Assembly: GCA_015067765.1 (NCBI GenBank)
Contig: SVLV01000012.1
Location: forward strand, 1 to 44,659
Length of the DNA: 44,659 nucleotides
Direction: 5' to 3'
Source: Oscillospiraceae bacterium
Lineage (GTDB): Bacteria > Bacillota > Clostridia > Oscillospirales > Oscillospiraceae
Part shown: positions 1-44,659 of the stretch, piece after piece
Layout: each line of letters starts with the position of its first letter
Numbering within the stretch: position 1 is the stretch's first letter
Made by a program: the position numbers and the translations under genes
The notes under the pieces: generated by a model
What the model saw: the letters and a program-made list of their open reading frames with translations, nothing else
What the model was told of the DNA's origin: nothing
The model's database searches: none

Positions 1-30
1 CGTTACAATCCTTCAAAATAATATGAAAGA

Positions 31-51
31 TTGTTGTCAATTTGTTGTCAA
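31..51. repeat. Tandem direct repeat TTGTTGTCAA x2
   Basis: The 10-base word TTGTTGTCAA occurs at 31-40 and again at 42-51, an 11-base period of about one helical turn. Short tandem words like this, close to the 3' end of a conserved gene, resemble arm-type binding sites of tyrosine integrases of clostridial mobile elements. The resemblance is from general knowledge. No integrase is visible because the window begins here, so the assignment is tentative. Confidence 0.45.
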
Positions 52-69
52 CTCGGATTTGAGATGCCG

Positions 70-94
70 AAAACCCTTGATTTTACTGGGTTTT
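70..94 (-). terminator. Weak hairpin abutting the lysS stop codon
   Basis: AAAACCC (70-76) pairs with GGGTTTT (88-94) around an 11-base loop, directly after the lysS stop on the minus strand. The stem is only 7 pairs and the following U-run is short, so termination may be inefficient. The same inverted sequence could instead be the core of an integration site (see findings). Confidence 0.4.
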
Positions 95-1594
95 TTAGTC
101 GAGAGGCTTCATCGTGGGGAACAGGATCACATCGCGGATGGAATCCGTGCCGCAGAGCATCATGGCGCAGCGGTCAATACCGAAGCCCAGACCACCGGTG
201 GGCGGCATACCGTACTCCAGAGCCAGCACGAAATCCTCGTCCATCATATCGGCCTCCTCATCGCCGCCGGCACGCTTTTCTGCCTGTGCCTTGAAGCGCT
301 CGTACTGGTCGATGGGGTCATTCAGCTCGGAGAAGGCGTTGCCCATCTCGCAGCCGCAGACAAAGGCCTCGTAGCGCTCCGTCAGCGCAGGACACTCAGG
401 GCTGCGCTTGGCCAGGGGGGAGACCTCCACAGGATACATGGTGATGAACACCGGCTGCACCAGAGTCTCCTCCACCTTCTGATCGAAGGTCTCATAGAGG
501 ATATTGCCCCAGGTGTGAGGCACGCCCTCCAGATCCACATGGGCAGCCTTGGCCAGCTGGGCAGCTGCATCGGCGTCCCCCAGAACGGCCATAAAGTCCG
601 CACCGGTGACCTCCTTGACGGCATCCGCCATGGTCAGACGGCGCCAGCCGGGAGTCAGGTCGATGTCATTGCCCAGCCACTTCAGCTGATAGGTGCCGTG
701 GATGGCATAGCAGGCGCCGGAGAGAATGCCCTCCAGAATATCCATCATGCCGTCCAGATTGGTATAGGCCTGATACAGCTCACAGGTGGTGAACTCAGGA
801 TTGTGCTTGGTATCCATACCCTCGTTGCGGAAGATACGGCCCACCTCATACACCCGCTCCATGCCGCCCACGATCAGGCGCTTCAGGTGCAGCTCGGTAG
901 CGATACGCATATACATATCGATATCCAGCGTGTTGTGATGGGTGATGAAGGGACGGGCATTGGCGCCGCCGGCAATGGGGCTGAGCACGGGGGTCTCCAC
1001 CTCCATGAAGCCCAGATCGTCCAAATAGCGGCGCAGGTAGGAGACAAACTGGCTGCGGATCTCAAAGCAGCGCTTGGCCTCGGGATTCATGATCAGATCC
1101 ACATAGCGCTGACGATAGCGCAGTTCCTTATCGGTAAGGCCGTGGAACTTCTCGGGCAGGGGACGCAGGGACTTGCTGAGGAGGGTGATCTCCTTGGCGC
1201 GCACGCTCATCTCACCCCGCTGGGTGCGGAACACTTCGCCCAGCACGCCCACGATATCGCCAATATCGTACTTCTTGAAATGATTGTAGTTGGTCTCATC
1301 CATCTCGTCCTTGCGGGCGTACAGCTGGATGCGGCCGGACTTGTCCTGCAGGTCGCAGAAAGACACCTTGCCCATGCCGCGCTTGGACATCAGACGGCCG
1401 GCAATAGTAACCTCCATGCCCTCCATGGCATCGAAGTTTTCCTTGATCTCCTGGGCATGATGGGACACATCGAACTTGGTGATATGGAAGGGATCGCGGC
1501 CCTCCTCCTGCATCACCTTCAGCTTGTCCCGACGGACCTGCAGCAGCTGATTCAGATCCTGCTGCTGTTCGGTCTGATTGATCTGGTCTGCCAT
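95..1594 (-). CDS. lysS: Lysyl-tRNA synthetase, class II
   Basis: This enzyme charges tRNA-Lys with lysine in the cytoplasm using ATP. The 499-residue length fits bacterial class II LysRS. An N-terminal OB-fold anticodon-binding region (about residues 55-160) is followed by the class II catalytic core. The core contains the HNPEFTTCELYQAY segment (motif 2 region) and a C-terminal GLGFGIDRCAMML motif 3 with its ATP-binding arginine. The ATG at 1594 is chosen because AAGGAGGA lies 7 bases upstream. An in-frame TTG 24 bases earlier has no such site. It starts 13 bases after the greA stop, so greA and lysS form one operon, a common arrangement in Firmicutes. Confidence 0.97.
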   Translation of the reverse strand: MADQINQTEQQQDLNQLLQVRRDKLKVMQEEGRDPFHITKFDVSHHAQEIKENFDAMEGMEVTIAGRLMSKRGMGKVSFCDLQDKSGRIQLYARKDEMDETNYNHFKKYDIGDIVGVLGEVFRTQRGEMSVRAKEITLLSKSLRPLPEKFHGLTDKELRYRQRYVDLIMNPEAKRCFEIRSQFVSYLRRYLDDLGFMEVETPVLSPIAGGANARPFITHHNTLDIDMYMRIATELHLKRLIVGGMERVYEVGRIFRNEGMDTKHNPEFTTCELYQAYTNLDGMMDILEGILSGACYAIHGTYQLKWLGNDIDLTPGWRRLTMADAVKEVTGADFMAVLGDADAAAQLAKAAHVDLEGVPHTWGNILYETFDQKVEETLVQPVFITMYPVEVSPLAKRSPECPALTERYEAFVCGCEMGNAFSELNDPIDQYERFKAQAEKRAGGDEEADMMDEDFVLALEYGMPPTGGLGFGIDRCAMMLCGTDSIRDVILFPTMKPLD

Positions 1595-1607
1595 GTTGCA
1601 GTCCTCC

Positions 1608-2084
1608 TTATCGCTCAATCTTTTCCACCCGGTAGCGGATCACGCCACGGGGTGCATCCACATTGACCTCGTCGCCCACCTTGCGGCCCATGAGAGCCTT
1701 ACCGAAGGGGCTATCCTCGCTGATGGCACGGGCCATCACATCGGCTTCCTGAGAGCCCACCACCTTGTAAACAGGCAGCAGCTTGCCGGTATCCAGATTG
1801 GTGACGGTCACCATGCAGCCGATGGAGACCTTGTCCAGATCCGCCTCGGATTCATCTACGATCACAGCATGCAGCAGGATCTCCTCCAGCTCAGCGATGC
1901 GGGAATACAGCTTGCCCTGCTCGTTTTTCGCCTCATCATATTCGCTGTTCTCGGACAGGTCGCCGAAGCCTCTGGCCTCTTTGATCAGCTCTGCGATCTC
2001 GTCGGCGCGAGTAGTTTTGCTGTAATCCAGTTCGCGCTTGAGCTCCTCATAGCGCTCCTGGCTCATCTTAAATTCTTTCACCAT
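1608..2084 (-). CDS. greA: Transcription elongation factor GreA
   Basis: GreA rescues backtracked RNA polymerase by stimulating transcript cleavage in its active centre. The 158-residue product has the full family length. It has an N-terminal antiparallel coiled coil carrying the acidic tip GDLSENSEYDEAK, which reaches through the secondary channel, then a C-terminal FKBP-like domain ending PRGVIRYRVEKIER. The start MVKEFKMSQERYEEL is preceded by GAAAGGA. A longer in-frame extension to 2189 would cover the promoter and a leader hairpin, so it is rejected. It is the first gene of a greA-lysS operon with a consensus promoter at 2161-2189. Confidence 0.96.
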   Translation of the reverse strand: MVKEFKMSQERYEELKRELDYSKTTRADEIAELIKEARGFGDLSENSEYDEAKNEQGKLYSRIAELEEILLHAVIVDESEADLDKVSIGCMVTVTNLDTGKLLPVYKVVGSQEADVMARAISEDSPFGKALMGRKVGDEVNVDAPRGVIRYRVEKIER

Positions 2085-2105
2085 GCTGTTGATTCCTTTC
2101 TTTCG

Positions 2106-2135
2106 GCCATTCTCTGCCAAAAGGCAGAAAATGGC
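2106..2135 (-). promoter_or_regulatory. Stem-loop in greA leader
   Basis: GCCATTCTCTGCC (2106-2118) pairs with GGCAGAAAATGGC (2123-2135) around an AAAA/UUUU tetraloop: 13 pairs with one G-U. It fills about half of the roughly 70-base leader predicted from the promoter at 2161-2189 and ends about 20 bases before the greA start. No U-run follows on the minus strand, so it is not a simple terminator. Its role is unknown. Confidence 0.6.
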
Positions 2136-2151
2136 ATAATCACATAATATG

Positions 2152-2877
2152 TCATGTTGCATTATAGAGAGTTTCCGCGGCTCTGTCAAGCATCGGGCCT
2201 ATGCTTTTCACGCAAATCTCCTCCACAGACAATCTTCCCGCCTGCCACAGAGCCGCCAGCAGCTGTTCCTGGAGGGGAACGGTCTCCGGCCACCCCGCAG
2301 GCGGCTGATAGAACACCCGCTGCTGCCGCTCCGCCTGCCGGTCCAGACAGATGGTGCGCAGACCGCCCTGTCCGTCAAAACTGATCTGCAGCAGCATGCC
2401 CCGTCCTCCGGGAGCCAATCCATACCGCCGCTGCATATGGCTCTCCAGCGCAGCCTGTCCCATTCCGGTATCCAGGCGCACATAGCGGCAGTGCTGCGCC
2501 AAAAATTCCGCCGCCTGCCAGACCGATGCATTTGTTTCTTCTGCCGTCACCCATACTGTCCCCCGCATAAGGTCTAATCCCCACTGGCGCTCCGCGCAGG
2601 CAATCAACTGCGGCAGCAGCGCACGGCGCAGAGACCACACCTCCACAGGCACGATCCCTTCATGCCACAGGGGCGGCAAATCCGGCATCCAACAGCCCTG
2701 CCGCACACCCTCCAACCTCATTCGTCCCACCGCTTTTCGCACCTTACGCGCAAGAAAAAAGCCCGCCCGGCCTTGAATCTCCAGACAGGCCACCGGGAGT
2801 CCCAGCAGATCGCTTTGACGCAAGTGAACGGCAGGCCGTCCCGTCGGATGCCACATAATATAGCCCAGCAAAAACAT
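2152..2877 (-). CDS. Uncharacterised protein, 241 aa
   Basis: I do not recognise this protein. It has no signal peptide, membrane segment or catalytic motif that I can identify. The N-terminal third is basic (LARKVRKAVGRMR), and the middle has a hydrophobic alpha/beta-like stretch (RGTVWVTAEETNASVW). The ATG at 2877 is preceded by GGGAGGG, but that site is the 3' arm of a perfect 13-pair hairpin. The next in-frame ATG is at 2856. Coding is supported by an open frame with host-like codon use running to the greA promoter. It follows the M23 peptidase gene on the same strand and is probably expressed at low level by read-through. Confidence 0.65.
   Translation of the reverse strand: MFLLGYIMWHPTGRPAVHLRQSDLLGLPVACLEIQGRAGFFLARKVRKAVGRMRLEGVRQGCWMPDLPPLWHEGIVPVEVWSLRRALLPQLIACAERQWGLDLMRGTVWVTAEETNASVWQAAEFLAQHCRYVRLDTGMGQAALESHMQRRYGLAPGGRGMLLQISFDGQGGLRTICLDRQAERQQRVFYQPPAGWPETVPLQEQLLAALWQAGRLSVEEICVKSIGPMLDRAAETLYNAT
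2161..2189 (-). promoter_or_regulatory. greA-lysS promoter
   Basis: On the minus strand a perfect -35 TTGACA (2184-2189) is separated by 17 bases from a perfect -10 TATAAT (2161-2166). The promoter sits within the last codons of the upstream gene at 2152-2877. Transcription would start near 2154. Confidence 0.85.
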
Positions 2878-2908
2878 CCCTCCCGCTCCATTGTATGGAG
2901 CGGGAGGG
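2878..2908 (-). terminator. Perfect 13-bp hairpin, terminator and RBS-burying element
   Basis: CCCTCCCGCTCCA (2878-2890) and TGGAGCGGGAGGG (2896-2908) form a perfect 13-pair stem with a 5-base loop, 24 bases after the M23 gene stop. On the minus strand it is followed by ATGTTTTTG, so the U-run overlaps the start codon of the next gene. It looks like an intrinsic terminator whose 3' arm also carries the next gene's ribosome binding site. Confidence 0.7.
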
Positions 2909-2932
2909 TACTTCATGCATTTGGCAGAACCC

Positions 2933-4078
2933 TTACACCAGAATGTAACCGGGCAGATACGTAATGGGATCGATGGGGGTGCCGTCCAGACGGAGCTCAT
3001 AGTGGATATGGGCACCACTGGAAACACCGGTAGATCCGCACAGACCAATCACCTGGCCGCGGCTCACCGACTGACCCACCCGCACATAGGGAGACTGGTA
3101 CATATGGCCATACAGGGTGGTCACGCCGGAACCGTGGTCGATGGTCACGCAGTATCCGTAACCACCGTACCAACCGGACTGGATCACTTTACCGGCCTGT
3201 GCTGCAAAAATATTGGTTTTGCGGGCCGCGCCGATATCCACACCCTTATGGTTGGTGCTGGCACCGGGGATGCCGGTATTACGGGGGCCAAACTTAGAGG
3301 TGATGTAGCGGCAATCGGTGGGCCAGATCAGGCCGCTGAGCACGCCCTGGGTACCGCCGTCGCTTCCACCGTTCTGCTGATGGTACTTTTTGATGTCCTC
3401 ACTGGCTTCATCCGCGATCCGGTCCTCTTCCGCAATCAACTGCTTCAAGCCCTGGATCTCATCCTCATATTTGGCGACAATCGCATCCGCTGCTGCCAGT
3501 TCTTTTTCCAGCTCATCCTGACGAACCAGCAGATCCGCCTCCTGTACCTTCAGCTCATCCTTATCCGCAGTCAGCTGGGCGCGCAGCTCCCTCAGAGAGT
3601 TGATCAGCCCCTGCTCGTACTCCATGATCTCACTGATGAAATCCATGCGGCTGAGCAGATCGGCAAAGCCGGTAGCTTTGAAGATCACAGACCAATAGGA
3701 GATGGGGCCCCGCTCCTCTTCCTGCCGCACCTGCTTGCAGAAGAGTTCATACTGTCGGGCTTCTTCCGCCTCATTCTCTTCAATCTGCTTGGTCAGCACC
3801 TTTACCTCTTCCTGCACCAGATTGATCTGCTCCTGCAGGATACTGTTGCGCCGGTCCAGCAGCTTCTTTTTCTCCATGGCGCCCTCAAAATTGTCATCAT
3901 TTTTGAGCGCGGCTATCTGTGCCTCATACTCCGCCTTTTTGGCATTGGCGGCTGCCAGCTTATTGTTCAGCTCTGCCAGGGTCTCGGCATAGGTCATCTC
4001 CACCGGCGGGATCACCACCATGGTCATGGCCATCATCACTGCACACAGGAGAGCGGTCCATTTTTTCAGTTGCTTCAT
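2933..4078 (-). CDS. Secreted M23 murein hydrolase with coiled coil (EnvC/NlpD-like)
   Basis: This is a predicted extracellular peptidoglycan endopeptidase or activator. A signal peptide (residues 1-31, cleaved near TYA-ET) is followed by a long coiled coil (about 35-230). The coiled coil contains the conserved SYWSVIFKATGFADLLSRMD patch typical of FtsEX-regulated hydrolases. A C-terminal M23/LytM domain occupies about 250-381. The zinc-site residues are all present: H277 and D281 in NHKGVD, H325 in YGHM, and H357/H359 in GAHIHY, so it should be catalytically active. The ATG is preceded by GGAGG. It follows ftsX by 9 bases, so the ABC-like FtsEX complex is the likely controller of this enzyme during division. 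Confidence 0.92.
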   Translation of the reverse strand: MKQLKKWTALLCAVMMAMTMVVIPPVEMTYAETLAELNNKLAAANAKKAEYEAQIAALKNDDNFEGAMEKKKLLDRRNSILQEQINLVQEEVKVLTKQIEENEAEEARQYELFCKQVRQEEERGPISYWSVIFKATGFADLLSRMDFISEIMEYEQGLINSLRELRAQLTADKDELKVQEADLLVRQDELEKELAAADAIVAKYEDEIQGLKQLIAEEDRIADEASEDIKKYHQQNGGSDGGTQGVLSGLIWPTDCRYITSKFGPRNTGIPGASTNHKGVDIGAARKTNIFAAQAGKVIQSGWYGGYGYCVTIDHGSGVTTLYGHMYQSPYVRVGQSVSRGQVIGLCGSTGVSSGAHIHYELRLDGTPIDPITYLPGYILV

Positions 4079-4087
4079 ATAACCTCC

Positions 4088-4972
4088 TTACACGCGCAGG
4101 AACTTCCGGATAGCGGTCAAGCTGCCACCCACACCCACCAGGATACCCACCACCACAAATACGGCGGCTACCGGGCCCCAGATCTGACCAAAGTCCACCA
4201 CACGCAGCAGCTGCAGCGTATCGGAGGTGCTGATGCCCTGGGTGATGGCGGCATACAGCAGCCACTGCAGGGCAAAAGCGATCACTGCGCCCAGCAGACC
4301 GATCAGCAGACCCTCATAGACGAAGGGCCAGCGGATGAAACTGTCGGTGGCGCCCACCATCTTCATGATGGCGATCTCCTCCCGGCGGTCAAAGGTGGTC
4401 AGTTTGATGGTATTGGAAATGATGAACACCGACACGATCAGCAGGATGGCGATGAGGGCCATGCTGACCACACTGGCGATGTTGCTGACGGTGACAAAGC
4501 CCTTGGAGATGGCCTCGTCTGCCCGGACCTTCACAATACCGCTGACCGCTTTCAGGTCATCACTGGTCTGGGAGATTTTCTCCAGATCCGTCAGGTGGAT
4601 CACATAGCGATGACGGAAGATGTTGGCCTCCAGATCGCTGTACAGGTCATCCTCGTCGTACTGCTTCACATAGTTGTCGCGGGCTTCTTCCCGGGAGACA
4701 AAGGTGCAGTCCTTCACATTGGGTACCGCTTCCAGCTTCGTTTTCAGGTTCTTGGCTTCCTCATCGGTAAGCGCTTCATCCACGAAGGCCAGCACCGCGT
4801 TCTCGCTCTGCAGGTCCTTCAGGTTTTCATTGGCATTATAGGCCACCAGAGAGAAGGTGCCCATAATCAGCAGGCAGGCCACGGTGATACCCACTGCGGC
4901 GAAAGACATGAATCCGTGGGAGAACATGTTTCCCACACCCTGCTTGAAAAAGTAATTAAAATCGTGTCTCAT
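4088..4972 (-). CDS. ftsX: Cell division protein FtsX
   Basis: FtsX is the membrane subunit of the FtsEX complex. FtsEX uses ATP hydrolysis by FtsE to switch on peptidoglycan hydrolases outside the cell. The 294-residue product has the family layout: a short cytoplasmic N terminus ([12 protein letters not shown]), TM1 near residues 20-45, a large extracellular domain (about 50-170) and three further membrane helices near 180-290. The KMVGATDSFIRWPFVYEG region is characteristic. The start overlaps the ftsE stop by four bases (ATGA), giving translational coupling, and the gene lies directly before the M23 hydrolase. Confidence 0.96.
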   Translation of the reverse strand: MRHDFNYFFKQGVGNMFSHGFMSFAAVGITVACLLIMGTFSLVAYNANENLKDLQSENAVLAFVDEALTDEEAKNLKTKLEAVPNVKDCTFVSREEARDNYVKQYDEDDLYSDLEANIFRHRYVIHLTDLEKISQTSDDLKAVSGIVKVRADEAISKGFVTVSNIASVVSMALIAILLIVSVFIISNTIKLTTFDRREEIAIMKMVGATDSFIRWPFVYEGLLIGLLGAVIAFALQWLLYAAITQGISTSDTLQLLRVVDFGQIWGPVAAVFVVVGILVGVGGSLTAIRKFLRV

Positions 4973-5655
4973 GCGCGCGCCACCTCATAGCTTCCCGTAC
5001 CGTCGCCGATCATCTCACCCTCCTGGATGGTGATGACCCGCTTGTCAAAGTGATTGACCAGCCCCCGCTCATGGGTGACCACTACCACGGTGGTACCCAG
5101 TGCATTGATGCGCTCCAGCAGGGTCATGATCTCCAGAGAACGGCCCGGGTCCAGATTGCCGGTGGGCTCATCCGCCACAATGGTGGTGGGGTTATTGACC
5201 AGTGCGCGGGCAATGGCCACGCGCTGCTGCTCACCGCCGGACAGTTCATCCGGGAAGCGCTCCTCCTTACCGGTCAAACCCACCAGCTCCAGCACATAGG
5301 GGATGCGGCTCTTGATCTCCCGGGAGGAGGCACCCACTGCCCGCATGGCCAGACTCAAGTTCTCATAGACCGTCTTGGAACTGATCAGGCGGAAATCCTG
5401 GAAGATGACGCCCAGCGTGCGCCGCAGCAAGGGAATCTGCTTGTCGCTGATGCGGCTCATGGAAAACCCGTTGACCATTACGCGGCCCACCGTGGGCTCC
5501 ACCTCACCGGTCAGCAGCTTGATGATGGTGGATTTACCGGAACCGGAGGGGCCCACCAGAAATACAAAATCCCCGTCATTGATGGTAAAGGACACATCCC
5601 TGAGGGCCTTTGTCCCGTTGTCATACATTTTCTCTACATTCTGCAGTCGAATCAT
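4969..5655 (-). CDS. ftsE: Cell division ATP-binding protein FtsE
   Basis: This is the cytoplasmic ATPase of FtsEX. The 228-residue ABC domain has Walker [10 protein letters not shown]-loop region VIFQDFRL, signature LSGGEQQR and Walker [14 protein letters not shown], all intact. The ATG at 5655 ([14 protein letters not shown]) is preferred because GAGGA lies 9 bases upstream and the family starts here. An extension to 5688 adds 11 residues without a better site. It is the first gene of ftsE-ftsX-M23, driven by a promoter at 5729-5757. Confidence 0.97.
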
Positions 5656-5728
5656 TCCGTCACATCCTCGTATTCGTCCATTCCCCACATCTTGTGGCAG
5701 AAAAACCTAATTTCACATTTCTTTCTAC

Positions 5729-5757
5729 ATTATATACAATGTGTTACAAAATGGCAA
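5729..5757 (-). promoter_or_regulatory. ftsEX operon promoter
   Basis: The minus strand reads TTGCCA (5752-5757), a 17-base spacer, then TATAAT (5729-5734), about 75 bases upstream of the ftsE start. Confidence 0.75.
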
Positions 5758-5853
5758 CAGAAAAAGATGGGAAATCCCCGTAAACTATACTGCCACTTTT
5801 TTCCATTTCCGGCAATATTTTTCCGATATCGCTCCCAGCTCGATTACAACAAA

Positions 5854-5883
5854 AAACGGTCAAGCCTTTCGGCTTGACCGTTT
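5854..5883 (-). terminator. Terminator of the CdaR-family gene
   Basis: AAACGGTCAAGCC pairs with GGCTTGACCGTTT around a 4-base loop, a perfect 13-pair stem, followed on the minus strand by a T-run (CCGTTTTTTG). It lies 7 bases after the gene's stop. Confidence 0.9.
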
Positions 5884-5890
5884 GCTCTTT

Positions 5891-6985
5891 TTAGGCCTCA
5901 ATGCCGCGGCTGGTCAGATACTTCTTGACCATCAGAGCGACCTTGAAGGTAATGGCATCATCAAATTCCCGCAGATCCAGACCCGTCAGCTTCTTGATCT
6001 TCTCCAAGCGGTACACCAGCGTATTGCGGTGGACAAACAGCTTACGGGCGGTCTCGGAGACATTCAGGTTGTTCTCAAAGAACTTGTAGATGGTAAACAG
6101 AGTCTCCTGATCCAGTGCATCAATGGGATTCTTCTTGAAGACCTCCTGCAGGAACATCTCGCACAGGGTGGTGGGCAGCTGATAGATCAGACGGCCGATA
6201 CCCAGATTCTCGTAGTTGATGACAAAGCGCTCCGTATCGAAGACCTTGCCCACCTCGATAGCGATCTGTGCCTCCTTGTAGGACTTGGCCAGCTCACGCA
6301 GGTGGGATGCGATCGTGCCGATACCCACAAACACGCGGCTCTCGCCATCCACACGCAGGGCCTCATCGATCTGAGCGGCTACCTTCTCCAACTCGCGGGT
6401 ACCCGATCCATCAGGCAGCTGGTGGATCAGTGCCACATCCTCCTCGCCCACACTCAGAACGAAATCGTTCTGGCGGTCGGGGAACAGGCTCTGAATCACA
6501 TCCATCGGAACGGCATCCAGACGGTGATCCACCGGACGGATCACAAACACACCGCGGCACTGCTCTGCGGGCACATGCAGCTCCTTGGCGCGCATATAGA
6601 TATCACTGATCAGGATATTGTCGGAGATGATGTTCTTGATAAAGGAGCCCTTGTCGTGCTTCTCCTCATAGTAACTCTTGGCGGAATTCAGCGCCACCAC
6701 AGCCATGGAACACACGGTGCGGCCCACGCTGTCATCCCCACTGGCAAACACGGCATAGTCAAAGTGCGTTCCCCATGCGGGCATTGCCTTGAAGGTCTTG
6801 CCCTCCAGGGTAACACAGCCGCCCTCGGCTGCCTCAATGGCCTCCACATGCTTGGGCCACTTCTTGCCGATCCCGGTCAGCTCACTGCAGGCAATTACGG
6901 TACCTTCGGAGTCGATCACGCCGATGGTACGATCCGTGGTCTCCTTAAATTGCAGCACTACATTCTGAAAAATACGTCCGGACAT
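5891..6985 (-). CDS. CdaR/PucR-family transcriptional regulator
   Basis: This is a predicted DNA-binding regulator that senses a small organic acid. The N-terminal region (about 1-135) resembles the sugar-diacid recognition domain (IGVIDSEGTVIACSE). A middle GGDEF-like/linker region follows (about 150-280). The C terminus (about 300-360) is the PucR-type HTH: LNVSETARKLFVHRNTLVYRLEKIKKL. At 364 residues it matches CdaR-like proteins. The start has GGAGGGA upstream. It has its own promoter and terminator and no diacid-catabolism gene beside it, so its targets are not evident. The effector is unknown; 'CdaR' here means family only. Confidence 0.88.
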   Translation of the reverse strand: MSGRIFQNVVLQFKETTDRTIGVIDSEGTVIACSELTGIGKKWPKHVEAIEAAEGGCVTLEGKTFKAMPAWGTHFDYAVFASGDDSVGRTVCSMAVVALNSAKSYYEEKHDKGSFIKNIISDNILISDIYMRAKELHVPAEQCRGVFVIRPVDHRLDAVPMDVIQSLFPDRQNDFVLSVGEEDVALIHQLPDGSGTRELEKVAAQIDEALRVDGESRVFVGIGTIASHLRELAKSYKEAQIAIEVGKVFDTERFVINYENLGIGRLIYQLPTTLCEMFLQEVFKKNPIDALDQETLFTIYKFFENNLNVSETARKLFVHRNTLVYRLEKIKKLTGLDLREFDDAITFKVALMVKKYLTSRGIEA

Positions 6986-7049
6986 AACATGTCCCTCCTG
7001 CTCACCGACATTATAGGTAATTTGTGCAATCTGTTCAGCTATGCTTTAC

Positions 7050-7078
7050 ATTATATCGTCATAATCACGATTTTGCAA
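7050..7078 (-). promoter_or_regulatory. Promoter of the CdaR-family gene
   Basis: The minus strand reads TTGCAA (7073-7078), a 17-base spacer, then TATAAT (7050-7055). Transcription would begin about 60 bases before the start codon. A second TATAAT closer to the gene has no matching -35. Confidence 0.75.
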
Positions 7079-7137
7079 GCACAATTTTCTTTTTTCACCA
7101 AATTTCTGCCCGTTTTTTTGTGGTTCTGCCCACAAAA

Positions 7138-7848
7138 TCACAGACCGGCTTTCTGCAGATTGCCGCATTCCTCTTCCGTCAGCGGGCGGAATGCACCGGG
7201 CACCAACGCATCATCCAGAGTCAGGGGGCCCATCTTCAGCCGCTTCAGATACACCACCGGTTTCCCCCGGGCGGCCAGCATCCGCTTCACCTGATGGAAC
7301 TTTCCCTCCTGCAGGGTCACCAATGCCTCACAAGGGGAGAGTATCTCCAATCCGGCGGGCAGACACTCCAAGCCATCCCCCAGCGTGATCCCTGCGGCAA
7401 AGGCCGCAACGTCACTCTCCTCCAGCGCGCCCTCCACCCGGGCGTAGTAGACCTTGTCCACATGATGCCGGGGGCTCAGCAGTCGGTGGGCCAGATCCCC
7501 ATCATTGGTCAGCAGCAGCAACCCCTCCGTATCCTTGTCCAGCCGTCCCACCGGGGACAGGTTTCGGCGGCGCAGGTACTCCGGCAGCAGGTCCAGCACC
7601 GTCTTCTGACGGCTGTCCTCCACCGCAGACAGGACGCCCGCCGGCTTATGGAGCATCAGGTAAGTAAACCGCTCATAGAGGATCTCCTCCCCATCCACCC
7701 GCAGACGGGTCTGCCGGGGATCAATCTTCTGATCCGGTGCCTTTGCCGGTGCATCGTCCAGCAGCACCCGGCCCTGCCGCACCAGATCCTTGACCTCCCG
7801 CCGGGACCATCGCCCCGTACCGCTGAGGATCTTGTCCAACCGTTCCAT
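7138..7848 (-). CDS. Pseudouridine synthase, RsuA/RluB/E/F family
   Basis: This enzyme isomerises a specific uridine in rRNA to pseudouridine. The 236-residue product has an N-terminal S4 RNA-binding domain (ERLDKILSGTGRWSRREV) and a catalytic domain with the family signature GRLDKDTEGLLLLTNDG, whose first aspartate (about residue 104) is the nucleophile. The C-terminal EGKFHQVKRMLAARGK motif is also diagnostic. The ATG at 7848 is preferred over the one 6 bases upstream, because AGGAGGA would touch the earlier ATG but is well spaced for this one. Whether the target is 16S or 23S rRNA cannot be read from the sequence. Confidence 0.92.
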   Translation of the reverse strand: MERLDKILSGTGRWSRREVKDLVRQGRVLLDDAPAKAPDQKIDPRQTRLRVDGEEILYERFTYLMLHKPAGVLSAVEDSRQKTVLDLLPEYLRRRNLSPVGRLDKDTEGLLLLTNDGDLAHRLLSPRHHVDKVYYARVEGALEESDVAAFAAGITLGDGLECLPAGLEILSPCEALVTLQEGKFHQVKRMLAARGKPVVYLKRLKMGPLTLDDALVPGAFRPLTEEECGNLQKAGL

Positions 7849-7932
7849 ACCCATTCCTCCTGCTGTAAAGTATTCCTATTGTATCATATTTTCCTCCGGC
7901 TGGGAATATCCATTGCTGTGAGGTGATGGGAT

Positions 7933-8400
7933 ATGTATTATGTGCATGTGAAATTTCCCAAGCGGCGGGCCGGTCTGCTGATGTGTCTGGTGGCGCTGGT
8001 ACTGGTGACTACCGCGATTCTCTCCGGTTGCTGGGGAAAAAGTGATCCGGGGACAGCTGTGCCCGGCAGCACCAATGAGGAGCGTCTGGCCTACCTGACC
8101 GGTTTGGGCTGGGAGGTGAAACCGGAGCCGGTGGAGACTTTGGAGCTGCAGCTGCCGGAGAATCTGAAGGGAGAATACGGCGATTATCTGAAGCTGCAGC
8201 AGGAAAATGGGCTGCCCTTCCAGCAGTACGGCGGCAAGCAGGTGACCCGATACACCTACACCGTCTGCAACCACCCGGCAGCAGAGAAGGGCGCGCAGGT
8301 AAATCTCTACCTTCACGAAGGGCAAATCATCGGCGGTGATGTGATCCTCACCGGGGAAAACGGGTTTCAGGCCGGTCTGCAGTTCCCCAAACAGTCATAA
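7933..8400 (+). CDS. DUF4830-like lipoprotein or membrane-anchored protein
   Basis: This is a 155-residue protein of unknown function. A basic N terminus (KFPKRRAG) and one hydrophobic segment (about 14-31) end in ILSGC, a plausible lipobox with Cys32, so the mature protein is probably tethered outside the membrane. The rest (LAYLTGLGWEVKPEPVETL, then ENLKGEYGDYLKLQQENGLP) resembles the small DUF4830 domain of Clostridia. This recognition is from memory of the family. AGGTGA precedes the ATG. It is transcribed divergently from the pseudouridine synthase and ends at a shared terminator. Confidence 0.8.
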   Translation: MYYVHVKFPKRRAGLLMCLVALVLVTTAILSGCWGKSDPGTAVPGSTNEERLAYLTGLGWEVKPEPVETLELQLPENLKGEYGDYLKLQQENGLPFQQYGGKQVTRYTYTVCNHPAAEKGAQVNLYLHEGQIIGGDVILTGENGFQAGLQFPKQS

Positions 8401-8402
8401 TA

Positions 8403-8431
8403 AAACAGGAGCCATGTTGGCTCCTGTTTTT
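8403..8431. terminator. Bidirectional terminator
   Basis: AACAGGAGCCA and TGGCTCCTGTT form a perfect stem around a 3-base loop, with T-runs on both strands. It separates the convergent DUF4830 gene and the TauE/SafE gene and serves both. Confidence 0.9.
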
Positions 8432-8432
8432 C

Positions 8433-9161
8433 TTACTTGATCAGCATATACAGGCCCAGAGCCCCGACAAAAAGGTAAATTACCTTCTTCAGCAGATCCA
8501 CGTTCATCCGGTCATAGATCATGCTGCCGGGGATCTTGCCCAAAAATCCACCCAACGTGGCCACCGCCACCAGACCCCAGCTGCCCTCCGGCCACTGACC
8601 CAGCCCCATGCGGCCCAGAATACAGATCAGGCCCTGAATGCCGATGGTGGCCTGCAGCGGCACCATATAGTCGTCCTTCTCCTCCATGTTGGCACTGTAA
8701 TACAGGATCAGGGACGGCGTGGCCACAGAGAAGAGGGAACAGAGCAGTCCGGAAAATCCGCCGCACAGGACCGCCGACAGAGGCGTCGCCCGAATACGGA
8801 ACCGGGCCGACAGTTTCCACATCCAGAGGGCCAACAGGATCAGCACCACACCCAGCAGGCGCAGGTATACACTGTCCGTAATGGCCTTCAAAAACCACAG
8901 GCCCGCCACCGCAGAGGCACTGGCCGCAATGGTGGGCAGGGCAATATAGCGCAGATCCAGCTTGCGGAATTTGCCCCACAGCATCCACACACTCATCAGC
9001 ACACCGCTGACCTGTGAGATCACCAGACACTGGTGCACCGGCAAAAACAGGGGCAGCAGCGCCATGCTGATGATCACATAGCCAAAGCCGCCGATGGCCT
9101 GCGCAAAGGAGGCCACCAGCGTTATAATAAATACGAGAAGCACCGTCATCAGATCTGTCAT
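8433..9161 (-). CDS. TauE/SafE-family membrane exporter
   Basis: This is a predicted inner-membrane transporter of the TauE/SafE (DUF81) family, whose characterised members export sulfite or organosulfonates. It has 242 residues and about eight hydrophobic helices in two related halves. Each half opens with a conserved glycine-rich segment: FAQAIGGFGYVIISMALLP near residue 20, and CGGFSGLLCSLFSVATPSLILYY near 132. The substrate is not deducible. AAAGGAG precedes the ATG. It is a single-gene unit between two terminators with a moderate promoter at 9196-9224. Confidence 0.88.
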   Translation of the reverse strand: MTDLMTVLLVFIITLVASFAQAIGGFGYVIISMALLPLFLPVHQCLVISQVSGVLMSVWMLWGKFRKLDLRYIALPTIAASASAVAGLWFLKAITDSVYLRLLGVVLILLALWMWKLSARFRIRATPLSAVLCGGFSGLLCSLFSVATPSLILYYSANMEEKDDYMVPLQATIGIQGLICILGRMGLGQWPEGSWGLVAVATLGGFLGKIPGSMIYDRMNVDLLKKVIYLFVGALGLYMLIK

Positions 9162-9195
9162 GCCAGTTTCTCTCCTTTTCTACCAGATCCCGTTT

Positions 9196-9224
9196 AGCAT
9201 ACCACAGGCAGAAAATTTTGTCGA
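9196..9224 (-). promoter_or_regulatory. Probable promoter of the TauE/SafE gene
   Basis: The minus strand reads TCGACA (9219-9224), a 17-base spacer, then TATGCT (9196-9201). Five of six and four of six positions match consensus. Confidence 0.5.
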
Positions 9225-9249
9225 GATTTTAGCGACAGAAAATCTCCGC

Positions 9250-9278
9250 AAAAAAGCAGGGCCGAAGCCCTGCTTTTT
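9250..9278. terminator. Terminator of the SPFH-TIR-MORN cassette
   Basis: AAAAAGCAGGGC pairs with GCCCTGCTTTTT around a short loop (perfect stem), with T-rich ends on both strands. It lies 8 bases after the stop of the MORN gene and closes the four-gene cassette. Confidence 0.9.
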
Positions 9279-9285
9279 GATTGAT

Positions 9286-10323
9286 TCAGTTTTTGACTGC
9301 TTTGGGTTTCCCTTCCTTGCCCAGCAGGATTTTGGACCGGACAACCGACCCATCCGCGCAGTAGGAGGTACGGGTACCGTTCCATAGACGGTCCTTCTTC
9401 CAGGTCCCGGCACAGACAACCTTTTCGATGCCGTATTCCTTGGGATAGCTGGTCTCCGTGCCCTCCCCTTCAAAGGAGCCGTCAACGATCTCGCCTTCGT
9501 AGGTTCGGCCATCGGTATATCGAAAGATGCCCTTACCGGCGCGCCTGTCCTCATCCTGATGTCCCTCAAACACACCGCCGGCATGCCACTGAATCCGGTA
9601 ATCTCCCCAAATCGCACCGGCCTTTATGGTGCCGATCAGGATATGATCCGGGTTGTAGAAGACACCCTCGCCTTCGATACAGGTTCCGTCCTTCCACACG
9701 CCGACAAACCGGGTGCCATCGGGATGGAGGATCATCGCGTCACCATCCAGTTCATCAGCCACCCAACGGCCCTCCGCCACATCGCCATCTGCATAGTAAT
9801 AGGTTCCCTGGCCGCATTTTTCGCCCAGGTACATATCGCCCTCATACCAGCTGCCGTCGGCATAGCGCCACACACCGCTTCCGCGGCACATCCGGTCCTC
9901 CTCCCATTCAGCAGCAAAGACTCCGCCTTCGCGCCAGGTCAGTGTACCGGATCCGCTGCGCTTGCCGTCCTTCCAGCTGCCATCGTATGTGGCATCCGCA
10001 CAGAACAGTTTGCCCTGACCGCAGTACGCACCGAAAGCCCACTCACCATCGTAGGCAACGCCGTTTTTGTATTCGATCCGGCCCTTGCCGTGGGGAATCC
10101 CTTCCACCACATCGCCCCGGTAGATGCCTTCGCCGTACCAGATCCCGGTCACCGTCTGCTCCGGGGCAGAGAGCTCCTGCAGCACCTTTTTCAGGTCCTG
10201 CACCACATTCTCTGCCACAGGGGACAGAAGCTGCTTCGTTCCGCAGTGCTGGCAGACCGCCGTTGCAGCGCCCTGCTCCACTTCCAGCGTTCCGCCGCAG
10301 ATATTACACCGATACGCAGTCAT
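9286..10323 (-). CDS. Zinc-ribbon/MORN-repeat protein, TIR-less paralogue
   Basis: This 345-residue soluble protein is of unknown function. Residues 5-28 form a CxxC...CxxC zinc ribbon (CNICGG ... CQHCGTK). A short linker (VVQDLKKVLQEL) is followed from about residue 62 by roughly ten MORN repeats of the form YxGxWxxGxxxGxGxxxxxxG. Both the ribbon and the MORN array align closely with the upstream TIR protein, for example the shared GKGRIEYKNG and FGxYCGQGK, and they end with the same TWKKD...YxADGS tail. It is thus that protein without its TPR-TIR block. It starts 43 bases after the TIR gene, with GGAGGA upstream. Inferred role: scaffold, competitor or regulator of the TIR protein. Confidence 0.85.
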   Translation of the reverse strand: MTAYRCNICGGTLEVEQGAATAVCQHCGTKQLLSPVAENVVQDLKKVLQELSAPEQTVTGIWYGEGIYRGDVVEGIPHGKGRIEYKNGVAYDGEWAFGAYCGQGKLFCADATYDGSWKDGKRSGSGTLTWREGGVFAAEWEEDRMCRGSGVWRYADGSWYEGDMYLGEKCGQGTYYYADGDVAEGRWVADELDGDAMILHPDGTRFVGVWKDGTCIEGEGVFYNPDHILIGTIKAGAIWGDYRIQWHAGGVFEGHQDEDRRAGKGIFRYTDGRTYEGEIVDGSFEGEGTETSYPKEYGIEKVVCAGTWKKDRLWNGTRTSYCADGSVVRSKILLGKEGKPKAVKN

Positions 10324-10366
10324 AGCACGTCCTCCTCATTTCAGGGGTCGGATGTTGCTGATATTC

Positions 10367-12178
10367 TTACTTCTTAATGCGTCTCTGGGGCAGTTCCTTG
10401 CCCAGAACCACCTTTGCCTCCCACACGGAGCCGTCAGCGTGGTAATAGGTCCAGGTACCCTTCTGCAGGTCGTCCTTCTTCCAGGTGCCCACACCCACCA
10501 TCTTTTTGTGGGTGCAGCTTGCTGGATTGGGAATGATGGTATAGGTACCTTCGCCCTGGAATTTGCCGTTCACAAACTCGCCATCATAGATACTGCCTCT
10601 CTCATACAGCCACACGCCCTTACCGGTGACACCGTTGGTATCCTGATAGCCCTCAAAGACACCGCCTTCATTCCACTCCAGGCGGAACTTTCCGCTACGG
10701 CCGCCATTTTTCAGCACACCGTAGTAGATGGAATCCGTATAGTGGTAAACACCTTCGCCCTCCACCACCTTATCGTCTCTCCATACACCGGTGAACTTGT
10801 CGCCATTCGAATAGTTCATGACACCCTTGCCGCCCTTTTTGCCATCCACCCAATAGCCGGTCCAGGTGGTACCGGTGGGATAGTGATAGGTGCCTTCCCC
10901 ATTTCTCTGTGCGCCGGACATAGGCCCTTCATACCAGGCGCCATCATCATGGCGCCAGATTCCTTCACCACTGTCCATCTTGTCGTTGACCCACTGGCCG
11001 GTGAAGGATCCGCCCTTGTTCCAGGTCAGTACACCGGGACCGTTGCGCTTTCCGTCCTTCCAGGTACCCTCAAAGACAGAGTCGTTATAAATGCGCTTAC
11101 CCTGGCCGCAGTACTCACCAAAGGCCCAATCGCCGTCGTAGACGGCACCGTTCTTATATTCGATCCGGCCCTTGCCGTGGGGCTTGCCGGCCACCACATC
11201 GCCGCGATAGATACCTTCGTTGTACCACAGCTCCGTCACAGGAGGTGCTGCTGCGGCGGCAGCAGCAGATGCGGGTGCTGCAGAACTCTGCATCACCTTC
11301 TTGATGCCGCGGACCACATCGCTCATAAAGCCGATCTTGCTCATATCCTGTGCCTGCAGGTGGGCAAACTCCTCCGGCAGGTCATAGGCATCCATATCCC
11401 GGTAGCAGGGGATCAGCAGCTTGGAGCGGTCCGCCTTGACGATCTTCAAAAAGCGGCTCCACTCATTCTTGACCCACGTCGCGTTGAAATACTCCGGACG
11501 GGTACCCACCACCAGCATCACCTTGGCAGACTGGAGGGCAGCAAAGATGTAAGGCTCATAGGCCTGACCCAGCTTATCCTCCAGCGTGATGGCGGCATAG
11601 AACACCTTCATCCCCTCGCCGGTCAGCTGGTGATAGATATCATTGGCGATCACGCTGTCCTGGGTGCGCTTGCCCTCAGCGTCCGTCTCCTTGTAGCAGA
11701 TAAACACATCAAAGGGCTCCTCCTGCCGGGCAATGGCCAGAATATCCCGCTGCAGCACGGCAATGGCAGCAGCTTCCGCCTCATAGATGGCCCGCTGCTC
11801 GGGGGTCGCATTCTCCAGCGCTGCCAGGTAGTCCACATCCGACAGGATAGACTCATTCTGCGCACGGTGGCAGGTGGGGATCCGCTTATAGGTAGCAGGA
11901 TCCTCCACATACTCAATACCAAACTTGCACAGCACCAGACCCCAGTAGGCCTCGGCATCGGTGCAGCCGCCGGCAATCACCTTCTCGTAGGTCTCGGCAG
12001 CCTTGTCAAACTCAGACTTCAGACGCAGGTTATTGGCGCGGTTGAACAGGGTGCCCACCACATCATCGGCGGTGCGGGGCAGCGTCTGCTGCGTGCCGCA
12101 ATATTCACAGGTTGCTACAGCGGTACCCGGCTCAATCTCCAGCGAACCGCCGCACATCTTACATTTATACACAGCCAT
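10367..12178 (-). CDS. Zinc-ribbon/TPR-like/TIR/MORN-repeat protein
   Basis: This 603-residue multidomain protein is the probable effector of the cassette. In order: a zinc ribbon with C6, C9, C24 and C27; a TPR-like helical segment (about 42-80, NRANNLRLKSEFDKAAETYEKV); a TIR domain (about 154-295) beginning EPFDVFICYKETD; an alanine-rich linker (296-314); and ten or eleven MORN repeats (about 317-600). TIR domains of bacterial conflict systems hydrolyse or cyclise NAD+. The candidate catalytic glutamate is E208 in GQAYEPYIF, and WVKNEWSRFL near 240 fits the family. Activity is inferred, not shown. It starts 12 bases after the stop of the membrane-protein gene, with AAGGAGA upstream. No signal peptide, so cytoplasmic. 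Confidence 0.9.
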   Translation of the reverse strand: MAVYKCKMCGGSLEIEPGTAVATCEYCGTQQTLPRTADDVVGTLFNRANNLRLKSEFDKAAETYEKVIAGGCTDAEAYWGLVLCKFGIEYVEDPATYKRIPTCHRAQNESILSDVDYLAALENATPEQRAIYEAEAAAIAVLQRDILAIARQEEPFDVFICYKETDAEGKRTQDSVIANDIYHQLTGEGMKVFYAAITLEDKLGQAYEPYIFAALQSAKVMLVVGTRPEYFNATWVKNEWSRFLKIVKADRSKLLIPCYRDMDAYDLPEEFAHLQAQDMSKIGFMSDVVRGIKKVMQSSAAPASAAAAAAAPPVTELWYNEGIYRGDVVAGKPHGKGRIEYKNGAVYDGDWAFGEYCGQGKRIYNDSVFEGTWKDGKRNGPGVLTWNKGGSFTGQWVNDKMDSGEGIWRHDDGAWYEGPMSGAQRNGEGTYHYPTGTTWTGYWVDGKKGGKGVMNYSNGDKFTGVWRDDKVVEGEGVYHYTDSIYYGVLKNGGRSGKFRLEWNEGGVFEGYQDTNGVTGKGVWLYERGSIYDGEFVNGKFQGEGTYTIIPNPASCTHKKMVGVGTWKKDDLQKGTWTYYHADGSVWEAKVVLGKELPQRRIKK

Positions 12179-12190
12179 GATCGTCTCTCC

Positions 12191-12892
12191 TTACTTCAAC
12201 ACTTTGCACTTGGCATTGCGGGCCGCGATCGCAGCCAGCAGACTGTCTGTCAAGGCAGTCACATCGTCGCCGGCCTTGATGGCCGCGGCAAATGCGGCGA
12301 ACTTCTCCGCGATCTCCGCCTCGCTCTCCTGAAGTGCCGGAGCACTCATGGGATCAGAGTACCGCAGGGCATCTGTCACCTTCTTCACGGCAGCCTGCGC
12401 CTCCGCATTGACAGCCTGATGGGTCAGCTGACCGGCATCCACCGTCAACATCTTGAGGAAGGCAGTCTTCTCCGCCACCTTGTCATCCAGATGACTGACA
12501 ATGGCAGCGGCTGCACCGGCCTTAACGACCGCGATGGCATTGGCGCCCAGAGTGATCACGCAGCACACGATGGTCCACAGGAGGGAGCGTCGGGGGTAGG
12601 CCAGGCAGACAGAGGCGGTAATCATCATGGCCGTCACCGCTGCATAGCTGATCCCGATCAAAGGCAGACTGAGGAACATCTTCCCTGCATTGGGCGCAGA
12701 GAATGCCTTATAGCCGCAGGCCAGCTGGCCCAAAAATGCCAGCGTAACGAAGATATACCCCGCCCAGAACACGCCGCCGTACTTGGGCATTCCCGCGATC
12801 TCATCGGGGGTAACGAAACAGACCACATTGAACACAGCCAGCTCAATGGCCCAGATGAGGGCATAGACCTTAAATCCCTTTTTCATTGTCAT
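12191..12892 (-). CDS. Four-helix membrane protein of unknown function
   Basis: I do not recognise this family. Four hydrophobic helices occupy roughly the first 150 residues: VYALIWAIELAVFNVVCFV, FWAGYIFVTLAFLGQLACG, a third around ISYAAVTAMMITASVCLA and a fourth at LLWTIVCCVITLGANAIAVV. An alanine-rich helical cytoplasmic tail of about 80 residues follows. The start is set at 12892, where TGATG overlaps the SPFH stop by one base; the ATG at 12886 (MKKGFK) is equally possible and better spaced from AGAGG. The overlap indicates translational coupling to the SPFH protein, so this may be its membrane partner or the anchor of the cassette. Confidence 0.8.
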   Translation of the reverse strand: MTMKKGFKVYALIWAIELAVFNVVCFVTPDEIAGMPKYGGVFWAGYIFVTLAFLGQLACGYKAFSAPNAGKMFLSLPLIGISYAAVTAMMITASVCLAYPRRSLLWTIVCCVITLGANAIAVVKAGAAAAIVSHLDDKVAEKTAFLKMLTVDAGQLTHQAVNAEAQAAVKKVTDALRYSDPMSAPALQESEAEIAEKFAAFAAAIKAGDDVTALTDSLLAAIAARNAKCKVLK

Positions 12893-14097
12893 CAACCTCT
12901 CTTCGTACCGCACTTGGGACAGAATTTACCGGGTTTTTCAAACTTATAGCCGCAGTTCTCACAGAAGGCTGCGGGAGCCGCCACCTGCACCGGAGTACCG
13001 CACTCCTCGCAGAAGGCCGCACCGGGTGCCAGAGCCGTGCCGCAATTCTCGCAGAAACCTGCTGCCGTGGGAGCTGCCGGGGCAACCGGAGCAGCAGGAG
13101 CGGCGGGAACACCCATGTGGCCCATAGCGTCATTCATAGAGCCGACTACTGCTCCGCCAACCACACCGCCGACACCCATCATGGTGCCAAGTCCGATGCC
13201 CATGTTGGTAAACTGGCCCACGGACTCATTGGCAGCAGCAGCGGCGGCCACATCAAAGCCGCGCTCCTGTGCATAGGTATAGCCCTCCTGGGCACGCTTG
13301 GTGGCCTGTGCCTGAGAGTCGATGACGACCTTCTGAGCCTCCGTCTGGGCATAGATGATATCGGTCTGCTGACGCAGTTTGGCCTCAGCAATATCGGCAT
13401 ACTGGCGGAAGTGCAGTTCCTTGAACTTCTCAAACTGCTTGTCGCCATCGGGCTTGACGATATTGGTGACGAAGAAGCTCTCCAGCGCCACACCGTACTC
13501 AGCGAAATCGTTGACCAGCAGGTCCTTGATCTGCTGGGAGAACAGGGACAGGTTCTCGTCAATCTCAAAGATGTTGATCTTGTTGGCCTTGATGGTCTGG
13601 GCGATATAGGTCTTCACCTTGGTCATCAGGAAGGCGCGGAAGAACTTCACCAGCTGGGCCTGATCCAGCATGGACTCGGTACCCACCAGCTTCAGCAGCA
13701 GCTTGCGGCTATCCTCCGCCCGCAGGCTCATCTCACCGGATGCGCCAATGGAGATGGGGAACCCATAGGTGGGCTCCACATACTGGACCTTGCTGTCGGT
13801 GCCCCACTTTACAGCCATCTGCTCCGTCTTGTTGATGAAGTAAACTTCGCAGTGGAAGGGGGACTCGTCGCCGGTCAGGCGATTGAGCAGCTTGCCGATC
13901 AGCGGAATATTCTGCGTCTCCAGAGTATGTCTGCCGGGCCCGAACAGATCCAGAGCCTGGCCATTCATGAAGAAGAGAGCTTCCTGGCTTTCATGTACGA
14001 TCAGCTGGGAGAAATAGTTAAAGTCCTCTACCGGATGTTTCCAGATAAAGGTTGAATTATCTCCTTCGTACTTAATGACATCTGCAATCTTTGCCAT
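12892..14097 (-). CDS. SPFH-domain protein with C-terminal zinc ribbons (YdjI-like)
   Basis: This 401-residue protein is of the SPFH/Band 7 type once labelled 'virion core protein', to which B. subtilis YdjI belongs. Such proteins oligomerise on membranes and recruit partners. The SPFH region covers about 25-215 (HESQEALFFMNGQALDLFGPGRH near the start). Next come a coiled-coil stretch (220-280, RQYADIAEAKLRQQTDIIYAQ), a glycine-rich hydrophobic hinge (295-325), a Pro/Ala linker, and two CxxC-CxxC zinc ribbons (C349/C352/C363/C366 and C379/C382/C393/C396). There is no signal peptide. A strong AAGGAGG precedes the ATG. First gene of the cassette, with its own promoter. Confidence 0.92.
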   Translation of the reverse strand: MAKIADVIKYEGDNSTFIWKHPVEDFNYFSQLIVHESQEALFFMNGQALDLFGPGRHTLETQNIPLIGKLLNRLTGDESPFHCEVYFINKTEQMAVKWGTDSKVQYVEPTYGFPISIGASGEMSLRAEDSRKLLLKLVGTESMLDQAQLVKFFRAFLMTKVKTYIAQTIKANKINIFEIDENLSLFSQQIKDLLVNDFAEYGVALESFFVTNIVKPDGDKQFEKFKELHFRQYADIAEAKLRQQTDIIYAQTEAQKVVIDSQAQATKRAQEGYTYAQERGFDVAAAAAANESVGQFTNMGIGLGTMMGVGGVVGGAVVGSMNDAMGHMGVPAAPAAPVAPAAPTAAGFCENCGTALAPGAAFCEECGTPVQVAAPAAFCENCGYKFEKPGKFCPKCGTKRG

Positions 14098-14216
14098 GAT
14101 GCACGCCTCCTTATTCTATACATGATTTTCTCTCGATAGTGGTCCCTTTTTATAGAACGCACAAATCCCGGACAAAATGACACCGTTTTTTGGCGCAAAA
14201 GCCACTAATTTAGTTT

Positions 14217-14245
14217 AGAATACCACAAGAAATTCCAATTTACAA
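14217..14245 (-). promoter_or_regulatory. Promoter of the SPFH-TIR-MORN cassette
   Basis: The minus strand reads TTGTAA (14240-14245), a 17-base spacer, then TATTCT (14217-14222), downstream of the tuf terminator. The predicted leader is about 115 bases. A possible alternative AT-rich -10 lies nearer the gene. Confidence 0.6.
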
Positions 14246-14280
14246 TATCCCGCCACTGGATACCGCCATTTTTTGACAAA

Positions 14281-14310
14281 AAAAGAAAGAGCCTTGCGGC
14301 TCTTTCTTTT
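14281..14310 (-). terminator. tuf terminator
   Basis: AAAAGAAAGAGCC pairs with GGCTCTTTCTTTT around TTGC, a 13-pair stem followed by more T on the minus strand. It ends the str operon 20 bases after tuf and isolates the downstream cassette. Confidence 0.92.
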
Positions 14311-14330
14311 CAGCTTTTCAGCGGGTTGGA

Positions 14331-15533
14331 TTACTCCTCGACAGAGATAACAACGCCGGAACCCACGGTACGGCCACCCTCACGGATAGCGAAACGCAGA
14401 CCCTGCTCGATAGCGATGGGAGTGATCAGCTCAACCTTCATGTCGACGTTATCGCCGGGCATGCACATCTCAGTGCCCTCGGGCAGGTTGATGACGCCGG
14501 TCACGTCGGTGGTACGGAAGTAGAACTGAGGACGATAGTTGTTGAAGAAGGGGGTGTGACGGCCGCCCTCGTCCTTGCTCAGAACGTACACCTGGCCCAC
14601 GAACTTGGTGTGGGGATGGATGGAACCGGGCTTGGCCAGAACCTGGCCGCGCTCGATCTCGGTCTTAGCAACACCGCGCAGCAGGGCGCCGATGTTGTCG
14701 CCGGCCTCAGCGTAGTCCAGCAGCTTGTGGAACATCTCGATACCGGTAACGACGGTCTCGCGCTTCTCGTCCTGCAGGCCAACGATCTCGACCTTCTCGT
14801 TCAGCTTCAGCTGGCCACGCTCCACACGACCGGTAGCAACGGTACCACGGCCGGAGATGGTGAAGACGTCCTCGACGGGCATCAGGAAGGGCATATCCTC
14901 CTTGCGGTCGGGGGTGGGGATCCAGGAGTCAACAGCGTCCATCAGATTCTTGATGCACTCGTACTCAGGAGCGTTAGGATCGGTGGACTCGGAAACCAGG
15001 GCGTTCAGGGCAGAACCGCGAACGATGGGGGTATCATCGCCGGGGAAGCCATAGAAGTCCAGCAGCTCGCGAACTTCCATCTCGACCAGCTCCAGCAGCT
15101 CCTCGTCGTCAACCTGATCGCACTTGTTCAGGAAGACCAGAACGGAAGGAACGTTAACCTGACGGGCCAGCAGCAGGTGCTCACGAGTCTGAGCCATGGG
15201 GCCGTCGGAAGCAGCGATGACCAGGATGGCGCCGTCCATCTGAGCAGCACCGGTGATCATGTTCTTGATATAGTCGGCGTGGCCGGGGCAGTCAACGTGT
15301 GCATAGTGACGGGCCTCGGTCTCATACTCGACGTGAGCGGTGTTGATGGTAATACCACGCTCGCGCTCCTCGGGAGCCTTATCGATGGAAGAGTAATCGG
15401 TGTAGTCAGCCTTACCCTGCATAGCCAGATACTTGGTGATAGCAGCGGTAGTGGTGGTCTTACCATGGTCGATGTGACCGATGGTACCGATGTTAACATG
15501 GGGCTTGTTTCTCTCAAATTTCTGCTTAGCCAT
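14331..15533 (-). CDS. tuf: Elongation factor Tu
   Basis: EF-Tu delivers aminoacyl-tRNA to the ribosomal A site with GTP. The 400-residue length and all G motifs are present: GHIDHGKTT (G1), the switch I region ending [16 protein letters not shown] (G3), NKCDQVD (G4) and SALN (G5). Domains 2 and 3 follow, ending [18 protein letters not shown] precedes the ATG. It follows fusA by about 110 bases, and a separate promoter within that gap would allow its high expression. Whether a second tuf copy exists elsewhere is not visible. Confidence 0.98.
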
Positions 15534-15599
15534 TTGAAAAAATCCTCCTTAACAGTTTCAATTAATCATTGGTGCAACGTTTTTTCGTCTAACATTGCT

Positions 15600-15628
15600 A
15601 TTTTACAGTATTTCTGTAGGAAAAGCAA
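15600..15628 (-). promoter_or_regulatory. tuf internal promoter
   Basis: In the fusA-tuf gap the minus strand reads TTGCTT (15623-15628), a 17-base spacer, then TAAAAT (15600-15605). A short inverted repeat TACAG...CTGTA (15604-15618) overlaps it. Confidence 0.6.
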
Positions 15629-15642
15629 TCCTTATTTCAGAA

Positions 15643-17739
15643 TTACTTTTCGCGCTTGGAAACCAGCTTCTCCTGCAGGCTCTTGGGCAGCTCAATGTAG
15701 TGGCTGGGCTCCATGGTATACTGACCACGGCCCTGCGTACGGGAGCGCAGATCGGTTGCATAACCGAACATCTCTGCCAGAGGCACATGTGCATCAATCT
15801 GCTGGGCACCGGAGCGCATCTCATAGCCCTGGATCATACCGCGGCGGGAGTTCAGGTCGCCGATTACGTCGCCCATGTACTCATCGGGGACGATGGCGCA
15901 AACCTTCATAATGGGCTCCAGCAGGGTAGGATCTGCCTTACGCATAGCCTCCTTAAAGGCCATGGAACCGGCAATCTTAAAGGCCATTTCAGAGGAGTCA
16001 ACCTCGTGATAAGAACCATCGTACAGGGTGACCTTCACATCCACAACGGGATAACCGGCCACAACACCGGAGAGCATAGCGCCCTGAATACCGGCATCGA
16101 TAGCGGGGATATACTCCTTGGGGATGGCGCCGCCCACGATCTTGTTCTCAAACTCATAGCCCTTACCGGACTCGTTGGGCTCCACATGGATCTTAACATG
16201 ACCGTACTGGCCCTTACCACCGGACTGACGGGCATACTTGGTATCCTGGTCCACGCCCTTGCGGATGGTCTCCTTGTAGGCAACCTGGGGTGCACCCACA
16301 TTGGCCTCCACCTTGAACTCACGCAGCAGACGGTCCACGATGATCTCCAGATGCAGCTCGCCCATGCCGGCGATGATGGTCTGACCAGTCTCCTCATCCG
16401 TATAGGTACGGAAGGTGGGATCTTCTTCGGCCAGCTTCATCAGAGCAACGGTCATCTTCTCCTCGCCAGCCTTGGTCTTGGGCTCGATGGCCACGCGGAT
16501 CACGGGGTCAGGGAACTCCATGGACTCCAGGATGACGGGGTTCTTCTCATCGCACAGGGTATCACCGGTGGTGGTGTTCTTCAGGCCGACCACAGCGGCG
16601 ATGTCGCCGGCGTAGACGGTCTCAATATCCTCGCGATGGTTGGCGTGCATCTGCAGCAGACGGCCCACGCGCTCGCGCTTGCCCTTGGTGGCATTGAGCA
16701 CGGAGGAACCGGTGTTCAGCACGCCGGAATAAACACGGAAAAAGCTCAGACGGCCCACATAGGGGTCGGTCATGATCTTAAAGGCCAGAGCAGCGAAAGG
16801 CTCATCGTCGGTGGAATGACGCACTTCCTCCTCGTCGGTCTTGGGATTGACACCCTTAATAGCCTCGATGTCGGTGGGAGCGGGCATATAGTCGACAATG
16901 GCATCCAGCAGCTTCTGCACGCCCTTGTTGCGGTAGGAAGAACCGCAGACAACGGGGATCATTTCCACAGCGATGGTTGCCTGGCGAATGGCTGCACGGA
17001 TCTTGGCCTCAGGGATGTCCTCGCCCTCCAGGTACATCATCATGATCTCATCATCGAACATGGTGATGGCATCCAGCAGCTTCTCGCGGTACTCAGCAGC
17101 CAGGTCCTTCATATCCTCGGGGATCTCCTCCTCGCGGACATCCTTACCCAGCTGATCATAGTACACCTCAGCCTTCATCTTGACCAGGTCGACGATACCA
17201 ACAAAGGTATCCTCCTTGCCGATGGGCAGCTGAATGGGCACGGCGTTGCACTTCAAACGATCAGCGATCATGTCCAGCACATGATAGAAATCAGCACCCG
17301 TGATGTCCATCTTATTGACATAGATCATACGGGGGACATGATAGTGGTCGGCCTGACGCCACACAGTCTCAGACTGGGGCTCCACGCCTCCCTTGGCGCA
17401 CATAACCGTCACAGAGCCGTCCAGCACACGCAGAGAACGTTCCACTTCCACAGTAAAGTCCACGTGGCCGGGGGTATCAATCAGGTTGATACGGGTCTGG
17501 GGGAACTGCTGCTCGGAACCGGTCCAGTAGCAGGTAGTAGCGGCGGAGGTGATGGTGATACCACGCTCCTGCTCCTGCTGCATCCAGTCCATGGTAGCGG
17601 TACCCTCATGGGTCTCACCGATCTTATAGTTTACGCCGGTGTAAAACAGGATACGCTCCGAAGTGGTGGTTTTGCCTGCATCGATGTGGGCCATGATGCC
17701 GATGTTTCTTGTGTTTTCCAGGGTAACTTTTCTCGGCAT
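15643..17739 (-). CDS. fusA: Elongation factor G
   Basis: EF-G is the GTPase that drives ribosomal translocation and, with RRF, subunit recycling. The 698 residues cover all five domains. The G domain begins [20 protein letters not shown] (P-loop), with [14 protein letters not shown] in switch I, DTPGHVDF in switch II and NKMD for guanine recognition. Domain IV contains the [11 protein letters not shown] segment and the tip near [16 protein letters not shown]. The canonical [16 protein letters not shown] start is preceded by a GGAGAACG-type site. It lies 24 bases after rpsG in the str operon. Confidence 0.98.
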
Positions 17740-17763
17740 ATCGTTCTCCTTATCTCCGACGGA

Positions 17764-18234
17764 TTACCAACGGAAGTGGGCGAATGCCTTGTTGGATTCG
17801 GCCATCTTGTGGGTATCCTCACGCTTCTTCACGGCTGCGCCGGTATTGTTGGCGGCATCCATGATCTCACCGGCCAGGCGCTCAGCCATGGTACGCTCAC
17901 CGCGGGCGCGGGAGTAGTTGGTCAGCCAGCGCAGACCCAAGGTCTGACGACGGGCGGGACGAACTTCCATGGGGACCTGATAGGTGGCACCGCCCACGCG
18001 GCGGGCCTTAACTTCCAGGCTGGGCATAATATTTTCCATAGCCTGGCTGAATACTTCCAGGGGCTCCTTCTCGGTCTTCTCCTTGATGATGTCGAAAGCA
18101 CCATACACGACCTTCTGGGCCACGCCCTTCTTACCATCCAGCATAATGCTATTGACCAGCTTGGTCACCAGCACAGAGCCGTACATGGGATCGGGCAGAA
18201 TTTCTCTCTTGGGAACATTACCTCTTCTGGGCAC
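17764..18234 (-). CDS. rpsG: 30S ribosomal protein S7
   Basis: S7 nucleates assembly of the 3' domain of 16S rRNA and lines the E site. A GTG start at 18234 gives [19 protein letters not shown], the exact family N terminus, and the usual 156 residues. GGAGGG lies 7 bases upstream. An ATG six codons earlier has that site inside its own coding sequence and is rejected. The conserved [19 protein letters not shown] and [16 protein letters not shown] segments are intact. It lies between rpsL and fusA. Confidence 0.98.
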
Positions 18235-18275
18235 TTTGCTTCCCTCCTTCATAATAATATGATTTCATAGGTACT

Positions 18276-18297
18276 CAACAGCCGGCTCAGGCTGTTG
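18276..18297 (-). promoter_or_regulatory. Stem-loop in the rpsL-rpsG gap
   Basis: CAACAGCC (18276-18283) pairs with GGCTGTTG (18290-18297) around a 6-base loop, about 40 bases before the rpsG GTG. In E. coli S7 represses its own operon by binding this intercistronic region. Whether this clostridial stem plays that role is inference. Confidence 0.45.
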
Positions 18298-18369
18298 CAC
18301 GGCCTGCCAAAGAGGTAATACTATATATAAAACCTATTCGGCAAAGCTCAAACAAAAGATTGCGGTAGC

Positions 18370-18786
18370 TTACTTGCTCTTGGGACGCTTGGCACCGTAC
18401 TTGGAACGGCCCTGCATACGACCCTGAACACCCTGAGTATCCAGAGTACCGCGGATGATGTGGTAGCGAACGCCGGGCAGGTCCTTCACACGGCCGCCGC
18501 GGATCATCACCACAGAGTGCTCCTGCAGGGAGTGACCAACGCCGGGGATGTAAGCGGTGACCTCATAGCCGTTGGTGAGACGGACACGGGCGATCTTACG
18601 CAGAGCGGAGTTGGGCTTCTTGGGGGTTGCAGTTCTCACGGCAGTGCAGACACCACGCTTCTGAGGAGCGGACAGATCAGTTTCCTTGTTCTTCAGAGTG
18701 TTCAGGCCCTTCTGCATAGCGGGAGAATTGGACTTGTAAGTAGTCTTCTTTCTGCCCTGCTTGACCAGCTGGTTAAAAGTAGGCAT
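18370..18786 (-). CDS. rpsL: 30S ribosomal protein S12
   Basis: S12 lies at the decoding centre and affects accuracy. The 138-residue protein has the conserved [17 protein letters not shown] loop and [16 protein letters not shown] loop. The two lysines in these loops that mutate in streptomycin resistance are both wild type. AAGGAGA precedes the ATG. It follows the L7Ae-like gene on the same strand and precedes rpsG by 135 bases. Confidence 0.98.
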
Positions 18787-18869
18787 GCTTTGTTCTCCTT
18801 TCTAAAGATTTTGCGGGAGTTTTCCACTCCCTATATTTTCCACGGAATAACCATTTTATTCCGGAAAAA

Positions 18870-19118
18870 TCAAACTTCTGTCACCACAGCGGCTGCGGCG
18901 GTACCCACCTGGATCCCGCAGGCGCGGCCCAACTGATGCATGGTGAAGGAATTTTCCACGGGAACACCCGCCTCCCGGCAGGCTTCCTGCAGGGGTTCGA
19001 TCAGTCTGGGATCGGCATCGCAGGCCAGATACACCTGCCGTGCGCGACCTGCGCTGACGGCGCGGCGGGTCTGCTTGAGCCCTGTAACTTTTTCCTTGGC
19101 TGACAGCTGCTCCAGCAC
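18870..19118 (-). CDS. L7Ae/L30e-family ribosomal protein (YbxF-like)
   Basis: This small 82-residue protein belongs to the L7Ae/L30e/S12e/Gadd45 RNA-binding family, whose bacillary members YbxF/RplGB sit between rpoC and rpsL and bind kink-turn RNA. The family core is visible: GLKQTRRAVSAGRARQVYLACDADPRLIEPL, with the AxDA-like centre and a C-terminal [20 protein letters not shown] hydrophobic strand. A GTG start is used, with AGGAGGG 7 bases upstream. It is the first gene of the str operon, directly behind a strong promoter. Confidence 0.9.
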   Translation of the reverse strand: MLEQLSAKEKVTGLKQTRRAVSAGRARQVYLACDADPRLIEPLQEACREAGVPVENSFTMHQLGRACGIQVGTAAAAVVTEV

Positions 19119-19177
19119 CGGGGCTCCCTCCTGCGTTGCATGACAAAATCCGCAGGACCCTTCCCGCGCAATTTAGA

Positions 19178-19206
19178 ATTATAGCATAGGCCTTTACCAC
19201 CGTCAA
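19178..19206 (-). promoter_or_regulatory. str operon promoter
   Basis: The minus strand reads TTGACG (19201-19206), a 17-base spacer ending TGC, then TATAAT (19178-19183): a near-consensus promoter with an extended -10. It drives the L7Ae-like gene, rpsL, rpsG and fusA. Confidence 0.88.
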
Positions 19207-19376
19207 GTAGATTTCTTTGAAAAAATTGTAGTTTTTACTGAAAATCTGCCACACTTTGTGTGCAATACAGAGGCGGCTTCGACGCACAGATCTTCCATAT
19301 TCATTCCTGTCTGCACTCCTGCGGCAGTCCCCTGAACACCCGGCATTTTTTCTTTCTGTTCCCCCCCCGCAGGCAA

Positions 19377-19406
19377 AAAAGTCCCGCCCTCACGGGCGGG
19401 ACTTTT
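19377..19406 (-). terminator. rpoBC terminator
   Basis: AAAAGTCCCGCCC pairs with GGGCGGGACTTTT around a 4-base loop, followed on the minus strand by six T. It lies 27 bases after the rpoC stop. Confidence 0.93.
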
Positions 19407-19433
19407 GGGGTTGATCAGACAGATCGGGAAGTC

Positions 19434-23156
<3,723 letters not shown>

Positions 23157-23177
23157 ATGATCTTGCTCCTCCTATCC

Positions 23178-26100
23178 TTAAAATTCATCGTCGTCGCTGT
23201 TGTAGGAGGCATCTACCTCTTCCTCTGCGACATAGTCGAAACCTGCATCGGCCAGCTCGGACTCATCGGCGTAGCGGTTCTGCCGCTCGTTCTCTGCGTC
23301 CATACGGGCCAGGTTGAAGGTATCCATGGCGTCCTCATCATCCTTCAGTTCGATCAGCTGACCGTCCTCATCCAGCACCTGGATATCCAGGCACAGGGAC
23401 TGCAGTTCCTTCATCAGAACCTTGAAGGACTCAGGCACACCGGGAGTGGGCACGTTGTGGCCCTTGACAATGGCCTCGTAGGTACGGACACGGCCGGTGA
23501 CATCGTCGGACTTGACGGTGAGGATCTCCTGCAGGGTGTAGGAGGCGCCGTAGGCCTCCAGAGCCCAAACTTCCATTTCGCCGAAGCGCTGGCCGCCGAA
23601 CTGGGCCTTGCCACCCAGAGGCTGCTGGGTGACCAGGGAGTAGGGGCCGGTGGAACGGGCATGGATCTTATCGTCGACCAGGTGGTGCAGCTTCAGGAAG
23701 TACACATAACCCACGGTGACCTTGTTATCGAAACGCTCACCGGTACGGCCGTCATACAGCCAGCTCTTGCCCTCGGGGTCAAGGCCGGCCATGGCCAGAG
23801 CCTCAGCAATATCCTTATCGGTGGCACCGTCGAAGATGGGGGTGGCCACCTTCCAGCCCAGGGTCTTGGCTGCATAGCCCAGATGGACCTCCAGCACCTG
23901 ACCGATGTTCATACGGGAGGGAACGCCCAGGGGGTTCAGAACGATATCCAGCGGCGTACCGTCGGGCAGGAAGGGCATATCCTCCTGAGGCAGCACGCGG
24001 GACACGACGCCCTTGTTGCCGTGACGGCCGGCCATCTTGTCGCCCACCTGGATCTTACGGCGCTGGGCAATATAGATGCGGACCACCTGATTGACGCCGG
24101 GCCCAAGCTCATCGCCGTTCTCGCGGGTGAACACCTTGGCATCCACCACGATACCGCTTTCGCCGTGAGGCACCTTCAGGGAGGTATCGCGGACCTCGCG
24201 GGCCTTCTCACCGAAGATGGCGCGCAGCAGGCGCTCCTCAGCGGTCAGATCGGTCTCACCCTTGGGAGTGACCTTACCCACCAGAATGTCGCCGGAGTGG
24301 ACCTCGGCGCCCACACGGATGATACCGCGCTCGTCCAGATCCTTCAGGGCGTCATCACCCACATTGGGGATATCCCGGGTGATCTCCTCGGGCCCCAGCT
24401 TGGTGTCACGGGCATCGATCTCGTACTCCTCGATATGGATGGAGGTATACACATCCTCCTTCACCAGCCGCTCGTTGAGCAGCACGGCGTCCTCGTAGTT
24501 GTAGCCTTCCCAGGTCATGAAGCCCACCAGGATGTTGCGGCCCAGAGCGATCTCGCCCTGCTCGGTGGCGGGACCGTCTGCCAGCACGGTGGGATCGGCG
24601 CCGCCATGGACCCGCTCACCCACAGAAACGATGGGCTTCTGGTTGATGCAGGTGCCGTGGTTGGAGCGCAGGAACTTCACCAGCTTGTAATCCTTGCTCT
24701 CGCCGCTGTCGTAGCGGACGGTGATGGAGGTGGCATCCACCTTGGAGACCACGCCGTCACCCTCAGCCAGCACAGCCACCTCGGAATCCAGGCAGATCTT
24801 GTGCTCCATACCGGTGCCAACGATGGGAGCCTCGGGCTTCAGCAGAGGCACGGCCTGACGCTGCATGTTGGCGCCCATCAGGGCACGGTTTGCGTCATCG
24901 TTGGGCAGGAAGGGGATCATGGCGGTAGCGATGGAGACCATCATACGGGGAGAGATGTCGATATAATCCACATACTCCCGCTCCACCTGCACGATCTCAT
25001 CGCGGTGACGGCAGGTGATGCGCTTGTTGGTCAGGCAGCCGTTCTCATCCACAGGCTCGGCAGCCTGGCCCACCACATACTGATCCTCCACATCGGCGGT
25101 CATATAGGTGATATCATCGGAGACATGATAGGTCTCATGGTCCACAGCGCGGAAGGGAGCCTCAATGAAGCCGTACTCGTTGATGCGGGCATAGGTGGCC
25201 AGATAGGAGATCAGGCCAATGTTGGGACCTTCGGGAGTCTCAATGGGGCACATACGGCCATAGTGGCTGTAGTGCACGTCACGCACTTCCATGTTGGCGC
25301 GCTCACGGCTCAGACCGCCGGGGCCCAGAGCAGACAGACGGCGCTTGTGGGTCAGCTCAGCCAGAGGGTTGGTCTGATCCATAAACTGGCTCAGGGGGCT
25401 GGAGCCGAAGAACTCACGGATGGCGGCGGTCACGGGACGGATGTTGATCAGGCTCTGGGGCGTCACCACATCCAGATCCTGGATGGTCATGCGCTCGCGG
25501 ATCACGCGCTCCATACGGGAAAAGCCGATGCGGAACTGGTTCTGCAGCAGCTCGCCCACGCAGCGCAGACGGCGATTGCCCAGGTGGTCGATATCGTCCT
25601 TGGTAGCCAGACCTGCGGCCAGAGAGTTCATATAGTTGATAGAGCCCAGGATATCATCCACAATGATGTGCTTGGGCACCAGATCATCAGCGTGCAGACG
25701 GCACTGCTCGATCAGCTCCTCACCCTCATACTGGCCCAGCAGTTCCTGCAGCACATCGAAACGGACGCGCTCCTTGATGCCGCAGGCCTCACGGGGATCG
25801 AAGTCCACATAGTGGCTCATATCGCACATGCGGTTGGTGAAAATCTTCAGGGTCTGGCCATTCTCCAGAGCCACCAGGATCTCGGATACACCGATGGCAT
25901 CCAGCTGACGGCACTCCTCGCCGGTCAGCACATGGCCTTCCTCGAAAAGGATCTCGCCGGTGGCAGGATCAGCTACGGGCATGGCCAGCTTCTGGCCGCG
26001 GGCGCGGGCCCACAGAGTCAGCTTCTTGTTGAACTTATAGCGGCCCACCGTGGACAGATCGTAGCGGCGGGGATCAAAGAACAGATTCTGCATCAGGGTC

Positions 26101-26855
26101 TCGGCGGAATCCAGCGTGGGGGGCTCACCGGGACGAAGCTTGCGATAGATCTCCAGCATGGCCTCTTCATAGGTCTTGCAGGAATCCTTCTCCAAGGTGA
26201 CCACAATGCGGGGATCATCACCGAATCGATCCAGAATCTCAGCGTCAGTCTTCAGGCCCAGAGCACGGATCAGGCAGGTGATGGGCAGCTTGCGGTTCTT
26301 GTCGATGCGAACCCAGAACACCTCGCTGGTATCGGTCTCATACTCCAGCCATGCGCCGCGGTAGGGGATCACCGTGGAGGTCAGCAGGGGCAGATCGGTC
26401 TTCAGATCAATCTCCTTGCCATAGTAGATACCGGGGGAGCGGACGATCTGAGAGACCACCACGCGCTCGGCGCCGTTGATGACGAAGGTACCGGACTGGG
26501 TCATCAGGGGGAAATCTCCCATGAAGATTTCCTGCTCCTTGATCTCACCGGTCTCCTTGTTGTGCAGACGCACGCTCACCTTCATGGGGGCAGCATAGGT
26601 GGCATCCCGGGCCTTGCACTCCTCCACGCTGTACTTGGGCGCTTCGTTCATGCTGTAATCGATGAAGCTCAGCTCCAGATTACCGGCATAGTCACTGATG
26701 GAGTCCACATCTGCGAACACCTCACGCAGGCCGGTCTCCAGAAACCACTGATAGGACTTCTTCTGGATCTCCAGCAGGTTGGGCATCGCCATGACCTCTT
26801 CGTGTCTGGCAAAATTCTTGCGGAGAGTTTTGCCGTAGTACTTATCCTTGGCCAT
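23178..26855 (-). CDS. rpoB: DNA-directed RNA polymerase beta subunit
   Basis: This is the beta subunit of RNA polymerase. It has about 1,225 residues with all conserved blocks. The rifampicin region reads [20 protein letters not shown] followed by [16 protein letters not shown]; the aspartate, histidine and serine most often mutated in resistance are wild type. The C-terminal [23 protein letters not shown] and [21 protein letters not shown] blocks are intact. The tail is acidic. The ATG at 26855 gives [19 protein letters not shown] two codons earlier has AAAGG at 8 bases and could be the real start. It forms an operon with rpoC; rplJ/rplL are not upstream. Confidence 0.98.
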
Positions 26856-26861
26856 TTTCAA

Positions 26862-27140
26862 TACTCACGCCTTTCTTTCGCTTTTTATCAAAACTTTTTC
26901 TTACCAACTGTCAGTCATCGAATGATACACACGGATTTGTTGATTCTTTTCCTCTTCCCCTACTTGCCTTTTTCGCACCGCTCTGTTATGATGTCCATAC
27001 AAGAAAAGTGGGAAAATGGGCATAACATCCGATAATAAGCGATTTATTTTACCAAATCCTCCCCTCTTTGTCAATGGGTTTTGTGAAGATCTGAAGAAAT
27101 TTCAGGTCTTATTTTTTTAACTATCCCACCGTTTTTACAC
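26862..27140. other. rpoB leader region
   Basis: This gap holds the rpoBC promoter (27046-27074) and a leader of roughly 180 bases. I see no protein, strong hairpin or attenuator in the leader. Confidence 0.6.
27046..27074 (-). promoter_or_regulatory. rpoBC promoter
   Basis: The minus strand reads a perfect TTGACA (27069-27074), a 17-base spacer, then TAAAAT (27046-27051). Confidence 0.85.
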
Positions 27141-27176
27141 AAAAGGACGCTGCAGCAATCGCTGCAGCGTCCTTTT
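27141..27176 (-). terminator. galM operon terminator
   Basis: A perfect 16-pair stem, AAAAGGACGCTGCAGC with GCTGCAGCGTCCTTTT, closes on a 4-base loop just after the galM stop. Confidence 0.93.
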
Positions 27177-27177
27177 C

Positions 27178-28236
27178 TCATATTTCGTCCACGCGGTTTG
27201 TAAACCGGTATCGGGTGGTCTGCCGGTACGTCTCTCCCGCCCGCAGAATGGGACTGGGAAAAGATTCCCGGTTGGGACTGTCCGGCCAGCACTGGGCCTC
27301 CAAACAGAGACCGCAGCGGCGGCCATATATCGTACCGTCCTTTCCGCGGGGGCCATCCCCCAAATAGTTGCCGGAATAGAACTGGATACCGGGCTGATCC
27401 GTCCAGACCTCCATGGTAATGCCGCTGACAGGGCTTTGGACCGCGGCGCAGCACCTCACCTGTCCCGCCGGAGAATCCGGGATCCAGTTGTGGTCGTAGC
27501 CGCCAGCCCAGTGAAGCTGGTCAAATGCTGCGCCGATCCCTTCTCCGATCCGCACCGGCTGCCGCAGATCCATGGGAGTCCCCTCCACGAGCGCTACCTC
27601 CCCGGTAGGGATGGAGTGCGCATCCGTAGGGGTATAGTGTTCCGCCCGGATCTGTATCAGTTGGTCCGTCACCGGCCCGCTGTCATGGCCGGACAGATTG
27701 AAATAGGCGTGATTGGTGAGATTGCAGACCGTATCCCGGTCACAGACGGCCCGGTACGCAATGGTAAGTCCTTCCCCATCCAACCGATAGGTGACCTCCA
27801 CCCGCAGGCAGCCGGGATACCCCTCCTGCCCGTCGGGACTCAGCAGGGACAGGGTCAGGAAGTCCTCCCCTGCCGCCTCCACGGTCCAGACCTGGCGGTC
27901 AAACCCCATCACACCGCCATGCAGATGGTTCTGTCCGTCATTGGCGGCCAGCGTGTATCGAACTCCGTCCAGGGAAAAGGCTGCGCCACCAATGCGGTTG
28001 GCATACCGCCCCACCAAAGCACCGATGTACTGTCCCGGCTGATTGCGGTAATCCTCCAGCGTATCAAATCCCAGCGCCACATCCACTGTACGGCCCGCCC
28101 GATCCGGCACCCGCAGCGCACGCAGCGCACCGCCGTAGGTGATGATGTCGCAGGACAGCAGGTCGCAGGTAAGGGTATACTGCAGCACCGGTGTGCCGTC
28201 CGGCATAACACCGAAGGGCATTGGACAATTTTCCAT
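27178..28236 (-). CDS. galM: Aldose 1-epimerase (galactose mutarotase)
   Basis: This enzyme interconverts alpha and beta anomers of galactose or glucose in the cytoplasm, feeding the Leloir pathway. The 352-residue protein has the three family signatures: NHLHGG with its active-site histidine near residue 107, TNHAYFNLSG with the catalytic histidine near 175, and C-terminal GLCLEAQCWPDS with the catalytic glutamate. The ATG at 28236 is 6 bases after GGGAGGG. The ATG at 28242 overlaps the previous stop but touches that site. It is the last gene of a GNAT-GNAT-galM operon; no other Leloir gene is in the window. Confidence 0.93.
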   Translation of the reverse strand: MENCPMPFGVMPDGTPVLQYTLTCDLLSCDIITYGGALRALRVPDRAGRTVDVALGFDTLEDYRNQPGQYIGALVGRYANRIGGAAFSLDGVRYTLAANDGQNHLHGGVMGFDRQVWTVEAAGEDFLTLSLLSPDGQEGYPGCLRVEVTYRLDGEGLTIAYRAVCDRDTVCNLTNHAYFNLSGHDSGPVTDQLIQIRAEHYTPTDAHSIPTGEVALVEGTPMDLRQPVRIGEGIGAAFDQLHWAGGYDHNWIPDSPAGQVRCCAAVQSPVSGITMEVWTDQPGIQFYSGNYLGDGPRGKDGTIYGRRCGLCLEAQCWPDSPNRESFPSPILRAGETYRQTTRYRFTNRVDEI

Positions 28237-28238
28237 AG

Positions 28239-28682
28239 TCATCCCTCCCGGCTGCGCAGCATCCGCACATGAGGGATACCATCCTCCAGAAATTCCTCCG
28301 ACACTTCATGGAAGCCCAGCTTGGCATACAGGCTCTTGGCATACACCTGGGCCTCCAGCACAATCCGCTCTGCACCCAGCTGCTGCTCTGCCACCCGAAT
28401 GGCCTCCTGCACGATCTTCGTGCCCAGGCCGGTGCGCCGCTGCTGACTGATAACACGGCCGATAGAGACTTCCTCCTGCGCCGTTCCGGCCGGCAGAACG
28501 CGGGCATAGGCCTGCAGCCCCCCTTCGTCACGCATACACACATGCCAGGCCAGCGGATCATGGTCATCCACCTCCTGATAAGGGCACTCCTGTTCCACCA
28601 CAAAAACGGACACCCGCAGACGGTAGATCTCCCACAGTTCCCGGGCTGATAATTCTTCAAAATGTTTTACCACCAGTTCCAT
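28239..28682 (-). CDS. ElaA-family GNAT N-acetyltransferase
   Basis: This 147-residue protein is a predicted acetyl-CoA-dependent acyltransferase of the ElaA group. Diagnostic segments are LRVSVFVVEQECPYQEVDDHD, the acetyl-CoA pyrophosphate loop region VISQQRRTGLGTKIVQEA, and the C-terminal KLGFHEVSEEFLEDGIPHVRM. The substrate is unknown. AAGGAG lies 5 bases before the ATG. Its start is 2 bases after the preceding acetyltransferase gene and its stop touches galM, so the three genes are co-transcribed. Confidence 0.9.
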   Translation of the reverse strand: MELVVKHFEELSARELWEIYRLRVSVFVVEQECPYQEVDDHDPLAWHVCMRDEGGLQAYARVLPAGTAQEEVSIGRVISQQRRTGLGTKIVQEAIRVAEQQLGAERIVLEAQVYAKSLYAKLGFHEVSEEFLEDGIPHVRMLRSREG

Positions 28683-28684
28683 AG

Positions 28685-29218
28685 TTACTCCTTCATTTCC
28701 CGTACCGCCACAAAGCGGTCACAAACCAAATCGATACCCCGGTAAGGCTTCACCCAGCGATCTTTCTTCACCATGCCATTGCGGATAGCCACCTGTTGGG
28801 AGGCTGTATTGGTCTCACGGATGATGGAGCAGACTTCATCGGCCCGCAGCACCGTGAAGGCGTATTCCTTCCAGGCACGGGCCGCCTCGGTGGCATAGCC
28901 CCGGTGCCAGTGATCCCGGCGGAACTGGTAGCCCAGCTCCAGTACCTCCCGATCCACCCACAACTGCCAGGAAAGGCCACACTGTCCGATCATCTCTCCG
29001 CTCTCCTTCAAGACCACCGCACATGGGCCGAAGCCGTACTTTTCATAGCGGGCCATCTGCCGGTCCAGCATGGCACGGACCTCCTCATCGGAAAACGGGG
29101 TGTCATAGGCGGCACGAACCGTCAGCTCATCCTGAAAAATCCCGCACAAGGCCTCGTAATCATCCTCTGTCAACTGCCGCAGATACAGGCGCTCTGTCTC
29201 TAAAACAATATGCTCCAT
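28685..29218 (-). CDS. GNAT N-acetyltransferase, RimJ/RimL-like
   Basis: This 177-residue predicted acetyltransferase opens with the RimJ/RimL-type LETERLYLRQLTEDDYEAL. The acetyl-CoA loop is RRDHWHRGYATEAARAWKEYAF near residue 100, and the TASQQVAIRNGMVKK segment follows. It could modify a ribosomal protein, a metabolite or an antibiotic; the sequence does not decide. AAGGAGG precedes the ATG. It is the first gene of the GNAT-GNAT-galM operon. Confidence 0.88.
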   Translation of the reverse strand: MEHIVLETERLYLRQLTEDDYEALCGIFQDELTVRAAYDTPFSDEEVRAMLDRQMARYEKYGFGPCAVVLKESGEMIGQCGLSWQLWVDREVLELGYQFRRDHWHRGYATEAARAWKEYAFTVLRADEVCSIIRETNTASQQVAIRNGMVKKDRWVKPYRGIDLVCDRFVAVREMKE

Positions 29219-29270
29219 TTTCCAATCCTCCTTCTTCTCTGTCGGACGGTCGTGGGTTCTCTTCGCTTTT

Positions 29271-29300
29271 ACTATAAACGAAATACCCGCCGATGGTCAA
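29271..29300 (-). promoter_or_regulatory. Promoter of the GNAT-galM operon
   Basis: The minus strand reads TTGACC (29295-29300), an 18-base spacer, then TATAGT (29271-29276). The -35 lies inside the upstream terminator hairpin (29282-29314). Confidence 0.6.
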
Positions 29301-29314
29301 CATCGGCGGGTATT
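29282..29314 (-). terminator. nhaC terminator
   Basis: AATACCCGCCGATG pairs with CATCGGCGGGTATT around a 5-base loop, a perfect 14-pair stem 10 bases after the nhaC stop. The downstream T-run is weak (TTTCGTTT). Confidence 0.75.
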
Positions 29315-29324
29315 GATTTTACGA

Positions 29325-30746
29325 TCAGGCCTCGATCTGAGTTTCCTTCTTCTCCTTGGTCAGCAGCACGCCATCCTTGTTGTAGATGCCGATGCCGGTG
29401 ATGATATAGAAGGCAGCGAACACCACACCCAGATAGGTGAGGGGGGCATACAGCACATAGTCAAAGGAGCTGACACCCAGCGTACCCAGAATGAAAATGG
29501 AGATATTGCTCCAGGGAACGATGGGAGAGAATGCCGTACCGGTATCCTCCAGCATTCTGGAGAGGTTGCGGCGGGCCAGGTTGTACTTGTCGAAGGTGGG
29601 GCCCAGAACGGGACCGACGATGGCGAAGGTCACCAGATACACGCCCACCAGGGAGGCCAGCACCAGGTGCAGCACATAGCTCAGACCCAACAGGGACTTG
29701 CGGGACTTGGCCAGGGACTGGATGGTGTTGACCAGCAGATCAAACACGCCCAGAGCCTTCAGGGCGGAGCTGAACACGGCAGCGCCGATGATCAGTGCAA
29801 CGGAGGTCATCATGCTGAGCATACCGCCGCGGTTGATCATGGAGTCCACCAGAGCCACCTCAGTGGAGGCGCCCAGACCGTTGGTCATGGCGGCGAAGAC
29901 CTGAGGCAGGGTTCTGCCCTGTACCACGATGGCCAGAATGTCAGCCAGCAGGATGCCCACAGCGAACACGGGCAGGGTGGGCTTTCTCATAAAGATCAGC
30001 ACCAGTACCACCACGGGGGGCAGCAGCAGGATGGGGTTGAGGTTGAAGTTGGCCTCCAGCGTGGTGAGGATCAGGTTATAGTTCTCGCTGGCCACGGTGC
30101 CGCCCTGGAACTGGGCGCCCAGGATACCGTAGAGGATCAGGGACACCACCAGGCAGGGAATGGTAGTCCACAGCATGGACTTGATGTGGTCAATGATGTC
30201 CGCGCCGGACACAAAGGGTGCCACGATGGTGGTATCGGACAGGGGGGACAGCTTGTCGCCGAACAGAGCACCCACAACGATGGCGCCGGCGGCATAGGCC
30301 ACGGGGATGCCCAGGCCCTCAGCAACACCCAGCAGGGCAACACCGATGGTGCCCATGGTACCCCAGGAGGTACCGGTCATCAGGGACATGACGCAGCACA
30401 GCAGGCAGGCTGCAATCAGGAAGATGGGGGCGGGCAGGATCTTCAGGCCGTAGTACATCATCAGGGGTACCGTACCGGCGCTCATCCAGGAGCCGATCAG
30501 GATGCCGACAAACATCATGATCAGCATGCCCATGAACATGGACTTGATGGTGTCGCCCATATTGGACTCAAAGGTCTTCCAGTCCAGGCCGAAGGCCAGA
30601 CCCAGACCGATAGCTACCATGCCGGCGGTGATCAGGCTGACGCCGGGATTGGACTTCTGGATTGCCACCAGATACAGCAGCACTGCCAGGGACACCAGCA
30701 GAGTCAGCAGAATCTGCCATGTTTTCAGTTGCTTCTTTTCACACAT
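29325..30746 (-). CDS. nhaC: Na+/H+ antiporter, NhaC family
   Basis: This predicted membrane exchanger expels Na+ (or carries a related ion or organic-acid exchange) against protons. The 473 residues contain about eleven hydrophobic helices. Family segments include SLMTGTSWGTMGTIGVALLG near 127, GALFGDKLSPLSDTTIVAPFVSGAD near 167, and LEDTGTAFSPIVPWSNISIFILGTLGV near 405. AAAGGAGAG precedes the ATG. It starts 15 bases after the DUF3604 gene and shares its promoter. NhaC relatives include malate/lactate exchangers, so the substrate is uncertain. Confidence 0.92.
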   Translation of the reverse strand: MCEKKQLKTWQILLTLLVSLAVLLYLVAIQKSNPGVSLITAGMVAIGLGLAFGLDWKTFESNMGDTIKSMFMGMLIMMFVGILIGSWMSAGTVPLMMYYGLKILPAPIFLIAACLLCCVMSLMTGTSWGTMGTIGVALLGVAEGLGIPVAYAAGAIVVGALFGDKLSPLSDTTIVAPFVSGADIIDHIKSMLWTTIPCLVVSLILYGILGAQFQGGTVASENYNLILTTLEANFNLNPILLLPPVVVLVLIFMRKPTLPVFAVGILLADILAIVVQGRTLPQVFAAMTNGLGASTEVALVDSMINRGGMLSMMTSVALIIGAAVFSSALKALGVFDLLVNTIQSLAKSRKSLLGLSYVLHLVLASLVGVYLVTFAIVGPVLGPTFDKYNLARRNLSRMLEDTGTAFSPIVPWSNISIFILGTLGVSSFDYVLYAPLTYLGVVFAAFYIITGIGIYNKDGVLLTKEKKETQIEA

Positions 30747-30761
30747 AAAACTCTCTCCTTT

Positions 30762-32732
30762 TTATTCACTTACCCAGACCGGACTGGACCAGGCAAGGGC
30801 TTTATCTTTCTGATGGACCCGCACATAGTAGTAAGTCCATCCCTCCGCCGGCACCGCAGTGTCGGTGAAGGTGAAATTCAATTCTGTGCCGTTTCCGGCT
30901 TCGGTACAGATGGTGCGGCCCATGGAGATGATCTCCACCCGGTCGATCTCATCCGTACCCACAACGCTGACCTTCAGCTGGCGGACAGGATTCTCGCCGA
31001 GAGAGAGTTCCTGTCCCATGGGGACGCCGTTCACCGTGAAATCCAGCAGGATCCGCTGGCCGGTGGTGGCGTAGGTCTGGCGGTGATAGAGCGCATCAAA
31101 CAGGCTCTGTTTGGTGAGCTTGTCGGTCATCACGCAGGTGAGGCCGCCGCGGTATCCCTCGTTGGGGGAGGAGAATACCCAGTGGCAATAGCCGGGTGTG
31201 CCGGCGTGGCTGTCACTGCCGGTAACAAAGCCCAGGCGATACCCCTTCTGCAGGGCATACTGCACGGAGTGCTCCTCGTACACGGCGCCGCCGATGATGG
31301 GCCGCTCACAGCCCTCGCACTCGGAATTTCCCCAGGAGGAGTAGATCTCCACCAGCCGCTGGATCTGGGGATCATGCAGTTCCCAGCTGCCCAGCATGAC
31401 CTTCTTGGCCGTATGGTGGGGGATGGTCAGCGCCCGCACCCCCTGCTCCTTCAGCTGATTCCACAGCTGGGCCGGAGTGTAGCTGCCCTCGTCGCAGCAG
31501 CGGCGGATGGGCTCATCATAGGACTCGTAGTAGACATTGCGGTCACCGCCGAACTCCGGATTGGGGGCGTCGTTGTGGTACTCATACCCCAGCAGGGGGA
31601 TAAAGGCACCCTCCTGATGGAATTCTTTGTTGATCTGCTGGATCTCCGCCCACTGGGCATCGCTCATGTAGGCGCTGAGGGATTCCTTGCAGGTGGCATT
31701 GTTGTTGGTGTAGCGGCCGGCATCGGGATCAGTCAGCGCACAGAAATCCACCGCCGCCACTTCCCGGGCATACTCATAGTAGGAGCGGCCGCTGCCTCTG
31801 CCCCAGGAGATGCCGGTATGGCCGTGGAGATCGCCCCAGAAATGCCGGGGACCTTCCACCGTTTCCTTCACCACCGCAGGATTACTGGTTCCGCTCTGCA
31901 GGCCCTCTGCCTCGGCAGTCACCCGCAGGATACCCAGCTCTTCCGCCTTCAGCACCAGTTTCTTGACAGCGCAGTCCTCCGGGACAAATTCCGTCTCACA
32001 GATGACCTTCTCCCCTGCCCGGCAGATCACCTTGCCGGTATAGCCCAGAGCCGGGTTGTGGTAGCAGTCCTCGGCGAATACCGTAAAGACGGTCTCCTTC
32101 CCCTGCTCCACTTCGGAGGGGAGGATCACCTGCAGAGCACAGGCCTTCTCCGGGAAGATCTCCATCACTGCCGGGGACTGAATGCGGTAATAACCGCTAT
32201 AGGGGGCTGCCAGATCACCCCGCTGATCGGTGGCCACATCGTACTGCACCGGTCCGCAGACACGGCACACCCGGCCGGCACCCTGCTTGGTATAGGAGGT
32301 GTCGCCATAGGTCAGCACCACCTGATCACCGGTCTGCAGATCGCCGCCCAGCACGCGGACCCAAATGTGGGTCCCCACATGCTCACAGACGTTCTCCGTC
32401 TTCTGCCGGTCCGGGCCTCGCTTCCACCAGTCGTTTTTCACCACGAAGGTCTCCAAACGCACATCGCTGCGGCTGCAGCGGGCGGTGGTATAGGCCGGGT
32501 AGATGGGCATCTCGATCTGAGGCGGCGTAAACCCAAAGGGAATGGTAAAGCGCAGAACGCCATTATCGAAAATCACATCCTGCCCCACGGTGTAGGTCAC
32601 TTCCACCGTGATGTCCTGCCCCACTACCGTCTGCGTAGGGCTGACCGCCACCGTTCCGTTGGTGCTGCTGATATGCTCCATGCCATTGTGCATGATCTGG
32701 ACTTCATTGAAATATTTCAGTCTTTTTTCCAT
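30762..32732 (-). CDS. DUF3604 / PHP-like metal-dependent hydrolase
   Basis: This 656-residue cytoplasmic protein has no signal peptide. The first 290 residues are beta-rich and unrecognised. The second half is the DUF3604 domain with PHP-like metal ligands: DLHGH (H303, H305), LTDPDAG near 334, PHHT (H439, H440) and TGSDSHAG (D507, H509). A phosphoesterase or hydrolase role is inferred from the fold; the substrate is unknown. The ATG at 32732 has AAGGA 6 bases upstream, and the longer in-frame start lies over the promoter. It forms an operon with nhaC. The MFS-GH2 fusion upstream ends at its own terminator. Confidence 0.85.
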   Translation of the reverse strand: MEKRLKYFNEVQIMHNGMEHISSTNGTVAVSPTQTVVGQDITVEVTYTVGQDVIFDNGVLRFTIPFGFTPPQIEMPIYPAYTTARCSRSDVRLETFVVKNDWWKRGPDRQKTENVCEHVGTHIWVRVLGGDLQTGDQVVLTYGDTSYTKQGAGRVCRVCGPVQYDVATDQRGDLAAPYSGYYRIQSPAVMEIFPEKACALQVILPSEVEQGKETVFTVFAEDCYHNPALGYTGKVICRAGEKVICETEFVPEDCAVKKLVLKAEELGILRVTAEAEGLQSGTSNPAVVKETVEGPRHFWGDLHGHTGISWGRGSGRSYYEYAREVAAVDFCALTDPDAGRYTNNNATCKESLSAYMSDAQWAEIQQINKEFHQEGAFIPLLGYEYHNDAPNPEFGGDRNVYYESYDEPIRRCCDEGSYTPAQLWNQLKEQGVRALTIPHHTAKKVMLGSWELHDPQIQRLVEIYSSWGNSECEGCERPIIGGAVYEEHSVQYALQKGYRLGFVTGSDSHAGTPGYCHWVFSSPNEGYRGGLTCVMTDKLTKQSLFDALYHRQTYATTGQRILLDFTVNGVPMGQELSLGENPVRQLKVSVVGTDEIDRVEIISMGRTICTEAGNGTELNFTFTDTAVPAEGWTYYYVRVHQKDKALAWSSPVWVSE

Positions 32733-32763
32733 AATATATCCTTCCGTCCTGTTTCGTAGCGAG

Positions 32764-32792
32764 ATTTTAGCACATTTCCGCACAGATTGCAA
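32764..32792 (-). promoter_or_regulatory. DUF3604-nhaC promoter
   Basis: The minus strand reads TTGCAA (32787-32792), a 17-base spacer ending TGC, then TAAAAT (32764-32769). Confidence 0.78.
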
Positions 32793-32822
32793 CATCACAT
32801 TATCGCTTTATCGGAATGAACA

Positions 32823-32864
32823 AAAATCTTCCCCGGCCGGATGTATCCGTCCGGGGAAGATTTT
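32823..32864 (-). terminator. Terminator of the MFS-GH2 gene
   Basis: AAAATCTTCCCCGG pairs with CCGGGGAAGATTTT, a 14-pair stem with a 14-base loop able to pair further. It lies 5 bases after the fusion gene's stop. Confidence 0.9.
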
Positions 32865-32868
32865 CTCG

Positions 32869-35778
32869 TTACATCTGTGCGCCGTAGATCTCCTCTGCCA
32901 GCGCCCGCATGGCCGCCTGATCCACCTTGCAGACCTTGCGGTCATAGGTGTACAGACCGTTGATCTCGTCCTCCACATCACTGAGCTGGGTGTAGACGCA
33001 CCCCACTGCGGAAGATCCCACGATCATCTTGCGGTACATATCGGCGATCATCTCTGTCAGGGCCGCCTCATCCTCCGCGCCGCCGTAACCGTAGGCCACA
33101 TAGCGGTTGAAGATGTGGCCCTCCATGGCCCGGGAGTAGCCGCCGCACTCACTAAGCAGCAGAGGCTTCTTCCCTGCCGGCAGTGTGATGGCCTTGAAGT
33201 AGATATGCTCGGAATCAAAGTCGGTGGCATCGGTCCGGAACCAGCCGGAGGCCGTATCTACAGGCCGGGAGGGATCCAGCTTCTTGAGATGGTCATACAT
33301 GCCCCGACAGTCGAACTGCCCCCAGCCCTCGTTGAAGATGGTGTACATCACCACCGACGGATGGTTGCCCAGCCGCCGGACCACCCCCTCCATGTGGGTC
33401 AGGAACACCTGGCGATGCCGGGCGGAGACGCGCTTTTCCGGCTGATTCTTCCAACCGATGGTGGGAAGGGCCGTATCAAACAGGAAGTTGTAGCCGCCGC
33501 TGTTGACCAGATCCTGCATCACCAGCATACCGCACTTGTCGCAGTAGTAGTAGAAGCACTCCGGCTCAATTTTGATGTGCTTGCGCAGCATATTGAACCC
33601 CAGGTCCTTCATCCGCCGAATGTCCCGCAGATACTCCTCTTCCTCCGCCGGCAGGAAGATGCCGTCGGGGAAATAGCCCTGATCCAGCACGCCGTGCAGG
33701 AAGATGGGCTTATCGTTGAGCAGCAGGCGGCTGCCCTCCGTTTTGATGGTGCGCAGTGCAAAGTAGCTGCTGACCCGGTCTTCACCGGCGGTAACCACCA
33801 TGTCGTACAGCCAGGGGTCCTCCGGGGTCCACAGGTGGGGCTCCTCCACCTTCACATAGCCCTCCCGGCCGGAGAAGGTGTACTGCTTGCCCGCCACTTC
33901 CACCGTAAAGCCATCCGCCTGTCCTGCCAGAGTCAGGTGCACGCCCTCCAGATCGGGCACCATGGTGATGCCCTCAATGTACTGCTCCGGCACCTGCTCC
34001 AGCCACACACTCTGCCAGATACCGCTGACCGGGGTGTACCACATGCCGCCCCGTTTCTTGGTCTGCTTCCCGTAGGGATAAAGCCGTTCCAGCCGGTCGG
34101 TGCAGTTGACCTGCAGGCGGTTCTCCCCGGCAATCAGCAGCTCCGTAATGTCGAAGGTAAAGTCCAGATAACCGTCCTCGTGGCTGCCGGCCGGTTTGCC
34201 GTTGACCAGCACCTCGCAGGTCTGATCCACCGCGCCGAAGTGCAGCAGGGTACGGCCTCCGGTGAAATCTGCCGGCAGGGAGAAGGTCGTCTCATACACC
34301 AGCCGGCTGTCCACCTTCCCCTTATATCCGGACAATTCCGACTGCGGCGGATAGGGCACGCGGATGGGACTGCCGTTGAGGGTCCAGCCCTTCGTCAGCA
34401 CAAAAAACTTCTCGCGCCTGCACTGGGGGCGGGGATGGCCGGACCAGTCGGACACGCGGCCCTCCTCCGCTGCCTGGGTGGGCAGATAATCGGTGGAGGT
34501 GCGCATGAAGTAGAACACATAGCGCAGGAACAAAAGCACCACAAGTGCCGTAACAATAGCAGCCGCCCAGATGTTGCGGTTGGGCAGGAAGGAGTAGGTG
34601 CCGTCCTGACCCAGAATCTGCTCGGCGCCGGACAGGACTGCCGCGCCGATGGCAGGGCCGATCACACCGGGGATCAGCACACCGCTGATGATACGCACAC
34701 CCTGAAAACGGCCCGGCATCGTCCGGGGGATCTCCCCGCGGATGGCGGCGCCGAAGATGGCCATGCCGCACAGGTAACCGCACATCATCAGCAGGGAGCC
34801 GATAAATACCGGCAGTTTGGTCACCGTGAAGTACAAAATCACATAACCTGCCAGCAGCATACCCAAGCAGGGCAGCACACTCTTCTGAAAGCCCATCTTA
34901 TCGAAAAGCCGGCCGTAGAACACCGTCACCACAGAGGCGATGATGATGGCGGGGGCCATGATCAGCACATAGTCCGTCATGCCCAGAGACTTCTCATAGT
35001 AGATGATCAGGTAGGGCATAAAGGTCTGAATGGAGATGCAGAACAGGGCATAGGCCACCAGGATCAGATACAGCAGCTTGTTGCTGCCGACCACAGCGGG
35101 CCGGAAGCTGTACGCCAGTGTCTCCCAGTAGCTGCCCTCCGGCTTGGTGCGCTTCCCGGGCTCCTCCACCAGGAAGAAGCAGGCGATACCGATGGCGATG
35201 ACCACCGAGCCGATGATGTTGAAGATCACCGTCCAGCTCTCCGCCAGATCGAGATTAAAGCCCATGAATCCGCCGAACACCACCAGAATGGCCACCAGCG
35301 GCATCATGGCATTGACGCCCTCAATCTTACCGCGGTTATTTTCGTCGCCCATCTCCGTCAGCCATGCGTTGTAGGCGGCATCATTGGCGGCGGAACCGAA
35401 AATCGTCATCAGGCAGTCCAAAGCGATCACCAGTGTCACGCCCAGGGCAGCGGCCTCCACCCTGCTGCCCACAAGGGGCGTCAGCAGATCCATTTTTACC
35501 AGGCCGAAGGCCAGGATCGTCACACCCCAGGTGAGGTAGCCCAGCCCGATCACGGTCCGCAGTTTTCCCACCCGGTCGCACAGGGCGCCCATCAGGACGG
35601 TGGTGGCAGCTGCCGACACAGCGCTGAGAGATACCATCAGGGAGATATCGGCGGCAGATGCCGAGAACATCTTGTAGATAAAGACATTCAGGTACATATT
35701 CTCCACCACCCAGGCCACCTGACCGATCAGGCCAAGCAACACCAGCGCCGTCCAGAATTTTCTGCGGCTGTTTTTCAT
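32869..35778 (-). CDS. MFS transporter fused to a family 2 glycoside hydrolase
   Basis: One unbroken 969-residue frame encodes two usually separate proteins. Residues 1-430 are a 12-helix major facilitator transporter with the loop motif GALCDRVGKLR between helices 2 and 3 and GRLFDKMG between 8 and 9. After a linker (430-455) residues 456-969 form a GH2 enzyme: a jelly-roll sugar-binding domain, an immunoglobulin-like domain, and a TIM barrel with acid/base E817 in IFNEGWG and nucleophile candidate E877 in LLLSECGG. Twelve helices place the hydrolase in the cytoplasm, so imported glycosides could be cleaved on entry. The sugar is unknown (beta-galactosidase/beta-glucuronidase-like). GGAGG precedes the ATG. 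Confidence 0.93.
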   Translation of the reverse strand: MKNSRRKFWTALVLLGLIGQVAWVVENMYLNVFIYKMFSASAADISLMVSLSAVSAAATTVLMGALCDRVGKLRTVIGLGYLTWGVTILAFGLVKMDLLTPLVGSRVEAAALGVTLVIALDCLMTIFGSAANDAAYNAWLTEMGDENNRGKIEGVNAMMPLVAILVVFGGFMGFNLDLAESWTVIFNIIGSVVIAIGIACFFLVEEPGKRTKPEGSYWETLAYSFRPAVVGSNKLLYLILVAYALFCISIQTFMPYLIIYYEKSLGMTDYVLIMAPAIIIASVVTVFYGRLFDKMGFQKSVLPCLGMLLAGYVILYFTVTKLPVFIGSLLMMCGYLCGMAIFGAAIRGEIPRTMPGRFQGVRIISGVLIPGVIGPAIGAAVLSGAEQILGQDGTYSFLPNRNIWAAAIVTALVVLLFLRYVFYFMRTSTDYLPTQAAEEGRVSDWSGHPRPQCRREKFFVLTKGWTLNGSPIRVPYPPQSELSGYKGKVDSRLVYETTFSLPADFTGGRTLLHFGAVDQTCEVLVNGKPAGSHEDGYLDFTFDITELLIAGENRLQVNCTDRLERLYPYGKQTKKRGGMWYTPVSGIWQSVWLEQVPEQYIEGITMVPDLEGVHLTLAGQADGFTVEVAGKQYTFSGREGYVKVEEPHLWTPEDPWLYDMVVTAGEDRVSSYFALRTIKTEGSRLLLNDKPIFLHGVLDQGYFPDGIFLPAEEEEYLRDIRRMKDLGFNMLRKHIKIEPECFYYYCDKCGMLVMQDLVNSGGYNFLFDTALPTIGWKNQPEKRVSARHRQVFLTHMEGVVRRLGNHPSVVMYTIFNEGWGQFDCRGMYDHLKKLDPSRPVDTASGWFRTDATDFDSEHIYFKAITLPAGKKPLLLSECGGYSRAMEGHIFNRYVAYGYGGAEDEAALTEMIADMYRKMIVGSSAVGCVYTQLSDVEDEINGLYTYDRKVCKVDQAAMRALAEEIYGAQM

Positions 35779-35980
35779 AAGAGGACCTCCATTTATTGAT
35801 AGGATTGTGCATTTCTTGAAGTCATATCGTGTGCATCCGCACCTTGTGGATTCATTCCATTACAGTGTATCAAACCTGCGCACAAATTGATAGATGGTGT
35901 CGAGGGAAATTTTTGTTGAATTTTCTGCCTGTAATGAAAACGCAGCTCCGGTTTTTGCTATTCCATTTATGTCGGAAATC

Positions 35981-35989
35981 TGCTATAAT
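35981..35989 (+). promoter_or_regulatory. MATE gene promoter (extended -10)
   Basis: TGCTATAAT, an extended -10 with a perfect TATAAT at 35984-35989. The -35 position (35961-35966) is poor, as expected for this class. The leader then holds a small GC-rich stem. Confidence 0.6.
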
Positions 35990-36008
35990 GAAGAAAATAA
36001 CGGACTGC

Positions 36009-36027
36009 GGCCCGCGCTTTGCGGGCC
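36009..36027 (+). other. GC-rich stem in MATE leader
   Basis: GGCCCGC (36009-36015) pairs with GCGGGCC (36021-36027), followed by CTTTTG. It lies between the promoter and the GTG start. It may be an attenuator or only a leader stem. Confidence 0.4.
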
Positions 36028-36053
36028 AGACTTTTGCTAAGGAGCGCGATCCT

Positions 36054-37463
36054 GTGAATCTGAAGAAATTGTTTTCCGCCAAGGATATGACCCTTGGCAA
36101 GCCCTGGCAGCGTATTTTGGAATTTTCCATTCCGATGCTGCTGGGCAATATCGCCCAGCAGTTGTACAATACCGCCGACACGGTCATCGTCGGCGTCTAT
36201 GTGGGTGACAACGCCCTGTCCGCCGTGGGCAGCGCTGCACCGATCCTCAATCTGCTGCTGGCCCTGTTTGTGGGTCTGTCCACCGGCGCCGGCATCGTCA
36301 TCTCCCAGAGCTTTGGTGCCCGGGACCGGGAGGGTCTGTCCCGCAACATCGGCAACTGCATCAGCCTGACCTTTATTGCCACCATCTTCATCATGCTGGT
36401 GGGGCCCCTGATCACCCGGCCCATGCTGCTTCTGCTGGATACGCCCGCTTCCATTCTGGAGTGGTGTGCCGACTACCTCAACATCTTCTTTTGGGGCTGC
36501 GCCGGTTTCTTCTTTTACAACATGCTCTCCGGTGTCCTGCGAGGCTTGGGCGACAGTGTGTCCGCCCTGCTCTTCCTGCTGCTGGCTGCCGCACTGAATG
36601 TGGGACTGGATCTGCTGTTTGTGGCGGTCTTCCACATGGGCGTTCCCGGTGTGGCACTGGCCACCGTCATCGCACAGGCCATCTCCTCCATCTTCTGTCT
36701 CCTGAAGATCCTTCACATGGGAGATATTTTTGACTTTAATCTCTCCACCCTCCGCCTGAACCGCCGTGTCGCCGGCCGGATCATCCGCATCGGTGTCCCC
36801 TCCGGTATCACCCAGGCCATCATGGCCTGCTCCATGATGGTGGTCCAGACCCTGACCAACTCCATGGGCGAGATGGTCATCGCCGCCAACGTGATCATCA
36901 TGCGGGTGGATGGCTTCGCCATGATGCCCAACATGAGCTTCGGTCAGGCCATGAGCGTCTACAGCGGTCAGAACGTGGGCGCCGGCAACTGGAAGCGGGT
37001 GCGTATGGGCGTCCGTCAGGGTTCGGTCATTGCCCTGTCCTTCGCCGCCGCCATCACCATCGTCCTGCTGTTTTTGAACAAGTACCTGTTCGCCATCTTC
37101 ACCGACACGGTGGAGCTGATCGATCTGGCCGGCCAGATGATGCGCATCATGGCGGTGGGCTACATTGCCATCTCCATAACCCAGGTGCTGGGCGGCGTTA
37201 TGCGCGGTGCCGGCGATACGGTGACCCCCATGTGGATCACCATCTGCTCCTCGGTGCTGCTGCGCATCCCCACCGCCTATATTCTCGCCTACCTCACCCG
37301 CAGCGCTCAGTTCCCCAACGGACACCCCTTCGCCCTCTCCACCTCCCTGCTGGTCTGCTGGACCGTCGGCATGCTGATCTCCTTCCTTGCCTACCGGTTC
37401 GGCAAGGTCCGCAAGAAAATGTTGGCGGAGATCGCGCGGGAAGAAGCCCAGCCTTCTGCATAA
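36054..37463 (+). CDS. MATE-family multidrug/metabolite exporter
   Basis: This 469-residue inner-membrane exporter of the MATE family couples Na+ or H+ entry to efflux of drugs or metabolites. About twelve helices form two pseudo-symmetric halves. The first carries SIPMLLGNIAQQLYNTADTVIVGVYVG and SFGARDREGLSRNIGN, the second GIPSGITQAIM-like GVPSGITQAIMACSM with the matching GQNVGAGNWKRVRMGVRQG. The GTG at 36054 is chosen because AAGGAG lies 9 bases before it. An in-frame ATG at 35988 overlaps the -10 box, so it cannot be used by that promoter. It is the only plus-strand gene here, with its own terminator. Confidence 0.92.
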   Translation: MNLKKLFSAKDMTLGKPWQRILEFSIPMLLGNIAQQLYNTADTVIVGVYVGDNALSAVGSAAPILNLLLALFVGLSTGAGIVISQSFGARDREGLSRNIGNCISLTFIATIFIMLVGPLITRPMLLLLDTPASILEWCADYLNIFFWGCAGFFFYNMLSGVLRGLGDSVSALLFLLLAAALNVGLDLLFVAVFHMGVPGVALATVIAQAISSIFCLLKILHMGDIFDFNLSTLRLNRRVAGRIIRIGVPSGITQAIMACSMMVVQTLTNSMGEMVIAANVIIMRVDGFAMMPNMSFGQAMSVYSGQNVGAGNWKRVRMGVRQGSVIALSFAAAITIVLLFLNKYLFAIFTDTVELIDLAGQMMRIMAVGYIAISITQVLGGVMRGAGDTVTPMWITICSSVLLRIPTAYILAYLTRSAQFPNGHPFALSTSLLVCWTVGMLISFLAYRFGKVRKKMLAEIAREEAQPSA

Positions 37464-37464
37464 G

Positions 37465-37503
37465 AAAAGATCCCGACTCCACGGAGCCGGGATCTTTTTT
37501 CTT
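37465..37503. terminator. Terminator after the MATE gene
   Basis: AAAAGATCCCG-CTCC and GGAG-CGGGATCTTTT arms form a 15-pair stem with one G-U pair, followed by T. It also faces the minus-strand DUF3784 gene and may serve both. Confidence 0.88.
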
Positions 37504-37510
37504 TTGCCGA

Positions 37511-37843
37511 TTATTTTTTGCACACGGTATTGGCCAGCCCGATCAGCACGCCGCAATCTGCCAGTGTACCTGCCAGAAACACCCAGACATACCATGAGGA
37601 AAGGCTCTCCGGGCTCACCGCCATGGGCAGCAGCAGCGCCGTCAGCACCAGCATGCCCACCCCCATGATGCGGCATAGTTTCTTCTCATCGTAGCGGCTT
37701 TTCTCCTCCGCATCCGCCGTGTTGTAGCCGGCGATGAGCCATGCGCCCCGGCCGCTCAGCAGCAGAATGCCCAGCAGGCCAAGGAGCACCACCAGCACCC
37801 ACAGAATCCATTCCGGCCCGTGGATCAGTTCCTTCAGGGGCAT
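37511..37843 (-). CDS. DUF3784 membrane protein
   Basis: This 110-residue protein of unknown function has about three membrane helices. The cytoplasmic loop GRGAWLIAGYNTADAEEKSRYDEKKLCRIMG is the hallmark of DUF3784, a family common in Firmicutes. The ATG at 37843 lies 8 bases after GAGG; an earlier in-frame GTG overlaps that site. It starts 5 bases after the stop of the next gene upstream, so the two are co-transcribed. Confidence 0.85.
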   Translation of the reverse strand: MPLKELIHGPEWILWVLVVLLGLLGILLLSGRGAWLIAGYNTADAEEKSRYDEKKLCRIMGVGMLVLTALLLPMAVSPESLSSWYVWVFLAGTLADCGVLIGLANTVCKK

Positions 37844-37848
37844 TGTAA

Positions 37849-38220
37849 TCACCTCTCTTCAGATACCGCCCCGGTCCGCCTCTCCTGCAGCCAACCCTGC
37901 AGCAGCAGGACCAGCACCGCCGCCGACAGAGTCAGGTACAGCCAGGAGCCCCAGTTCATCATGGCGAAAATGCCGTGCCCCACCGACTGCATCGCCGTAA
38001 GCCACAGGAAAATGCTCCTGCCGTCATTGTCCAGCCGGTGTGTCCAGCGGCAGTAGAGGAATGCGCCAAACAGGACCGCAGAGAGCAGGTTCAGGCAGAT
38101 GCAAAGAGCCGTGAAAAGGGGCGGGATGTACATGTCGTGATAGAAGGGAAATGTGCCGGCGAAGAGGCAGGTTCCCACCGCAAGACTGATCCAAAACTGA
38201 TGTTGTTTTACGAATTTCAT
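37849..38220 (-). CDS. Small membrane protein, about four helices
   Basis: I do not recognise this 123-residue protein. Four hydrophobic stretches are visible: ISLAVGTCLFAGTFPFY, LFTALCICLNLLSAVLFGAFLY, FLWLTAMQSVGHGIFAMM and LYLTLSAAVLVLLLQGWL. The tail is charged (QERRTGAVSEER). AGGAGGG precedes the ATG. It is directly followed by the DUF3784 gene, suggesting a joint membrane role. Confidence 0.75.
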   Translation of the reverse strand: MKFVKQHQFWISLAVGTCLFAGTFPFYHDMYIPPLFTALCICLNLLSAVLFGAFLYCRWTHRLDNDGRSIFLWLTAMQSVGHGIFAMMNWGSWLYLTLSAAVLVLLLQGWLQERRTGAVSEER

Positions 38221-38323
38221 GCTGTGACCCTCCTGATCCGTTCGAGTGCAACGACACTTTCAACTGTTGTCCCTTTAGGTAGGGAGTCTACCAAAGTGTT
38301 TGATATGTTGGCGTTTGATTGTA

Positions 38324-38668
38324 TTAATTTTCCCCTTCTTGAAATTCAGCTGCTGAGCTGGATTTGATTTTTTCATCCAACACTTTTCCAAATGCTTCGA
38401 GACCGCCTGGACTACAAAATGCGTCCATCAGTTCGTTGAACTCGGGGTTATCACTGGGTGTCACTGCAGCTTTGCAAATACGCAACTGTTCAATAATAGA
38501 AAGAATCATATCAAGCGCCAAGATGGCAAGTCCAATCCACAGGCAAGACTTCACCCAAATTCCGACAATACAAAGGATAATTCCTGGAACCGACAAATAG
38601 AAAAAGTGAAACAGAAAATTGGTAAGAACAAAGAACCAAAACATTTTTGTAGGATATTTTCTTTCCAT
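38324..38668 (-). CDS. Small two-helix protein of unknown function
   Basis: This 114-residue protein has a basic N terminus, two hydrophobic segments (MFWFFVLTNFLFHFFYLSVPGIILC and CLWIGLAILALDMILSIIEQ) and a polar cytoplasmic C terminus. GGAGG lies 6 bases before the ATG. The gene and its flanks are clearly more AT-rich than the neighbouring DNA, and codon use differs, suggesting later acquisition. Not recognised beyond that. Confidence 0.7.
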   Translation of the reverse strand: MERKYPTKMFWFFVLTNFLFHFFYLSVPGIILCIVGIWVKSCLWIGLAILALDMILSIIEQLRICKAAVTPSDNPEFNELMDAFCSPGGLEAFGKVLDEKIKSSSAAEFQEGEN

Positions 38669-38776
38669 ATTATACCTCCAAGATTTACTCAGTTAGATAA
38701 AAATCAAATTTGCCGGTCAGTTCGCCTTAGTTTGTAAATCTTTCGTGTGGACAGAAATGCGGACATAATCGTCGGC

Positions 38777-40123
38777 TTATTCCCTACTCAAACAAACAAC
38801 ACTTTCCACATGGCGGGTGCCGGGGAAGAGGTCCACCGCCGCGGCGCGGGTCAGTTCATATCCCCTCGCGGCGAACAGCTTCACATCCCGGCCCAAAGTC
38901 GCCGGATCACAGGAGACATAGACCACCCGCCGGGGAGCCATCTGCACCACCGCATCGATCACATCCGGAGCAAGGCCCTTCCGGGGCGGATCCACACAGA
39001 TCACATCCGGAGCCAGGCCGCGCCCTGCCAGTTCCGCCGCCACGCGGGAGGCATCCCCGCAGAAAAACTCCACATTCTCCACGCCGTTGAGCGCCGCATT
39101 CTCCCGGGCATCGGCGATGGCCTCCGGCACGATCTCCGCACCGATCACATGGCGGGCCTTCTGCGCCATCACCTCCGTGATGGTGCCGGCGCCGCAGTAG
39201 AGATCCAGCACCAGTTCCTGCCCGGTGAGCCCGGCAAACTCCAGCGCCTTCTCATAGAGCACCTGCGCCTGCTGCCGGTTCACCTGATAGAAGGAGGGCA
39301 CCGACAGACGGAACTGCAGGCCGCACAGGGTATCGGTCAGCCGCTCCTCTCCCCAGAGGGTGCGGTACTCGTCCCCCAGAATGGTGTTGCCCCGCTTGGT
39401 GTTGACGCCCAGCACCACACCGGTCAGCTGCGGCAGGGCATCCCGCAGCAGCTGCACCAACCGGTCCTCCCGGGGCAACTTCTTCCCGTTGATCAGCACG
39501 CAGACCAGCGAGCAGCCCTCGGCATTGGTGCGGATATACAGATGCCGCAGCAGGCCGCGGCCGGTGGTTTCGTCATAGCAGGAGACCCCCGTCTCCCCGA
39601 TGTACTGCCGCAGAGCGGCCGCCGCACCGTCGGCCTGGGGCTTTTGCAGCAGACACTGCTCCACCTCCACCACCTGATGGCTGCGGGCCCGGAAAAAGCC
39701 CACTTTCCCGTCAGCTCCGATGGGGTACTGGCTCTTGTTGCGGTAGCGCAGGGGCTCCTTCGCTCCCAGCACCGCCTCCAGCGGCAGATCGCTGCCGCCC
39801 AGACGGGTCAGGGCATCCTGCACCCGCTGGCCCTTGGCCCAAAGCTCCTCGGCATAGTCCATGTGGCGGAAGTCACAGCCGCCGCACTTCCCGTAGTGAG
39901 GACAATCCGGCTGGCGGCGGTGGGCAGAGGGTTCCAGTACCTCCACCACTTTCCCGAAAGCGGTGTTCTTCAGTACCTTCAGCACCAGCACGCGGCACAG
40001 TTCTCCCCGCAGGGCGCGGTGGACAAACACCACCTGTCCCTCAATGCGGGCCACACCCAGCCCCTCGCTGGAATATCCCTCAATGCGGGCCTCGTAGACT
40101 TTGTTTTTCTCCAGAGCAGACAT
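38777..40123 (-). CDS. rlmD: 23S rRNA (uracil-5-)-methyltransferase RlmD
   Basis: This enzyme methylates a uridine in 23S rRNA (U1939 in E. coli) using SAM. The 448-residue product has an N-terminal TRAM RNA-binding domain (about 1-60), the iron-sulfur cysteines in CPHYGKCGGCDFRHM near residue 75, the SAM-binding LDLYCGAGTITEVMA, and the catalytic DPPRKGL and VSCDPATLGRD near the C terminus. AAGGAGA precedes the ATG. It may instead be RlmCD; Firmicutes often carry more than one paralogue. Confidence 0.93.
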   Translation of the reverse strand: MSALEKNKVYEARIEGYSSEGLGVARIEGQVVFVHRALRGELCRVLVLKVLKNTAFGKVVEVLEPSAHRRQPDCPHYGKCGGCDFRHMDYAEELWAKGQRVQDALTRLGGSDLPLEAVLGAKEPLRYRNKSQYPIGADGKVGFFRARSHQVVEVEQCLLQKPQADGAAAALRQYIGETGVSCYDETTGRGLLRHLYIRTNAEGCSLVCVLINGKKLPREDRLVQLLRDALPQLTGVVLGVNTKRGNTILGDEYRTLWGEERLTDTLCGLQFRLSVPSFYQVNRQQAQVLYEKALEFAGLTGQELVLDLYCGAGTITEVMAQKARHVIGAEIVPEAIADARENAALNGVENVEFFCGDASRVAAELAGRGLAPDVICVDPPRKGLAPDVIDAVVQMAPRRVVYVSCDPATLGRDVKLFAARGYELTRAAAVDLFPGTRHVESVVCLSRE

Positions 40124-40140
40124 GTACGGTTCTCCTTCTC

Positions 40141-40170
40141 AAAGAGCCGCGGCGGGGCCGCGGCTCTTTT
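40141..40170 (-). terminator. Terminator of the MBL-fold nuclease gene
   Basis: AAAGAGCCGCGG pairs with CCGCGGCTCTTT around a G/C-rich loop. It lies between the nuclease stop and the rlmD start, only 17 bases from the rlmD ATG. On the minus strand the 3' tail is GAGAAGG rather than a T-run, so it is weak as a terminator in that direction. Confidence 0.55.
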
Positions 40171-40194
40171 GGGTTTGTATCAGCAAATCATATC

Positions 40195-41799
40195 TCAGAA
40201 GCCGAACTTCTCCGTCAGCTTCTTTACAGCCTCGGCAAAGGCGGCCAGGGTCTTGTTGTCCCGACCCTTGCTGCGGCGGATGAGGGCCATCAGTGCATCG
40301 CCGGCCTCCATCAGGCGCTGGTAGGCAGCCGTGGTATGAGGCGCACCCTCGAAGCTCTTGCGCTTCTTCTCCGGCAGATAACCCACAGCCAGCTGACGGT
40401 TTTCGATGAGATCATACTCCTCGGTATACTGGGGCGCATGGGCCTCGTAGCCCAGTTTCTTCAGATCCTCGGCAAAGACAGGCGCCACCTCCCGGTCACC
40501 GTGGACCACAAAGACATGGCGGGTATTGGCGGGCTGGAACTTACCCACCCAGTTCAGCAGGTGATCCCGGTCGGCATGGGAGCTGAGGCCCTGGAAGTTG
40601 ACGATCTTGGCCCGGACGGCCACTTCCTCACCAAACATCTTCACCTGCTCCGCCCCATCCAGCAGATGGCGGCCCAGCGTGCCGGGGGACTGGAAGCCCA
40701 CGAACACCACAGCGCTCTCCGGACGCCACAGATTGTGCTTCAGATGATGACGGATGCGGCCGGCATCACACATACCGGAGGCAGAGATGATGACCTTGGG
40801 GGAGGGATCCAGATTCAGCATCTTGGACTCCTCGGTGCTCTCCGTCAGGTGCAGGCCGGGGAAGTTGAACATATGGGTGCCGTCCTTCACCAGTTCCATG
40901 GCCTCCTCATCCAGATAGCCGTAAAGATCGCCGCAGAAGATGGTGGTGGCACGCTTGGCCAGGGGGCTGTCCACATAGACATCAAAATCCTGCACGGACT
41001 TCACCAGATTCTGATCCTTGATCTCCCGGATGAAGTACAGCAGCTCCTGGGTGCGGCCCACCGCAAAGGAGGGGATCACCACATTGCCGCCGCGGCCCAA
41101 GGTCTCATCAATGATCTGGGCCAGCTCGTCGGTATAGCTCCACACCTCGGTGTGGTTGCGGTTTCCGTAGGTGCTCTCCATCACCACATAGTCGGCATTC
41201 TCAAAGAACTGGGGATTGCGCAGAATGGGCTGATCCACATTGCCGATATCACCGGAGAACACGATGGTGCGGCTCTCCCCCGCCTCGGTCACCGTCAGCT
41301 TGATGCTGGCAGACCCCAGCAGATGGCCGGCATCGATAAACTCCGCCGTCACACCCTCACAGATGGGGACGGTTTCCCCATATTCACAGGTCTGCAGGAA
41401 CTCCGGCACGCGCATGGCGTCGGCCACCGTATAGATGGGCTGGATCTCCGGGCGGCCGGCCCGGCGGTTTTTGCGGTTCTGATACTCTGCGTCACTCTCC
41501 TGAATGTGGCCGGAATCCTGCAGCATGATATCCAGCAGGTTCGCCGTCAGGCGGGTGGTGATGATGCGGCCGTTGAAGCCGTTTTTGATCAGCATGGGGA
41601 CCCGGCCGGAGTGATCGATATGGGCATGGGTCACCAGCACATAGTCGATGCTGCCCGGCGCAAAAGGCAGGACGCTGTTATCAATTTCGTCCCGGCCCTG
41701 CTGCAGGCCGCAATCCACCAGGATCTTCTTTCCGTTTGCTTCCAGACAATGGCAGCTGCCGGTCACGCACTGATCGGCGCCGTAAAAATACAGTTTCAT
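40195..41799 (-). CDS. MBL-fold/beta-CASP RNA-processing hydrolase
   Basis: This 534-residue predicted ribonuclease belongs to the metallo-beta-lactamase/beta-CASP (KH-less, CPSF73-like) group. The zinc motif HAHIDHSGRVPML is at about 59. Later metal ligands are AGHLLGSASI near 160, FSGDIGN near 180, SSHADRD near 407 and a final VVHGD region near 434. The beta-CASP insert includes NVVIPSFAVGRTQELL and SASGMCDAGRIRHHL. AAAGGA precedes the ATG. It is a single-gene unit with a promoter at 41857-41885. The RNA substrates are not known. Confidence 0.92.
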   Translation of the reverse strand: MKLYFYGADQCVTGSCHCLEANGKKILVDCGLQQGRDEIDNSVLPFAPGSIDYVLVTHAHIDHSGRVPMLIKNGFNGRIITTRLTANLLDIMLQDSGHIQESDAEYQNRKNRRAGRPEIQPIYTVADAMRVPEFLQTCEYGETVPICEGVTAEFIDAGHLLGSASIKLTVTEAGESRTIVFSGDIGNVDQPILRNPQFFENADYVVMESTYGNRNHTEVWSYTDELAQIIDETLGRGGNVVIPSFAVGRTQELLYFIREIKDQNLVKSVQDFDVYVDSPLAKRATTIFCGDLYGYLDEEAMELVKDGTHMFNFPGLHLTESTEESKMLNLDPSPKVIISASGMCDAGRIRHHLKHNLWRPESAVVFVGFQSPGTLGRHLLDGAEQVKMFGEEVAVRAKIVNFQGLSSHADRDHLLNWVGKFQPANTRHVFVVHGDREVAPVFAEDLKKLGYEAHAPQYTEEYDLIENRQLAVGYLPEKKRKSFEGAPHTTAAYQRLMEAGDALMALIRRSKGRDNKTLAAFAEAVKKLTEKFGF

Positions 41800-41856
41800 G
41801 GCAGGGTTCCTTTCTCCGTTCTTGCTGAGCGGCCGGGGCCGCGTTTCGTCTGTTTT

Positions 41857-41885
41857 ATTTTATCATTTTTTTCTTCCACGGGCAA
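41857..41885 (-). promoter_or_regulatory. Promoter of the MBL/beta-CASP gene
   Basis: The minus strand reads TTGCCC (41880-41885), a 17-base spacer, then TAAAAT (41857-41862). It lies back-to-back with the divergent promoter at 41892. Confidence 0.7.
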
Positions 41886-41891
41886 CAGGAA

Positions 41892-41920
41892 TTGAATTTC
41901 ACGGGAAAATACTTTATACT
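41892..41920 (+). promoter_or_regulatory. Promoter of the DapF-like gene
   Basis: TTGAAT (41892-41897), a 17-base spacer, then TATACT (41915-41920), 30 bases before the start codon. Confidence 0.75.
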
Positions 41921-41950
41921 GTCTGTATCATTTCTGAAGGAGGCCGCCGC

Positions 41951-42754
41951 ATGGATCTGCATTACGTCATCATTGATCCCACCCGCAACACCACTCTGCT
42001 GGTGACCAATCCCGTCCCCCGGGATCTGCAGCCCCGTCTGGCGGCCCGCCTGCTGCAGCGGGAGCCCGATGCCGAACAGGTGGGATTTGTGGAGCGCTTC
42101 GCCTCCTTCCCCGGCCGCCTGCAAATGATGGGCGGCGAGTTCTGCGGCAATGCCTCCATGGGCTTTGCTGCATGGCTGTGCCAGCAGGTGCCTGTGGGAG
42201 AGACCCGGGAGCTGACGCTGGAGATCTCCGGTGCCCCGCAGCCGGTGGCCTGCTCGGTCACCACCCTGCCGGATTGCTGGTTGGGCACCGTGCAGATGCC
42301 TCTGCCGGAATCCATTCAGACCATCTCCTTCCCGTTGGAGGGCGGGCAGGTGGCGCTTCCTGTGGTATGTCTGCCGGGGATCCACCACATCGTGGTTCCC
42401 GCTCAGCTGCTCACCCGCCAGCAGGCGGAGGCCGTGATCCGCAGCTGGAGTCGGCAGCTCTGTGCCGAGGCGGTGGGCATCCTGTTGGTGGAGGAGTCTC
42501 CTCTGCACATCGCTCCACTGGTCTACGTCAAGCCTACGGACACTGCCGTATGGGAACGGGGCTGCGGCAGCGGTTCCGCCGCCGTGGGTGCCTGGCTATC
42601 CCACCGGGATCAGGCAGATTGCTGCGTATCGGTCCGTCAGCCGGGCGGAACCATCGCCGTCACCGCCCACCGGCAGGAGGGTGTGCTCACTGTCCTGACC
42701 ATCAGCGGAACGGTAAAACTGCTGCAGGAAAAAGATGTCAAGATCTTCCTGTGA
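41951..42754 (+). CDS. DapF-like amino-acid racemase/epimerase
   Basis: This 267-residue protein is of the diaminopimelate-epimerase fold. Two cysteines in the expected places form the two-base pair: C65 in GGEFCGNASMG and C205 in ERGCGSGSAAVG. The sequence is closer to the short, divergent DapF relatives (histidine racemase CntK-like) than to cell-wall DapF, which has NADGS...CGNGxRC. I infer an amino-acid racemase; the substrate is unknown. GGAGG lies 8 bases before the ATG at 41951. No metallophore-synthesis genes flank it. Confidence 0.82.
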   Translation: MDLHYVIIDPTRNTTLLVTNPVPRDLQPRLAARLLQREPDAEQVGFVERFASFPGRLQMMGGEFCGNASMGFAAWLCQQVPVGETRELTLEISGAPQPVACSVTTLPDCWLGTVQMPLPESIQTISFPLEGGQVALPVVCLPGIHHIVVPAQLLTRQQAEAVIRSWSRQLCAEAVGILLVEESPLHIAPLVYVKPTDTAVWERGCGSGSAAVGAWLSHRDQADCCVSVRQPGGTIAVTAHRQEGVLTVLTISGTVKLLQEKDVKIFL

Positions 42755-42762
42755 TCCCTTCC

Positions 42763-42789
42763 ATGTCCTCTCCCTTCGGGAGGGGACAT
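42763..42789 (+). terminator. Terminator of the DapF-like gene
   Basis: ATGTCCTCTCCC pairs with GGGAGGGGACAT around TTC, with one G-U, followed by six T (42790-42795). Confidence 0.92.
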
Positions 42790-42850
42790 TTTTTTGCCGA
42801 AAAGTCACAGAAAGTTTTCTTTTTCCGCCGTTTCTGCCGCCATATTTTCT

Positions 42851-42879
42851 TTGCATACCACATGGCTTTATGCTATACT
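42851..42879 (+). promoter_or_regulatory. secA promoter
   Basis: TTGCAT (42851-42856), a 17-base spacer ending TGC, then TATACT (42874-42879), 61 bases before the start codon. Confidence 0.78.
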
Positions 42880-42940
42880 ATATTAGTATTTTTATGCCTA
42901 TTGGTATCTATACTGTCTTGAGAAAGGATATTTCGATATT

Positions 42941-44659
42941 ATGGGACTGCTGAAGAAGATTTTTGGCACATACAGTGACCGGGAGCTGAAGGAGATCGCC
43001 CCCATCGCCGATCGCATTGAGGCGCTGGCTGACGAGTACCGTGCCATGACCGATGCCCAGCTGAAGGCCAAGACCCCCGAACTGAAGGAGCGTCTGGCCC
43101 AGGGCGAGACGCTGGATGACATCCTGCCGGAGGCCTTTGCCACCGTCCGCGAGGCATCCTGGCGTGTGCTGGGCATGTATCCCTACCGGGTTCAGCTGAT
43201 CGGCGGTATCGTGCTGCATCAGGGCCGCATCGCCGAGATGCGCACCGGTGAAGGTAAGACCCTGGTGGCTACCCTTCCCGCCTATCTGAACGCACTGACC
43301 GGCAAGGGCGTGCATATCGTCACCGTCAACGACTATCTGGCCAAGCGCGACAGTGAGTGGATGGGTAAGGTCCACCGTTTCCTGGGCCTGTCCGTGGGTC
43401 TGATCATCCACGGCCTCACCAAGCCCGAGCGTCAGGAGGCCTATGCCGCCGACATCACCTACGGCACCAACAATGAGATGGGCTTTGACTACCTGCGGGA
43501 CAACATGGCCCTCTATAAGCAGGAGCAGGTCCAGCGGGGCCACCATTTCGCCATCGTGGACGAGGTGGACTCCATCCTCATCGATGAGGCCCGCACCCCC
43601 TTGATCATCTCCGGTATGGGCGAAAAGTCCACCCAGCTGTATGAGATGGCCGAGAGCTTTGCCGCCCGCCTGAAGAAGTTTGTGATCGCTGAGGCCGATG
43701 ACAAGGAGGAAGAGGACGTCAATCTGGATGCCGACTATGTGGTGCAGGAAAAGACCAAGTCTGTCACCCTCACTGCCCGCGGCATCGCCAAGGCGGAGGA
43801 GTTCTTCCATCTGGAGAACCTGTCCGATCCCGAAAACAGCACCATTGCCCACCACATCAATCAGGCCATCCGCGCCCACGGCGTTATGAAGAAGGATGTG
43901 GACTATGTGCTCAAGGACGGTGAGATCATCATCGTCGATGAGTTCACCGGCCGTCTGATGTTCGGCCGCCGCTACTCCGAGGGTCTGCACCAGGCCATCG
44001 AGGCCAAGGAGCATGTGTCCGTCCAGCGGGAGAGCAAGACGCTGGCCACCGTCACCTTCCAGAACTATTTCCGTCTGTACAGCAAGCTCTCCGGTATGAC
44101 CGGTACCGCCCTGACGGAGGAGGAGGAATTCTCCACCATCTACCGTCTGGATATCATTGAGATCCCCACCAACCGCCCCATCGCCCGCGTGGACAATCAG
44201 GACTCTGTCTACAAGACGGAGGCCGGCAAGTACCGCGCCGTTATTGAGCAGGTGAAGGCCTGCCATGCAAAGGGTCAGCCCGTGCTGGTGGGTACGGTCT
44301 CCATCGAGAAGAACGAACTGCTCAGCAAGCTGCTCAACCGTGCCGGCATCAAGCACAATCTGCTCAACGCCAAGAACCATGAGAAGGAAGCAGAGATCGT
44401 GGCACAGGCCGGTAAGCTGGGCGCTGTCACGGTGGCCACCAACATGGCCGGCCGTGGTACCGATATTATGCTGGGCGGTAACGCCGAATTCATGGCCAAG
44501 AATGATCTGCGCAAGGCCGGCATGACCGACGAGCTGATCGCCGAGGCCACCGGTTATGCCGAAACCGACAACCAGGAGATCCTGGAGGCCCGCGCACTCT
44601 ATGCCGAGAAACTGCAGCAGCATAAGGACGAGATTGCTGACGAGGCCCGTCAGGTCCGT
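42941..44659 (+). CDS. secA: Protein translocase subunit SecA, 5' part
   Basis: SecA is the ATPase motor that pushes unfolded preproteins through SecYEG. The visible 573 codons run off the window without a stop. Residues include the Walker A region [17 protein letters not shown] near 103, [11 protein letters not shown], the DEAD-type Walker [21 protein letters not shown] near 205, the preprotein-crosslinking region, and the second nucleotide-binding motifs [15 protein letters not shown] near 510. The start [19 protein letters not shown] is typical; AAAGGA lies 12 bases upstream. No frame break is seen. Confidence 0.97.

What the first reader, a model, noticed from the sequence alone, without database searches (positions are those of the whole stretch)
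9286..14097. Four-gene SPFH / membrane / TIR-MORN / MORN cassette: candidate signalling or defence system
Seen: four minus-strand genes with gaps of at most 43 bases (one 1-base overlap), one promoter (14217-14245) and one terminator (9250-9278). Products are an SPFH protein with two zinc ribbons, a four-helix membrane protein, a zinc-ribbon/TPR-like/TIR/10-11 MORN protein with candidate catalytic E208, and a zinc-ribbon/MORN paralogue. Known: TIR domains in bacterial defence consume NAD+; SPFH proteins build membrane platforms; MORN repeats can bind lipid or protein. Inferred: a membrane-damage or phage-triggered abortive system in which the SPFH platform senses the envelope and releases the TIR effector. 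I know of no named system with this four-part layout.
Basis: partly seen in the sequence, partly recalled or inferred. Interest (0 to 1): 0.88.

Follow-up and report, generated by a model that had tools for sequence, protein, structure and literature searches.

The report
Membrane platform with swappable TIR receptors
A gut bacterium carries a small gene set in which a membrane scaffold appears to hold a TIR-domain protein, a type of immune enzyme, whose sensing end differs freely between relatives, so it may be an unnamed bacterial immune receptor system.

Summary
The four genes are real and lie as described. None of 18 sister stretches has the cassette at the tuf site, and 15 keep the same flank, so the block was probably acquired. 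The set is one variant of a wider layout: an SPFH protein and a 4-helix membrane protein next to zinc-ribbon-tagged client genes. Here the client is zinc ribbon-TPR-TIR with an exchangeable C-terminus. In 394 genomes of the order, 29 of 32 TIR-positive genomes also carry this SPFH family (Fisher 1.6e-24). Of 126 relatives, 65 have one predicted transmembrane helix after TIR, all TIR-inside; many ends are DUF6273 or RCC1. Same-locus paralogues can share 95-98% of the TIR module yet differ at the end. Two loci carry diversity-generating retroelements; where comparable, 21 of 21 differences are at A. SIR2-, AbiH- and HEPN-like neighbours suggest defence. MORN was on none of 150 other TIR-profile ORFs. 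NAD+ cleavage, docking and defence are inferred, not shown. Best reading: a TIR receptor/NADase held on an SPFH membrane platform.

The parts
12892..14097 (-). SPFH (Band_7_1, YdjI-like) protein with two C-terminal zinc ribbons; no TM helix at the stricter threshold, one marginal at the looser: presumed submembrane platform
12191..12892 (-). four-helix membrane protein with helical bundle (233 aa), presumed anchor of the SPFH protein; no Pfam match, no PDB match at E<=0.001
10367..12178 (-). zinc ribbon - TPR-like - TIR - MORN protein (603 aa): presumed receptor/effector
11324..11731 (-). TIR domain of the above (residues 150-285)
11555..11557 (-). codon of E208, candidate catalytic glutamate
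10520..11209 (-). MORN repeat block (residues 324-553), at the sensor position
9286..10323 (-). zinc ribbon - MORN paralogue (345 aa), like the TIR-MORN gene without its TPR-TIR part; presumed regulator, decoy or co-receptor
14217..14245 (-). weak promoter-like site TTGTAA-17-TATTCT (8 of 12)
   Evidence: read; not found
9250..9273 (-). intrinsic terminator
8433..9161 (-). membrane protein (TauE-like by eye, name recalled, not scanned) between the cassette and the conserved flank; no match in the sister stretches, so perhaps part of the inserted block

Best explanation
The cassette is one variant of an unnamed immune-receptor layout of Clostridia. The SPFH protein and the 4-helix membrane protein form a submembrane platform, like B. 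subtilis YdjI with its membrane anchors. Client proteins carry an N-terminal zinc ribbon, probably the docking tag. Here the client is zinc ribbon-TPR-TIR joined to a MORN sensor; in relatives the sensor is often a C-lectin-like, RCC1 or LRR domain, in about half of them behind one transmembrane helix and so predicted outside. Ligand binding by the C-terminal domain would cluster the TIR domains on the platform and switch on NAD+ cleavage (E208), stopping growth or killing the cell. The TIR-less zinc ribbon-MORN paralogue would compete for ligand or platform and tune the response. Shown here: gene linkage, modular exchange of the ends, predicted topology, an A-restricted retroelement aimed at one relative's sensor, absence of the block from sister sites. 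Inferred: zinc-ribbon docking, NADase activity, clustering, MORN as sensor, the paralogue's role, defence as outcome.
For: (1) Linkage: 58 of 79 TIR-module loci have this SPFH within 4 genes, 55 in an unbroken same-strand run with gaps <=150 bases; SPFH and membrane protein adjacent in 51. In 394 genomes of the order, own included: TIR module (E<1e-50) 32, SPFH (E<1e-40) 58, both 29, p 1.6e-24. (2) Modularity: the 300-residue module is 48-69% identical to the window's in 11 relatives, while 115 C-termini match DUF6273 (43), RCC1_2 (21), TPR_2 (19), LRR_5 (7). Two L086 paralogues share 97.7% of the module but 35% over 212 of 334 C-terminal residues; two in L083 share 95% with no significant C-terminal match. 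(3) Topology: 65 of 126 non-redundant relatives have one helix after TIR, all 65 with more K/R on the TIR side. (4) Sensor diversification: L119 has target gene, Avd-like gene, template repeat and RT; 21 of 21 template-target differences are at A. L078 has SPFH, membrane protein, TIR gene, Avd, template and RT in a row. In 20 distinct equal-length repeats, inner positions whose template codon has A at position 1 or 2 average 2.88 bits (19) against 0.86 (11), p 5.6e-6. (5) Clients: N-terminal zinc ribbons in 27 of 173 non-TIR operon neighbours of SPFH against 19 of 1167 other genes (p 7e-14); 22 of 36 SPFH loci without TIR have such a gene within 4 genes. (6) Defence company: of 77 extra operon proteins, SIR2_2 4, AbiH 3, DUF2971 2, HEPN pEK499_p136 2, PADLOC PDC-S31 3; a small family in six loci has R-N-x-x-I-H in 6 of 6 members. 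(7) Acquisition and patchiness. (8) E208 aligned with E in 150 of 150 modules.
Against: No activity, binding or phage data. 21 of 79 TIR loci show no SPFH in the DNA held, some cut by contig ends; 3 of 32 TIR genomes lack it. SPFH occurs without TIR in 29 of 58 genomes, so the platform has other jobs. The window's TIR protein has no TM helix, as do 41 of 126 relatives; 20 more have 2-5, so the outside-sensor picture is partial and does not fit the window. MORN as sensor rests on position only. DGR machinery is rare: complete in 2 of 79 loci, remnant in 1, and no such RT shares a contig with a strong TIR module in the 394-genome sample. The other variable repeats are not shown to come from the L119 template. 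The 77 operon proteins also match many housekeeping families and no control set was scanned. Zinc-ribbon counts are not corrected for relatedness. The model is poor just where E208 lies (residues 191-210, pLDDT 67-72), and in a weak alignment with plant L6 (E 0.28) E208 does not pair with a glutamate. No match in phage or plasmid collections.
Confidence: 0.52

Rival explanations
1. Envelope-stress system of the Psp/YdjI type: the platform senses membrane damage, the TIR protein is a stress transducer or scaffold, and defence is incidental.
For: SPFH is of the YdjI family (PF13421 plus C-terminal zinc ribbons); YdjI needs membrane partners and serves PspA in B. subtilis (PMC8581546, abstract and passages). 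Peptidoglycan-binding neighbours in L045. SPFH without TIR in 29 of 58 genomes.
Against: No PspA (PF04012) match in the window's genome (assembly 79% complete). Patchy TIR presence (2 of 32 in the genus), variable and in two loci DGR-linked ends, SIR2/AbiH/HEPN-like neighbours are not what a housekeeping stress response needs.
Confidence: 0.22
2. Receptor system against other bacteria or their toxins, or for kin/surface recognition: variable ends outside the cell bind neighbours' molecules, not phages.
For: 65 of 65 single-TM relatives have the C-terminus outside by charge; DUF6273 ends resemble C-type lectins (PMC10743442, passages) and one is DGR-varied.
Against: The same features suit sensing of phage adsorption; SIR2, AbiH and HEPN-like neighbours point to arrest or death responses; the window's own variant is not membrane-spanning.
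Confidence: 0.14
3. The TIR domain is catalytically dead and acts as a protein-protein adaptor.
For: The nearest solved TIR by profile is an animal Toll-like receptor TIR (7ylf, E 5.1e-5), a group that signals by interaction; the NADase call rests on one residue and recalled motifs.
Against: E208 is E in 150 of 150 modules, which an adaptor alone would hardly need; it sits at the start of a helix in the model (208-217, low confidence there), the place expected for the NADase glutamate (SARM1 comparison recalled).
Confidence: 0.1
4. Chance neighbours: four unrelated genes that happen to lie together.
For: The exact four-gene set with MORN was seen only in this genome.
Against: SPFH, membrane protein and TIR module recur together across families; near-zero gaps and one terminator.
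Confidence: 0.02

Closest known systems
B. subtilis pspA-ydjGHI operon (YdjI SPFH platform)
   Same: Same SPFH family (Band_7 with C-terminal zinc ribbon, soluble), adjacent membrane protein, and a partner with zinc ribbons (YdjG has two; PMC11237479, passages, which calls the band-7 protein YdjL).
   Different: No PspA match in this genome; the membrane protein has no Pfam match; the client is a TIR protein.
TIR NADase defence (Thoeris ThsB and relatives)
   Same: TIR domain with a fully conserved glutamate; some relatives' loci also carry a SIR2_2 protein.
   Different: No ThsA-like gene in the cassette; ThsB E 0.023, ThcB4 15.9 bits against a cut-off of 220; platform, zinc ribbon and C-terminal sensors are not Thoeris parts (recalled).
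DGR-diversified conflict systems of multicellular bacteria (PMC10907252, passages)
   Same: C-lectin sensor ends varied by a DGR and linked to TIR or other effectors.
   Different: The passages seen name STAND NTPase and VMAP ternary systems and no SPFH partner; 'Clostridi' and 'Firmicutes' have 0 occurrences in the text held. The window itself has no DGR repeat.
Animal Toll-like receptors (works like, not a member)
   Same: In 65 of 126 relatives: sensor and TIR on opposite sides of one predicted helix; nearest solved TIR is a Toll-like receptor's.
   Different: TIR is N-terminal, presumed enzymatic and platform-docked; the window's variant has no helix.
Simple bacterial TIR-MORN proteins (L164 641 aa, L168 757 aa; TIR recognised by eye only)
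   Same: TIR-like N-terminus followed by MORN repeats in the same order of bacteria.
   Different: No match to the zinc ribbon-TPR-TIR module, and no SPFH or membrane-protein match in the stretch held.

Membership tests
YdjI-type SPFH platform | Band_7_1 SPFH domain with C-terminal zinc ribbon, no TM anchor | tested here: met
   (PF13421 2.9e-40, DZR 3e-10); no helix at the stricter hydropathy threshold, one marginal at the looser
YdjI-type SPFH platform | adjacent membrane protein | tested here: met
   window, and 51 of 79 loci
Phage shock protein (Psp) system | PspA/IM30 protein | tested here: not met
   0 matches to PF04012 in the genome, control genomes ring in 9 of 14; assembly 79% complete, so absence is provisional
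Thoeris | TIR protein of the ThsB family | tested here: not met
   ThsB E 0.023; ThcB4 15.9 bits against cut-off 220
Thoeris | ThsA (SIR2-SLOG or similar) partner | tested here: not met
   none among the four cassette proteins; two relatives' SIR2_2 proteins show no SLOG match
TIR NADase effectors | catalytic glutamate | tested here: inconclusive
   E208 fully conserved, but that it is the catalytic position is recalled; it does not pair with the L6 glutamate in a weak alignment and the model is poor there
TIR NADase effectors | NAD(P)+ cleavage | not testable with these tools
   needs an assay
DGR target | template and variable repeat differing at A only, with RT | tested here: not met
   none in the window; met in relative L119
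Toll-like receptor layout | sensor and TIR on opposite sides of one TM helix | tested here: not met
   window protein has no TM helix; met by prediction in 65 of 126 relatives
Mobile cassette | empty site in relatives | tested here: met
   15 of 18 sister stretches keep tuf and the next genes without cassette; the other 3 have another order and no cassette there

The most novel reading that the evidence does not exclude
Clostridia carry a receptor repertoire built on an SPFH membrane platform: zinc-ribbon-tagged TIR enzymes whose sensor ends, often outside the cell, are swapped between paralogues and in some lineages rewritten by diversity-generating retroelements, a bacterial counterpart of a diversifying Toll-like receptor system; the window is a MORN-sensor branch with its own TIR-less partner.
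Probability: 0.42. Interest if true: 0.93.

Novelty: new variant of a known kind. Interest (0 to 1): 0.78.

Why it matters
It would tie flotillin-like membrane platforms to TIR immunity, give bacteria a receptor layout comparable with Toll-like receptors, and show sensor diversification in gut Clostridia. The paralogue pairs with near-identical TIR modules and different ends are ready-made tests of what each sensor sees.

Tried and rejected
Rejected: Thoeris or another named system (weak hits only). Rejected: phage- or plasmid-borne cassette (no match; one IMG/VR contig, L230, carries a TIR relative, not pursued). Rejected: MORN as a usual end of this family (152 TIR-profile ORFs, the only two with MORN are the window's). 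Rejected: L119-type DGR as a general part (9 of 394 genomes have such an RT at E<=1e-60; of these only G364 is among the 32 strong TIR genomes, with RT and TIR on different contigs). Led nowhere: Foldseek of the membrane protein (0 of 127 matches at E<=0.001); first PDB profile search swamped by TPR and propeller designs; full-length SPFH search swamped by zinc ribbons, so the SPFH domain alone (A4) was used later. Weak: SPFH-TIR distance correlation r 0.255, 0 of 2000 permutations, not corrected for species descent. A first entropy comparison included ends fixed by my own search pattern and one duplicate row; one search leaves both out and replaces it. A first, looser count of the 79 loci gave SPFH 59, membrane protein 53, TIR 78; one search replaces it. 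A shadow ORF in L197 was among the 27 zinc-ribbon neighbours; without it 26 of 172. E thresholds of the co-occurrence table were chosen after seeing the lists, which I copied by hand into. Of 81 operon proteins listed I scanned 77, leaving out the window's 8436-9161 and one each of L078, L115 and L131.
Full report
What is there. The four minus-strand genes are confirmed with the stated limits, gaps and overlap. The terminator is strong, the promoter weak (8 of 12, below the scan's threshold). The fourth protein aligns to the third over residues 1-44 and again from 287 to the end, so it reads as a copy of the same gene without the TPR-TIR part. AlphaFold gives a good membrane-protein model (pLDDT 91.7; no PDB relative at E<=0.001) and a usable TIR-MORN model (78.8 overall; TIR part mostly about 90, but 67-72 over residues 191-210, which hold E208). 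Its MORN part matches Morn1 structures (1.6e-15). E208 aligns with E in 150 of 150 full-length modules held, window included.

How it got there. In the genus the TIR module is in 2 of 32 genomes. Of 20 other genomes with a tuf match I fetched the downstream side of 18; G009 and G019 were left out because the match ends at a contig edge. None of the 18 stretches has a match to the SPFH, membrane, TIR or MORN proteins; 15 keep tuf followed by the gene equivalent to window 7933-8400 and further genes in order; 3 have another order. G005, the other TIR-positive genome, is among the 15 and has its TIR genes on another contig. The block is therefore acquired here, or was lost many times over.

What it belongs to. 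By record title most are Clostridia; the exceptions are one Solobacterium, one Acholeplasmataceae, two labelled Chloroflexi, one Bacillota and one only 'bacterium'. By profile all 79 have the TIR module, 58 the SPFH, 53 the membrane protein, 55 an unbroken same-strand run between TIR and SPFH, and 36 have two or more TIR genes. In 394 genomes of the order, the own one included: TIR 32, SPFH 58, both 29, Fisher p 1.6e-24 (from; thresholds set by me after seeing the lists, genomes not independent). In a class sample 22 of 391 genomes match at 1e-25.

A platform with clients. Half of the SPFH genomes have no strong TIR module. SPFH loci without a TIR gene often stand next to other proteins that begin with a zinc ribbon: 22 of 36 such loci have one within 4 genes. 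Excluding TIR genes, 27 of 173 operon neighbours carry an N-terminal zinc ribbon against 19 of 1167 other genes in the same loci (odds ratio 11; related loci not thinned out). YdjG of B. subtilis has two zinc ribbons (PMC11237479, passages), and YdjI needs YdjG/H to reach the membrane (PMC8581546, abstract and passages). I infer that the ribbon is the docking tag. The window's genome has no PspA match, so the usual YdjI client seems absent.

Sensors that change. Of 126 non-redundant TIR relatives, 65 have one predicted helix after TIR, 41 none and 20 two to five; 65 of 65 single-helix proteins are TIR-inside by flanking charge. Across 115 C-termini Pfam finds DUF6273 (43), RCC1_2 (21), TPR_2 (19), LRR_5 (7) among the 25 families listed of 86. 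Among 54 same-locus pairs the module averages 66% identity and the C-terminal part 17% (identity times coverage); two pairs with 95% and 97.7% identical modules have dissimilar ends. DUF6273 resembles the C-type lectin fold (PMC10743442, passages). L119, a 4,992-base contig without SPFH, carries a DGR aimed at this end: a 126-base repeat pair, 21 of 21 differences at A in the template, a bAvd-like gene (9.2e-9, below Pfam's cut-off) and an RT (RVT_1 5.3e-20). L078 has the same RT (87%) and Avd (90%) behind SPFH, membrane protein and TIR gene, and a template repeat; its variable repeat could not be compared. L131 has three regions similar to the template at the ends of three TIR genes, and an RT remnant. 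In 20 distinct repeats of equal length, leaving out the ends fixed by my search pattern, 19 positions whose template codon has A at position 1 or 2 average 2.88 bits of entropy and 11 others 0.86 (p 5.6e-6); only 32 of 162 TIR-profile ORFs have such a repeat at all, and a link of the others to this template is not shown. Against generality: complete DGRs in 2 of 79 loci, and none on a contig with a strong TIR module in the order sample.

The window's own branch. MORN at the sensor position is so far unique: among 152 TIR-profile ORFs longer than 330 residues only the window's two have it, and no other genome matched both halves except a 31% match over residues 152-486 in a 378-residue frame (G771). 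TIR-MORN-like proteins of another make occur in the order (L164, L168, TIR by eye). The window's protein has no predicted helix, so it would sense inside the cell or at the inner membrane face.

Defence or stress. Of 77 extra operon proteins, Pfam finds SIR2_2 in 4, AbiH in 3, DUF2971, DUF4760 and HEPN pEK499_p136 in 2 each, PADLOC PDC-S31 in 3 and RT_UG26 in 1. A further small family in six loci has an R-N-x-x-I-H motif in 6 of 6 members, HEPN-like by a recalled rule; Pfam did not name the L085 and L066 members. The same 77 also match RCC1 (6), Band_7 (4), NfeD (3) and single housekeeping families, and no control set was scanned. An integrase-like family lies within five genes in 7 loci (Pfam integrase in 1 of the 77). 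With patchy presence and varied ends this favours immunity over a housekeeping stress response, but no experiment says so.

Literature. SPFH + TIR domain + MORN: 0 papers; TIR domain + flotillin + bacteria + zinc ribbon: 0; TIR domain + SPFH + anti-phage: 0; SPFH + TIR + phage defense: 1, in whose main text SPFH stands once, in the reference list; at least three of Band-7, TIR, SIR2, HEPN: 10 listed, one looked into by passages; DUF6273: 5 listed, one looked into by passages; DGR + TIR domain: 6 listed, PMC10907252 looked into by passages for TIR; TIR + MORN repeat + bacteria + NAD: 4 listings that look unrelated by title. No bioRxiv collection and few subscription papers are held, so absence holds only for these searches.

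Verdict. Mechanism confidence 0.52; interest 0.78.

Noticed in passing
L119:334-4761: Complete diversity-generating retroelement (TIR-DUF6273 target, Avd-like gene, template repeat, reverse transcriptase) aimed at the end of a TIR receptor.
   Followed up: yes
L078:2551-7757: SPFH-membrane-TIR operon followed by Avd, template repeat and RT 87-90% identical to those of L119.
   Followed up: partly
L131:2404-11305: Three TIR genes ending in regions similar to the L119 template, and only a 63-residue RT remnant: looks like a decayed DGR.
   Followed up: partly
L044:14631-15560, L132:13065-14021; also L047, L087, L121: SIR2_2-type protein family beside TIR genes in five loci.
   Followed up: partly
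L057:9064-13800: In a sister of the genus the SPFH-membrane pair is followed by a 664-aa zinc-ribbon protein and a HerA-like ATPase (PADLOC mad8 6e-17). The 664-aa protein also stands in L200 and L202; in L202 a 907-aa ORF follows, not scanned.
   Followed up: no
L042, L066, L085, L097, L104, L111: Small protein family with an R-N-x-x-I-H motif in 6 of 6 members beside TIR or SPFH genes, possibly HEPN.
   Followed up: partly
L230:5418-10463: An IMG/VR 'viral' contig carries a TIR-module gene with ORFs of SPFH and membrane-protein size upstream (size only, not tested).
   Followed up: no
L045:9086-9470 and the many loci where the SPFH match starts at residue 128: Many SPFH relatives have an extra N-terminal region of about 127 residues; the one scanned (L045) has no Pfam match there.
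   Followed up: no
G000:C49:18392-18838: A second, contig-edge SPFH gene of the same Pfam family in the window's genome (9.8e-18).
   Followed up: no
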